Source: Basidiobolus meristosporus CBS 931.73
Taxonomy: Eukaryota; Basidiobolomycota; Basidiobolomycetes; Basidiobolales; Basidiobolaceae
Assembly (NCBI GenBank): GCA_002104905.1
Contig: MCFE01000384.1
Span: forward strand, 19,850 to 83,849
DNA: 64,000 nt
Reading direction: 5' to 3'
The notes beneath the pieces were generated by a model that was given only the letters and a program-made list of their open reading frames with translations, was not told where the DNA came from and ran no database searches. The position numbers were made by a program, and so were the translations under genes. Below, piece by piece: positions 1-64,000 of the stretch (position 1 is its first letter; every line of letters begins with the position of its first letter).

Positions 1-296
1 CAAGATGAGATTATTTTTGTGCTGAATGAACTGCTTTCACTCCAGATGCAATCGGGAATATTGACCCAGGAGAATGAGCAGAGTACGAGTAGAGTGTGTC
101 GTTGACTGCAGACAGATACTAACCCGAAGCCACACTAATAGATCCCATCAAGCGCCTCGTCCTGAACAGCGACGCCGCCCATCTGTTTAATCTATATAGT
201 TCCTTGTGCAGGGCCCTGATGCCCAAACAAGATCCTGAGATCCTGGCGTTAATCAAGAGATGTCTAGAAAGGATTGGCGACTCGATCAGCATCTAG
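1..296 (+). CDS. C-terminal exons of a HEAT-like protein (partial, enters from left edge)
   Basis: The window opens inside a gene. Frame 1 is open from base 1 to a donor (GTACGA) after base 82. An acceptor ending TAATAG precedes base 142, and the two join in phase (1 nt + 2 nt) to an exon ending at TAG 294-296. The joined tail is about 78 residues, helical and Leu-rich, with segments such as VLNELLSLQM and HLFNLYSSLCRALM, ending RIGDSISI. This resembles the last HEAT-like helices of large armadillo-fold trafficking proteins of the Mon2/BIG type. I cannot confirm the family from so little sequence. The intron is 59 nt. The gene is tail-to-tail with the DUF8032 gene on the other strand. Confidence 0.5.
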
Positions 297-572
297 AAAA
301 GAGTTAACCGAACCATTTTTGTTGACCCGCATGCATCCCACTCTATTTCCTCCCCCCCCCCTCTCATCGATCTTCCCGATAGACTCAGTTACAAGATTGA
401 GGACAGGAACCTTTCGTACCCTGAATCGGTAGCCTTTATACAAACCCACAAACCCACATTCCCATGAAGCTTATTAAAGGTTGATTTATTCAATGATTTA
501 GTTTGGAAGAGAGTAGGTGAGGAAATGGTGGGGAAATGGTGAGGAATAGGTGAGAGGAACAACTTGGTTTTT

Positions 573-2006
573 TTACATGGATGGCTTCAACAGCTGCTGC
601 CAAAATTGATCGGCGAGGAATTCGGTGGAACTGTCTCCCGGCAGGGATATGCTTAGGCTGTCCTCCAAAATCCCGGTGGGTGTGGCTGGGAAGAAGGGGC
701 CGGGATTATCCGGAATCATCTTCAGGGTTGGTGGAATTGATCGGATCGGGGCCGGAGACAACTCGCTTATCGAAGAGATGTTCGGGTTTTGTGAGGGCTG
801 TGCGTGTCTCAAGGGACGTGGAGGTAATTGTGGGGCGTATTTGGAACGGTAGATATCTACAATCCGTTGCAGATTGAGTTTCTGGTTATCCAAATGCTGC
901 GGGTTCAACCACGCCTACAACAACAAACGTTCATTTAATCACTGGTGGATGTCATCAATTCAGGACGTATTCAATACCAATTTCCAGGCGATCTCGTTGC
1001 AGCTCATCTGTTGCGCCACATGTGGATAGTCGGGCTTCACCAGACCACGCATGAAGACGGAGTTGCGTTGCTTGAAGCTGTCGTCGATATCTGCCACATC
1101 CACATCATCGATGTTGACATGAACTGGCCAGAGGGCACCCATATGATCGCGGTAAACCAAGGTATCGGAGTTGGGGGTATGCAATGGGCTGTCGGACGAC
1201 GTCGTGGACTCGCTGCTGGATATGGACGCGCGTGGCTTTCGCTTTCTTAGCGTACCGTTATTCAGCTTCTCCTGACGCGCGACCCTTCGTGAACGCAAAC
1301 TTGGATGTCTGTTTCGAAAGCTGTCGACTGCCCGCTGGATAAGCCCTCGCTTACCGCCAAGAAGCTCTTGATTTAAAAATGAAAGTCTCCATCCTAGCTC
1401 GTTGCATTCGGTCTCATAATGCCAACGGTTTCCATGATACTCCTCCTTAGAACAGAATGCGCGAGGGTACACCTAAAAGGGAACCGGGTGGGACAACGTT
1501 AGGTGGGGAGGTGCTTAAAAACAAGCATGTCAAGAGAAAGGAAAGGTATCAATACTAACACAGTTGTCAATCTTGAACTGGGGTTCGAGAGCCTCGATGT
1601 GGACGGAATCCACGTCGATTCGTATCTCGTGGCGCTGCATACGCTTTTTGTGAGCATACCAGAAACACAGCCACTCCACCTCATCCCTGAAGAACGTGCT
1701 TGGCTCATATAGGCTGGTGTTGTTTATTTGTTTTTTCGTAGAGAAACCATCGAGTGGGGGGCATATTTTAAGTTCGGGCTTTTCCCGTAGCTTGCAAACA
1801 CGTCCCCCGGAGTTGCGATATAGTGACTCGCGATTCTTCCTCGCTTTCCCGACTGTCTTCTCGATGGAAAGCAGCTGGTCTGTTGTTAGTTCTTCGAGTA
1901 TTTGGTCGCTACTGAACGAGGGGTCCAGTAGCTGGGCAAGAGTGATGTTGTGAAAGGTGGGCCGAGGCTGTATTAGCTGGGGTTTCTGTTGAAGAAGGTC
2001 ATCCAT
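573..2006 (-). CDS. DUF8032-type fungal protein, copy 1
   Basis: Three exons read on the minus strand: 2006-1560, 1472-978 and 914-573. They give about 427 aa; introns are 87 and 63 nt, both with clean GT/AG and in phase. The start MDDLLQQ is chosen because the protein then aligns from its first residues with the single-exon paralogue at 28,682-30,013. Visible are an N-terminal helix ending TTDQLLSIEKTV, a first domain with NCVYPRAFC, a second block YHGNRWHYETECNELGWRLSFLNQ, then KRGLIQRAVDSFRNRHPSLRSRR and a partial second domain copy. I recognise this as the DUF8032 type seen in fungal, presumably nuclear, proteins. Its biochemical function is unknown. The second domain is degenerate here: it lacks the YPRAF motif that is intact in the paralogue. 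The C-terminal 100 residues are Pro/Ser-rich. Confidence 0.8.
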
Positions 2007-2586
2007 TCTCCTTGGCAAAGGTCGATTCAGTACAGGTATGCTCCTTGTTTGGGCAAAGCGGATGGTACCGAGAGAAAGTGAAAGGTATTGAACAGAAAAT
2101 ACAAAAGGGGGAGCGGGAAATAGAATATACAAAAACTGGAAAAGGTTCAAGGAGGATAAAGGGAGTCCGACAAGCGCGGAACCGAAGTAGAGGGTTTAAA
2201 CGAAGAAGATGGCTATTCCCCGTGACGAGCCAAGGCTGATAAGCATTCAAGGGACGCGAGTGGGTCAGCAAAGCTTAAGGGATTATTCCATAAAATGATA
2301 TAACCATCAACTGGCTGATATCATTGGTCATGAACCCTGAATGCACCAACACCAGAGCCAATTGAAGATTAATGCACAACAAATAAATGCCAAAGTTAGG
2401 TGATTCAATGATGTATATACTTTGGTCTACACGACTGAACATCTCGCTGTCCGAAATTTCCATCCGAGCTCTCCACATCGGTTTATTTCCTTTTCTGTGC
2501 TTTGGTAAATACACGGCATCTACGTGACAGGCCAAAGCTGTATTCGCGTTGATGATGATTCCAATGGAGACAAACTTCAGCGAAGA

Positions 2587-2685
2587 GGGACCCAAACCCA
2601 AGATGAGACTCGGCAATGCGGGACCCAAACCCAAGATGAGACTCGGCAATGCGGGACCCAAACCCAAGATAAAATTAGGCAAAGC
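2587..2685. repeat. 33-bp minisatellite, three units
   Basis: Three consecutive 33-bp units start at 2587, 2620 and 2653, each opening GGGACCCAAACCCAAGAT. The first two units are identical and the third is diverged. The unit length is a multiple of three, so a short open frame passes through, but there is no other sign of coding. Confidence 0.85.
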
Positions 2686-2938
2686 GAAGGAGTCACTTCA
2701 CGAACCGATACAGGGGTGTGTTTGCAGATTGGTCGAGCGATGATATAATTATATCAGCGTTGGATGGAGATGGCCACCAAATATGCATTTATTGTGGGTG
2801 GTGGATGCCTGATGTATTAATACAACAATGCTGCTTAACCTCAACCTCAACCGTGAGTTTAGCTGATCCAACCACCCATCGCCATATGAGCGTATTTCGA
2901 GTAGGCGCAGGACTCAAAGCGTATTGAATACATCGAAC

Positions 2939-3028
2939 AAACACATCAAGGGTATAGAACTCCATGGGCAAAGACCGATGAACATGCACATCAAGAGTAC
3001 AGGAATTCCATGGGCAAAGACCGATAAA
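2939..3028. repeat. Imperfect direct repeat, about 46 bp x 2
   Basis: Two adjacent copies share CACATCAAG then CCATGGGCAAAGACCGAT with a few differences between them. No function is apparent. Confidence 0.7.
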
Positions 3029-3223
3029 CTCGCACTCACATAATATAAAAATTAAAGGAAAAGCAACAATATACATGTACTGGCTCTATATATATGTATA
3101 TATATGGGGAACTGTGTTTCATTCATATGAATATAAGCTAGCTACTGAGACAAATAGAGTAATACCAATGATAACATATGAATGAAACCCAACGCGTCTA
3201 GGTTTTCCATGAATTGTTTCATG

Positions 3224-4909
3224 TCAATTGTTGGACTCCTTCTTACCTACAACTGGTGATTTGTCACTCATATGTAGTATGGCCGAATGGGGTGCAGGCG
3301 AGCCTTCCTGCTTGATGACGATTGAGCTTCCACCTTCGTTCATGTCGTTACCTGAATTTTGAGGGTTGGGTGAGGCCTTGCCTAATGGTTGCATGGATGA
3401 AAAACTGGGGGTGGAAAGGCTCGACATAGTACTGATCGTAGGTTGCATAGGCATACCGTTAGGGGGGTTGAAATTCCCGTTAACTCCAACGATTCGATTC
3501 TGTACATTACGAAGCGCTTCCGCGTATTTCTGCAACGATTCTAGTATTTAGGTGATAAGTATACAGCTAATCAGGGGCTTGAGCCAATGGTCAAACTTAC
3601 GGATGGCCCCAGTGTTGAACTCTAAGCTGTACGAGATCAGATCTCGCATGTGAAATATAACCTCGGATATCTAGCATCAATTGATTATTGTTGAGCACCT
3701 TTGGGATTGATGGCATTAGCACGGTGTAGGAATACCTCCAAGCATCTCATCGTCTTGATGGGCACACCATATTCGTTAACACATGAGGGAGGAAGGTCAA
3801 ATAAATCGCCTTCGCCGCCGCTGCTCTTCATTTTCGGCTTGCCGTTTGTGTCTTTAGCGTCACCCGATTGTTGGGCTAGACTTAATAAGAAGCTTCGGGA
3901 AAGATATTCGTTGTGATGGCTGCTATGAAATTCCATCAATTCGATCTTGAGTTGTGCATTGAAGGTCACTCGGAGCATCCCGCTCGCGGTAACCTTGATT
4001 TGAATTAGCAAAGCTGAAGACTCTACTTGGCCATAATGCCACTTACTTGCACGTCGTTGTTGAAATGATAGATGAAATTCGCTCGTGTGCATTCGACAAC
4101 ATGTGACTCGTTTGGAAGTACATATTCTTGCGGATTCTCTAGCGTGAGGTGCATTTCGGTGACGCCAGATTCAAAATTTATCATGTAAAACCTCGGCAAC
4201 AAAGCAGTGTTCAATTCTGGTATGCGATATGTCGTCAGTGTCCATTGCGTGGTTCTTACTTCCCGAACTATACATACCAAACACCCGTACATCTTTGAAC
4301 TGCGAATTGCGGACAGAGTATTTCATCGTTCCCGACTCTGAATAAAATTCTGTGGTGAATTTTCGCCAATGCTCAATGTCAAATTTGCTCGCCTGTCACA
4401 TAGAAGCCCCATGTCAGTCCTAACGTTATGTGCGTCAATAGAAAGGTTAATACCTCTGATGTTGGTGACAAATGCTCTCCGTATTGGACCAATCGGTAAA
4501 CCGCTGCGCCAGGGACTGCTGGTCTAGTTTATGTTACAATGCCTGATGAGTATTCCATTTTTACAAGAAAGCAGACTAGAACTCACGTGGCTTGAGCACC
4601 ATTGGGCAGTGTGAGATTAACGGGGACAGAAGAAGCCCGTGCAGCGTTGGTCACAACAGGCGAAGGAACAGAAGATGGTACATTGGATATCTGTGAGGGT
4701 TGTTGTGGCTGCTGTGATTGCGGCATTCCTTGAGGTAGAGGCTGGCCATTGGGCAAAGATGGATTTCCACCAAGACCTTGCATGAATTGAGGGGCCATTT
4801 GAGGCTGAACCGCTTGCCCGTTCCGCATGGCGGCCTGTTGCAGTAATTGTCTTTGTCGCAGCATCTGCAGTTGTGCTTGGTTGGGTACGAATTGAGTGGT
4901 GGTAGACAT
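3224..4909 (-). CDS. LIM-domain-binding (LDB1/PtaB/Adn1-type) transcriptional coregulator
   Basis: Seven exons on the minus strand: 4909-4587, 4523-4454, 4392-4278, 4216-4047, 3993-3736, 3670-3601 and 3540-3224, giving about 440 aa. The N-terminal 110 residues are Gln/Pro-rich. The LIM_bind domain follows, with YRLVQYGEHLSP, DIEHWRKFTTEFYSESG, FELNTALLPRFYMINFESG and RVTFNAQLKIELMEFHSSHHNEY, then CLEISEVIFHMRDLISYSLE near residues 305-330. The tail is Ser/Pro-rich. Family members (metazoan LDB1, Aspergillus PtaB, fission yeast Adn1, Candida Mfg1) are nuclear adaptors that act with Flo8/LisH-type regulators in adhesion and morphogenesis. That role here is inferred from family. The gene is divergent from the NAPE-PLD-like gene, about 920 bp apart. 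Confidence 0.9.
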
Positions 4910-5832
4910 GTTGTAGATTCGGAATGGATCCGTTCGTGAGGTAAGTTAACAATGGGATATAGTGTCTATATCTTTAGAGATCGTCAATCTTTCAAGACTA
5001 CTCCAGAGAAAGTAAGACAAAAAAGGATCAAACTATGTGAGGAAACAAATGAACAAAAAACAGCTTGGGGGAGCAATAACACGGACAACAACACGGACAA
5101 TAACACGGATATATGACAAGAGGAAGGTACGAAAAATTGAAGGTGAGTTTGGTGAAACGCTTTATCAAACAAGGATAGCCAAAAGGGATGTGGTAAAAAA
5201 GGTAAAGCTTGAACGGCCAGAAATCATGAGAATTTCGAGGGCATTTACTGAGCTGACTCTACTTTGGGTATAGAATGGGTGTCACCTGGGCTTCTCAAAT
5301 CAAACCCCTGCACACGATTGGCTGCGAAATCGGCCTAGGATTCATTGGACAAAAACGACCGCGTTGGCCTGTAAACCTGGTTGATGTTCAACATACCAAA
5401 TATATTAATGAGATTTGCTCCGCTGCAAACACCATCCATCGGCCAGCTATTCATCCTGATTACCACCCACCGCCTAACTCTTTGTATCGGCGCTCAAATT
5501 CATCCGATTACCCAGTAAATCCACATCCTGTTGGCAACCCAAAAGCACAGTCCCACTTTTCCGTAGCACTTGGTAGATTCTCGATAATCACGAACAATTT
5601 GATATTTTCCACATACTATCGATATTTCTTTATAGCTAGGACTATAGAAGTTCTTCTTAGAGATGAGTTGCCTCAAACAGCTTTCCAAAACACACCTGTG
5701 GAGAAAAGCGTGTAAAGATCCTTACTAGCATTCTATGTTATTTGTCTGAGCACTAAGTGATACATCCGATTTTTAGCCTCTATCTGCTGCAAAAAAGTTC
5801 TTACGAGACCTGTGACAGTTCTAGCTTTTGGA
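4910..5832. other. Divergent intergenic promoter region
   Basis: Separates the divergent LDB1-type and NAPE-PLD-like genes. It contains three tandem ACACGGACAA-like decamers near 5080-5110 and a CCAAT motif on the minus strand near 5316-5322. A 146-codon open frame at 5275-5715 shows no conserved motif and I do not call it. Confidence 0.5.
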
Positions 5833-7167
5833 ATGGGTATTGATGGCAATAGCGCAGCCGAGGAGGCTAACGTAAAAGGTGTTTCCGAACCGGAGTTTGT
5901 GTACACCACTCGGAATCGGGAGCATCATCTTCCCAATGGCGGCTTTCAAAACCCCTGGAAGTCGTTTACGAATCACGGCTTTTGTGACATGTTTGCACTT
6001 CTAAAGGACTACGACCGACAGAGATGTGCCATTCCGCCTAAAGAGAAGCTGGTTCCCGTTTTAACCCCCGACTTTGAACTTCTAAACAAACCGGAAGGGA
6101 AGGACTTTCAATTGACCTGGCTTGGCCATGCCTGCTTTTTATTGCAAGTTGATGGTATCAATATATTGTTCGACCCAGTCTTTTCGGACAGGTATTCCTC
6201 CAGCATTTTCCTATTTGTATATAGTTTGCTAAGGTTGGCGACTTCTTAGGTGCTCTCCTTTCCAGTTCGTTGGGCCAAAGCGATACACTCCACCACCATG
6301 TAAGATCGAGGAGCTTCCCAAAATTGATATAGTTGTGATAAGTCATAACCAGTAAGCTGCAGACCATATGAATCTAGTTAGAGTGCCAGGCTAACCTTCA
6401 ACAAAGCTACGATCACTTGGATTACAACACAGTTAAGGCTCTGGGGGATGGCCCTCGCTATTTCGTACCGCTGGGCAACAAGAAATGGTTCGAGTCGGTT
6501 GGAATCCGCAATGTTGTCGAGTGCGATTGGTGGGATGAGACTGAAGTGTCGCTGGAGGGAGCAAGAGATGTCAAGATTGTCTGTACTCCCTGCCAGCATT
6601 TTACAGGTAAAGAAAGCGGCTTTATGGATTGATGCTGTATTGCTAACTCGATGCGTGTAGGTCGTGGTGTACATGATCGATTCCAAACACTCTGGGCTAG
6701 TTGGTGTGTAATTACCAAAGACGAGGGCAAGTTCTACTTTGCAGGGTAAGCGGGTTGGTTCGACCCCCTCCTTTCCATCCAGATACTCAACTAGGCTTCG
6801 TAGTGACACGGGTTACCGGTCAGTTCCCAAAACCAAAGACGAAGACTCTGTGCCCTATTGCCCAGCCTTCTTGGAGATTGGTCACAAATATGGACCATTT
6901 GATCTTGCTTGTATTCCAATTGGTGCATACTCTCCACGTTGGTTCATGTCCCCTATTCACTGCTCGCCGGAGGATGCGGTCAGAGTTCACGAGGACATCC
7001 GGTCAAAGAAATCGGTGGGTATGCATTGGGCCACCTGGGTATTAACTGACGAAGACGTTACCGAACCTCCCCGTCGATTGAAACAAGAGCTCCAAAACCG
7101 TAAGCATAATGAGGAGGACTTCATCACCATCGAAATTGGTCGTACTATTCATGTACCAAAGCAATAG
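5833..7167 (+). CDS. N-acyl-phosphatidylethanolamine phospholipase D-like metallo-beta-lactamase
   Basis: Five exons: 5833-6191, 6250-6351, 6407-6606, 6661-6745 and 6804-7167, all in phase, about 369 aa. The first in-frame ATG is at 5833; the frame is open a little further upstream but has no ATG. The zinc hydrolase fold is clear: [27 protein letters not shown], the signature HNHYDH (about residues 152-157), QHFTGRG with a metal-site His at about 218, FAGDTGY with the bridging Asp at about 250, and GMHWATW with His at about 323. The family releases N-acylethanolamines from N-acyl-PE; the fungal homologue in budding yeast is Fmp30, a mitochondrial inner-membrane protein. No transmembrane segment is evident here, so the location is open. 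Confidence 0.92.
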
Positions 7168-7255
7168 TGCAAAGATTCGAGGATCGAGGATTTGATGATA
7201 TGAGACTTTTAATTGGTAAATAAACTCTTGTCTTCCATGCCGTGTGTAATGCAAT

Positions 7256-8593
7256 TTAGAGACTGGCCTTCCGGGTGATGGCTGTGGCGGCTCTGGAGCT
7301 GTTGGAGCGACTTAAATAGGTAGAGATGAAGTTTCCTACTTCTATCAACTTGTTCAAGTCGATGCCAGTTTCAACCCCAAGCCCGTGAAGCATATACACT
7401 ACATCTTCGGTGGCCACATTACCTGTAGCTCCCTTAGCATAGGGGCATCCACCAAGACCAGCTGAAGAGCTATCAACAACACGCACGCCAAACTAATGAC
7501 AAATAGTCAGCATCCACATATAGGCGCCGGATATGACGAGGGGTGGGCAGTTACCTGAAGAGCGGCCAAGATGTTTGCCAGTGCTTGTCCATAAGTATCA
7601 TGGCAGTGGACTGCTAGTTTTTCTACAGGAACCTCCTTGGCAACTGCTTCGAGCATCTTCAGGGTTGAGGCTGATGATAATTCAGGATTAGATAACGCTT
7701 ACAACTTGGGTGAAACTAGAGTTCGAGTATTAACCTGGGTTCCCAACTCCAATGGTATCACCCAAGGAGATTTCATAGCAGCCCATATCGTAAAGCTTTC
7801 TGGAGACGTCGGCAACAACTCTAGGGTCGACATCACCCTCATATGGGCATCCAACAACACAGGAAACGTAGCTGTTCGTATAACGGCGGTTGTTAGTGAC
7901 TTGAGACCATCAGAGATCTGGTTAGTTTTGCTAATTTACCCTCTAATGCGGATGTTGTTTTCTTTAGCCTTGTCTACCACCGCACGAAAGCGTTCAAGAC
8001 TTTCATCAATGGTGCAGTTGATATTTCTCTTACTAAATGCTTCTGAGGCAGCACCAAAGATAGCAATCTCTTCGACGTTGCAAGATAGAGCCGCTTCCAA
8101 ACCCTTGACATTTGGTGCCAAGACAGGATATGAGACACCGTTCTTACGGCTGATTTTGCTCATCACCTCAGCTGCGTCTCGCATCTACTTAACTTGAATA
8201 AACAAGGGGGCCTGGAGGTGCACTTTTAAGGTCTTACCTGAGGAACGGCTTTGGGTGAGACGAAAGAAGTAGCCTCCACTACTTTAATACCAGTCTCAGA
8301 GAGTTTGTTGATAAACTCAATTTTTGTATCGGTAGGCACGAAGGTTTTTTCATTTTGTAGGCCGTCTCTTGGTCCAACTTCCACGATTTTCACTTTCTGT
8401 CCGCGAAGCTAGAGTAACAGTGTTCTTAGCCTTTCAGAAATTCAACTTTACCGTTGAAGTCTCTTTTACTTACCTGAACCAGACTGTTGTTTAAGACGGG
8501 CGATACCACCGAAACAAAGCCTCGGTTTACTCTACTTGTCAATAGAGAGGGAGTGTTTCTTAGCAGTGCAATAGAGTTTCTGAGTCCTGGCAT
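7256..8593 (-). CDS. HMGCL: Hydroxymethylglutaryl-CoA lyase, mitochondrial
   Basis: Six exons on the minus strand: 8593-8474, 8408-8238, 8184-7940, 7871-7735, 7670-7555 and 7492-7256, about 341 aa. It cleaves HMG-CoA to acetyl-CoA and acetoacetate in leucine breakdown. Visible motifs are [12 protein letters not shown] (metal-binding Asp), [12 protein letters not shown], the metal ligands in [14 protein letters not shown], the catalytic cysteine in [15 protein letters not shown] and then [10 protein letters not shown]. The start at 8593 gives an Arg/Ser/Leu-rich leader ([13 protein letters not shown]) typical of a mitochondrial presequence. An in-frame ATG at 8707 would add 38 residues and would lie only 116 bp from the ATG of divergent ALG13, so I prefer the shorter form. 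Confidence 0.93.
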
Positions 8594-8823
8594 GTTGGCT
8601 AATAAAGGCGCTAGAGGGCTTAGCGATTTCTGGTCAACGTGCTTTATCAATAAAGTACTCCAAATTTGATAACCGGTCATGCCACCGTGAGAATGTTCAG
8701 AGTTCATGCAGATTTTGATTGGTTAGTTTCGTATCTCTTGGGATCACCAGACCAGGAAGTGATAATTTGATATGTTTATGTTGATGTATTACACTCAATT
8801 AACCCTTCACAGAACAATCTTAC

Positions 8824-9465
8824 ATGAGTAGCGTAGCTTTTGTGACCGTGGGCTCTACTGGGTTTGATAATTTAATAGCAGAAGTATCAAAAGTCGAGTT
8901 CACACAGGAATTAGAGAATCTGGGATACTCCACACTGTTAGTCCAATATGGAAGCAGTTCACACGCCTTCACCAAACCACTCTCCAATAGTAACGTAACG
9001 GTTTATGGGTTTGACTACAAATCTTCCCTTCTTCCTGATTTAGAAAAAGCCCAGTTGGTGATCAGCCATGCAGGTAAGCTTTGGATTGTTTTGAAGTAAA
9101 AGAGCAACAAGAGAAGGCTACTGACGCTATATGCTTTTGTAGGTTCAGGTTCTATAATTGAAGCTCTAAGATTGGGCAAGCCTTTAATAGTTGTGGTGAA
9201 CGATACGCTTATGAATAACCATCAACTTGAATTGGCAAGCAAATTAGACTCAGAAGGATATTTGGTTTACACGACTGCTAGGTAAGCAATATTACCAGTG
9301 AATCGAGGAGTAACGGGTACCCTCTTACCTCTCTACTCTACTCTACCTACTAGCGAGCTTTTAACTTGTCTACGCTCTTGCAAACACAAGAAGCTTAAAC
9401 CGTTTCCCAAACCGAATAGTAGCATCTTTGCTCGACTGATAGATGCCGAAATGGGCTTCAGTTAA
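8824..9465 (+). CDS. ALG13: UDP-GlcNAc transferase catalytic subunit ALG13
   Basis: Three exons: 8824-9073, 9143-9281 and 9354-9465, giving 166 aa, the usual size for the fungal protein. Motifs are [12 protein letters not shown] at the N-terminus, [23 protein letters not shown] across the first splice junction (nucleotide-sugar binding), then [11 protein letters not shown]. With membrane-bound Alg14 it adds the second GlcNAc to dolichol-PP-GlcNAc on the cytosolic face of the ER. Its promoter is shared with divergent HMG-CoA lyase. Confidence 0.93.
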
Positions 9466-9626
9466 CTGGCCTTCAAAGTAGTTTTAGGAAAGATTAACTG
9501 ACACATTGTCTATAGAATAAATACGCCTTGTAGCTGTGTAAAGCATCAGGGTTGTTGACATATTGTTGATGGTAGTTAATTTCCGACAGATATATATTAA
9601 CAGCGATTACACCGTTTAATCCTTTC

Positions 9627-10382
9627 ATGATGCACATCCTTCATAAAACATTCATGCTCTGGCTAGCTCTGGATGCAGCAGCCGCTTACCCAAATCTTGA
9701 TAAACGCCAGGCACCATCCGGCACTAACCTTATACAATGCTCTCCTGGACGAGTTGCAGTTACGTTCGATGATGGACCTTCCCAATTTACTCCCACTTTG
9801 CTAGACACACTTTCGCGGTATGGAGTCAAAGTAACCTTTTTCATTGTGGGTTCAAGTATGTCGATAACTTCTCTCTAGCGTTGCTAAAAACTGACCTCGC
9901 CTGCTATAGTGATTGAGGACAACACGCAAGTCCTACTCCGTGCTTATAGTGAGGGGCATCAGATCGGGCTGCATACTTGGTCTCACGCAAACCTCAATTC
10001 ACTTTCAGAATCCAGCATACGTCAGGAAATGGAGGAAACGTCCGATGCCGTGGCTAGAGTGATTGGTAGAAGGCCTCGCTACATGCGTTGCCCTTACGAG
10101 GCATGCAATGAGCGAGTGCTGAAGATTCTGGCAGAGATGGATTATCAACCTGTAGGGTGGAGTCTAGATACAGACGACTGGCGCACCTTAAGCTCCGACC
10201 ATACCATCAAAGCCTACGAGAATACACTGAATGACAAAAGTGAGGGATTCATATCTTTGCAACACGACATATACCAGAGTACGGTCGAGGCGGCCCCGAG
10301 GATCATCGAGACCATTAGAGCTCGGGGATTTGAAACGAGTATTGTTGCTGACTGTCTGAATGATCAGCGATTATACTTCTGA
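9627..10382 (+). CDS. Secreted chitin/polysaccharide deacetylase, copy 1
   Basis: Two exons, 9627-9855 and 9910-10382, 233 aa. An N-terminal signal peptide of about 20 residues is followed by a possible Lys-Arg processing site (LDKRQ). The NodB domain contains motif 1 TFDDGP (catalytic base and metal Asp at about 48-49), motif 2 HTWSH (His 98 and 102), motif 3 RCPYEACN (about 136-143), and a C-terminal LQHDIY with the catalytic His. The protein is short and has no chitin-binding domain. It should remove N-acetyl groups from chitin in the wall or from oligomers. A TATA-like ATATATATTA lies about 35 bp upstream. The neighbour on the other strand is a paralogue with the intron at the same codon. 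Confidence 0.93.
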
Positions 10383-10494
10383 ATAGCATTGCGTTACCCT
10401 GAAACACACATTCCATCGAATGGTACATGAAACACATTAGTTATTCCATTTATTAGTACATATAGTATTGATTACTAAATAAACAACCAAGATT

Positions 10495-11269
10495 CTAGAA
10501 GTATAGTTCAGAGTCTCCAAGGCACTCGGCCATGTCAACAGGCTTAAAGCCATATCTTTTGATCACATCGATCGACTCGGCAATGGCTTCGATGGTGCTT
10601 GCATGAATATCATGCTGCAGAGAAATAAAACTTTCGCTACTAGCATCCGCCTTAGAGAGAGCAGCTCGGTAAGCGTCCACCGTCTTTGTCGCGTTCTTTG
10701 TCTGCCAGTCACTGGTATCTAGGTTCCAATGAATCAATTTGAGCTTTTTGGCTCCCAATATATCCAACGTATCACCAGTACAGGCGCCGTAAGGACAACG
10801 GAAATACTGGGGCTTCTTTCCGATGGCATTTTCAATGGCTATGGCCGCTTTATCTACCTCGTCTTCGATTTCTGAAGCTTGGAGTGTGTCTAGGTTGGCA
10901 TGGGTATGGGTATGGGATCCAATATGGTGTCCGTCATTTAATGCCTTTAGGACTACTTCCGGATTCTGTTCCACCACTAGTATTGATCGCATTAGCAGCC
11001 TTGGTGAGACCTGGATTGTTATCATGCAACTTACTTGTTCCTACTACAAAGAATGTTGCGCTTACGCCTGCGACCTTTAAGACCTTTAGTAGCTCTTCAG
11101 TAAGCACAGAAGCGGGCCCATCGTCAAACGTTAAAGCCACCATGCCATTACTAGCGCATTTTTCGTATCTAATGCCTGGTTGAACATCTCGCTTGAGCAG
11201 TGGATGAGACTCGACACTCATGAAGGTAAAAAGCAGAAAAGAGAGAGAAATCGGGATCTTGAAAAGCAT
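10495..11269 (-). CDS. Secreted chitin/polysaccharide deacetylase, copy 2
   Basis: Two exons on the minus strand, 11269-11035 and 10976-10495, 238 aa. A signal peptide (MLFKIPISLSFLLFTFMS) and a Lys-Arg site (LLKRD) precede a NodB domain: LTFDDGPA (Asp 49-50), SHTHTH (His 100 and 104), RCPYGACTGD, DTSDWQT and LQHDIH. It is clearly homologous to copy 1, and the single intron interrupts the same Met codon after FxVG[ST], so the pair arose by duplication followed by inversion. The genes are tail-to-tail, 112 bp apart. A TATATAA-like box on the minus strand lies near 11,326-11,335. Confidence 0.93.
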
Positions 11270-11534
11270 CCTGTTGTCGAGAAGTAAGGCAAGTTATTTG
11301 ATAACGTATGTGATGGACGCCTCGAGGATTATATACGTGCGATTTTCTCTCCACTGCTATGTAATGCTATAGGGGTACATGGCACTAAGAAACTTCCCGA
11401 ATATCTGAAGGGGCTATGCTTTCACCCTCTTGATGCATATTCCTGAAGGGGTTGCAAGCAGTACTATTTCTATGCACCCTCCCCACGAAGAATATATACA
11501 TACATAATATACAGCAATCGATTTTGTTTATTGA

Positions 11535-12551
11535 TCATGGTTTCAACAGTAGCTTTCCAGTTGTTTTTCTACCCTCCAAGTCCTGGTGAGCCTGGGCGGC
11601 ATTCTCAAGTGGATAAGTCTTGAATATCTTGATGTCAAGTTTTTTAGCACCGATCAAATCAAATAACTCCTTCACCAGGGGTTGGAATTCTTCTTTGGTG
11701 ACAATGTAATTATAAAGAGTTGGTCTAAGAAGTAAGTAATTGCCTGCACTGAGCCTGGTGATGTCGAGGTTATCTACTTTCCCAGAAGCATTACCGTAAG
11801 AGACCAGAGTGCCACATCTACGCAATGAAGCTAAGCTAATGTCGAATGTCTGCTTTCCGACACCATCGAATACGGCGTGTACTCCCTCGCCATTGGTCAG
11901 CTTCTTCACCTCGGCAACAACATCCTCCTGTGCGTAGTTAATCACATGATCAGCACCCGCCTTGCGCGCGATCTCAGCTTTCTCGGGGGTAGAAGTAGTT
12001 CCGATAACCTTGGCGCCAAAATGTTTACACAATTGAGTGAATAGAAGCCCTGCACCGCCAGCTGCAGCATGAACCAAGATCCAGTCATTAGGCTTAACCT
12101 TGTAGGCCTCCTTTACAAAGGACAATGCAGTCAAGCCTTGGAGGAGAGCTGCAGCACCGAGGTCAAAGTCAACACTGTCTGGCAGCTTCGCAGCTTTGTC
12201 TTCAGTGGAGACTCCATACTCCGCATAGCCCGCTGAGGTAAGATAGGCCACTCTATCACCCACTTTGAAATCAGCCACTCCCTCACCGATAGCCTCAACA
12301 ACACCAGCACCCTCTCTGCCCAGGATAAGCGGCAATGGGAGGGCATAAAGTCCAGTTCTGTGATAGGTATCAATGTAGTTAACACCAATGGCGTGATTCT
12401 TGACAAGAATCTCGCTCTTTGCGGGTTTAGGTATGGGGACGTCAGTATATTTCAAGACTTCAATGCCACCTGTTTTCTCGATTTGAATTGCTTTCATAGA
12501 CATTTTTAAGTGGGAAAGGGTTGTTAGAGTTCTTCGAATTACGTTTGCCAT
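11535..12551 (-). CDS. NADPH:quinone oxidoreductase (zeta-crystallin/Zta1 type)
   Basis: Single exon, 338 aa. It is a medium-chain dehydrogenase/reductase: an N-terminal GroES-like domain with NYIDTYHRTGLY and LPLILGREGAGVVEAIGEGV, then a Rossmann domain with WILVHAAAGGAGLLFTQLCK and GAKVIGTTSTPEKAEIARKAGADHVINY. It lacks the zinc ligands of alcohol dehydrogenases, as expected for one-electron quinone reductases. Translation may start at the first Met or at one of the Mets near residue 17-19 (MSMKAIQIEK); the extra Arg/Thr-rich N-terminus could target mitochondria. Divergent from PPAN/SSF1, about 330 bp apart. Confidence 0.93.
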   Translation of the reverse strand: MANVIRRTLTTLSHLKMSMKAIQIEKTGGIEVLKYTDVPIPKPAKSEILVKNHAIGVNYIDTYHRTGLYALPLPLILGREGAGVVEAIGEGVADFKVGDRVAYLTSAGYAEYGVSTEDKAAKLPDSVDFDLGAAALLQGLTALSFVKEAYKVKPNDWILVHAAAGGAGLLFTQLCKHFGAKVIGTTSTPEKAEIARKAGADHVINYAQEDVVAEVKKLTNGEGVHAVFDGVGKQTFDISLASLRRCGTLVSYGNASGKVDNLDITRLSAGNYLLLRPTLYNYIVTKEEFQPLVKELFDLIGAKKLDIKIFKTYPLENAAQAHQDLEGRKTTGKLLLKP

Positions 12552-12880
12552 TTTATATTCGAGCGAGCGATGCTGCCAATTTTATAGCAATACAATTACT
12601 AAGCCTCAGATTGTGTCATCATTGATTGAGCGCTGGGAGGACATTGGTTTACCCGCAATTCACGCGACCATGCTAGAATGGTGTGATTAAATTAGTAATT
12701 ATCTAATCGACATGCACCTCAATTTTGATTAACTTACCGATCGTGAACAAGATTGATCCAAATGATGATTGTAGAAGTTTTTATGAAGAAAAAAAAGAAA
12801 AATATTCACTGGCTTCGAGAGGGAAGAATAAGTATAGCAGGAGGTGTGAGAGTTCTCCCAGCAATAGACATCACAGCAAC

Positions 12881-14349
12881 ATGGCTAAGCGTAGAGTAAG
12901 TCCTTTTGTTTTATGTTGTGAATGTGTGGTTTCGTATTTACACACTCGATTTTAGAGAAAGAATAGAACTCATGTTCGCCCCACTGAAGCAGAAGATACT
13001 GGACCTAAACATCCTAAAAGTTTCGTCTTACGATCAGGGCCCGTCGGCAAGGCGGTCACCATTTTGTCAAGAGATTTGAGAAAGGTCATGGAGCCGAATA
13101 CCGCGACAAAATTAAAGGTTGGTTTAAATTTGGAACTGTGGTCTTCCTCTGGCAAATCTCCTAACCTTCACGTTATCTAGGAGCGGAAAAACAACAAACT
13201 CAAGGACTTTGTACATGTAGCTGGACAATTGGGCGTGACACACTATATGATTTTCTCACGTACCGATACCGGTACCAATCTTAGAATCGCTCGTAACCCT
13301 CGAGGTCCCACCTTGACTTTCCGTGTTCTCAAATATTCCTTGATCAAGGATGTGCTTCGTCTGCAAAAAACTCCCAAATCACCTGGCTCTGAATACCGCT
13401 CACCCCCTTTGGTAATTATAGTGAACGTCCTCTCTCCCTAAAACGTTTGGACTTACTGTTTTTCTATAGCTGGTTCTTAACAACTTCGGAGGTGATGCTA
13501 AGGAGACCAAACTTATGACTTCCATGTTCCAAAATCTTTTCCCTCCCATTAATGTCCAGAATGTGAGTGTTCCCTATCAAAAACACTCCTCTATAGACCG
13601 TACTAACGAAAACCATGACTCGTTAGATGCACCTGAATGACGCTCGCAGAGTAGTTCTTCTAAACTACAACAGCGAAACGGGAACCATCGATTTCAGACA
13701 TTACTGTATTGGGGTGAAGCCAATTGGTGTTACCAAAGGTGTAAAGAAGATTATTACTAGCGAGCTTCCCAGACTTGGTAAATTCGAGGATATCAGTGAA
13801 TATGTACTCAGAGAGGCCTTTGCTTCTGAGAGTGACGTCGAAGATGGTCCAGAATCCACCGTCACTTTGGCCCAAAACTACCACGGACGCAACAACAGAA
13901 AATCTGAGCAAAGAGCTATCCGCTTAACCGAACTGGGACCTCGTTTAGAGTTGAAACTGACCAAGATTCAAGAGGGATTATGCGAAGGGGCCGTGTTGTA
14001 TCACTCATTCATTCACAAGACTCCTGAGGAGATTAAGGCTCAAGAAAAGGCCAGACAAAAGAAGAAGCAAGAAGTCGCCCTCAGACGTAAACAACAAGAG
14101 ATCAACGTTGAAAAGAAGAAAGCGGCAGCTGAAGCTCACAAAGTTGCCTGCGGTGCTAGTACAAGTCAAGCTCCACAGGAAAACGATTCGGAATCGGAGG
14201 ATGATATTAAGGAACACTCGGGTGATGATGATGGTGAAGATGACGATGACGAAGAGCTATTTAATGATGAAGATGAAGAGGACGAGTTGGAAGCCTTTGA
14301 TGACGAGTCCGCAGATGAAGGCAACGACGAGGACACCGACGAAGAATGA
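12881..14349 (+). CDS. SSF1: Ribosome biogenesis protein SSF1/Peter Pan, Brix domain
   Basis: Five exons: 12881-12895, 12956-13117, 13181-13411, 13470-13562 and 13627-14349, about 407 aa. The first coding exon is only 15 nt (MAKRR). The Brix domain is complete: PKSFVLRSGPVGKAVTILSRDLRKVMEP, LKDFVHVAGQLGVTHYMIFSR, RNPRGPTLTFRV, PLLVLNNFGG and ARRVVLLNYN. A Lys-rich coiled stretch and a long Asp/Glu-rich C-terminus follow. The protein binds pre-60S particles in the nucleolus and is needed for ITS2 processing, by homology to yeast Ssf1/Ssf2 and animal Peter Pan. Confidence 0.95.
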
Positions 14350-14469
14350 TATAGTTTGTAATCTCACGAAAATGAATAAAACACTAATTCATAGAAGTCT
14401 GGAATTTTTTGGTTTTCTAAAGCTTTATTCAAAGAATTTCAGGAATATAGCAAATTTAGGATAGAATAC

Positions 14470-15318
14470 TTAGTACTTGGCTTTATCTTGGGTCTTGCTC
14501 AAGTAGTCAGAGAACTCTTGGTAAGGTCCTTGAGAGAACTCAGTCTCAGCCCACAAATCAGGAGTCAAATAGGTGTAAGTACGGCTGATGGCAGCAAAGG
14601 TAGCCTTAACAAAGTTGCCCAAAGTACGAGTAGAACCACGAGCAGTGGTGTAGCAATCGGTGATACCGGCGAGTTGCAAGAGCTTCTTGGGGGTAGGGGC
14701 AGCAACAATACCGGTACCACGGGGAGCAGGAACAAGGCGAGTAACGGTAGAACCGCATTTACCAGTTACCTTGGAGGGAACGGTATGGGGCATACCAAGG
14801 GAAGAACCCCAGTAACCTCTACGGACAGGGATGATGCTAAGCTTGGCAAGAACGATGGCACCACGGATGGCAGTAGCGACTTCCTTAGCGCACTTAACAC
14901 CAAGACCAACATGACCATTAGAGTCACCGATGATAACAAAGGCCTTGAAACGGGTTCTTTGTCCAGCAGTGGTTTGCTTCTGAACAGGCATGATCTTAAT
15001 GACCTCATCCTTCAAAGTAGGGAGGAAGTAATCGATGATTTGATACTCCTTGACGGGAAGGGAGAAGAGATAGATTTGTTCCATGGACTTGATCTTGCCA
15101 TCCTTCACGAGACGACCAAGCTTGGTAACAGGAACCCATTGAGCTTCTTCATCTTTGCGTCCACCACGACGTCCACGTCCGCGGCCGCCACGACCACGAC
15201 CACCACGTCCAAATCCACCGCGTCCTGATTAGCCGGGGTTAGAAGGTGCTCACAAGCCTAAGCAGAAGAAATATTTCAACATACCACCGCGACTATCGGC
15301 CGGTGCAGAGTCAGCCAT
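14470..15318 (-). CDS. RPS2: 40S ribosomal protein S2 (uS5)
   Basis: Two coding exons on the minus strand, 15318-15285 and 15224-14470, 262 aa. The N-terminus is an Arg-Gly-Gly-rich tail of the kind arginine-methylated in this protein. Then come [16 protein letters not shown], the S5 RNA-binding domain ([22 protein letters not shown]) and the S5 C-terminal domain ([26 protein letters not shown]). A further 78-nt intron with GTAAGT donor (15399) and CTAG acceptor (15322) lies in the 5' UTR just before the ATG, a common arrangement for ribosomal protein genes. It is tail-to-tail with SSF1. Confidence 0.96.
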
Positions 15319-15763
15319 TTGCTAGTGAACATTTCGTAAATGTTAACCTTCGTCGTATTAATGGATGAACCATATCAAGAGTATGGATGATGTACTTACA
15401 TAATCTGACTAAAATAAAAATAGGGAGAAGGGTTTTCGCAATCTCGTTAAAACATTTTTAAATCCAGGGCTCGGTCTTTGATAGCCAATCATGCTTACAC
15501 GATTATGCATAAAAACTTGGCAACTACTAAACCGGCTTAAGTCTTGTCATATCCTCAACCAACACCAACTGCCACATGGCTGGTGCTTAAGGTTTGCCGT
15601 TTCCCACCGCTGGTTTTATATTGAAGGTGAGAATGCCCGATAACACAAGATGTTCTCCAGCACTGTCCCATAACACTAACTGATAACACAAGATGGGTTG
15701 ATAAACATAACTGAGACAATCTTCTCCAATTAGGCAACTCAGATGAGATGCCAACAATCCCAC

Positions 15764-15773
15764 TATATATAAA
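15764..15773 (+). promoter_or_regulatory. TATA box of the PEX11 gene
   Basis: TATATATAAA stands about 150 bp before the PEX11 ATG, implying a leader of roughly 110 nt. A seven-codon upstream reading frame (ATG at 15842, TAA ending 15865) lies in that leader. Confidence 0.6.
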
Positions 15774-15914
15774 GCCAGTCAGCCTGAATCAGTAGGGAAT
15801 CTCCTTATTGATCATACTCGACACATTTCCCTGTGGATCTCATGGCTACTCCAAGCCTTGACTAATAGGCAACTGTAACCTCTACCTCTTAGCTAATTCA
15901 ATCCTCTCATCGCC

Positions 15915-16823
15915 ATGGCTATCCCTAACTCCGCTATTCAGCACTCGTTTCCTGGCTCCTTATGCACCAAGCCAAATAATAGATTACTTTCTGAGTCCAC
16001 ATTGCCCCCTCTTCCGCGCATGGCCAAAATTGAAATCCACTCCAATGACAACCTATGTGTGCCACACATGCCCCTACCAAAAGCTTCTCCACCCAGCGGA
16101 ATGGCATCCACAACAAAGAAGCTCCCATTTATAGACGTATTCCGGAAAATCCTCAAGTCGACTGATGGCCGTGATAAGTTCATGAAGTTAATGCAATATG
16201 CGCTTAAAATCATCCTTCTTACATATTTTCGGCGATCCGACCGTCACCCAAGCCTCCGAAAGCAAGCATCCGTGTTGTCCAGTTCATTCTCAAACACTAG
16301 AAAGATACTACGATTGGGGAATTGCGTAGAGCCATACCACAAATTAAAAACGGAGTGTGGGAAGTTGTCTCAGCTCAAGAATTATGACACAAATCAAATG
16401 TACTTGTATATCCGTGTTATGTTCAAGACAACAGTGAGTCTGATAAACACATTATCCGACGATTTGTTTTGTCTCTCTAAACTTGGCGTGCTCTCGCCCA
16501 GTATTGGCCAGCGAACGGGAAGATTATCGCTACGCCTGTGGATGATAAACATTGTGCTGGACTCCCAAGACAGCATAGAGGAGGTATGCAGACTGCTCAG
16601 CTCTCTCAAGAGCAATACCATCGAATTGGGAAAAGAGAAATCAACCGAGCAGCTGTTCTGGGCTTGCCTTAATGTGCTGAAGCTACTTTGTGACGGGCTG
16701 TTCTGTGGCTACGATATTCTCGAATGTAAATTCTCTCCGTTGTTCCAGGCTAGTGTCAGTTTCATATCAGGGGTGATCAGTACCTACAAATTGTGGTTTA
16801 GAACGGCCACTGTACGGATGTGA
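15915..16823 (+). CDS. PEX11: Peroxisomal membrane elongation factor PEX11
   Basis: Single exon, 302 aa. After a Ser/Pro-rich leader of about 75 residues the PEX11 domain begins at FRKILKSTDGRDKFMKLMQYALKI. It includes RKILRLGNCVEPYHKL, a predicted amphipathic segment, LSDDLFCLSKLGVLS and a C-terminal hydrophobic helix near LFQASVSFISGVISTYKLW. The family tubulates and divides peroxisomes. The leader before the domain is longer than in yeast Pex11; a Met closer to the domain exists (about residue 36) but the annotated ATG is the first after the short upstream frame. Confidence 0.88.
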   Translation: MAIPNSAIQHSFPGSLCTKPNNRLLSESTLPPLPRMAKIEIHSNDNLCVPHMPLPKASPPSGMASTTKKLPFIDVFRKILKSTDGRDKFMKLMQYALKIILLTYFRRSDRHPSLRKQASVLSSSFSNTRKILRLGNCVEPYHKLKTECGKLSQLKNYDTNQMYLYIRVMFKTTVSLINTLSDDLFCLSKLGVLSPSIGQRTGRLSLRLWMINIVLDSQDSIEEVCRLLSSLKSNTIELGKEKSTEQLFWACLNVLKLLCDGLFCGYDILECKFSPLFQASVSFISGVISTYKLWFRTATVRM

Positions 16824-17376
16824 GGAAGCCTTGTGTTGTTCTCCAGGGTGCTCTCGCTCTGTATTATATTTGGAATCCAAATAAACTTTGATTTGAAAGC
16901 CTCAATTAGTGTTAGCTAGCAGAAAACCTCAGCATGAATCGAGGTTGCGTGTAATTAGTGATATGCAGATGATGTAGTCAAGGTTCCTGCATCCTACTGA
17001 TATGATCGAATTCCAAGTTGAATCATCAAATACATGAATACTTGGCCAACTGGAAATCAAGTTGCTCATTCAAAATAAGCTGGGTACTGAATCCCGGGCG
17101 ATAATAAGCATTTACGGTTGCTGATTTTGGAGTGGTCCTATAAATACTAGGTTAATTAGAATTGTTTTGATTTAGAGTAATCCAATTTCTCACTAAGCTC
17201 CTTACCCTCCTTTGTTTTGGAAGATTCTTTGGCGAAGTTCCTATACTATATTCTGAGAACCCCCCACTCTTTACCTCTCATACTTGTTGACTGTAAGGCT
17301 TGAATCAGTGTCTGAGACATCCCTCGTGTTTACAGTTTGCTTTCACAACAATTAGGAGATTGTTACATATTGTATA
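16824..17376. other. Intergenic region
   Basis: 550 bp between PEX11 and the next co-oriented gene. It contains a polyadenylation-like AATAAA near 16,878 and otherwise AT-rich promoter sequence. No gene is seen. Confidence 0.6.
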
Positions 17377-19545
17377 ATGAGCGAATCTGACAGCTCGGTT
17401 AATGTTGAATCTTCAAGCTTTATACAGCGATTGGATCATAAAATTAAGGCCTACCGTCAGGAACTTCAGGCTGTCAAGGAATATCACCAAAATCAGAAAG
17501 AATCTGTCAGCGACAGAGAAAGTGATATACCTGAAGGTAAGCTTTAACCGACGGCAATTATACGTTAATTCCACAGGATCTAAACTTTGTCTTTTTTAGT
17601 CTCTCGCGCTTCACCCAGTACTTTGCTCGAAAGCTTTGAAAGACTGACTTTGAATGAACATCCCATGAATCCTTCCGAGGTGATCTCGAATGCGGATCGT
17701 TCCTCGAGTATCGACATCGTCGCTCCATCACCTGGCAAGAATCCCTCCTCGGGTGGGGCTAATTTATCGCTAGATGATGATCATGAATCATCTGTGGAAT
17801 CCGGTGATCACGAAGATATTGATCCGATATATCTTCAGCCTTGTAATGAGTATACCGAACAGTACGACAATCAAGATGAAGAAAGTACCCCCGACGATAG
17901 TGATAGTCTATGCAACTCCATCCAATATTCTGAGCATACGCATATTCTGGATGTTGAGCCACCCACATTTTCGATTTATGGCGATGAGAGCGTTTACGAT
18001 GCGCCAATTTCTCATCATGGTATAGCCCGAAGAAGATCCAAGAGTCTTTACCAAGGCCAGCCACTTAAAAGCTTTGATGAATCAGGGACTGGGGTAAAGA
18101 GGTTTGAAGGCACTATATATGAGGATGATTACCTAGATAGAAGCTATATGTCAGCACCGCCAGAAATGCACGGGTATCCTAGAAACAACTTCTATATGAG
18201 CGATGAGTATGGTGTCAGGCAATATCAGAGCCCCTTTGTGGAACGAGAAACGAAAGGCTCTGGGCTTTATCAGGATGAATTCGATACGATTGCTTCTCGG
18301 CGCTCTCCCAGTCCCCGTAGCCTTAGGACTGGAGTCACCGATCATCGTTACCGCGACCACCTAACTAGGAGCACCCATTATAATGTATCGAATGGATCAA
18401 GCTACGATGATCTCTCGTTGCTTCGATCTCGTTCTCCGCGCATTGATCGAGAGAGGTTAGATACTGATTTGAACAAACCCTATCGTAGCAGAACTAGTCA
18501 GAGGGAAAGCGAGCCATTCCAATATGATAGAGATTTATCTACACAATCGTACGCATTTAGAGATGATGTCTCATCAAGGGAAGGCTCCATTGAAACCCCT
18601 ACGCGTTACTCAGCACGCAACGACGAACATGCACGATCGCAAGTGAATTCACCATCACCCAGCTCACCAAACTTACGGCATCAATCAAATCGTTCGTTGC
18701 TCGACCGATATGACAACGACGCACTTCGACGATCGCGTTCTAACGTATACGACTCAATATCCAATTCGACTTACTCTCCAGTGCGTTCTCCTCGCAACAG
18801 TAGATACCATATCTTTCCAAGGCTGACTGACAGCAGAAGAGAGTCGCATGCACCATTATCTAGCGCTGGTTCGCTTCAGGCCACTCGTAGTTTGGTTTCA
18901 GATAGGCATAGAAAAAATCGGTACACCATCTCTAACATAGGTGATTTGCGCAATGACTTTCGAGACAACCGAAGTGAGAGTCGTTCCTCGCATTTATTAG
19001 ATCCTTCGGACACTACATCGGACCTCCCTCCTCGGAAGCTGAATGAAGTCAAGTTCGAAATCTTCCGAGCGGTTCATCGAGTGAAAATGGCACTCGAGTC
19101 GTTGGCTGAAGATAACCGAGCCTATCCTATTCTTTCGGAGATTCAAGGAATTCAGGATTTAAATGAACAAGCGTTGCAGACGATGATCGAGCAATTTGAG
19201 TGTATACATGAGATGCTGGGAGAAGGTGATGGATCAGTTGGACCTCGAAGGCCTATATCTCCACTCTCCGATGAATCATATGGACGGTTGATATCCAAAG
19301 AGATCATACACGGTTCATCGGATGACATTGGTTCCAGATATGCGAGATCGGAAATATCATCACCACATTTGTATAACCGTCGTCTTGGCCAGAGCTCGAG
19401 ACTCGATCGCAACTCATTCAATGAACCACCACTTTCGCCTAGCCCGTCGTCAAGGATTTCAAGATGGCAGAATTCGGTAGACGACTCTAAGACTTCAGGT
19501 TCATTTGCAAGTAGACTTAGAGGTGCTTCTACCTTTGAAGCATAG
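17377..19545 (+). CDS. Unknown Ser/Arg/Tyr-rich, mostly disordered protein
   Basis: Two exons, 17377-17536 and 17600-19545, about 701 aa. I do not recognise the family. The N-terminus (FIQRLDHKIKAYRQELQAVKEY) looks like a short coiled coil. Residues about 70-540 are low-complexity, rich in Ser, Arg, Tyr and Asp, with many RSRSP-like and SPSP motifs that could be phosphorylated. The only block that looks folded is near residues 545-610: KLNEVKFEIFRAVHRVKMALESLAED followed by LNEQALQTMIEQFECIHEM, predicted helical. The C-terminus is again Ser/Pro-rich. It could be a cell-polarity or cytoskeletal scaffold, but that is a guess from composition. Confidence 0.75.
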
Positions 19546-19978
19546 TTGAGAGTCCGCATTGTTCGCCTCGATCTATAGGTATACGCATGTTTGTATTTCA
19601 GTACACCTGATGGAACGATTGGTATCTCTCCAAAGATTCGCTGATGTAAATATTTTTTGTTTATGTATTTCGTTTCGTATTGTATTTAAGGTTGAATCTC
19701 AATTGTTCTTTTTCCTCAACTATTCGCCTGCCTGAGCCACTTATTTAGTTATCCTCAATGTAAATACTGTCTCCTAGAGTCAAGATAAACTTCGAAATAT
19801 CGTATCTCAAAAATATCCATTTACCACCCAAGATTTCATGGTGAATGTACGATTTGTATTTACGATCCACAAGAAAAAAATCGCAATTTTCGAGCAGTCG
19901 CATCATTGTGATAAAGATTCTCCTAGTAATAATCTGGTCTAAGGTTATCATCTCTATTACTGAGTAGCAGTGCTCGAC

Positions 19979-21723
19979 ATGTCAATTAGTACTAGACAAA
20001 TTCTCTCTCGCACCTCGAAAGTGACCCTTCTTCGTCGATATACGACCAACGCTGTGACTCCTGCAGGGGCTAAGCTATATGGCTGGGGTCATGGCTTGTC
20101 AGCATTTGTTCAAGAAAATCCTAGCGAGGATGGTTTACCACCAGTTTCAACACCGAAGTCAATCGATCTTTGCAAGCTGGCATTTGGCACTCATGGCTTC
20201 AGTGAAGAATTCCTGGAGGTAGAGCTGATGTTATTATAAGCTCCTGTTGAAAACCTCTTACCAAAGTACTCCTCCACATGTAGCCAAAAATAACCAACCT
20301 TGCCTCCGGAACCCACCATTCACTTGTCTCCTTTGAAAGTGACGTGCTGGGAAACCGTATTGCTGCGGTTGGCTTGAATACTAGCGGTCAACTAGGTAGT
20401 GTATCCTCTTGTTTACATGGTATATGTGGGGTTGGCTAATCCAAGGTGCAGGTATTGGCTCCACGAAACGGACTTCTGGTTCCGGTTTGGTGATGAACAT
20501 TCCAAGCGAAGGTGTTATCAACTCTTTAGCTTGCGGTCGTGAGCATAGCCTGGTGGCTGTGGACTTTGGTGGTACGTATATAGACCATGTCTTGACTCGC
20601 TTGCCCTAATGATAGAATCCTAGACAAGAGTGAGGTGTTCTCTTTCGGTAGCAGTATGTATGGGCAGATTGGGATTGGGAAGAGCAAACACGACTATGAT
20701 GATGGCACTCTGGTTTGCTTGCGCACTCCCAAGCGCGTACCAAAATTCTTGAGCAAACAAGACAAAGTGAAGCAGGTTGTTTGCGGAATGGACCACTCTG
20801 TAATACTCACAGGTGAACACAAGTGATAATCTGTGCCCGTGACAATACTAAACGGATCATTAAAATAGAACAAGGCCAACTTTATTCAATGGGATGGGGT
20901 GCCGATGGTCAACTTGGCCTAGGTGAAGGCTCCACATCAGATCATTCGACGCCCTCTAAAATTGCGAAATTGGACGGAGAGTCGTTCAAGAAAATATCCG
21001 CCTCCACAGATTTCACCATCGCATTAAATGGTTAGCATACTATACCGATTGGACGAAACTACCAGCGTGAGCTAACCTGTAGTGTAGAGCAAGGGAAAAT
21101 GTATACTTGGGGTAACTCGGAATATGGCCAGTGCATGTTGGGAAGTAAGATCGACAGAGTGAGTACCAGTTGGAGGGTATCTAGTAATGCATATATTGAA
21201 TATTTCTTCATAACAGGTGCTAGAACCGATGCCAGTACCTGTAGATGATAAGGTCGTCGACGTCGCTGCCGGTGGCTCATTTGCACTCTACCTAACAGGT
21301 AAGTACTGTCCTCCCTGGCTAGTGACATGTATCTCATGTCTCATATCATTTCCCAGATGCCGGTAAGGTGTACATTACAGGGTACGGTGGTTTGGGACTA
21401 GGCGAAGGAAAGATAGAAACATTGAAACCAGCTTTGGTAGAACAACTACCAAACATCAGCAAAATCTTCGCCACCACCCATTACTGCAGCGCCATTTCAG
21501 GTAAATGCAACATTGGCAGGGTAATAGGGGCTCTATATTAATACATTTTGCTGTAGACTCGGGTGAACTCTTTATTTGGGGGTTAAACTCCTCCGCAAGC
21601 AGACTCGGAACTGGCCATTCCGAGCACCTTTTCACGCCAAAGAGGGTGGAGTTCCCGAAGAATGTATTCGTTGAAAACCTAAGTTTGGGGGTTGATCATG
21701 CTTTTGCGTTATGCAAGGAATAG
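19979..21723 (+). CDS. Mitochondrial RCC1-like protein (RCC1L type)
   Basis: Nine exons: 19979-20218, 20284-20395, 20452-20571, 20624-20812, 20869-21030, 21088-21158, 21217-21298, 21357-21500 and 21557-21723, all in phase, about 428 aa. The start MSISTRQILSRTSK is an Arg/Ser-rich presequence-like leader. RCC1 propeller repeats follow, each with a G-x-N/W-G-G-Q-L/I-G theme: LYGWGHGL, VGLNTSGQLG, FSFGSSMYGQIGIG, LYSMGWGADGQLGLGEG, MYTWGNSEYGQC, VYITGYGGLGLGEG and LFIWGLNSSASRLGTG. Several introns fall at the equivalent place, just before the E/D-x-G strand, so exons largely match blades. Family members act in mitochondrial ribosome assembly and fusion. The 433-bp upstream gap shows no gene. Confidence 0.88.
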
Positions 21724-21992
21724 GTTTTTTTGGATTATGCGAGCATTCCAGTTTGCTTTGTACAGGCTCACACGACACTTTGCATCCTAGCATTCGTCAT
21801 ACAAGCATTCGCCACTACGTGATGTGGTAACTTTTATTCTGATCCATGCTAAATGTGGAACCCAGAAATAAACTACGATTATACACCACATTAGGTAGGG
21901 TGCACCATCCCCTTGATATTCACATGCTGGCGTGTTTGGGAGCCAAGAAGGAGGAACGGGCGGTCAAGAAGATTACAAAGGGATGAATGGCC

Positions 21993-22536
21993 TCATTTGT
22001 GTGAAGTCGTTTGAATTCTTTCGAAATACTTTTTTGTGCCAGTGAAGTCCTGCTCTTCGTATTCTAGGGGAAATACAGACCGATTACGAAATTGATGGAG
22101 GACGGTCATGAACCAAAGTGAACTTACCAGTTGGAACTTTATCGGTGCTTATCTCTTTATAGCCGGGCTTGTCTTCTGGCACTTCAATATCGAACGTTGG
22201 CCCAAGCCATAGAGGCAACGAATCTTCATCATAATCATCATCATCTTGTGAAGCATCGGCAACCTCAGGAAATGAAGGCAGCGTTTCGGAGGAGAGTTCG
22301 TGGTTTGTGAGGTTCTTTTGTTCGGACGGCACAGGATATGTCCACAGACCCACACACTCCTCCGTCTCTTCAGGGTAATAACTGTCAACCAAGTCATCTA
22401 TGCTATCTGTGGGGCGTCCTACACATTCAGTTTCCTCCTGCGAAACATTTGGCGCTTGGTTGATCTCAAACTGGGAAAACCCGCCTCCCCACAGGCCAAG
22501 TGGAAGCTCTTCGTATTCTTCTGGGTCGCTGTCCAT
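21993..22536 (-). CDS. Unknown small acidic protein with repeated Leu/Trp motifs
   Basis: Two exons on the minus strand, 22536-22128 and 22063-21993, 159 aa; the 64-nt intron has GTAAGT and TTTCCCCTAG and keeps frame. I do not recognise the family. The protein is very acidic and carries three short related motifs: ELPLGLWGG near residue 10, ECVGLWTYP near 60 and DSLPLWLGP near 105, spaced by Asp/Glu-rich linkers. Such spaced acidic-aromatic motifs often bind a partner protein, but no partner is indicated. The last 20 residues (EYEEQDFTGTKKYFERIQ) may form a helix. It is tail-to-tail with RCC1L. An upstream in-frame ATG (MGAGLLPTTCLVIIPMDS) would add 15 hydrophobic residues; I chose MDSDPEEYEELP. 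Confidence 0.6.
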
Positions 22537-23826
22537 AGGGATGATGACTAAGCACGTAGTTGGAAGCAAGCCAGCACCCAAGGGAAAATTCGGATTTCAT
22601 GATATCACCAATCAAGAAATATTCGAGTATGGCGACTTGATACGGGTTAATATTGGTTAACAGGGGAAAATGAAGGGCTTGCAACCATCACCACAATATA
22701 GATTAGATGCAAATAGAAAGAGGTAGATTGAAAATAGAATGCCAGACAATATAAATTAGACTGAGTTCTGGGGTTGGGTGATTGGAGTGAGTGCCGGCCA
22801 GCCTGTAATAAATATCCACGTCTGATCCACACATGATCCCGCTGCTGTAACAGGGAGCCAGCTGCCATGAGAACGTATCAATTTGCCGATCGATTTTAAG
22901 GTTTTACAGCAGAGAAGATCTCAGATTAATGGACGCGCAACCCATGCATGTTAAAGTTACAAGAACGGCCGGCTTGGCGACGAGCATTGGTTTGAGATGG
23001 GCCTTGCTCGTGTAGAGGTGATTCATTGTTTTAGAGATTGGAGTATCTCGATCAGATGTAGTTAATAAGTGGCGCTGAGTGGTTATTAAGTCTTGGTGCT
23101 ATAAATGGTAACATGGAATGCGCCTAGCTGGTCACATTTGAAGTATCTACAAGTGCGGAAGTTCATTTGTGAGTCATCCAGAGCTACCGACAGCAGTGTT
23201 CAGACCAAAGTCATATGGGTGATACCGAAGTGATACTCAATGGATATTTAACCCTATTAGTCAGTCAAGTGAAGATCTAAATAAACTAACGGTCGGGGTT
23301 GTGATGCGAAGATGTTTGGGTTTTGGATACCTGGATTAATTGGTACCACCCAGCAAGCGCTCTTTAATTGGAAGCAAGCAATGACACAAATGCTGTGACT
23401 GAATGTTGGTGGAATGGATGAGTTAGAGCCTAATCAATAGACACAGGTTAAGTTGGGCCTACTGGGTGTTAGATACTCACCCTATCGCATCATTTTCATC
23501 TGATTTGCGATTCATCGCCTAGATACGCTGCCATTTTCACTCAAGTGACTTGCAACTTGCGAGCCGATTTCTTTCTTTCTCTTCTTTCCGTAGTTGTATC
23601 CACTTTGATCCCGTTTTTCGGTTTCGGTTTCGTTGGCTTTTGACGTAAAACAACGTGTCTGGCAATAGTCCCACTTTATCCCTCATTGTTAGACACTCCC
23701 TTTCGGGCCTGTGCGGTAGACTTGGAAGTGAATCTCGAACGATCCGGACATTTAGGTTCTCACTTAAGCTAATATCAAAGACTCTCCCTCCTTTCTGGTC
23801 CAGCTGCTACAGGGCATTATTTTGAT
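22537..23826. other. Long upstream region of the CP2/grainyhead gene
   Basis: 1.3 kb without a supported gene, shared by the divergent acidic-protein and CP2 genes. A pyrimidine-rich tract (TTTCTTTCTTTCTCTTC near 23,570-23,587) and a CT-rich stretch just before 23,800 suggest a core promoter and leader for the CP2 gene. The size fits a regulated transcription-factor promoter. Confidence 0.5.
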
Positions 23827-25794
23827 ATGCAACCTTCGGCTCCGTACGGAGGCTTTCACCCTCAACAGTTTCAGGGAATGGACTCACGGTAATTTACCAC
23901 TAACTGCTCAACTCTTCTACTCTCTGGGGGTACGCTTCGGCTGCAACTGATTGATTCAAATGTAGGCAATCTTTACCGCAGTACAAGCAAGAGCCCATGT
24001 TCCCCGAGACTCATTCCCACCAGTTGCTAGCCCACCAAAATATCATGAATCATCACCATTTGCCCAGTGTTACTTCTAGCCACTTCCTTCCTCATGGCCA
24101 ACAAATGCCACAATTTAGCTCTCACCACACCACACATAGTCACCACAACGACATGCCTGCTCCGCATCAGATGCAGACCCACCATTACCAGCACCAAGGG
24201 CCGCTGGAAACCCCCCAGCAAAACAACGAAACTCACTTCGGCCTCAACTCCAACGTTTCAGTGACTCCGCCTGCAAGCGGGTCCATACCCACCAATCCTA
24301 ATTCGTAAGTTCCCGCGTTCGACAAGGATATCTCAGCATCGACCTTTTCTTTAACCATCCGTTCCCCAGTAACCTGCGGTTTGACGTGGTCTTGGATGCA
24401 CAAACGGCTGCTGCGCAGCGCTTGGACGAAAGCCCTCTAACGTATCTGAACAAAGGTGAACCTCCGAGTCTCGTCATATTTGTTGACCGGCTTATTAACG
24501 GCTAGAAACAATTCACCAGGCCAATACTATGCTATCTCTTCGAACGACCAAGAACGGGATGATATCGAGTTGACCAGCACTCTGAGGGTGATGTTCCACG
24601 ACGATGCCCATCGAAAGCTAGGAAATACGTATTGGCAGTTCTGGCTTTCGCAGCAAACGAACCCAAAGACCGCCCGCGCTCTAGATATCGGTATTCATCT
24701 GAGGCGCTATATGCTCTGCTCACTGTCGATCTTTCTTGACAACCCCTCCTTCTCCCACTCTAGATAAGGCTGCCTCAACCGGCATAAAAAACGTGGAATC
24801 GAAATCCTTGGACAGAGTGAGCTTTCAATGGAACGGAAGGAAAGGTGCCAAGATATACATCAAGTTCAATTGCCTGTCCACCGATTTCTCTAGAATCAAG
24901 GGGGTCAAGGGGATTCCCTTGAGAATACGGATGGAGACCACCTCTGAAATGGACCCTTCCATCCACGAAAAATCCTTTGCGAAGATAAAACTGTTTAGAG
25001 ACAAGGTAATTTAGGGCCGGGCGCACGCCACGGTGAGACAGTAGCATTAATTAATCTTCACTTCCAGGGCGCCGAGCGGAAAAACAAGGACGATCAGCGC
25101 CATTTAGAGAAGATCTGGGAGAAGATGCGTGGTTCGTATGGTCTCTACCGAGACCCAACTCGCGATCCTTGTGACTAATGTGAACCCAATTCCTTAGGCA
25201 AGCAGCAAGACTCCAACCCCTTGCTGATGATGTTCGCCCAGGCCAACCCCGTGACATCGTTCATCGAGTGGTCCAGCAACGACGTCACCGATACGGAAGA
25301 AGATCCCAACAATATCGACCTGAACAATATTGACCAGGAGAGCGCGGAGCTCGACCCCGCGGTTTTGGCAGCGACCAAAAAAAGGAAACTGGAGACGCTG
25401 GGACATGACCTGGACCTTTTGGAACTGGACCCGACCTATGTTCCTAACCGAAAGAAGCGAGCAGGTAAGCATCGAGGACACTCTGAGATCCTGTTCGAGC
25501 TGGGCTAATCATTCCCAAGTGTTGTCATTGTTCATAAGGCTTGCTGGGGAGAATGTGTACCGTGCGGTTTATCTAGAGAGGCTCACCGTTCAGGACATGA
25601 TCCAAAAATTTGCCGAGAAGTTGAATATTCCACCCCAGGATGTTGCCAGCATCATCCGTATCACCAAAAAAGGGTTCCAGGTGCGGATTGACGACTCGGT
25701 CGTCTCGCAGCTTGAGGACGAGCAGGACATGGAGTTGGACTACGATTTTGCCAACGATGGAACCGGCAGTTTCAACATTGTGTTGAGGTTTTGA
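23827..25794 (+). CDS. CP2/grainyhead-family transcription factor
   Basis: Eight exons: 23827-23888, 23966-24304, 24370-24455, 24520-24690, 24764-25005, 25068-25131, 25198-25464 and 25520-25794, about 501 aa. The N-terminal 130 residues are His/Gln-rich. The DNA-binding CP2 domain (about 134-330) shows LRFDVVLDAQTAAAQR, SPLTYLNKGQYYAI, LRVMFHDDAHRKL, FWLSQQ, VSFQWNGRKGAKIYIKFNCLSTDFSRIKG and KLFRDKGAERKNKDDQRH. The C-terminal about 90 residues (FIRLAGENVYRAVYLERLTVQDMIQKFAEKLNIP...) form the ubiquitin-like dimerisation domain of this family. Fungal members control cell-wall remodelling and conidiation, by homology to Neurospora GRHL. Confidence 0.93.
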
Positions 25795-26581
25795 GGATTC
25801 GAGGATTCGAGGGTTTCGTGACCTTTTGGTGATTTGCTTATAGAAGCAGAGTGACACTCCATGTAGCCAAATATTACATATTACATAACTTAATTATATC
25901 CTTGTAAAAACTTAGCCATACCCACCAGTTCTTGCTGCTTGATATATTTCTGGATGTTTTGCTCCGTCCACCATTCAGTAGATATTTACCTTTCGAGATG
26001 GCTGGTACTAATTATTCCTATCTCAATGTGAGACTTTACTCGCTCCGTTGAACATTAATTAAACTGCGAACCTGTTTAACCACCCAGCTTGCACAGTATG
26101 TTGACCACCAGCTTGCACATGTGACTTCACCTATCGGTTCGCGGAGGACGTGGATGTGTTCGCACGCTCCACCTCGCCATATATACGCTGGCCCCCACGA
26201 CTTCCAATAAGTTGACAAGCACGGCTTAGCCTTTTTCGGAAGGAGCGCCGTTCGATCAGCTCCACTGAACATTATGACGCATCAGCGTTTATGCGAGATT
26301 TCCCAGCAATGAGCCACCTAAACTCAGCAAATAACAATCTTGCCTGGGATTAATAATATGCATTGGTGATGGTGCATCTTACATGGCAATCACTTTTCGA
26401 TAGTATTGACCGGACGTCAGTGATTAACAAAAGCCTGACATGGATGACGCCATCATCCGGACTACCTTCCACCATGCTAGATTCATCACCCTCCTGCCAT
26501 GACTAATACCGCAGTCGGCAGCGATTACCATAATTGGGGTCGGCCTAAATTCAACATGATGTCGTATCCTTGGCATATGCG
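25795..26581. other. Intergenic region
   Basis: About 790 bp of AT-rich sequence between the CP2 gene and the small gene at 26,631. It begins with a duplicated GAGGATTCGAGG and includes an imperfect repeat of CCACC(A)AGCTTGCACA near 26,080-26,120. No gene is seen. Confidence 0.6.
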
Positions 26582-26589
26582 TATAAATA
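26582..26589 (+). promoter_or_regulatory. TATA box for the 90-aa gene
   Basis: TATAAATA lies 42 bp before the ATG at 26,631, a spacing consistent with a functional promoter and a very short leader. Confidence 0.6.
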
Positions 26590-26630
26590 TTGGTGTTTGG
26601 TAGCCGCTAGAGGCACCATTGTAAACTGAA

Positions 26631-26903
26631 ATGAACCATCCTGTTGCTGCACATCAACCAGTCTCTCGTATCCCACCTGGCTTCGAGCATTTGTATTCGG
26701 AGTCCAATCTTCCCGAACCCCGTGCTTACGCCGCCAGCGATGTGGAGTCCGATGATTTCTCCTACGAGCTCTCCGTTTATCCTGTCGAGCCCGAAGAAGT
26801 GTGCTTTCGGGGACGCTCCATTTCCTCTGCTGAGGCAAACTACCACCGTGCTCTTGCTCGCCGGTGCCACTATTTTGTCCGCAAGTACTCGCCAGACAAC
26901 TAA
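26631..26903 (+). CDS. Unknown 90-aa protein
   Basis: Single exon of 90 aa with no recognised family. It is Pro/Glu/Tyr-rich with an acidic centre (ASDVESDDFSYELSVYPVEPEEV) and a basic, aromatic C-terminus (YHRALARRCHYFVRKYSPDN). There is no signal peptide or membrane segment. Support for a real gene is the well-placed TATA box, the codon usage (many C-ending codons as in neighbouring highly expressed genes) and a clean stop. It could still be a chance open frame. Confidence 0.5.
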   Translation: MNHPVAAHQPVSRIPPGFEHLYSESNLPEPRAYAASDVESDDFSYELSVYPVEPEEVCFRGRSISSAEANYHRALARRCHYFVRKYSPDN

Positions 26904-27284
26904 ATTCCCGCTGCCTGAACACTAGGGCTTCTTTATTTGTGTATATATATATATAAGTTCATTATCCTTACCGGTCCCATTATTCACTGTTGATATCTCC
27001 ATGTTCAATGTCTGTCCTAACGCTTGGTGTCCGAGCAATAATTCATCCTCTTTCCAATAAATATCCATATCCGTCCGACGACATCGCCTAAAATATCCTA
27101 TTCTCTGAATCGGCGCTAATATCGAGGATTTTGCGATGAAACATACGAAATTTCGGAGACTGAGGAATCCAACAGTAGTAATTGAAATCAAAAAATTTTA
27201 GTTTCCGGTGTGGGGAACCTTTCTAGCTATTTAAACTATCATTGAAAAGTTCAGGTTGTTGGTACAAACCAAAGAGCATTCACC

Positions 27285-28249
27285 ATGTTTAGCATTCGTT
27301 CAGTACGTCCCCTGGCTAGTCGCATCACAAAGCCTTTGCTTGCCCAAAGAAAGGCCTACATTCACGAGGTTGTCCCTCTTGCCTATTCGAGCGAGAGAGG
27401 TTTAAAGCCCATCTTTTCCCCCGAAGCTCTCAACCTAGTTTATACCAAGAACCAACAACAGCTCATCGACCGTCTGAACCAACTTACCGTCGGTAAGCTC
27501 AAAACCCTTGTTCAGCCAGGCCCCTGGCAATCCCGTGTTTCGTGAACTAAACGTTACCTCATAGAAACCGAGCATGAAAACCAAGATCTTTTCGACATTA
27601 TGCATTCGACCTACAAAAAGGCTGGCAAAGGAGAGATTTTCAACCACGCAGCCCAGGCCTGGAACAACGATTTCTTCCTTCAAACTTTGGTAAGCCCCTT
27701 TCTATCCAGGAGTTTTCCGGCTTCTCGACTAACCTTCTCCGGCTCTTAGTCCCCCGAACCCAGACCCATCAAGGAAGAGCTCAAGTCTAGAATTGCCAGA
27801 GACTTTGGCTCCTTCGAAGCCTTCCAAGAACACTTCACCAACTATGCTTACTCTCTCTTCGGAAGTGGTTGGACCTGGTAAGAGGATTATTCTGCCTGGA
27901 AACGAACCTTCTGGTATGTTTGCTTACACACTCGCCACCATGTAGGTTGGTCGAAGACGAGCGTGGTGCGTTAAGAATTGTCAACACCTTCAACGCTGGA
28001 AATCCTGTTGTCAGCGACACCCTTCGCCAGCTTGATTCCGACCATGTTGAGACTCTCTCAGAAGCTGACCGGGTCCCTATCAAAAGATACAACGGCTCAT
28101 TCGCACCCCTCCTTACCCTGAACATGTGGGAGCATGCGTACGTCCCAGACTTCGGACCTGATGGTAAGGAGGAGTACATCAAGGCGTTCTGGAAATCCGT
28201 CGACTGGGAAAAGGTCTACAGTCGCTTGTTCCGTTCCTCCCGTACCTAG
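27285..28249 (+). CDS. Mitochondrial small-subunit ribosomal protein with Fe/Mn-SOD fold (mS42/mS43 type)
   Basis: Four exons: 27285-27492, 27565-27689, 27750-27877 and 27946-28249, 254 aa. A basic presequence precedes an Fe/Mn superoxide dismutase fold: FNHAAQAWNNDFFLQTL, FGSFEAFQEHFTNYAYSLFGSGWTWLV and LLTLNMWEHAYVPDFG. The metal site is dismantled. The His in the usual E/F-H-H-x-K-H helix is replaced (LVYTKNQQQL), the second His after the W-N pair is Asn, and the Asp of the D-x-W-E-H-A-Y motif is Asn (LNMWEHAY). Only the last His remains. This matches the non-enzymatic SOD-like mitoribosomal proteins of fungi (yeast Rsm26/Mrp1), not a dismutase. Confidence 0.85.
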
Positions 28250-28681
28250 GCGACTCCCCCACATCTCACCTCAAATCACCCACCCTGCTCTTCTCATCCC
28301 ATCCTCTCACATGATCTTGATCACGCTCATATGCATCATTCAGTGAACGCAAGTTTATTCTAGACTTAGATCAATTCAATCTCATAAATTATCTTACAAA
28401 AACGCCCGTTACGAAGCGAGGTGAAGTGGTGGTCAATGGTCTAGAATAGAGCCAATGTTTACTGAGGTCGGTTTGCCCATGAACTGTAGCATATCTGTGA
28501 CAAAATGTACGCGTACATCGCTTCGGGATGAGGAATAGAAAAATACATGATTAGATGGACCATTTGATTAAATATGTACCAATGTCCAGGTTGGAGGGGG
28601 GCTTGTAGGAATATGTACTGTTGTCGGAGTCGTTCGGTGTTGACTGACTGACGAGGCTTCAAAAGTGCATTACCCCGAGGG

Positions 28682-30013
28682 CTATGTCTCTCCAGTCAGG
28701 GCGCCGATTAGCTCCGCGGTGGTTAGTCCAGCTGCTTTATAATCATTTTCATCCACCCCGACAGATACCAGCCCCTCGGCACCTGAATGAAGCAACAGAT
28801 CAGCTAGGTTGGGCGTGTTATTCGCCGTGGGATGTTCGGGAATCAGCTTGTGGAATAGTGCAATCTTGCCCCGCCTTGGTTTGAAGTCGGTGAACTTCGA
28901 GCGATAGCTGTCTACGGCCCTCTGCAACAGCGACTTCCTCCCCGCCAGACGCACGGGATTCAGCCAGGCCAGCTTCCACGCCAGCTGGTTGCACGCCGAC
29001 TCGTATTCCCATCGGTTCCCCGCATAGTCCTCTTGCTTGACAAATGCCCTCGGGTACACGCAGTTCTCCTTCTTGAACAGTTCGTCGATCTGGCTAAGGT
29101 TCACCTCCTCGATGTCCACCCGGATCCGTACCTTCATCGGGATCCCCTTGGTGACCACGTCCAGGGTGAGGTTCTTCGGTCCCCGGTTTCTTTTCGGATC
29201 CGGTAGCTCCTCACTGTCTCCTCTGGAAGATCTTTTCCTCAGCGTGCCGTTCATCAGCTTCTCCTGTCTGACCACACGCCTGGACCTCAGCTCCGGGTAC
29301 CGGTTTCGGTAGGAGTCCACCGCGCGCTGGAGTAGCCCCCGCTTGCCGCAGATGACATCCGGGTTGAGATAGGCCAGCTTCCAGCCAAGCATATTACATT
29401 CGGTTTCGTAAGCCCACCGGTTCCCCTGGTATTTATCTTCTGTACAGAACGCCCTCGGGTAGAGGCAGTTGTCGTGTTTGAACTGGGTGTCGATCTCCTC
29501 CAAGGACAGGTTGTCGATGTCGGTACGGATTTGGTACTCCTTATTAGTACCTTTCACCGAGTACGTAAACATCACCCACTCCACACCTGCCCGCATTTCG
29601 GTGATGGGGGAGGTCGCGGGGAGCGCGTGGTTGGGCGCAGGGTTCGTTAGAACGCACGGGTTGTGTGCGCCGCCAGTGGGGGAGGCTTGCTCCCCGGGGC
29701 TTGGCGAGGCGGGGATTTTCCCCAGGGTGGTCAGGCTGGAGCCATTCTGGGGGAGTAGAGAGTCGAGGACCGGTGAGGTGTTCAGAGGGTTGTTGGTGTG
29801 CTGCTTGATTCCGCCCGACTCTCGTCGCTTCACTTCGTTGGCCTTCTTGCGTTTGATGCGCTGTACAGTTTTCTCGATTCGGAGGAGTTGCTCACCCGAG
29901 AGGGTGGCCAACAGTTGTTCGGTGGTCGAGTCGGGCTCGATCAGGGAGGCAAGGGAGATGGGTGGTATGGGTGGTGGGTAAGCTGGTGTGGTGTGAACCG
30001 TGTGACTTTCCAT
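28682..30013 (-). CDS. DUF8032-type fungal protein, copy 2
   Basis: Single exon, 443 aa, no intron, unlike copy 1 at 573-2006. The N-terminus has a Pro-rich stretch, then TTEQLLATLSGEQLLRIEKTVQRIKRKK. Two complete repeats of the domain follow: the first with NCLYPRAFC, YQGNRWAYETECNMLGWKLAYLNP and GKRGLLQRAVDSYRNR (about residues 180-260), the second with NCVYPRAFV, YAGNRWEYESACNQLAWKLAWLNP and GRKSLLQRAVDSYRS (about 315-395). A basic linker (RKRSSRGD, PKRNRG) between them looks like a nuclear localisation signal. Function is unknown; the paired domains suggest a nucleic-acid or protein-binding module. Head-to-head with MFAP1, about 600 bp apart. Confidence 0.85.
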   Translation of the reverse strand: MESHTVHTTPAYPPPIPPISLASLIEPDSTTEQLLATLSGEQLLRIEKTVQRIKRKKANEVKRRESGGIKQHTNNPLNTSPVLDSLLPQNGSSLTTLGKIPASPSPGEQASPTGGAHNPCVLTNPAPNHALPATSPITEMRAGVEWVMFTYSVKGTNKEYQIRTDIDNLSLEEIDTQFKHDNCLYPRAFCTEDKYQGNRWAYETECNMLGWKLAYLNPDVICGKRGLLQRAVDSYRNRYPELRSRRVVRQEKLMNGTLRKRSSRGDSEELPDPKRNRGPKNLTLDVVTKGIPMKVRIRVDIEEVNLSQIDELFKKENCVYPRAFVKQEDYAGNRWEYESACNQLAWKLAWLNPVRLAGRKSLLQRAVDSYRSKFTDFKPRRGKIALFHKLIPEHPTANNTPNLADLLLHSGAEGLVSVGVDENDYKAAGLTTAELIGALTGET

Positions 30014-30611
30014 CTTGGACCCACGCCGACAATATATTGGTTTTATTGAGTTGACCTGTTACGCACCGAACGAGCACAACGACAGGGGTTTCTTTAGGGG
30101 CCTAGTATTGCTATACTGGGAACGCTGGTGAGGCTTACCACTCCGACTGGGGGTTGGTAGGGGTTAGTCTGGTTGTTACTGAGGGGAACCCCGGTTGTGT
30201 TGTTTCACGTACTTGGTTTAGTGAATACAGGGGAGGGATTCTTCTGACTATCCTTTAGACTTGGGTATGGCTAAAGAACGACCAGGTGGTGATAGCGCAT
30301 GGGTTCCAATAGATAAACCGCACAATACGTAATTTTTTTCCGATCGAGATTGATCAGGAATCTGCGAAAAATCGCTGGCGAAACGAGGCCCATCGAATCA
30401 GACCCTCTTGGGGTGGAGAATTCCCATCAATTTGAACGGGCGGTTCCGATCGGAGGATCAGGGATTTTGGGTGCAGCTACCCTCAGGGTGGTTCCGGCTG
30501 GAGAGCTGGAAATTTTCTACGTGATTGATCTGGTTGCATTTACCGTAGTGCACAGTATATATTCGATTTTTTCGTGGGTCCATGTGATTTTTCCCTTGAC
30601 ACTGTTTGGCC
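30014..30611. other. Divergent promoter region
   Basis: 600 bp between DUF8032 copy 2 and MFAP1, on opposite strands. No gene is seen. A TATA-like GTATATATTC lies near 30,555, about 55 bp before the MFAP1 ATG. Confidence 0.5.
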
Positions 30612-32268
30612 ATGGCTGCTAGAAGTACTATAGGAAGTAAAGGCGAGTTAAGAACCGAACGAGTCAAGGTGACTCGTTATTTCCCAGGGAAAATTCCCAA
30701 GGGAGTGGAATTGGAGTCCAGCTCTTCAGAAGAGGAGGACATAGGGGAGGAGAAGGTAGAGGAAGACCAGGAAGAAGAGGAGATTTCCCTACCCATCTCG
30801 AATGTCGAGCAAGCACAGAATGTCCCTGTTGCTGACGACAGGAGGTTGCGAAGGTTGAGGGCAAGGAAAGAGCGCAGCGACCAGACTTCGGATGAAGAGC
30901 CGACGAATAATCGCCACAGTATGTAGTAATCTTCAGATTTCGAAATAAGTTATTACAACAGCTGACGTGTTTCTTCCACTTTCTGTAGAGGAAAACGAAG
31001 AGGAGGAGGAGGAGGAGAGTGAGGAAAGCATAGCTAGACGGCGCGCTTTATTAAGAGAGAGGATTCGGCGTCAGCAGGAGGAGGAAGAAGGGGTGACGGA
31101 GGAACAAGAAGAAGAAGAAGAAGAAATTATACAACATAAGGAAGAAGAGGAGGAGGTACCCTGATCCTGTGATGATTGACTTTATGTTAATTATGCATTC
31201 ATTCTGACAAACATTTATAAAGGAATCCTCCGGCGAATCTTCCTCGGAATATGAAAGCGACTCTGAAGAAGAAGAAGAAGAGGCATACGTCAAGCCTATG
31301 CTAAAGCCTGTGTTTATTCCAAAGTTAGTATGTATGGGCGACCCTACAAAATGCAATTCTGGATATTCACATCGTAGCCAAACTTAGGGTGCATAGAGTC
31401 ACTATGAGCGAGAAAGAGCTGAAGGAAAAGGAGGAGGAAGAGAAACTGAAGGAAAAGGAGCTGGAATTAGAAGCCAGGAAAAAGGAATCTCGCTTGATGG
31501 CTGCTGAGGAAGTTAGACGAGAAATTGAAAATCCTGGTCAGTGATTAGCATGCTGAAAGGAGCCCTGAACCCCCACTAAACATCTGCTGTAGACGAGGAT
31601 GAGACTAGCAACAGGCCCCCAGACATCGATGATACCGACGGGTTAGATGAGGAAGCAGAATACGAAGCCTGGAAATTACGCGAGTTGCAGAGAATCAAGC
31701 GTGATAGAGAGGAGCGTCTAGCGTAAGCACTGTTTGGTTTGGTAAGATCAACGAGATAGACATTAACCGTTGACTAGTTTGGAGAAGGAGCGGGCTGAAA
31801 TCGAACGCCGTCGTGCCATGCCGGAAAAGCAAAGATTGGCAGAGGATTTGGCATATGTTCGCGAGCAAAAGGAGAGCAAGAAGAAAGAGAGAGGAAAGCC
31901 GATATTCATGCAAAAATATTTCCACAAGGGAGCTTTCTACATGGTACTTCGGGCAGAATTGGCGTGCTTCTAGGGTGGCTATTCATGCATTTTTCTTACA
32001 GGATCAAGGTGCTGAGGTGCTAAATCGAGACTTCGCGGAGCCTACGCCCGATGAAATTCGCAACAAGCAATCCCTACCCAAGGTGCTCCAGGTCAAAAAC
32101 TTCGGACGTGCTGGCCAAACCAAGTATACCCACTTGGTGGACCAGGATACGTCAAGCAAGGATGCACCTTGGTTCCAAAACTCTGAATTGACCAAGCGCA
32201 GTGTATCCAAAATGGGCGGCATGCATGATGTCTTCGATAAGCCCACACGAAAGAAATCAAAGCAGTGA
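30612..32268 (+). CDS. MFAP1: Spliceosomal protein MFAP1 (microfibrillar-associated protein 1 homologue)
   Basis: Seven exons: 30612-30918, 30989-31155, 31223-31323, 31397-31536, 31593-31722, 31778-31943 and 32002-32268, about 425 aa. An N-terminal VTRYFPGKIPKG is followed by long Glu-rich and Arg/Glu-rich helices (SIARRRALLRERIRRQQEEEE), MLKPVFIPK, EAEYEAWKLRELQRIKRDREER, MPEKQRLAEDLAYVREQK and the conserved C-terminal FMQKYFHKGAFYMDQGAEVLNRDFAEPT ... FGRAGQTKYTHLVDQDTS. MFAP1 binds PRP38 and is part of the pre-catalytic B complex. The exon 3/4 junction (PKVTMSEKE) rests on a less typical donor GTTAGT; the rest is clear. Confidence 0.93.
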
Positions 32269-32611
32269 ATGAAACGATACGCTTCTACCGTGAAGCCCGA
32301 CATTGTATAAATCTATTTCAGTAAGAAGCCTCTGCATGTATGATATTGAAGTTTAGAATGACATTCTTTGTGGAAATAAACGAGCCCTAGCTGTGGGTGA
32401 CTGGTCGGATTTTTTCCAAGGAATGCTAATCATGGCCTGGATATCGATCAGATCAATCGCATTGTTTTGAGCGGCGATCAATTAATCACTAATACCCACC
32501 CTTCGAGATTCCAGGCTAGACTGGCCTCGCTTCTCTGCCAGTGATTCATAGTTCGGGGGCTCGAGTATGCTGTGAACCCAACATATTCCATTGACACCCT
32601 CTGTAGCCCAC

Positions 32612-33127
32612 ATGAGTCCTGCGCCAGAACCAGAAACCCCGACAACCGTCCAGGAGACGGTAATAATCAAGAAGAAACCTTGTCGAGTTTGCGATGCTTT
32701 CAAGAGTTGGACCAAAAAGGAGCGCAAGGAAATGCGGGAGGCCGAAAAGGGTTCAGTGGAGACCACTCCTGAAGAGAAAAAAATCGTGGAGTGCCCGCCG
32801 GACAAGGTTGAGCTCGGTCGCTCTACCTGGACCTTTTTACATACCATGGCTGCGTACTACCCTGATAAACCAAGCCAAGAGCAGCAGGGAGACATGCGCT
32901 CGTTTTTAGGGAATTTCTCGAAGTTCTATCCGTGCCAGTGGTGCGCCAACCACTTGCAAGGCCAAATGAAGAGCGACCCGCCAAAGGTAAACAGCCGAGA
33001 AGCGCTTTCGCTGTGGCTATGCCAGCTCCACAACGGTGTCAATAGATTGTTAAAAAAGCCGGAATTCGACTGCTCCAAAGTAGATGAGCGTTGGAGAACC
33101 GGGCCAAAAGATGGCTCATGCGATTGA
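32612..33127 (+). CDS. ERV1: FAD-linked sulfhydryl oxidase ERV1/ALR
   Basis: Single exon, 171 aa. The start is the first ATG in frame (MSPAPEPE). The ERV/ALR domain has LGRSTWTFLHTMAAYYPDKPS (FAD contact), the active-site pair YPCQWC (Cys 108 and 111), ANHLQGQMKSDPPKVNSREALSLWLCQLHNGVN and a C-terminal DCSKVDERW. A second CxxC (CRVC, residues 24-27) in the flexible N-terminus is the shuttle disulfide of Erv1. It reoxidises Mia40 in the mitochondrial intermembrane space. I see no intron. Confidence 0.94.
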   Translation: MSPAPEPETPTTVQETVIIKKKPCRVCDAFKSWTKKERKEMREAEKGSVETTPEEKKIVECPPDKVELGRSTWTFLHTMAAYYPDKPSQEQQGDMRSFLGNFSKFYPCQWCANHLQGQMKSDPPKVNSREALSLWLCQLHNGVNRLLKKPEFDCSKVDERWRTGPKDGSCD

Positions 33128-33568
33128 ATAAACGTTTGCTGCCAATGACCAAACGATAAGCTCAAATCTCGCCATTTGACGTGTAACCATACAGGATGAT
33201 GTGACAAAGATCCGCTGCCAGTATCACTTGAGCCGGGATGGCAATGACAGGATAACTACCTAATATCACGACTTGATAAGCAGCACTAATTTGCGCATTT
33301 CATTGTCACTTGGCAACCTGCGTTCCGAATTTATCTGTAGCACAAAGTAGCTTATTCACGGACTAGATGGGTTGAATTTTGGAAGCAGGATTCTCTTCTG
33401 GTTGAGTAATGGCTCACTAAGCTCCGATAGGTGCATTTCAGATTTAGGTTAGCGTAGCAAGTGATGGCGACTACTTGTGTATGTATGATCAATGGGGCAG
33501 CGGGTGAAATTTGTAGGATATAAATGTCTTGGGTACCTTTCTGCTAAAAGCATCCGACAACCGCTACT
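33128..33568 (+). promoter_or_regulatory. Upstream region and TATA box of the pyrophosphatase gene
   Basis: 440 bp with no other gene. TATAAAT at 33,519-33,525 lies 44 bp before the ATG, a good core promoter spacing. Confidence 0.55.
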
Positions 33569-34518
33569 ATGACTGAATACCAGAACCGCATTATTGGCGC
33601 TCCTAACACTTTGGAGTACCGTGTTTACTTCGGTAAGGCTGGTGGCACGCATTGATTGCTGGACCTGTTGACTAACATTGCTGGCTCACAGAACAAAACG
33701 GGAAGATCATCTCTCCCTTCCACGATATCCCCCTCTTCGCCAACGACACGAAGACCGTCTACAACATGGTTGTTGAAATCCCCCGCTGGACCAACGCCAA
33801 ACTCGAGATATCCACCGGGGACGCATTCAACGGCATCAAGCAAGATATCAAGAAGGGAAAGTTGAGATATGTTCGCAACAGTTTCCCTCACCACGGCTAC
33901 ATCTGGAACTATGGTGCGCTCCCTCAAACCTGGGAGGACCCCACCCACTCTCACCCTGATACACAGGCCCGAGGAGACAATGATCCTGTCGATGTGATCG
34001 AAATCGGTGAGCAGGTTGGCTATACTGGACAGGTCAAGCAAGTAAAGGTTCTCGGTGTAATGGCTCTGATCGATGAAGGGGAAACCGATTGGAAAGTCAT
34101 CGCAATCGATGTCAATGACCCACTGGCAAACAAACTCAATGATATTGACGATGTTGAGAAGCATCTTCCTGGATTGATTCGTGCCACCAACGAATGGTTC
34201 CGCATCTACAAAATCCCCGACGGGAAACCCGAAAACAAGTTTGCGTTCTCTGGAGAAGCCAAGAACAAGAGGTATGCGACCGACGTGATCCTCGAAACTC
34301 ACGAGGCTTGGAGGCGCTTGATCACGGGGGCTATCCCACCCAAGGGAGAGCTTTACGATATTACTCTTGAAAACAGCACCGTGTCCGGCTCCCCATACAA
34401 TGTTGGTGTCGATAGCGAGGTCTACAAGAACATCCCTGCTGACTCCCGTAGGCCAGCTGCTCCCGTTGACTCCTCTATTGACAAGTGGTTCTACATCTCT
34501 GGCAACTCGAACGCTTAA
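33569..34518 (+). CDS. IPP1: Soluble inorganic pyrophosphatase
   Basis: Two exons, 33569-33632 and 33692-34518, 296 aa, normal length for the fungal family I enzyme. It hydrolyses PPi to two phosphates with Mg2+. The signature [10 protein letters not shown] (residues 116-125) carries the metal-binding acids. [83 protein letters not shown] and DKWFYISG are all conserved. Good codon bias suggests high expression. Confidence 0.97.
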
Positions 34519-34871
34519 ACCTCCACATTCCCATTGAAAATAAAAAACCCATCCATTCCATCTCTGATGAACGAGTTGACCTCCACCCTGCCAACCACTC
34601 CCATGGGGAACAGACGAGTAAAAAGATTGCCCTGAACCCACCCAAGGAAATATGATCTTCAGTATTTCGCCTTTATTTTCAATGGCTTCGCGTAACTTTC
34701 GAATACATTAATGCCAAGAAAAAAGGAAAAAAGGAAATTTACATGGCGCGAAATCCGGTGAGTGAGCTTCTAAGTGGAGAGTCTGAATGAAAAAGGACAT
34801 ATAATAATAGTGATAGAAGTTCAACGTCAATTGGTAGTCTATAATCCCGTCTCGATTAAATCAATTCTTAA

Positions 34872-37289
34872 TTATTCGTCAAAGTTGAACTTGATGGAAT
34901 GACTTTCCAAGTCAATCTTTCCCCCGCGGTAAGAACCACGCTTCTTCTTGTTCTTCTCCTTGGTGAATCCCTTGCCACGAGTGACGATCAAGTCGTTGTG
35001 GGCTTTGTGTCCGTAGGAGCCGAGGGATCCGCCTTTGCTCATGAAGGTGTTGTCCATCAAGCGTTCGTCGTGGAAGACGACATCCTCATCCTTGATTCTG
35101 CAGAAAGGGGTGTTGGGAGTTCTCTTGCTTTTGGGAGTTTCATCGGATTCAGCAGGTCTCTTGTTGGGAGTGGCTACTGACATCTTCATGCGCTTGTTGT
35201 TGGGCTCGGAAGTCTCGCTTTCGGATGAATCGGCCTTTCTCTTCTTGGAGTTGTCTTCGGCTTCTTCCTCAGAGTCGGAGTCGGAGGAGCTGGAGCTGCT
35301 GGAGGACTCGGCATCGGACTTCTCATCTTCGGAGCTGGAGCTGGATGAACTGTCATCGCTTGAATCAGCCTTGGCCTTTTCCTTCTCATCTTCGGACTCG
35401 CTAGATGAATCAGAGTCAGAGGAGTCGGACTTGGCCTTCTCCTTCTCATCTTCAGACTCGCTGGACGAATCAGAGTCGGAGTCAGAGTCAGAGGATGAGT
35501 CCGACTTGGCCTTCTCTTCCTCATCGGAGCTGGAATCCGAGTCATCGCTAGAGGATTCAGCCTTGTCCTCTTCATCGGATGAAGAGTCACTGCTGGAGGA
35601 CTCAGACTTAGCCTTCTCCTCCTCATCTTCGGACTCGCTAGATGAATCAGAGTCAGAGGAGTCGGACTTGGCCTTTTCCTTCTCATCTTCAGACTCGCTG
35701 GACGAATCAGAGTCGGAGTCAGAGGATGAGTCGGATTTGGCCTTCTCTTCCTCAGATTCAGAGGAGGAATCATCGCTGCTGGAGTCAGAAGACTCAGACT
35801 TGGCCTTCTCTTCCTCAGATTCATCGCTGCTGGATTCCTCCTTCTTGGCATCGGCCATCTCGGTATCTTCATCCGAGTCGGAAGATTCATCGCTGCTGGA
35901 GGATGACTCGGCCTTGGTTTCTTCTTCGGAGTCTGAGGAATCGCTGCTGGAGGATTCGGATTTGGCCTTCTCTTCCTCATCGGAGGAATCGTCACTGCTG
36001 GAGGAATCCTCGGAGTCGGAGGAAGATTCTTCGCTGCTGGAGGAGTCAGATTTGGCCTTCTCCTCAGATTCGGATGAGGAATCGTCGCTGCTGGAGGAGT
36101 CGGAGGATGATTCGGCCTTTTCCTTCTCGTCCTCGGATTCGGAGGAAGAGTCACTGCTGGAGGAATCGGAGGATGATTCAGCCTTGGCCTTCTCTTCCTC
36201 GGATTCAGAAGAAGAGTCATCACTGCTGGAGGAGTCAGAAGATGATTCAGCCTTGGCCTTCTCTTCCTCAGATTCAGAGGAAGAGTCATCGCTGCTGGAG
36301 GAGTCGGACTTAGCCTTCTCGTCCTCGGATTCGGAGGAAGAGTCATCACTGCTGGAGGATTCAGCCTTTTCCTTCTCATCCTCGGATTCGGAAGAAGAGT
36401 CACTGCTGGAAGAGTCCGAAGAAGATTCAGCCTTAGCCTTCTCTTCCTCAGATTCAGAGGAGGAATCGTCGCTGCTGGAGGAGTCGGAGGATGATTCGGC
36501 CTTTTCCTTCTCATCCTCGGATTCGGAGGAAGAGTCATCACTGCTGGATGATTCGGATTTGGCCTTCTCCTCCTCGGACTCGGAGGAAGAATCGTCACTG
36601 CTGGAAGATTCAGAGGATGAGTCCGACTTGGCCTTCTCTTCAGATTTTTCTTCCTCAGATTCAGAGGAGGAATCATCGCTGCTAGAGTCTTCGGAGGAGG
36701 AGGAGGAGGAGGACTTGGCCTTCTCTTCTTCAGAGGAGGATGAAGAGTCGCTGCTGCTAGAGCTGTCGCTGCTTGAAGATTCTTTGGTGGCCTTCACATC
36801 AGAAGAGTCGGAACTTGACTTGGCCTCTTCTTCGTCATCGCTAGAGTCGGAATCGGAATCAGCTTCATCGGAGCTGCTAGATTCTGAGTCGGCATCCTCG
36901 GAATCAGAGGAGCTGCTGGAGGATTCTTTCTCGCTCTCGGAGTCGCTAGAGTCGGAATCGCTGTCGACATCCATGGCGTCACTGAAAGAGCAACCTGTTG
37001 TGAATACAAACTCCTCAAAACCTCGACAACATACAACCATACCTCTTGGGGGCAGCAAGGTGCTTGCGGTAGACCTCAAACCACACGTTGCTTTTTTCAT
37101 CTTTCATAAGCTAAAATCCAAAACTTAATACACGGAGCCTGGAACCAACACAACCCGAGAGATTGACATGAATTGAACCAGGCTAGTTACCTCCTTGACA
37201 GCCAGCTCGAGAGATTTGGCGGTTTTTTCGCACCCATGCTCAGCTAAGTGGCTATTAATCAACTCATAGAGAGTAGGCTTTTCACTCAT
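34872..37289 (-). CDS. Nucleolar phosphoprotein SRP40/NOPP140 with N-terminal LisH motif
   Basis: Three exons on the minus strand: 37289-37191, 37110-37043 and 36981-34872, about 758 aa. The N-terminus (YELINSHLAEHGCEKTAKSLE, then WFEVYRKHLAAPK) is a LisH-like dimerisation helix pair. The middle, about 560 residues, is almost only Ser, Asp, Glu, Lys and Ala: serine/acid runs separated by short EEKAK-type basic spacers, ideal casein kinase 2 targets. The C-terminus is the diagnostic SRP40_C domain (TPFCRIKDEDVVFHDERL, then GYGHKAHNDLIVTRGKGF-type ending; here SYGHKAHNDLIVTRGKGFTK). NOPP140 chaperones snoRNPs and links them to Cajal bodies or the nucleolus. Copy number of the internal repeat is expected to vary between strains. 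Confidence 0.93.
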
Positions 37290-37918
37290 GTTTATTCGAA
37301 GTGAACAATGGTGGAGGTAGTGTGTAAAACGAGCGCAAGTCCCGACGGAAGCAGAGGGGCACCAGATAACGTCAACCTGGTTAGGTAAACAATTTTTTTT
37401 TCTTTCGCGTTAATTTGGGATCCATTGAAAATGGCCCGAAGATTTTTTTCGGTTTATGAAAATTTTCCGCCACTCAGCGCCAGAACAGCCAACAAATTTT
37501 TGGATGCTCTCTTTTTTTCTTGATTCCCCTCCTCGCTCGCCCGGAATCCGTCCACTCTTGACATCGGTTTGGGTCGTGGGTCTGAGTGATCGTCATTTGG
37601 TTCCAGCTAACGTGATCCTCTACAAGCAGTGATTTTGGTGAATGCTAATCAATACCTAATCTGGGTTTGTTGGTTTGGTTTATCTTGGTGACGGTCTCGT
37701 GATCATCCTAGGGTTAGGGCTCAGGCGGCAATCTAGAGGTGGCCCCAAATATTTGAGGGTCTACATTGAGTATGATGAATATGATGTCGTAAGCAATCTT
37801 TACCTACACAAAGTAGAGGAAAACTAGAGTGAATAAAAGTTCCAAGTCTTTTGTGCGTGTGTAAAGGATATTATTTTGGTTACTTTAATATTTCACCTTA
37901 CAACAACCCCAAGAAGAT
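37290..37918. other. Divergent promoter region
   Basis: 630 bp between the SRP40-type gene and proteasome alpha7 on opposite strands. A T-rich tract (ATTTTTTTTTCTTT near 37,390) and TTTTTTTCTTG near 37,512 are the only notable features. No gene is seen. Confidence 0.5.
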
Positions 37919-39104
37919 ATGACCTCCATCGGCACTGGTGTAGGTGGCCCTTCGGTTACTTCGCTCTTTTCGCATGCTAACCAGCTGTTTGCCTCCCACG
38001 ATAGTACGATTTATCCGTTAGTACATACTCCCCTGACGGCCGTGTCTTCCAAGTAGAATATGCTGGGAAGGCGGTCGATAACAGCGGGTACGTATCTCCA
38101 CCATCTTCTCTCTAAGTTCTGAAGTAACCCATGTTTTCTCTAGCACCGCTATCGGTTTGCGTGTTAAGGATGGCGTGGTGTTTGCGGTCGAAAAAATCGT
38201 ACAGTCCAAACTTCTGGTCCCCGGCTCTAACAAGCGTATCCAAACTGTCGATAGACACATCGGTGTGGTAAGCTTTGGATTTGCCTTCTATTTTCTGCCG
38301 GATTCTATGTGACCAAAGTTCTCTAGGCCACCGCTGGTCTGATTGCTGATGCTAGACACGTCGTTAACAGAGCAAGAGAAGAGGCTCAAAGTTATCGTGA
38401 CAATTACAGCATCCCTATTCCCGGAAAGGTCTGGCTGGACTTTCTAGCTCTTGGTTTCCTTCACTTGACTAATCTCTCTTGTTTCCTCAGATGATTGCCG
38501 ATCGTGTTGGCTTGTACGTCCAAGCATATACCCTTTATTCAAGCGTTAGACCATTCGGCTGTAGTGCTATTGTTGGTCTTATTGACCAGGAAGGACCACA
38601 GCTATATATGATTGAGCCTTCTGGCGTGTACTGGGTAAGGTTCTTCTCCGCACACATGCTTATACAAGTGTACAAACAAGCTAACCATCCTCAAGGGTTA
38701 CCACGGTTGTGCCATTGGTAAAGGCAAGCAAGTAGCCAAAACAGAGATTGAAAAGCTCAACTTGTCTGAGATGACTGTTCGTGAAGCAGTCAAGGAGGCA
38801 GCCAGAATGTAATGTATTTTCATGAATTGGAAGTGAAGGGAATGTTGGTAGCTGAATTTCTACTCTCTTCTAGTATCTACACTGCTCATGATGAGGCCAA
38901 GGATAAAGACTTCGAGTTGGAGCTCTCATGGGTTTCAAATGAGACCCAGGGTAAACATCAGTTTGTTCCCAAAGATGTGATTGAAGAGGCTGAGAGATTC
39001 GCCAAGGTAATTCGATCCCTAATCGACATTCCTTCCTTCTCGACCCGCTCTAACCTGTTATTCCCATTCAGGAATCTCTGAACGAGGATATGGAGGAAGA
39101 TTAA
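37919..39104 (+). CDS. PRE10: 20S proteasome subunit alpha type-3 (alpha7, PRE10)
   Basis: Eight exons: 37919-37939, 38005-38087, 38144-38267, 38327-38428, 38491-38634, 38696-38808, 38874-39006 and 39072-39104, 250 aa. The first exon is only 7 codons (MTSIGTG), joining [24 protein letters not shown], the alpha-subunit signature. Then come [52 protein letters not shown] and [20 protein letters not shown]. The acidic C-terminus (SLNEDMEED) is characteristic of alpha type-3. It forms part of the outer ring of the core particle. Proteasome beta7 lies 2.7 kb downstream on the other strand. Confidence 0.96.
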
Positions 39105-39651
39105 ATCCGCTTCAGCAAATTTGACTGTATTATTAACATACCTAAGTGCGTTTATATTGGTGAAATAAACAAAGCAGAGCATTAGCCATGGTCGTTCTAC
39201 ATCAATCTTTCCATAATAAATTCTCGGCTGGATTCAGTTGAATTTTTCACTTGAACGTTCGCTTGATTTGACGTTTATGCAAGGAGGAAACATGTAGCTG
39301 CAATGAGTCTTTTGGTTTCAGCTGTCGCTTCCTTTTGTGAAGGCCGCCAAACATGAATGATTCAAGCTGCTTTTCTTGACGGTATTGCAAAGGAGCGAGG
39401 GTATTGTTGGGAACCCGGTTGGTAGAGCAAAAATAAAGCTACTTGAATATGATCATGGACCCGGAAGTCAGCATATTGCTTGGTTGCCGAACAGGAGAAT
39501 ATTTCTCAGCTACATCTAGCTAAAAGGCGTGCCAATTTCCGTCCAATATTCTTGACATTCCAACTCTGAGCATAAAATGATATTGTAATTGAGACAGGTG
39601 ATAAAAATTACAAGATAAGGATTTTCTTAGGAGGTGGGTTGACATGAAAGC
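39105..39651. other. Intergenic region with start of inverted-repeat arm
   Basis: AATAAA near 39,165 may end alpha7. From about 39,406 the sequence is the left arm of the inverted repeat described separately. No protein gene is seen. Confidence 0.6.
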
Positions 39652-39723
39652 GGCTCAATGGTCTAGTAGTATGATTCCTCGTTCGGGTCGAGGAGGTCCC
39701 GGGTTCAATTCCCGGTTGAGCCC
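39652..39723 (+). tRNA. tRNA-Pro(CGG), copy 1
   Basis: 72 nt. The acceptor stem GGCTCAA pairs with TTGAGCC, and the anticodon stem CCTCG/CGAGG encloses loop TTCGGGT, giving anticodon CGG. T loop TTCAATT is in GGGTTCAATTCCC (B box). There is no intron and no encoded CCA. TTCTTTTC follows as a Pol III terminator. It faces tRNA-Arg copy 1. Confidence 0.93.
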
Positions 39724-39803
39724 TTCTTTTCTCACACCTTTTGCAGCTGGTTCATTTTGCTGATTGGCAAGGGTTCGGATACTGAGAAAAATAAAAAAGA
39801 AAG

Positions 39804-39876
39804 CGACCCAGGTGGGGGTCGAACCCACGACTTTCTCCTCCGGAGGGAGACACTCTTTCCACTGAGCTACAGGGCC
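39804..39876 (-). tRNA. tRNA-Arg(CCG), copy 1
   Basis: 73 nt on the minus strand. D arm GCTCAGTGGAAAGAGT; anticodon stem TCTCC/GGAGA with loop CTCCGGA gives anticodon CCG. T arm GTGGGTTCGACCCCCAC. The acceptor stem has one G-T pair and one T-T mismatch at position 6-67. A T-rich terminator follows (TTTCTTTTTTATTTTT on that strand). Confidence 0.92.
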
Positions 39877-39891
39877 ATTTACGAAACTTTT

Positions 39892-40699
39892 GCACTTCTT
39901 GCCTTCTACAGAGCTATATTGTTGTATCCGATTAGCTAGAAAATGGACTAGAGTGCTTAGTTTGATATCTCTCTGTGATGCCTAAAGTAGAAAATTCGAT
40001 TTTCAAACCAGAGTACTGCTCATAACTTGACTGGAAAGACGCTTAGCCTAGAATGCTTATAAGGCTTTTTATAACTATCCTATGAGAAACTTTGGTCATT
40101 AACATATATGGGTACTTTAAAGGTGTTATCATTCTGCTGGATTCTCTTATGCCATTGTAGTAACAACTTTCTGTCATGGACATGTTTACATAGGTAATGA
40201 TGGTTTGCACATTGGTATTCCGCTACGATGTCTCTGGTATGAGTTAATCACATTGACTGTTAGAGCTGGGTGTGAAATGTTTCAATAACTAATCATTCTT
40301 CCAGCGATTATACTTGGTCCAAATCTACATTGGTAATGAATGTAACCATCTGCTGGAAAGCAAGTGAAAACCAATCTGGTTTCATTGAGTCTAAAAATGC
40401 TTACCATCTCCATTGGCAAGCTTAAATTTTGTAGGGTACAAGTGCTACCTTCGAAGAAGAGTCTTCCTTGAAAAGTGAGCCTTGTTTGTCTCCATCCTCC
40501 AATCAGGATAACTGCATTAAAAGGTAAGCTTGGCATTGTAGGTGATGATTAATGATACACTCAAATCAGACAGATCTAAACTGGCAAGAAAGCGGAATAA
40601 CAGGAATCAAATGTTAAGAGTCAACTACAACATTCTAATGCACACAATGTACAACACATCTACTAACTACGTGTAAAGCAAAAAATGAAACTTTTCCAT
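39892..40699. other. Spacer of the inverted repeat
   Basis: About 800 bp of AT-rich sequence between the arms. A minus-strand open frame of 84 codons (40,282-40,536) has no motif, no good start context and no intron support; I do not call it a gene. Confidence 0.5.
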
Positions 40700-40703
40700 A
40701 AAT

Positions 40704-40776
40704 GGCCCTGTAGCTCAGTGGAAAGAGTGTCTCCCTCCGGAGGAGAAAGTCGTGGGTTCGACCCCCACCTGGGTCG
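40704..40776 (+). tRNA. tRNA-Arg(CCG), copy 2
   Basis: 73 nt, identical in the mature part to copy 1 as far as I can read. Anticodon loop CTCCGGA; followed by CTTTCTTTTTATTTTT. It lies in the right arm, facing tRNA-Pro copy 2. Confidence 0.93.
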
Positions 40777-40855
40777 CTTTCTTTTTATTTTTCTCAGTAT
40801 CCGATCCTTTTCAATCAGCAAAAATGAACCATCTGCAAAAGGTGTGAGAAAAGAA

Positions 40856-40927
40856 GGGCTCAACCGGGAATTGAACCCGGGACCTCCTCGACCCGAACGA
40901 GGAATCATACTACTAGACCATTGAGCC
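40856..40927 (-). tRNA. tRNA-Pro(CGG), copy 2
   Basis: 72 nt on the minus strand, the reverse complement of copy 1. Anticodon loop TTCGGGT; TTCTTTTC terminator beyond the 3' end. Confidence 0.93.
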
Positions 40928-41173
40928 GCTTTCATGTGAACCTACCTCCTAAGAAAATCCTTATCTTGTAATGTTTATCACCTGTCTCAATTACAATATC
41001 ATTTTATGCTCAGAGTTGGAATGTCAGGAATATTGGACGGAAATTGGCACGCCTTTTAGCTAGATGTAGCTGAGAAATATTCTCCTGTTCGGCAACCAAG
41101 CAATATGCTGACTTCCGGGTCCATGATCATATTCAAATAGCTTTATTTTTGCTCAACCAAACCAGTTCCTAAC

Positions 41174-41845
41174 TACATTCCGTTTCCCTTGCAGCGCCAT
41201 CAGGAAAATTTTCCTGCTTTGCGGCCTTGAGATAGCACTCATAAGTTAGATGGATATGGAACAAGGTTCACTTCCCCCTCACAGCCTGGATTACCTGTAG
41301 CGACTCTGACGAGGTGCCCAGGCACTGAAAATATACTAATCGGGAATCCTGCACGTAGATTTGGTATTTAGTTAGCGAAACCACTTATCCGGTCGATGCT
41401 GTCACTTACGAGCGTAAGGGTATGGTCTGGTTGATACACAAGTAAAGACAAAGCAAAGGCGAGTAACCAAGTAGGGCCACTGTCAAGTAAGAAAATAAGG
41501 AGATTTGAGACAGCAGGGCGAAACTGAGTATACTCACTATAGCTTATAAATATCTATCAAACAACTTGGGAAAACCACAGAGTTAATCCATGACAACAAT
41601 ATGGATTAGAACATACCTCCCCAGATATAAGGTCACTTCTTAAAACCTAAAGGCTTCTCAATAGCCGGTCTATCTACGAGTTTCGAGTGATACTCTTTTA
41701 ATTGCGAAATAGAACTGTTGCTGTGCTCAAGGTTCAATCCACTACAAATCACACAGAACGCGGAAAAAAAAGGAAGATGAGCAACTCACAAGACATATTA
41801 TTTATTATATTGAAATGGGAAAAGCAAATCAACGTAGAGAATGCT
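41174..41845. other. Intergenic region
   Basis: About 670 bp between the inverted repeat and the 3' end of the beta7 gene. AT-rich, with no gene or RNA motif that I can support. Confidence 0.6.
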
Positions 41846-42895
41846 TTAATTTTGGGAACCATAGCCACGAATACTTTCGGCAAAGCTCCATTCTGTGGGC
41901 AAAGTATAAGGCTCAGTGATTTCAACCCCTTCAGCCGTAACCTTAGCGCGTTGGAACTTGTTAAGGGAGCGGGCATCACGATAGTACAGCACGCGCATGC
42001 AATCATCAAGGATTTTGATAGCTTCCTCCTCGGTCAATGTCTCCTCATTTCCTTCGACGGCTTTACGAAGGATTGGTTGTGCTAAATAGGCGCCAAATCC
42101 AGTTGCAATGGTGCTGGATTGATAGGTTGTTCCTTGAAGGTCAACAAAGCCCAAGAATCTTCGTATGGAGTAAGTAAATTATACGTTGCAGCGAGTAGAA
42201 GCTAGTAAATACTGCACATACCCTTTTCCATCATGGAATCCACCAACGATGTAAGCATTCCAAAGAGGGTTCATCTTACTACGACGAGCATACATAACCT
42301 GACTCAGGTATTCATAAATGTGTGGTGTACCAAGAACATGACCATCATCCATGTAATACTCCTTGATCCTATATAGTCCGAATGTCAAGCTGGTTAAAAC
42401 ACATCTCAAGATGATCTTGATGTTTTTAAACTGACATTAATTTTTCTAGCAGATGCTTGGTATACTGGTAATCCGAAATGTCACCACCAGCACCAAGGAC
42501 GGTATAATCACCAACTGAGGAAAGACGCTCAACATCGCGGAAACGAGCCAAACTTCCATACGATGCTATATTGTACAACTATTGGTCACCATTGCAACAA
42601 GAAGCTGAATAGGGAAGAATAAGTAACATACCAAGGCAATCGGCAGACATCATAATTCCATCCTTATATTTAATAGCCAAGATCGAGGTACCAGTAACAA
42701 TGGGCTGTCTACAAGGGAGTGGAATCTGTTAACATAGAATACTCTGTGGGCTACTGCAGATTATGCTTACTGGGTACGGGTGACGGGTCCATGTGCAGCA
42801 GTAGGGTGACTTTTATAGAGGGGATAAGAGTTGAAGTTATCGGCAGAAGCGGTATCTTGACGAGGTCTGCCCCAGTGTAAAGGAAAATGCTCCAT
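41846..42895 (-). CDS. PRE4: 20S proteasome subunit beta type-4 (beta7, PRE4)
   Basis: Five exons on the minus strand: 42895-42771, 42708-42632, 42565-42436, 42368-42222 and 42158-41846, about 263 aa. The start MEHFPLHWGRPRQD gives a propeptide of about 45 residues ending TRTQQPIVTG, then TSILAIKYKDGIMMSADCLASYGSLARFRDVERLSSVGDYTVLGAGGDISDYQY. This is the inactive beta7 type: no catalytic Lys33 environment. MNPLWNAYIVGGFHDGKGFLGFVDLQGTTYQ and GFGAYLAQPILR are family-specific. The tail inserts between rings. Divergent from SVF1, about 760 bp apart. Confidence 0.95.
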
Positions 42896-43658
42896 ATTTA
42901 GATTTGTTCGAATGTAAGATTGTGTTGAACAAAGGTCTCTCTCAGAGGTATTAGAAGCGGTAATGGTATTTTCCTGTTGACAATTACGCAACATGGAATT
43001 TTTCAAATCTGAATATACGTCATTCCCTTGGATTTAATCAAACTCTGCAGAACCCCATTTAATCTAAGCCGCATCGAATGTACTTTGATTTGGATTTATT
43101 CAGTGGCAACTCCGCCGTAGATTTTGCATTGAATTTGGATTTAGATGAGCAAGATCAGCCTCAACAAACGTGCTCGATATCGAGGGTTTGGAGGTAGCAT
43201 TTGGGCTGAATCTGCTGCGGGAATGTAGTTCTCTTGGCAGCTTTTGATTTATAAGAAAGCGGGAGTAAACTTATTTCCGCAGAGGTCATGCATTGCTGCA
43301 TCATCATACTTGGCTGATTTACTGAAAATCACTCACGATCCACCCCAGCTCTCGTGGCTGATTCCAAATAGTTAGTTTGCTGAGAACGCAGGGGACTAGT
43401 GCTCCTATTATCAAGCTAAGAGCTATGGGTGGTACCACTTTGGATTTTCATTCAACACCAATAATTCTTTGTATTTGTCCAACATGTGAACATATATATT
43501 AACGTATAAGATTGCATTATCTCCCAAATTAGTAAATTGTGTCCCATTATTGCTAGCAATTCAGTACTGTTTCTGTGGCCAACCAAATCAACCTTAAATA
43601 GACCTCGATGCTTCAAATGCGCTTCTCTCAACTCTAATATCTCTTTCTATCCTGCACC

Positions 43659-44846
43659 ATGTCTTCTGGTAAGTTTGACTACGAAGCACCAGGAAAGCGC
43701 TGAAATGTCTAACTCGTAACTCGTAACTCTCAGCTCTCTATCTCGCTTGTGATATCGCAAAGGAAAAGGGTCTCCCTTTAGCCAGTAGGCTCACTACCGA
43801 GGATTTCAAGTGGACTCTGGCTTCAGGGTCAGCAACTGAGACAGTCACTTACTACATTCACCTCAAAGATGGAGGGCTCTTGTTTGTCCAACTTGCACAC
43901 TCGAATATTGGGTAACTTTTGTTTCCAGGGTATTTCTTGCTACTTCAGTGTAAACTGACCAACACGTTTGTTCAGCTTATCCCCCACAATCCAAACCTCC
44001 GCTCGATATGTCAGTGGCGATATCCACAAATTCGAAACCGCCAATCACTCCTCACGTTCCTTCAAGCTCAGTGCCGATAGACTTTCAGTGAACCTTGACG
44101 GAATGTCAATCCAGCATGGCAAGGGTAACGAGATGACGGTCGAGTTGTCACTGAAAAACATCCATGTGAATTTCACATTCACTCCCGTCGACAGTGGGTA
44201 TAAAATCGGGGAGGGCAAAACCTTCTTTAACAAGGTGAACAGCAACAATTTCATTTGCCACAAATTCTTACCCGGTGGCCGAGTCACTGGCAAGATCATC
44301 CTTAACGGCAAGGAGAGCGAACTAGCTGGTGATGGTATATTCATCCATGCACTTCTTGGCTTAAAGCCACACGAGGCAGCATCCAAATGCAATCTGATCT
44401 CGCTTCAAAGCGAGAATGCCGCCCTCAGTATGCTTCAATTTGAAACTCCCAGATCGTATGGAAGCAAGGATGTTACTCAGGGCGCGTTTGTATACAATAA
44501 CGAATTGGTTGCTGTCACAGTAGACAACACATCCAGTTTCGTAGCCACCAAACTTGATCCCGACACTAAATACGAGGTCCCCACCGAAATCAAATATATC
44601 TGGTCCGGAGAAACGCTGAAGAAGGAGAAGTTTGTGGCAGAGATGACAGTCAAGCCACAGTTCCTACTTGCCAAGATCGACGTCCTGAGCGAACTGCCAT
44701 TCCTACTCAGAAAGGTGATCCAAACCCTATTTACCAAGCCTTATGTGTACCAGTATTACGACAATGCCGAGGTGCAAGTGGTCATTGGCGAAGAGAAAAT
44801 CAACTTCAATGGCAAAGCCTTTTACGAATGCTCCTTCCTGAACTAG
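43659..44846 (+). CDS. SVF1: Survival factor 1 (SVF1) family, lipocalin-like fold
   Basis: Three exons: 43659-43668, 43734-43911 and 43976-44846, about 352 aa. The first coding exon is 10 nt (MSS plus one base). Recognisable segments are EDFKWTLASGSATETVTYYIHLKDGGLLFVQLAHSNIGLSPTIQTSARY, FKLSADRLSVNLDG, HKFLPGGRVTGKI, HALLGLKPHEAASKCNLISLQ, LQFETPRSYGSKDVTQGAFVY and PTEIKYIWSGETL. Svf1 is a fungus-specific protein that moves ceramide between ER and Golgi and supports survival under oxidative and cold stress. The family start is often an amphipathic membrane-binding helix; here the N-terminus is ALYLACDIAKEKGL. Confidence 0.93.
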
Positions 44847-45953
44847 ATATTTAATAGCGTTTTCTGTCCATTCTATTATCCCGTTCTATCTCTATATTCC
44901 ATGTTAATATTCCCCTAATGCAACTTATAAGGACTAATACACCCCCGTGTAAGATTATACCCCTTTATCAATCCTCAAGTCACTGAGGAATTAAAGTTTA
45001 GATGCACCACGCAAGTAGTCGTACAAGCAGCGATTTAATTTCCGTTGCCGTGTATGTTGAGGAAAATACCGGGCTAGCTAAGAAACACAAGGATGATACG
45101 TGATACTTACCACTCAGTAGAAAAGTGCCAAGAAATTCCAGATGCATGGTTTCTTAAACGGTACTCAATATCCCAGCACATGATATCAGTAAATTACCAC
45201 AAAGGAATGCCACGTACAGAGAGAAAACATGGAACTGCTCTGGTTCTTTGGTATGTTTTCCGTTTACCCTATTCTTGGGGATGTTTGTATTGAATTGAAC
45301 GAGTACAGTATTACGCAACTAAAGAGTATTCTTCCTTGAGATGTACGTAGATAATCTCAGGTAATTCAAAGGTGTCTGCAAAGATGTCTAAGGTATTTCG
45401 ACTATATATACATGTTCACGCTCATAGTCTATTCCCAAATTTCTATACTTTTCCCATCTGTTCTTCAAATACTATTGTGTATGGAAGCTTCTGATACCAT
45501 ATTTTTTCTTTGGAAGGTGGCTGGTTTTCGCATCTATAGTTTCGTCTTGAGTTTTACTGGTCACTATTTGGGTTTGAAACAAAAGATGTATTGTTGTGTA
45601 AAGATAATGATTGCGACAAGTTGTTGATATAGGGATTGTGACTCTATCCTGACAAGTTCCGAAGGGAGAAGACGATTCCTTTTTTGTCTTGGATTTTAAG
45701 AGCGAGAATCCACGTTACTCTATTTGTTTACTTTGTGGATTTGTTTTATCAATCTGGTATTCTGTCACTGGAAGATCAAAGCGAATACAAATTTAATCTT
45801 GCCCACGCGCATGTTACGGAACAATATATTATCGAGGGAAGACAATTCATGGAACGTCCCTTAATTTGAAGAACTTTAGTAATAACCAGGTATGCAGAGG
45901 CATTCACTGCATTGAGTGTACTGAGATAATGTTTGCCCGAAATTCATGAACAC
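44847..45953. other. Intergenic region
   Basis: 1.1 kb after SVF1, AT-rich. Several frames of 60-70 codons exist on the plus strand at 45,093-45,869 but lack motifs, introns and start context. I see no gene. Confidence 0.55.
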
Positions 45954-46025
45954 GGCTCAATGGTCTAGTAGTATGATTCCTCGTTCGGGTCGAGGAGGTC
46001 CCGGGTTCAATTCCCGGTTGAGCCC
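45954..46025 (+). tRNA. tRNA-Pro(CGG), copy 3
   Basis: 72 nt, same as copies 1 and 2. Here only the pair plus about 80 bp between them is duplicated; the outer flanks are unrelated to the inverted repeat. Confidence 0.93.
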
Positions 46026-46105
46026 TTCTTTTCTCACACCTTTTGCAGATGGTTCATTTTTGCTGGTTGAAATGGATCGGATACTGAGAAAAATAAAAAA
46101 GGAAG

Positions 46106-46178
46106 CGACCCAGGTGGGGGTCGAACCCACGACTTTCTCCTCCGGAGGGAGACACTCTTTCCACTGAGCTACAGGGCC
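46106..46178 (-). tRNA. tRNA-Arg(CCG), copy 3
   Basis: 73 nt on the minus strand, facing tRNA-Pro copy 3 as in the other two pairs. Similarity to the first pair ends at TTTACGAAA, 12 nt beyond its 5' end, where a TGTGACC-starting sequence begins. Confidence 0.93.
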
Positions 46179-46190
46179 ATTTACGAAATG

Positions 46191-47075
46191 TGACCAAGTA
46201 AGGAGTCACACGATGTCAAGTGACATCAAGACGACTCAGTAGCCTGTGAAAAGTAAAAGAGACAAATCACCAGACTCACAATTAGGTAAACAATCGAATA
46301 AAGTTTAAGTTTGGTTATAGGTAGGAAGAGCGGTAGGAACGATTATTACTTTGAATATGTTTCTACAAGTCACCATCCTAACCCTTTAAGAGATATTCTT
46401 ACACTACCCCGTCGGATCTACGAGGTAACGTACACGTTATCTCTTTCCGTACTCTTTAAAGGACACTCCTCTTTAAGTACGTAGCAGAGATATTAAAATG
46501 TAAAGTCTTTACTGACTTCTCAATATCATCTGTTATGTTTATCAATCATTTTTCAAGCTCTCTTCTCCCTTATTTCTAGTATCAACCCGCCCCATTTGGA
46601 TAGGCCATTTTTTCTGTGCCAATATGAGTATCAAAGTACTTTCTCTGTCTGCCTTTTCTGGTTCTGATTGTGATATTGGCTATTTATGTTCACATATGAG
46701 TCCCTACTGGTCAAAGTATATCCAAGTCAATATGAGCTTTAATATGGTCGTCCTGGATTTCACTAATGGTCTAGTAACCAGAGAGGTTTACACTATTCAA
46801 ACTACAGAAGGTAGGAAATCTTCATGCATAACTAGTAGGCCACTTCCATTATCGTAGAATCGTTACTTCATCCAAGCTACCACTGGTAATATTTTACGGA
46901 GTCATATATAATACGGTGGCGTTTTATTTACCACTTCTAGCATTTGCTCTCATATTTGTTTCGTAGACTTCAACCGAACAAATAGATTGATATCCAGGAA
47001 TTAATGGAACACAAAATAAATATACCAAGTATAGCCTATTTGTTGGGTATGTAAACAACACTCTCACAATAATAT
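46191..47075. other. Gene-free stretch beside tRNA, possible LTR remnant
   Basis: Starts TGTGACCAAGTAAGGAGTCACA directly upstream of tRNA-Arg copy 3. It includes a palindromic stretch near 46,420-46,445 (GTAACGTACACGTTAT) and AATAAA near 46,295. A TG start a few bases from a tRNA 5' end is the usual position of Ty3-like elements, but I could not find a matching CA end or target duplication. The frame at 46,624-46,857 is not convincing as a gene. Confidence 0.3.
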
Positions 47076-47984
47076 CTATAATACAATGGGGGGAGATTGG
47101 CCCAAGACTGTTTCAAATGGAAGTGGTGATTTACGTGGTAAGAAAGCAAAAATCCCGTCCATGATTGGAATATCCAGGATTGTCGGTGGCGTTGGGGCTT
47201 GTTCAGGCACCAAATCGATTGGAGCAATGTCATTGGTGTTGCCAGTATCAGGCCTGTTCTCAGGCGGCATAGTGGTTTCAGGATTGCGTTCTTGGTCAAT
47301 TGAAACATCTATCGGCTTTGTCTCTGGTTGATTTAGTTCAACATTGGATTTTTCCTCACGAATGGGGTTGTTCACTTCAGTATCTGGGATTTGGTGATTG
47401 ATTCCTCTCAAGTCACCGTTAAGCTCTGGTCCACTACCATTACTGGTAATAGCTTGATTAGTCGGGCTCGCATCTTTTGGCTCTTTAAAGGTAGTACTAG
47501 AGATTGAATTGACAGTTGGGAATCCGTCCAAAATAGCAGGCTGGCTCTCTATTGTGTCAGCAGGTGGCTGTTCACGGTTGCTAGGGGCTTCAATATTTTT
47601 CGCTTTGCAGCCACCGGTTTTCCTAGTGCTAACGGGGTCGACTACTGTGGGGGGACTACTGTTTACTAAATCGAAATTTTGCTGGATGATCTGATCATTG
47701 CTATTTATGCTCCTATTGATAGGCTCCAGACTTCCATGTTTCGAACAGCTCTTAGGGCAGGTGCACTTGGAGTCAGTCGATTCCTTTCTCTCCCCAGAGC
47801 TCTCCAATGCGGGCACTTTTAAATCAGAACTTGTATGATCCCTATTGCCCAGGGTGTTTTCAGGAGAAGCGCGCACAATTGTATCTAGGGTGGTGGAGGC
47901 GATTTTTTGTCTACAAATAACCGCAGACCTCGCTGTATCCAGCAGTAGTAGACAGACATACAGACAGTAGATTGAAAACCTCAT
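47076..47984 (-). CDS. Secreted or surface low-complexity protein, unknown
   Basis: Single exon, 302 aa. The start MRFSIYCLYVCLLLLDTARSA is a clear signal peptide. The mature part has a small Cys cluster (CTCPKSCSKHG, about residues 75-85) and is otherwise disordered, rich in Pro, Asn, Ser, Thr and Asp, with possible N-glycosylation sites (NRS, NGS). The last 25 residues are more hydrophobic (IMDGIFAFLPRKSPLPFET). There is no recognised domain and no GPI signal. A TATATA box on the minus strand near 48,038-48,045 sits about 55 bp before the ATG. Possibly a wall protein or effector-like secreted protein; inference only. Confidence 0.6.
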   Translation of the reverse strand: MRFSIYCLYVCLLLLDTARSAVICRQKIASTTLDTIVRASPENTLGNRDHTSSDLKVPALESSGERKESTDSKCTCPKSCSKHGSLEPINRSINSNDQIIQQNFDLVNSSPPTVVDPVSTRKTGGCKAKNIEAPSNREQPPADTIESQPAILDGFPTVNSISSTTFKEPKDASPTNQAITSNGSGPELNGDLRGINHQIPDTEVNNPIREEKSNVELNQPETKPIDVSIDQERNPETTMPPENRPDTGNTNDIAPIDLVPEQAPTPPTILDIPIMDGIFAFLPRKSPLPFETVLGQSPPIVL

Positions 47985-48602
47985 ATCCGAAGTTGTGCTG
48001 GTAACTTGAATGATTTGGCAGTAAGCATCTCGCTCGAGGTATATATGTGGAGCGAAGCTAACAGCGATTCGGTCGGGAGAATTAATCCATTAGCCAAAAT
48101 GCAGTTGGGTTGGCAACATGAATGAGCATTTGCGAATAGGTGGCAAGTATGAGGCGGTTCGGGCTTAGGGTATTTGCAAGATGAACATATCTCCGTACTG
48201 TGGCATATGCTCTTGTTGAGGCCTCTACTCTCACCTAGGGAGAACTAATCACAAGTAGCCCAGCAAAGATTCCAACCCTGTGGTCTGGACCAATCACCGG
48301 TGTTGCGCGTAGGATCCCCCTTTTCCGGACGCATGCCCCTACATGTATGGGCGGAAATACTCGTCCATGAGGAGGCCAGAGTACGGGAATATTCCCACTT
48401 TCGTTGCATGTTATGCTGTATCGGCTGTATCCAGTACACAATATATAGGACATGTAGCGGATCAACCATACAGGGTGCCTAACAAGGGTTTCACCATAAT
48501 CAATTAATTTCATTTGTGCACTTTAATGTGTTTCTTCTAGACGTTTTCCTAATTAGGCGATTCTAGGGAGGAATTGCCATTACGAGCATGGTGATTCCAA
48601 CA
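47985..48602. other. Divergent promoter region
   Basis: About 620 bp between the secreted protein gene and ATX1, with each gene's TATA box near its end. Nothing else is supported. Confidence 0.5.
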
Positions 48603-48610
48603 TATATAAA
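48603..48610 (+). promoter_or_regulatory. TATA box of ATX1
   Basis: TATATAAA 55 bp before the ATG that forms the whole first coding exon of the copper chaperone gene. Confidence 0.65.
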
Positions 48611-48664
48611 CCTGACATCAAGCAGAGGTTATAGGAAATTTCTCTTCTATTCCATTACTGCATC

Positions 48665-48966
48665 ATGGTAAGTGTGAGTCTACCCCTCGGTTGAACTCGC
48701 GATACTAATGAGTACTAGCAAACCCACAAATTTAAGGTCGCTATGAGTTGTTCTGGTTGCTCCGGTGCGGTTGAACGTGTTTTGAAAAAGCTTGATGGTA
48801 AGCAGGTCGGACCTTTATTGTCATTCGAGTCGCTAATTTCTCAACAGGCGTCGATAATTACGACATTTCTTTGGAGCAACAGACCGTTACTGTACATGGA
48901 GATATTCCACAGGAAACGGTGTTTGAAGCCATCAAGAAGACTGGCAAGGAGGTCACTCCTATCTAG
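48665..48966 (+). CDS. ATX1: Copper chaperone ATX1
   Basis: Three exons: 48665-48667, 48719-48797 and 48848-48966, 66 aa. The start codon is the complete first coding exon: ATG is followed at once by GTAAGTGTGAG, and the next exon begins CAAACCCAC. The HMA domain has the copper site MSCSGC (Met10, Cys12, Cys15), AVERVLKKLDG, then VDNYDISLEQQTVTV and a C-terminal IKKTGKEV, whose Lys is typical of Atx1. It hands Cu(I) to the Golgi P-type ATPase Ccc2. An internal Met (residue 10) cannot be the start because it is inside the metal motif. Confidence 0.9.
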
Positions 48967-49059
48967 AGAGATGATTCGTCAACACTTGATCATGTTACCC
49001 TGGACAATAAATATTACTTTATTAAACTGATTTCATGCTAGTATACATCAAACAATGTT

Positions 49060-49422
49060 TCACTCATCCACTACGAAGCGGGACGTCAGTTTAGCCTCCC
49101 ACACCACATGGCCTTTGACTGGTTTGCCACCAGATTGTTGAAACATGACTCCTCCGAAGCGCCCATTGGTTGTGCCATTGAAGTCCGCATGAAAGCCAAC
49201 CAACGACTTGACAGCATTATCGAACAATTCCCTGAACTCTTTCCCATAATGCTGAAAAGTGGCTTCGACCTCGGCAGTAATTCGGTTATATTCCTCTTCA
49301 GAGATACCCGCGTTCGCGGCCTCTATCTGAGCCGCGGTGGAAGGAAGTTTTGTCCGGGTGCCTGCTAGGACGCAAGCAAAGTATCCAATAACCAACGGGA
49401 CCAAAAGCAAGTTCATCCGCAT
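49060..49422 (-). CDS. Small secreted protein, unknown
   Basis: Single exon, 120 aa. I take MRMNLLLVPLVIGYFACVLAG as the start because a TATATAA box lies at about 49,459-49,465 on that strand, just upstream; a farther ATG at 49,458 would overlap that box. The leader is a good signal peptide. The mature part is Ala/Glu-rich with one helix (ISEEEYNRITAEVEATFQHYGKEFRELFDNAVKSL) and a C-terminus GGKPVKGHVVWEAKLTSRF. There are no cysteines in the mature part and no recognised family. Tail-to-tail with ATX1, 93 bp apart. Confidence 0.55.
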   Translation of the reverse strand: MRMNLLLVPLVIGYFACVLAGTRTKLPSTAAQIEAANAGISEEEYNRITAEVEATFQHYGKEFRELFDNAVKSLVGFHADFNGTTNGRFGGVMFQQSGGKPVKGHVVWEAKLTSRFVVDE

Positions 49423-49466
49423 TGCAATTTGCTCCTTGTTGATGGCCCTTATCAACATTATATATG

Positions 49467-50768
49467 CGGGTAAGTCTTTTCAATGCAATGTGTCAACTGG
49501 CTTATCAAGTTACAGGAGGAACATGATTTGAAACATGATTCGGTTTCAGTATATTCCGCTGATACTTACCATTTCACAAGCATTTCAGCAAAAGTGCCAT
49601 GAATAGTGCGTCATACTGAGGGAAACCCAAATTCACAACAATAAAAGACAAAAATATAGCAGGTACCAATCTTTGGTTGTAAACTACTGTAACCAACTTG
49701 GCATTACTAAGAATTTCTATTGTACCAACACGTACACTTTGTTATCCAATATATGATTGAATCTTTGGACATGTAGAGCACCTCACCACTGTCTACATTC
49801 AATTTTGCAACATTGAATGTTGTAAAAGTAGAGGAATGTGATTATAGCCAGTATTACAGTAATGTACTGTGTAGCTCTATCCCTAGTATATCAAGCATCT
49901 AAAGAAGATTAAAGCCAAATACCCTAATACCCAAGGTTTCTTTTAATTTGCTGACAATGTTGAAAGCTGGAGAATATTGGGCTCTTGTTTAGACAGACAA
50001 GTGTTATTGGCTAGGTAGGTGGAAAGAGAAAAACCCAGACAGGGCTTTTAAGAAATATCCTAAAAAAAGACTCAAGAAAATGCCAGCAGAATACCATTGC
50101 AATATCAGCTGAGCTTCATGTTTCTCTAAACTTACAACTCTCATCACCTCAGCTACTAGCAATTTATCACACAAACATGTAGACTTTGCTGGAGGAGAGT
50201 AATCCACCAAGCACTTGATGCATATTACTATTTGCTGTTTCAACTAGATATTTTTGCAAAAACATGAATGATTAACACCAGCTACATCTTAGCCAATTAC
50301 TGCAAAAAACACCAGAAATATGCCAGAAGAGTAAAAGAAGACTTCCAAGAGGAGAGTTTTCACAGGGGGTACTTCCAACTGACATATTCAGGCAGGCCAC
50401 TTAATAAGTACGTATCAGGTGAAGTGTGTTTTAGAAGTAACTACACATCAAGAATGAAGACAAAATTCATTGAGCTTGGCATACAAAGTCCCATTACTTT
50501 ACTGGTATCAGCAATAAGACTGCAAGTGCTAACACAAAGTATTTGACAGTCTGTGGGGTCACTAGCATTTGAAATAACTGACATAACTTCTGGTTTGCCA
50601 AAGCCATGTGGTGGGATTATTGACCTGGTAGGAGCTGCTCCTTACACCTGAGGCACACCAACCTCAAATTTGACCAATTTGCCAACTGTCACTGCTGACT
50701 ATTCATCAATTAGATCACATGATAATAAGGTTGAGAATTAAGAAGTGATTTGCAGCAGCTTACCAGCT
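49467..50768. other. Boundary region before the CpG-free compartment
   Basis: 1.3 kb with no gene I can support. CpG dinucleotides thin out and the last one before the array is at about 50,411 (TACGTA). Several short frames here carry no motif. Confidence 0.55.
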
Positions 50769-50962
50769 GGGCCTGATATACTGATGGGACTATAGTGATC
50801 CCAGTGCCATGGAAATATATCTGAGGCACTATTAGTGGGGATGACTGGCAAGGAGAAAATGTATTTAAGTCCAAATGGTCAGCACTGGTATAGCATCATC
50901 CAATCTTGCCTCAACTTATTAGTGGTCTTCCCATAAAAACTCATCTCTTTCTTTTAGCTAAA

Positions 50963-51406
50963 ATGAAGTTCTCTTTCAGCAATCTCTCACTGGCCACTGT
51001 TCTTGGTGTCCTTTTCCTTGGAACCACACTCTCCCTTCCCCATGGTCAGGCTGCTGCAGGTACCAGTAAAGTTCAGAAGAGAGGCTACTCATCCTATGAC
51101 TATGATGATTGCTGTGACCCCTGCTATGATCCTTGTTATGATGATTGCTGGGATCCCTGCTATGATCCTTGTTATGATGATTGCTGGGATCCCTGCTGTG
51201 ATCCTTGCTATGATCCTTGCTATGATGACTGCTGTGATCCCTGCTGTGATCCCTGCTGTGATCCCTGCTGTGACCCATGCTGTGATCCTTGCTGTGACCC
51301 ATGCTGTGATCCTTGCTGTGACCCTTGCTGTGATCCCTGCTATGATCCTTGCTATGATGATTGCTGTGACCCATGCTGGGATGATTGCTATGATGACTGC
51401 TGCTGA
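50963..51406 (+). CDS. Secreted cysteine-repeat protein, unit 1
   Basis: 147 aa, one coding exon. It starts MKFSFSNLSLATVLGVLFLG, a signal peptide ending near SLPHGQAAA. Then comes a short propeptide TSKVQKR with a Kex2-like Lys-Arg site. The mature part begins GYSSYDYDD and is a run of tetrapeptides C-x-D-P or C-x-D-D, where x is Cys, Tyr or Trp (DPCY, DDCW, DPCC). About one residue in three is Cys; there is no Lys, Arg or His after the processing site. The DNA is a 12-bp repeat (TGCTGTGATCCC type). TATTTAAG at 50,863 and AATAAA near 51,515 flank it. A 3' splice-like CTTTCTTTTAG stands 5 nt before the ATG and may end a leader intron. I know no named family. Metal binding or disulfide-linked polymer formation is inference. 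Confidence 0.85.
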   Translation: MKFSFSNLSLATVLGVLFLGTTLSLPHGQAAAGTSKVQKRGYSSYDYDDCCDPCYDPCYDDCWDPCYDPCYDDCWDPCCDPCYDPCYDDCCDPCCDPCCDPCCDPCCDPCCDPCCDPCCDPCCDPCYDPCYDDCCDPCWDDCYDDCC

Positions 51407-51834
51407 GTTGGGTAGCCTAAAGTGCCCACAGCTAGAATTAGCAATTGCCAGTGCTGCAAGTTCTACTGTGCTGGTTTTGCATCACCTAAATTACTCAATG
51501 CCTACAATTTTGAATAAAGTCAATCATGTTAGCTGATATGTGTATACAATGGATTATGATTTCAGGGATCAGCATATGGCTCTTATTCATCAAGCACTCT
51601 CCCATGAACAGGGCATAAACAAGTGGAGTACAAAAAAGTAAGCTGCTGTTTAGGGTTAGTCAGCATATACCAACCTTTACTTGGGTAGGGGCAACAAAAA
51701 TCAGGCTGTGGTTTAAAAAATTCTTGCAAACCAGCCTACTTTTACACTACTGAGTTGACCTTCATTTCTGCCAGGATTATGGAGCTGCTGGGAATTGAAC
51801 CCTGCACCTGAAGCACTGAGGCCCAGCTCTAAAC

Positions 51835-51845
51835 CCAATTGCCAG
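51835..51845 (-). other. tRNA-like A box paired with B box at 51,790-51,802
   Basis: On the minus strand TGGCAATTGGG (A-box-like) is followed about 32 nt later by GGGTTCAATTCCC, a near-perfect B box identical to that of the tRNA-Pro genes in this window. The intervening and flanking sequence does not fold into a tRNA acceptor stem. The same B box recurs at 53,011-53,023, 54,207-54,219, 55,410-55,422 and 56,608-56,620, one per array unit. A tRNA-derived SINE head or tRNA relic is possible. Confidence 0.45.
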
Positions 51846-51919
51846 ATATCACTACTGATAGATCTCATGGCAAATCTGATAATGCTTAGGTGGGCTACCA
51901 AGACAATCAAAGTGATAGC

Positions 51920-52015
51920 ATGGCAGCTGGGCCTGATTTACTGATGGCAGCTGGGCCTGATTTACTGATGGCAGCTGGGCCTGATTTACTGATGGCAGCT
52001 GGGCCTGATTTACTG
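51920..52015 (+). repeat. 24-bp promoter repeat, four copies (unit 2)
   Basis: Four perfect units of ATGGCAGCTGGGCCTGATTT + ACTG, about 180 bp upstream of the unit 2 ATG. Unit 1 has a single diverged copy near 50,773. Confidence 0.9.
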
Positions 52016-52194
52016 ATGGGACTATAGTGATCTCAGTGTCATGGAAATATATCTGAGGCACTATTAGTGGGGATGACTGACAAGGAGAAAATGTATTTAA
52101 GTCCAAATGGTCAGCACTGGTATAGCATCATCCAATCTTGCCTCAACTTATTAGTGGTCTTCCCATAAAAACTCATCTCTTTCTTTTAGCTAAA

Positions 52195-52626
52195 ATGAAG
52201 TTCTCTTTCAGCAATCTCTCACTGGCCACTGTTCTTGGTGTCCTTTTCCTTGGAACCACACTCTCCCTTCCCCATGGTCAGGCTGCTGCAGGTACCAGTA
52301 AAGTTCAGAAGAGAGGCTACTCATCCTATGACTATGATGATTGCTGTGACCCCTGCTATGATCCTTGTTATGATGATTGCTGGGATCCCTGCTATGATCC
52401 TTGTTATGATGATTGCTGGGATCCCTGCTGTGATCCTTGCTATGATCCTTGCTATGATGACTGCTGTGATCCCTGCTGTGATCCCTGCTGTGACCCATGC
52501 TGTGATCCTTGCTGTGACCCATGCTGTGATCCTTGCTGTGACCCTTGCTGTGATCCCTGCTATGATCCTTGCTATGATGATTGCTGTGACCCATGCTGGG
52601 ATGATTGCTATGATGACTGCTGCTGA
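52195..52626 (+). CDS. Secreted cysteine-repeat protein, unit 2
   Basis: 143 aa. Same signal peptide, Lys-Arg site and mature start as unit 1, but with one C-C-D-P tetrapeptide fewer. By count about 36 Cys among roughly 103 residues after Lys-Arg, arranged as 12 C-C, 9 C-Y and 3 C-W steps. The order of Tyr and Trp steps at both ends is conserved between units while the central C-C-D-P run varies in length. Confidence 0.85.
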   Translation: MKFSFSNLSLATVLGVLFLGTTLSLPHGQAAAGTSKVQKRGYSSYDYDDCCDPCYDPCYDDCWDPCYDPCYDDCWDPCCDPCYDPCYDDCCDPCCDPCCDPCCDPCCDPCCDPCCDPCCDPCYDPCYDDCCDPCWDDCYDDCC

Positions 52627-53140
52627 GTTGGGTAGCCTAAAGTGCCCACAGCTAGAATTAGCAATTGCCAGTGCTGCAAGTTCTACTGTGCTGGTTTTGC
52701 ATCACCTAAATTACTCAATGCCTACAATTTTGAATAAAGTCAATCATGTTAGCTGATATGTGTATACAATGGATTATGATTTCAGGGATCAGCATATGGC
52801 TCTTATTCATCAAGCACTCTCCCATGAACAGGGCATAAACAAGTGGAGTACAAAAAAGTAAGCTGCTGTTTAGGGTTAGTCAGCATATACCAACCTTTTA
52901 CTTGGGTAGGGGCAACAAAAATCAGGCTGTGGTTTAAAAAATTCTTGCAAACCAGCCTACTTTTACACTACTGAGTTGACCTTCATTTCTGCCAGGATTA
53001 TGGAGCTGCTGGGAATTGAACCCTGCACCTGAAGCACTGAGGCCCAGCTCTAAACCCAATTGCCAGATATCACTACTGATAGATCTCATGGCAAATCTGA
53101 TAATGCTTAGGTGGGCTACCAAGACAATCAAAGTGATAGC

Positions 53141-53212
53141 ATGGCAGCTGGGCCTGATTTACTGATGGCAGCTGGGCCTGATTTACTGATGGCAGCTGGG
53201 CCTGATTTACTG
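53141..53212 (+). repeat. 24-bp promoter repeat, three copies (unit 3)
   Basis: Three units of the same 24-mer as before unit 2. Confidence 0.9.
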
Positions 53213-53391
53213 ATGGGACTATAGTGATCTCAGTGTCATGGAAATATATCTGAGGCACTATTAGTGGGGATGACTGACAAGGAGAAAATGTATTTAAGTC
53301 CAAATGGTCAGCACTGGTATAGCATCATCCAATCTTGCCTCAACTTATTAGTGGTCTTCCCATAAAAACTCATCTCTTTCTTTTAGCTAAA

Positions 53392-53823
53392 ATGAAGTTC
53401 TCTTTCAGCAATCTCTCACTGGCCACTGTTCTTGGTGTCCTTTTCCTTGGAACCACACTCTCCCTTCCCCATGGTCAGGCTGCTGCAGGTACCAGTAAAG
53501 TTCAGAAGAGAGGCTACTCATCCTATGACTATGATGATTGCTGTGACCCCTGCTATGATCCTTGTTATGATGATTGCTGGGATCCCTGCTATGATCCTTG
53601 TTATGATGATTGCTGGGATCCCTGCTGTGATCCTTGCTATGATCCTTGCTATGATGACTGCTGTGATCCCTGCTGTGATCCCTGCTGTGACCCATGCTGT
53701 GATCCTTGCTGTGACCCATGCTGTGATCCTTGCTGTGACCCTTGCTGTGATCCCTGCTATGATCCTTGCTATGATGATTGCTGTGACCCATGCTGGGATG
53801 ATTGCTATGATGACTGCTGCTGA
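53392..53823 (+). CDS. Secreted cysteine-repeat protein, unit 3
   Basis: 143 aa, identical in protein sequence to unit 2. Promoter, leader and 3' region are also near-identical apart from one fewer 24-bp repeat and small indels in the spacer, so units 2 and 3 are a very recent duplication or are kept alike by gene conversion. Confidence 0.85.
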   Translation: MKFSFSNLSLATVLGVLFLGTTLSLPHGQAAAGTSKVQKRGYSSYDYDDCCDPCYDPCYDDCWDPCYDPCYDDCWDPCCDPCYDPCYDDCCDPCCDPCCDPCCDPCCDPCCDPCCDPCCDPCYDPCYDDCCDPCWDDCYDDCC

Positions 53824-54335
53824 GTTGGGTAGCCTAAAGTGCCCACAGCTAGAATTAGCAATTGCCAGTGCTGCAAGTTCTACTGTGCTGGTTTTGCATC
53901 ACCTAAATTACTCAATGCCTACAATTTTGAATAAAGTCAATCATGTTAGCTGATATGTGTATACAATGGATTATGATTTCAGGGATCAGCATATGGCTCT
54001 TATTCATCAAGCACTCTCCCATGAACAGGGCATAAACAAGTGGAGTACAAAAAAGTAAGCTGCTGTTTAGGGTTAGTCAGCATATACCAACTTTTACTTG
54101 GGTAGGGGCAACAAAAATCAGGCTGTGGTTTAAAAAATTCTTGCAAACCAGCCTACTTTTACACTACTGAGTTGACCTTCATTTCTGCCAGGATTATGGA
54201 GCTGCTGGGAATTGAACCCTGCACCTGAAGCACTGAGGCCCAGCTCTAAACCCAACTGCCAGATATCACTACTGATAGATCTCATGGCAAATCTGATAAT
54301 GCTAGGTGGGCTACCAAGACAATCAAAGTGATAGC

Positions 54336-54407
54336 ATGGCAGCTGGGCCTGATTTACTGATGGCAGCTGGGCCTGATTTACTGATGGCAGCTGGGCCTGA
54401 TTTACTG
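54336..54407 (+). repeat. 24-bp promoter repeat, three copies (unit 4)
   Basis: Three units of the 24-mer. Confidence 0.9.
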
Positions 54408-54587
54408 ATGGGACTATAGTGATCTCAGTGTCATGGAAATATATCTGAGGCACTATTAGTGGGGATGACTGGACAAGGAGAAAATGTATTTAAGTCCAAA
54501 TGGTCAGCACTGGTATAGCATCATCCAATCTTGCCTCAACTTATTAGTGGTCTTCCCATAAAAACTCATCTCTTTCTTTTAGCTAAA

Positions 54588-55022
54588 ATGAAGTTCTCTT
54601 TCAGCAATCTCTCACTGGCCACTGTTCTTGGTGTCCTTTTCCTTGGAACCACACTCTCCCTTCCCCATGGTCAGGCTGCTGCAGGTACCAGTAAAGTTCA
54701 GAAGAGAGGCTACTCATCCTATGACTATGATGATTGCTGTGACCCCTGCTATGATCCTTGTTATGATGATTGCTGGGATCCCTGCTGTGATCCTTGCTAT
54801 GATCCTTGCTATGATGACTGCTGTGATCCCTGCTATGATCCTTGCTATGATGACCATGCTGTGATCCTTGCTGTGATCCCTTGCTGTGATCCATGCTGTG
54901 ATCCTTGCTGTGACCCATGCTGTGATCCTTGCTGTGACCCTTGCTGTGATCCCTGCTATGATCCTTGCTATGATGATTGCTGTGACCCATGCTGGGATGA
55001 TTGCTATGATGACTGCTGCTGA
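54588..55022 (+). CDS. Secreted cysteine-repeat protein, unit 4, with out-of-frame patch
   Basis: 144 aa. The signal peptide and first repeats match the other units, but after CYDPCYDD a deletion shifts the frame, giving HAVILAVIP, and a second indel restores the C-C-D-P frame to the normal end. The result is a continuous frame with a hydrophobic nine-residue insert replacing repeats. Whether it still makes a working protein is unknown. Confidence 0.75.
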   Translation: MKFSFSNLSLATVLGVLFLGTTLSLPHGQAAAGTSKVQKRGYSSYDYDDCCDPCYDPCYDDCWDPCCDPCYDPCYDDCCDPCYDPCYDDHAVILAVIPCCDPCCDPCCDPCCDPCCDPCCDPCYDPCYDDCCDPCWDDCYDDCC

Positions 55023-55539
55023 GTTGGGTAGCCTAAAGTGCCCACAGCTAGAATTAGCAATTGCCAGTGCTGCAAGTTGTACTGTGCTGGTTTTGCATCA
55101 CCTAAATTACTCAATGCCTACAATTTTGAATAAAGTCAATCATGTTAGCTGATATGTGTATATGATGGATTAGTGATTTCAGGGATCAGCATATGGCTCT
55201 TATTCATCAAGCACTCTCCCATGAACAGGGCATAAACAAGTGGAGTACAAAAAAGTAAAGCTGCTGTTTAGGGTTAGTCAGCATATACCTAACTTTTACT
55301 TGGGTCTAGGGCAACAAAAATGAGGCTGTGGTTTAAAATATTCTTGCAAACCAGCCTACTTTTACACTACTGAGTTGACCTTCATTTCTGCCAGGATTAT
55401 GGAGCTGCTGGGAATTGAACCCTGCACCTGAAGCACTGAGGCCCAGCTCTAAACCCAACTGCCAGATATCACTACTGATAGATCTCATGGCAAATCTGAT
55501 AATGCTTAGGTGGGCTACCAAGACAATCAAAGTGATAGC

Positions 55540-55611
55540 ATGGCAGCTGGGCCTGATTTACTGATGGCAGCTGGGCCTGATTTACTGATGGCAGCTGGGC
55601 CTGATTTACTG
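55540..55611 (+). repeat. 24-bp promoter repeat, three copies (unit 5)
   Basis: Three units of the 24-mer. The following block has single-base insertions relative to units 2-4 (ATGGGTACTATAG, TCATAGGAA). Confidence 0.9.
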
Positions 55612-55792
55612 ATGGGTACTATAGTGATCTCAGTGTCATAGGAAATATATCTGAGGCACTATTAGTGGAGATGACTGGCAAGGAGAAAATGTATTTAAGT
55701 CCAAATGGTCAGCACTGGTATAGCATCATCCAATCTTGCCTCAACTTATTAGTGGTATTCCCATAAAAACTCATCTCTTTCTTTTAGCTAAA

Positions 55793-56223
55793 ATGAAGTT
55801 CTCTTTCAGCAATCTCTCACTGGCCACTGTTCTTGGTGTTCTTTTCCTTGGAACCACACTCTCCCTTCCCCATGGTCAGGCAGCTGCAGGTACCAGTAAA
55901 GTTCAGAAGAGAGGCTACTCATACTATGACTATGATGATTGCTGTGACCCCTGCTATGATCCTTGTTATGATGATTGCTGGGATCCCTGCTGTGATCCTT
56001 GCTATGATCCTGCTATGATGACTGCTGTGATCCCTGCTGTGACCCATGCTGTGACCATGCTGTGATCCTTGCTGTGATCCCTTGCTGTGATCCATGCTGT
56101 GATCCTTGCTGTGACCCATGCTGTGATCCTTGCTGTGATCCTTGCTGTGATCCCTGCTATGATCCTTGCTATGATGATTGCTGTGACCCATGCTGGGATG
56201 ATTGCTATGATGACTGCTGCTGA
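55793..56223 (+). pseudogene. Cysteine-repeat protein, unit 5, frameshifted
   Basis: The leader, processing site and first repeats are intact (one Ser-to-Tyr change in the mature start, GYSYYDYDD). A two-base loss near 56,009 shifts the frame and a stop follows at 56,063-56,065, leaving about 90 aa. Beyond it the C-C-D-P repeat DNA continues in another frame to the usual TGCTGCTGAGTT end near 56,223. The array therefore decays at its right end. Confidence 0.8.
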
Positions 56224-56716
56224 GTTGGGTAGCCATAAAGTGCCCACAGCTAGAATTAGCAATTGCCAGTGCTGCAAGTTCTACTGTGCTGGTTTTGCAT
56301 CACCTAAATTACTCAATGCCTACAATTTTGAATAAAGTCAATCATGTTAGCTGATATGTGTATAAAATGGATTATGATTTCAGGGATCAGCATATGGCTC
56401 TTATTCATCAAGCACTCTCCCATGAACAGGGCATAAACAAGTGGAGTACAAAAAAGTAAGCTGCAGTTTAGGGTTAGTCAGCATATACCAACTTTTACTT
56501 GGGTAGGGGCAACAAAAATCAGGCTGTGGTTTAAAAAATTCTTGCAAACCAGCCTACTTTTACACTACTGAGTTGACCTTCATTTCTGCCAGGATTATGG
56601 AGCTGCTGGGAATTGAACCCTGCACCTGAAGCACTGAGGCCCAGCTCTAAACCCAATTGTCAGATATCACTAATGATAGATCTCATGGCAAATCTGATAA
56701 TGCTTAGGTGGGCTAT

Positions 56717-58522
56717 CATATGTTGTGGGTACTGGTGCAGGTGCTTGCCCAACATAGATGCACTTATATTTAGTAATCTAACATCAAGTGAGGGATAACT
56801 TATGCAATACATTAGCAGGTATTATAGCCAGCCAGCTTATGGGGTAGTACTGATCAGACAAGACCAACGGGATAAAACTGAAATAAGGGTTGTAGAGAAA
56901 TAAGGAAGTAGACAATATGGCAATGGGTGCATCTGCAGTGGGTGTCACTATGGCCCCACTAAAACATAGCTGCACTTGCCACCTTACACAAACAGAGCCA
57001 GGTGAGTTTGTGACACCCATTAGCTTTGCTCTGCCTTCTGAATATAGCCTGCAAACTAATAGCTCTAAAGGAGGCTCTTGGATGGATTGTGGGCATATCT
57101 CCCCTCACAACAGTATCTTATATGAGACTGGCAAAATCACAATATGCAATGATGCAACACACATAGAAAAAATGCTCCCAATACTTTATAAAGCCCAGTG
57201 AGGCCAGTAACACACTTACTGGTGAATGATGCAATGTTGTGACTTGAGAAGTTGCATGTTTCCACCTATATCAGTAATGGGGGCTTTGAGGGCTTATTGC
57301 TACATCTTGCCAAGATCATTCAGGCATGCAACCTGCTAGATATATGGTACAAATGGACAACTGACATGCAGCTGGCAACATACATCTCAGAGACTGTTCT
57401 GATAAAAGCATGTTTTAACAGTTGCATGACACTCACATTAGCAAATGCCACCATTGCAAAGTGTCCAATATGTCTGGAATCCATCACCATAGGAGGAAAG
57501 CAATGTTCACACCTTGGAAATATTTCAGTAAGTCCCCATCTAAGGAGGTTCATGCAGTCCAACTACTATTGTTAAGTAATAAAGTACTGCACTCATTATC
57601 AATCAAGCACAAACATTTCCAAAATATTTGAAGGCACACATTACAAACATCCAAGAAGCAAGTGCTACCTTGAAGGTAAGAATGATAATGACTTTGCCTT
57701 GGCACTTGATGGATTTTCATCCAACAGGGTTGCAACCAGCAAATCCTCCTGGCCACTCAGTCTCATCAACCATAATTTGCTCCCAATCTTACAATAACAG
57801 AGCCAAAATTTGATAGTAGTCTCATTGATATCTGGTCCCAAGTTATGCGCTAACCTAGATGGCTACCTGTATCCATTGGAGGGTGAGTCTTGTATGCTAT
57901 TTGGTGGGATATCACTAAATGGTCATTATGCTAAGGTTTGTATTATTATTTACTTTGGAGATACCTGGCCATCAGTAAGATAGTTGGCTTTCTGTGCACA
58001 ATTGACAGTATTGTTGTTGAATGTGTGAGATCCAGGGGATTTGCTCTGTAATTCACACACATTGTTGTTATCCCAACACCAAGGTCAAGAGTATGATCTT
58101 CTGAGAAAGAATGTCCAGAAGTCAGCATGCAACTTCAGCAAGTTGACAAGCTATAAGTCTTTAGCCAGAATATGGAATTAATCAAAAAACAGAGATACTC
58201 AAGGTACAACTAATCTGTTGGAGCAAAAGCTTTCACCTGAGAGCAAGGCACTTTGGCTTCAGTAATATCCCTTTCCTAATGACAAAGTTGTACATGGGAA
58301 ATTGCATCTCAATGAGCCCTTTGAGATACCAGAGAAGTTTGAAAGGGATGGCAAGATGTTACAGAGTGTTTGCTACCCTTTGTACTTCTTATGGGCTCCT
58401 ATCAACACTCATATACATATGCAACAATGCAAGTGCAATGACTGGATGAACTGGATAAGTATTTATTCTGGTGGTCTTCTGAAGCATCTCTACTAAGAAT
58501 ACATTGGAAGTCATATGTGGAC
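56717..58522. other. CpG-poor, gene-free sequence
   Basis: About 1.8 kb after the array. The first CpG since 50,411 is near 56,867. Scattered frames of 60-107 codons are present but have no family motif or splice support. Probably decayed repeat sequence. Confidence 0.5.
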
Positions 58523-58740
58523 ATTAAAGGAATACTTATCCAGAAGCAGATCACCAATGCCAACTTGACACATTTACAGGCAGCTATTAAGAAAACTCTA
58601 CTACAGTATGCTAGATTTCTCTTGGTCACAGGCCAATTTCTACACCATTCAATACAAAATTCACACAAACAAGAGCCAGAGCACACCTATAAGGGAGACT
58701 AGAATCCAGCAGGGAGAAGGAATATATTGGCTTAGTACCA
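58523..58740 (+). mobile_element. Copia-type RNase H remnant, plus strand
   Basis: Similar at DNA level (about 80% by eye) to two blocks near the right edge: 63,147-63,200 and 63,641-63,766. Shared strings include TCACAAAGCACCT-like CAGAGCACACCTATA and ACTAGAATCCAGCAGGGAGA. The right-hand copy translates like the end of a copia RNase H, so this is a relic of the same or a related element. Confidence 0.45.
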
Positions 58741-59348
58741 AAAGGTTCTTTGCAGATATTCAGGAGTTGTTCATGGGAGAAGTGGCAGCAACCAAGCATA
58801 TGTTTGCAAGATATATATGTTAGCAGTAGTACAAGGTATATGGCAACTTTGCAAGTATCACACCAAAAGACCATAAACTTAAGGTGATAGAAGTATGTCA
58901 ATTGCAGCAGGTCTGTGTGTTTGTAGAGGTTAGCAAGCTGGAGGCCATAATTTTTTTATTTGAGACCAGGGATGTCATGTGATCATCACATCTGTAGGTC
59001 ACCATACTACCATGATAATGCCATGAGATGCTTGCAATGAGGCCATCAAAACACTCTGAAGTTTTTTGTTGTATAAGGCAACTGAATATACAAGCCAATT
59101 AGATCCACTAAATAGTTGTCAAGTGCACTGAGACTGCAACAATTCTGTGCCACTCTTGGCAAATCACCAATCAAGCACCTTGATGCTTTTAGCTTTATTT
59201 GGCAGTAAAATTAGCCAAATGCCATTGTGATCCTGTCATCAGATCAAATAGTTGGTCATGGATTTCAAGCTGCTGGTATTATGAAGGCCTCCAGGCAGGA
59301 TCTTGATTGCTGATCTGGATTGGATCCACCTGCAGGTCCAAAAAATCC
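58741..59348. other. CpG-poor, gene-free sequence
   Basis: 600 bp between two retroelement relics; no gene or repeat recognised. Confidence 0.5.
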
Positions 59349-62300
59349 TCATAGGGAATACCTGTAGGTGTATCTTAAGCAGAAATCAGCAGTTGCTATT
59401 AGGTATCTAAAAATCTGCTTAGCTGCTGCAATATGATCAGATCTATAGTTCTGATTATGCTGGCTGACAACTCCCACTGAGTATAAGATATCTGGAAATG
59501 TTTCAAGCATGATATCCAGCAGACTGCAGAATATAGACTGATACAGAAAGTCAGGCCTTTGCAGTGTTTCTAAGTTATTTGTAGCTATAATAAGATCATC
59601 CACCTTTAGAGCTAACAGAACTGGACTTGCTCTACCTGGCTTATAGTATCCACTATAGTCAGAATTACTCCTTTAGAAATTCAACAATTCCAAATAAGAA
59701 TATGTTCTGTAATTCCAGGCACCTAGTGATTATTCAAGTCCATATGGAGATTTTTGGCTGGCAGACTAAATGGGGCCATCTTGGTCAGCAGGCCCATCAG
59801 GCAGGCTCATATAAATGTTTTCATTAGGTTCTTTATCCAAAAATGCAGCTTCTACAACCATTGATGTATAAAAAACTTATATTTGGCTGCAATGGTCAAT
59901 ATTAATCTGATGCAATTAAGCTTGGCTATTAGTGCAAAGGTCTTGGTGTAGTCAAGTCCTTTTATTTAAGAGTGTCCTTTGGCCACAAGTCTTGCTTTGT
60001 GTCTTTCAATTGAACCATCAGCCTTGTACTCTGACTTAAAGACCCATCTGCATCCAATTAACTTTTGGTTGATTGGTAATTTGACTAAGTCCCAAGTTTG
60101 ATTTCCCATCAAAGCCTGATATTCCTCAGCCATTGAGAACTCCAAAACTTTGTTCAAGGGCTATTTATGGCCTCTTGTACAGTCTGGGGCTCATCAGTAT
60201 GGACTGAACAGGCATAGGCAAGTTTGTACCCTCATCAAAAAAGTAACTTGGGCTATTTCTTGTCCAGTTGGATCTCCTGGCAATTGATAGTGGAATGCTT
60301 GCCCCTGGGAAATTTCTGGGCACTGATTCAGGCTGAAGCACAGATGTAGAGTATTCTGGAGTGAAAATCTTTTACTTTGCTCTGATTCAATTCTGACTTT
60401 TTGTACACTTGAGATCAGATTTTTGACATCATTTGATGTCATTTTCAGCAAAAATTTCGAATTTCCACCAAATAACATATCCCTGGACTTGATCAGCTTC
60501 TTTGCTTTGGTATTGTAGAGTCTGTATGCTTAACTCAGATTGCAGTAGCCCAAAACTATGCACTTACAGTTTTTAGCTAAAATTTTGAGTGATTTCCAAG
60601 CTGTTTTTGGCATATGCTGTACATCTAAATTGCTGTAAGAGTCTTGGAAGTATTGGGAGTGATTGGGAGGACAAGTAGTTTATGTGGCTTTCACTTAAAG
60701 ATTTATTGAATGTTAAAGTGGTATTTTTACTTTACATGGTCTTGGCATACAAAACACGTAGAACAGGCTAAGGAGGGTCCCAAAAACATATGTGCAAAGT
60801 TTGGGCTATTTAGACAACTTGTCTAATTTTCATGTTCTGGGTGAATATTTTAAGTAAATCCTAATAAGAAATTTAGTGGTATTCTCTATGATTTGAAGGT
60901 AATGATCAAAGTGACTAAGTTAGGCAAATATTTAGGTGGAATTACAAATTTTTACACCATAAATACTGTTAGACATTCTACACTTGGTCTGCATCTGTAC
61001 AATGCTTCAAATGATGTAGAATTACAAAGTATTCTGCAATAACTCATATTTTTAAGGTATACAGTTGTGGCAATTGATTCTGCCCAAAAATTGTAGGATA
61101 ATACTTGATTGTGGATTATAAATCTTTCCATATCAATTATTGCACTGTTTGCATGATTGGCCACTCCAGTTTGCTAAGGGGAGTATGGTACAGTAGTGTT
61201 ATGCTTTATCCTATGATTCTGTAGAAGTGGATGAAGAGTTTTGAGGTATGTTCTCCACCATTGTTGGAGCATATTTTCGGGAATACTTTTACCAGTTTCT
61301 CTTTCCACCATGGCTATACACTCCCTGAGCTTGGACAAAGCATCTTCCTTTCACTCCATGAGGTAAACCCACCTGCATCTTGTATAAACATCAATAAAGG
61401 TGATCAAACACCTCATCACACTTAGGATAAATTTTGCACAGGTCCACACAGATCTGAGCAAATTAGATCTAATTTTTTCTTAGTTTTGATTAACCCAAAG
61501 CTCTTGAATGGTTGTCTGGCTTGTTTCTCATATATGCAGTCTTTACAGTGCTCTAAATTAGCTGGAGGATTCATTATCACTCTGGAAATTAGTTGTTCTT
61601 TGATCATTTTGTGCAAATAACCAAAACAGATGTGTCAAAGTCTCCTGCACCCAGGCATTGGTATTTCTTTATTCAAGTCACTTATACTGGCCTCCAGATA
61701 TGATGTATGATGAGCCAACTTGCATAGATTCTGATCTTTGATACCCAAAGCAATATGGGCACTATTCTGATCAGTAATTCTGCATCCACAATTGTCAATG
61801 CTGAAACTGTGGCCTTCTGCAATAGCTTGCTTACAGATAATAGGTTCATGGCTACTTCTGGTACACAGAGTACTTCTATGAAGGGAAGGTAAGGCATCTT
61901 TTGCTACTTCTAAGGTTTACCTGTATAGCTCCTTCTCCCACTGCATCAAGCATTCTATTGTCACCCATGAAAACCTTTGGAAATGGAATCTCTTGATATT
62001 GGGTAAAACATTTTTTTGGTGTGTTAAGTGTTCAGATGCTGCAGAGTCATTGTACCACATCCCAGAGTCCTTGATTGTGGCCTTATTTAGTGCAGATATG
62101 AATAGTCTATCTTCATTTGTTGCATCATCTCCATATTCAGGCATATCCTGCCAACTATCTCTCTTTTTCAAGCATCAGTCTAATGTGAGTCCTTTACCTT
62201 TGCAATAGTTGCCAGACAGGTTGTTGTAGCCTTCAAAGTGTCCTAAGTACATCCTTTGTTGGTTATCACTGCTTATTGAAGCATTTTATTCTCCCTTCAT

Positions 62301-62420
62301 ATTGGTGCATGATTTTCTTAATTCTTCATTCAGGAGCCTTCCATATATAGAATTTGAGGTCAAATCTTCAGTTCTGGACTCTAAGGCTGATACTGTGGTA
62401 GAAATTTGTAATCCAACCTA
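59349..62420 (-). mobile_element. Degenerate Ty1/copia retrotransposon, minus strand
   Basis: Protein fragments appear in copia order reading right to left, broken by many stops and frameshifts. Gag end with a possible zinc-knuckle trace near 62,240. Protease region at 61,917-62,171 (GMWYNDSAASEHLTHQ, where the catalytic D-S-G is D-S-A) and 61,682-61,897 (VPEVAMNLLSVSKL). Pre-integrase and integrase at 61,422-61,616 (HCKDCIYEKQARQPF, DLICSDLCGPVQ) and 60,952-61,164 (FWAESIATTVYLKN). Reverse transcriptase at 59,966-60,157 (NQTWDLVKLPINQKLIGCRW, ERHKARLVAKG). DDLIIA and RNase H-adjacent motif at 59,349-59,603 (SDHIAAAKQIFRYLIAT). Protease before integrase before RT identifies Pseudoviridae/copia. 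It is inactive. Confidence 0.85.
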
Positions 62421-62487
62421 AATACTTGCCTAACTTAATCACTTGGAGCATCACCTTCAAATCCTAGGGAGTACTGACCAAATCCCT

Positions 62488-62738
62488 TGTTGGGATTTAC
62501 TTAGAATATTTTCAAAAAAATACCAGGTACCCAGAACATAAAAATTCTCAAAGTTGTCCAAACAGCCCCAAAGCTTGCACACATATTCTGAGGCCTTCCT
62601 GAAGCTTCTCTATGCATTTGGCATGCCTGGATCATGCAAATGTATAAATACTACCTTTACATTCAATAAATCATTAAGTGAAAATCACATAATCTACTTG
62701 TATCCCATTCACTTCCAATATTGCCAAAACTACTATAA
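62488..62738 (+). mobile_element. Candidate copia 5' LTR
   Basis: Begins TGTTGGGATTTACTTAG and contains TATAAATA (62,643-62,650) and AATAAA (62,665-62,670). It is followed by GGTTATGAGC, which resembles the copia primer site GGTATCAGAGC complementary to initiator tRNA-Met. The right end lacks a clear CA. It lies just before a plus-strand gag. Confidence 0.45.
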
Positions 62739-62758
62739 TAGGTTATGAGCTGCAAGCT

Positions 62759-63160
62759 GTCACTCTCTGCAATCTCTACTTGGCTATTACTGAAATTTCT
62801 TACACTGCTGAAAAGTTGGATGGATCTAACTATCAAGTGTGGAAGGTCAAGATGGTGATGCTGCTACAGGAAAGAGGCTGTTGGGATATTTTCACAAGAG
62901 AAGACTGCCCTCCAAAAAATGTGGGAGAGGAAGCTTTAAAGTACCAGACAAAAGAACAAAGTGCCTTTAACTGTATTTGCCTTGATGTCAAAGACAAACT
63001 TATTATACATGCTCAAGTGTAAAAACAGCAAAGAATACCTGGAAGGCATTAGAAGACACCTACCAGTCATGTTCAGCTGCTAAGAAAATGCATCTGAGAC
63101 AAAAATTTTTTACTACAAAGATACTGCCAGGACATTTTAGGAATATATTCTCAGAAGTGG
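62759..63160 (+). mobile_element. Copia-type gag fragment, plus strand
   Basis: An open segment with AEKLDGSNYQVWKVKMVMLL and ERGCWDIF is the N-terminal gag signature of copia elements (UBN2-like). The frame has no ATG at its start, stops at 63,020-63,022, and continues in another frame with NTWKALEDTYQSC and KMHLRQKFFTTK to about 63,120. Opposite in strand to the pol remnants on its left, so it is a second, separate insertion. Confidence 0.8.
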
Positions 63161-63639
63161 ATCACCAATACCAACTTAACATATCTACAGCTGTTGTGCT
63201 AGGTGTTTATAACTGTATTTGAGCAACTATACTACAAACATAAAGCTGAATGCTTAGATCTCTGCCACTACTATATCCATTCTTGACTTTATCTTGCTTG
63301 GTATGTGGAGCATATTGGGCCTTGCTTCACCTTTTGGGAGTTTACTATGTAGTAGATGTGTGGAGAGATAGGAAGACAAGTCAAGTTGCAAGTACTACAA
63401 TATCCTAATCTCCTCATGAATATTACCTTCAAGTCTAACATGGATGTGATGAGTTGGTACATGTAGGACAGCCAGAAAGAGTTGGAAAATACTGAGGACA
63501 AATGTGCACATGGAGACACCTATGCCTATGGCATTAAGAAGCTAAGCAGCCCCAATGTGTGGGTAATCAGTTAAGTAATGCAAACTTGGGTTGGGTGCAA
63601 CAAGCAACTTATTTGTATAAGGAAAACTATACTTCAGTG

Positions 63640-63775
63640 TGCCTGATTTCTCATGGTCACAAGCTAACTTCTACACTATTCAATACGGAATTCACTCAAA
63701 CAGAAGCCAGAGCACACCTATACAAGGCACTAGAATCCAGCAGGGAGATGGAATATATTAGACTTGTACTGTTGG
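63640..63775 (+). mobile_element. Copia-type RNase H fragment, plus strand
   Basis: One frame reads LTSTLFNTEFTQTEARAHLY followed by KALESSREMEYIRLVL, which follows the T-E-A-E-Y-x-A-L ... E-A-x-x-x-x-R-x-L-L pattern ending copia RNase H. The central pol between gag and this point is missing. Confidence 0.5.
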
Positions 63776-63912
63776 GTAGTGCCACATTGAGCCATGGGTG
63801 CCAATTGATGCCATAGTGTGCCAGGGAGGCTAAGTGAGCCTATACTTGGCCACAGAGTGTGAAACATAGCTCTGCATCCTCATATAGAGCCACCTCTGTA
63901 TTGCACCCATTG

Positions 63913-64000
63913 TGTTGGAGAAAGTCCATTTTTTGACCTTTTTTTAGGTCAATGTTGTGCAGGATGTGTAAGAGTACAAATGGATTAAAGATATGCATCT
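63913..64000 (+). mobile_element. Possible LTR start at the window edge
   Basis: TGTTGGAGAAAGTCC is a typical copia LTR opening, about 140 bp after the RNase H fragment, where a 3' LTR is expected. An 6-bp inverted repeat TTGACC/GGTCAA separated by a T tract lies at about 63,936-63,955. It differs from the LTR candidate at 62,488, and it runs off the window. Confidence 0.3.

Follow-up and report, generated by a model that had tools for sequence, protein, structure and literature searches.

The locus considered here raises the question of whether a head-to-tail series of reading frames composed largely of cysteine and aspartate comprises functional genes and, if so, what their products might do. 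It lies in the genome of Basidiobolus meristosporus CBS 931.73, a gut-dwelling, early-diverging fungus. The window, i.e. the whole stretch of 64,000 nucleotides that was analysed, contains five head-to-tail copies of a unit of approximately 1.2 kb, which start at positions 50963, 52195, 53392, 54588 and 55793 (spacing 1232, 1197, 1196 and 1205 bp). The span of 50963-56223 given in an earlier note is exact: its first position is that of the first ATG and its last is the end of the final in-register stop. The same note's description of the array as five tandem genes holds for copies 1-3, which are clean, whereas copy 4 is altered and copy 5 is broken. The features of the array are as follows:

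50862..50868, plus strand: TATA-like TATTTAA, 101 bp upstream of the copy 1 ATG
50963..51406, plus strand: copy 1, precursor of 147 aa, frame clean
50963..51034, plus strand: signal-peptide-like segment of copy 1, approximately residues 1-24 (hydropathy profile, cleavage point placed by eye)
51035..51082, plus strand: propeptide of copy 1, approximately residues 25-40, ending in Lys39-Arg40
51083..51403, plus strand: mature chain of copy 1, 107 aa, made of C-x-D-P/D tetrads (x = C, Y, W)
51513..51518, plus strand: AATAAA, 107 bp downstream of the copy 1 stop
51920..52019, no strand assigned: 24-bp tandem repeat between copies 1 and 2, recurring at 53141-53216, 54336-54411 and 55540-55615
52195..52626, plus strand: copy 2, 143 aa, frame clean, coding sequence identical to that of copy 3
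53392..53823, plus strand: copy 3, 143 aa, frame clean
54588..55022, plus strand: copy 4, 144 aa, frame open, but residues 90-98 (HAVILAVIP, 54855-54881) are read from another frame
55793..56223, plus strand: copy 5, frame broken, with a 90-aa reading frame to 56065 and the rest in another frame

The family extends beyond the five copies of the window: eight contigs together carry at least 24 copies, which fall into two subfamilies: the C-x-D-P type with 16 copies, and a sister type of eight copies that is free of Pro and rich in Cys, Asp and Tyr. On five of the eight contigs the array contains or adjoins the contig end. Identical coding sequences occur within arrays and also between C669 and C1093. 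The copies in an array are not independent of each other. A further candidate member at C793:60295 (match E = 0.06) was set aside, there being no clean precursor at that place. Flanking motifs recur at fixed distances: the TATA-like site, belonging to a motif set picked after inspection of the alignment, occupies the same position in 12 of the 13 C-x-D-P-type copies examined (out of 16 known), and an AATAAA lies 107 or 108 bp past the stop in 12 of these 13 and 73 bp past it in seven of the eight Pro-free copies. A piece of the spacer (51740-51900) was tried as a dispersed element and rejected, since its 13 occurrences, subject to the caveat that it contains common words, are all inside these arrays. 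There was no Rfam match up to E = 0.5 within 50001-58000.

Each copy in the window starts with a hydrophobic, signal-peptide-like segment, which is followed by a propeptide ending in Lys39-Arg40. The sequence supports the prediction of a secreted precursor with a single Lys-Arg site, cleavage at which would leave Gly41 (Trp41 in the sister type) as the N-terminus: Lys39-Arg40 and the final Cys are both invariant across six aligned members, two of them sister-type chains with 57 and 51% identity to copy 1, and the Pro-free subfamily has its Lys-Arg at the same residues. The mature chains of copies 1-3 are made of C-x-D-P/C-x-D-D units with Cys, Tyr or Trp at x, as had been proposed, and at 35.0-35.5% Cys and 30.8-31.1% Asp the figure of about one third cysteine is also borne out. 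That of copy 1 has 38 Cys, 33 Asp and 18 Pro, and neither Lys, Arg nor His; the claimed lack of basic residues applies equally to copies 2 and 3 but not to copy 4, which has one His. The register of the repeat places Cys at every fourth residue, often as a Cys pair, with Asp two residues on; approximately one unit in two carries Tyr or Trp (in copy 1, 12 of 24). Copy 1 has 24 C-x-D-[PD] words, whereas 2000 shuffles that preserve its composition gave 5.4 on average and never more than 12; the sister chains lie nearer to chance on this word (14 versus a maximum of 11, and 10 versus a maximum of 9). Mature chains of the C-x-D-P type are 103-115 residues long, and those of the sister type have 70 or 86. 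AlphaFold yielded no usable model (pLDDT 36, pTM 0.11), an outcome that is compatible with a cross-linked polymer and also usual for low-complexity sequences with a 6-row alignment.

The earlier note knew of no described family with this architecture, and our searches agree, with no accepted match in Pfam, NCBIfam, the PDB sequences or among the listed matches from 5.8 billion proteins. The matches listed by these last, word-based searches are weak and composition-like; 15 of them at E up to 1 were dismissed as relatives, having in common only CCDPC- or DDC-like stretches within differing architectures. Likewise, the seven PDB sequences recovered are circumsporozoite proteins matched via their NANP-type repeats, a composition artefact, and an NCBIfam viperin match to a sister chain (14.3 bits, the cut-off being 450) is due to chance. 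With E values up to 10 admitted, the sole Pfam model reached by the window protein is MSSP (male-specific sperm protein, PF03940), a family which shares Cys- and Pro-rich repeats with the C-x-D-P chains; its score of 12.8 bits (E = 0.094) falls short of the cut-off of 21.2, so that membership was rejected and the match is probably one of composition. Bacterial CCDPC-rich proteins share CCDPC/CCKPC stretches; one of them, P0001 (aligned to 31% of the query at 51% identity; nearest genome match an uncultured Clostridium MAG, 69%), differs in architecture and has a sub-threshold BclA_C match (E = 0.06). We read the resemblance as convergence. No Basidiobolus-labelled protein is among the matches listed, which means that the genes were missed or masked by annotators, or missed by the search, or are not transcribed.

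This last point is one of several that might suggest a non-working tandem satellite that is open in one frame by chance. Additionally, five copies out of 24 have defects, other frames of the 12-bp unit are open too, and several arrays adjoin frames that were judged by eye to be retrotransposon-like. Against this, 19 of the 24 copies are clean, and the Lys-Arg and the N-terminal pattern are retained in the subfamily that lacks the C-x-D-P unit. Moreover, dN/dS within subfamilies is well under 1: 0.16 and 0.15 for window copy 2 versus the C669 and C740 copies, 0.06 for C669 versus C740, and 0.14 for C677 versus C1112. In the mature part of C669 versus C740, third codon positions account for 12 of the 13 differences (p=1.7e-5, uncorrected, from a set of 20 tests). 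Every indel in the 10 compared gene pairs has a length divisible by three (12, 24 and 36 bp between C-x-D-P genes), and the CCDP units have 5, 6 and 5 DNA spellings in three genes. Between the subfamilies there is no third-position excess in the mature part in any of six pairs (p=0.29-0.82) and a weak one in the N-terminal part (two of six pairs below 0.05); the N-terminal part of three close C-x-D-P pairs has none (p=0.21-0.53). Given the dominance of synonymous changes and the indels in multiples of three within subfamilies, these look like selected genes rather than an open satellite, which we regard as quite improbable.

If these are genes, the main rival to a structural role is that of a secreted metal chelator, comparable to an exported metallothionein, in which Cys pairs, C-D-P-C words and Asp carboxylates would hold copper, zinc or calcium outside the cell. 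Metal tolerance is known to arise through gene amplification; Cys makes up approximately one third of the chain, as in metallothioneins, and the four C-x-D-P-type chains counted have 11-15 C-x-x-C and 12-16 Cys-Cys words. However, the C-x-C words typical of metallothioneins are absent with a non-Cys middle residue from all six sequences (two sister sequences have one CCC each), and there is no match to metallothionein families in Pfam. Fungal metallothioneins are also mostly cytosolic and lack a signal or propeptide, unlike these very Asp-rich, aromatic-containing precursors. The sister chains, with one C-x-x-C each and 47-50% Asp, fit the proposal poorly, and it leaves Tyr and Trp with no evident role. 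The odd numbers of Cys in three of six chains (39, 43 and 19) fit polymers and metal binding equally. On balance, we consider metal binding a doubtful explanation, albeit a better one than release by Kex2 of a signalling, antimicrobial or cyclised peptide (KEP or RiPP-like) that is trimmed to small cores. The latter would account for the signal-like start followed by Lys-Arg, and the precursors resemble KEPs in being repetitive and, by prediction, secreted, with a Kex2-type site. As reported in a survey of 1461 strains, CBS 931.73 had the most KEPs (43), among them a Tyr- and Asp-rich type of 7 (S-3), and the peptides of one KEP, Ustilago Rep1, are water-repellents required for aerial hyphae (PMC7329392). 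Yet the KEP definition given there is of at least three repeats of at least eight aa between Kex2 sites (PMC7329392), whereas the C-x-D-P precursor has a single Lys-Arg at 39-40 ahead of its repeats and no later Lys or Arg in clean copies, making this reading improbable.

We favor, with a probability of approximately one half, real and selected genes whose sequences suggest a small, secreted, acidic Cys/Tyr/Asp protein with chains cross-linked in a wall, spore coat or adhesive. The earlier note had put forward dense cross-linking of this kind alongside metal chelation, and the former is the reading that we share. By analogy, the family would work like the keratin-associated proteins (KRTAPs) without being one: no KRTAP Pfam model matched the window protein or two sister proteins at E up to 10. 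KRTAPs are intracellular and without a propeptide or Asp-rich repeats, in contrast to the signal-like start, propeptide and Asp-rich repeats seen here. The likeness is to the high- and ultrahigh-cysteine KRTAPs, with their very high Cys content, tandem subfamily clusters and concerted evolution (PMC2528016). That source calls KRTAPs unique to mammals (PMC2528016); KRTAP-like proteins were reported in jawless vertebrates in 2025 (PMC12101200).

Under the cross-linked-chain proposal, the precursor would enter the secretory pathway, where a Kex2-type protease would strip the propeptide in the Golgi; seven exon-level matches to PF01483 (P_proprotein), a domain type found in kexins, mark candidates for such a protease in the genome. 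The strongly negative charge might keep the chain soluble before export. Once extracellular, each C-x-D-P chain would form inter-chain disulfides through its 36-43 cysteines, and the tyrosines might be oxidised and then coupled to cysteine, setting the chains into a cross-linked layer of spore wall, cell wall or adhesive. The genome has 55 exon-level matches to tyrosinase domains on 30 contigs; these tyrosinases are not linked to the genes of the family. Numerous identical copies could provide a burst of a single product, with unequal crossing-over or gene conversion probably keeping them alike. A possible place of use exists, in that adhesive material coats the beak of capilliconidia in a sister genus (PMC13370150). 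A more specific version, which we offer as speculative and rather unlikely, is a glue or wall sclerotin in which Kex2-matured, amplified chains on capilliconidial beaks or spore walls would be cured by disulfides and tyrosinase-made cysteinyl-tyrosyl links, with calcium bound by Asp.

The finding thus concerns an amplified, apparently unannotated and probably secreted family, of which our searches recovered members from a single fungal genome only, and which may illustrate the loss of amplified genes from genome annotation. The chemistry of the repeat, with Cys, Asp and Tyr in strict register, is of interest for materials and for the stickiness or resistance of Basidiobolus spores. To our knowledge, no earlier fungal adhesive is built on the C-x-D-P tetrapeptide; if the sclerotin proposal is true, this would be the first.

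The window array consists of five head-to-tail copies spaced 1196-1232 bp apart. Units 1-4 are 97.8-99.9% identical across 1153-1188 aligned bases, and unit 5 stands at 85-87%, a figure not comparable with theirs as its segment extended beyond the end of the array. The earlier note spoke of five tandem genes: the five tandem copies hold, but clean precursors, with a signal-like start, a propeptide ending in Lys39-Arg40 and a mature Cys/Asp repeat chain, are confined to the first three:

Copy 1, from 50963: clean precursor, 147 aa
Copy 2, from 52195: clean precursor, 143 aa
Copy 3, from 53392: clean precursor, 143 aa
Copy 4, from 54588: frame open, with an out-of-frame stretch inside
Copy 5, from 55793: frame broken

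From residue 50, copy 1 runs through 24 unbroken tetrads to a terminal CC, the variable x being Cys in 12, Tyr in 9 and Trp in 3. It holds 24 C-x-D-[PD] words, where 2000 shuffles gave 5.4 on average and never more than 12. Cys recurs at each fourth residue, often doubled, with Asp two residues later; half of the units carry an aromatic residue, Tyr or Trp, and the chain holds 33 acidic residues and no basic one.

Searching the genome (89.0 Mb, 1311 contigs) at the protein level gave 26 matches, which resolve into 24 family copies, 19 of them clean. They fall into the C-x-D-P type of the window and a Pro-free sister type:

Family copies by contig
C-x-D-P type, 16 copies (11 clean): C629 (window) 5, non-clean being copies 4 and 5; C429 2; C669 2; C1093 4, the fourth with a stop; C740 2, the second broken; C793 1, cut by the contig end
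Pro-free type, 8 copies (all clean): C677 3; C1112 4; C1272 1

This count is a lower bound because five contigs (C740, C793, C1093, C1112 and C1272) end in or near arrays, and the search tool itself states that its counts of repeated families are lower bounds. Querying the genome with a sister protein or with the N-terminal 49 residues yielded no additional clear member. The sister chains after Lys-Arg measure 70 or 86 aa, with 22-23% Cys and 47-50% Asp. Their identity to copy 1 is 57 and 51%, yet both subfamilies retain Lys39-Arg40, two Tyr soon after it, the first CC and the last Cys.

Beside the arrays on C429, C669 and C740, three flanking stretches (L009 1846-3449, L010 1-2701 and L012 1-2717) are mutually 86-92% alike and contain frames that look retroelement-like by eye, so the three may represent a single family of elements, not the duplication of one region. 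Near another array, a single open frame (L015:1604-2215) leads from sequence that by eye resembles copia integrase directly into the final part of a sister-type precursor, as if a retroelement had abutted an array copy. Within the window we also observed:

33676-34515: inorganic pyrophosphatase, matching a protein of B. meristosporus CBS 931.73 at 100% identity over 98% of the query, with two further paralogues in the same strain (83 and 81% identity)
34875-37103 (-): 743-codon open frame, Ser/Asp/Glu-rich, over 57-69 bp and 249-bp repeats
39652-39876, 40704-40927, 45954-46178: genes for tRNA-Pro(CGG) and tRNA-Arg(CCG), paired convergently ~80 bp apart, a two-tRNA unit that recurs at these three sites
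47079-48089 (-), 49063-49479 (-): two open frames just before the array whose starts look hydrophobic and signal-like by eye; neither matches Pfam
51920-52019, 53141-53216, 54336-54411, 55540-55615: a 24-bp tandem repeat, perfect and 3.2-4.2 copies long, in all four array spacers, upstream of the TATA-like site

Flanking signals were checked in 13 of the 16 C-x-D-P copies, the other three being damaged or cut, with motifs chosen after the alignment had been viewed. TATTTAA lies 101 bp upstream of the ATG in 12 of the 13, and AATAAA 107 or 108 bp past the stop likewise in 12; the exceptions are the two C669 copies, one with differing upstream and the other with differing downstream sequence. 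In the sister type AATAAA occurs at +73 in 7/8 copies, the contig of the eighth stopping 62 bp past the stop codon. Seven exon-level matches to PF01483 (P_proprotein) make a candidate kexin in this genome plausible.

Whole-frame dN/dS (Nei-Gojobori, own script) for window copy 2 is 0.16 against C669, 0.15 against C740 and 0.29 against C1112; it is 0.06 for C669 against C740 and 0.14 for C677 against C1112, comparisons with C677 being saturated or almost so. In third-position tests on DNA-based alignments (20 non-independent tests, raw p values), the mature part shows a clear excess in three C-x-D-P pairs (uncorrected p 0.005, 0.0009 and 1.7e-5), a weak one in C677 against C1112 (uncorrected p 0.08) and none in six inter-subfamily pairs (p 0.29-0.82). 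The N-terminal part shows a clear excess in C677 against C1112 (uncorrected p 0.002), p below 0.05 in two of six inter-subfamily pairs (uncorrected), and none in the three close C-x-D-P pairs, where differences are few. Indels are multiples of three throughout the 10 pairs compared. Identical coding sequences form five groups, which point to homogenization within arrays.

Among 5.8 billion proteins, one search with 694 candidates returned 2 matches at E up to 0.001, and a profile search 15 at E up to 1 (best 7987 candidates by shared words scored). They share with the family only CCDPC- or DDC-like words. The nearest genome match of P0001 is an uncultured Clostridium MAG, P0133 comes from the nematode Ditylenchus destructor, and several others look bacterial by eye. 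Proteins of B. meristosporus and B. ranarum are present in the set and no hit was labelled Basidiobolus, so the genes seem absent from annotated sets or were lost to the length, word or candidate limits of the search. The earlier note knew of no described family with this architecture; Pfam, NCBIfam and PDB by sequence gave nothing credible, and none of the openly licensed (CC0, CC BY, CC BY-SA) papers listed in the literature searches describes the family. A survey of Kex2-processed repeat proteins lists 43 in CBS 931.73 itself, among them a type of 7 rich in Tyr and Asp (PMC7329392); the present precursors fall outside the definition used there, but may be distantly related to that type.

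The reading best supported (probability about 0.5) is a polymer cross-linked outside the cell, because the C-x-D-P chains carry 36-43 cysteines per 103-115 residues, AlphaFold found no fold in the chain, aromatics stand at set places and gene dosage is high. The likeness to keratin-associated proteins, described as tandemly clustered, evolving in concert and very high in Cys (PMC2528016), is one of working principle. The main rival takes the same chains for a secreted metal chelator, which we consider rather unlikely. For the cross-linked polymer, the tyrosinases (PF00264; 55 exon-level matches, which we count on 30 contigs), possibly an expansion, form a large set that makes Tyr-Cys coupling possible, with no link leading from them to these genes. 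One candidate place of use would be the capilliconidial adhesive; a 2026 paper describes a beak covered with adhesive in a sister genus (PMC13370150).

This member and its repeat were not known; its kind, the Cys-rich structural or binding protein, already was. Its function is what we infer, and the genes constitute a real, selected and amplified family of probable secreted proteins, lineage-restricted as far as searched.
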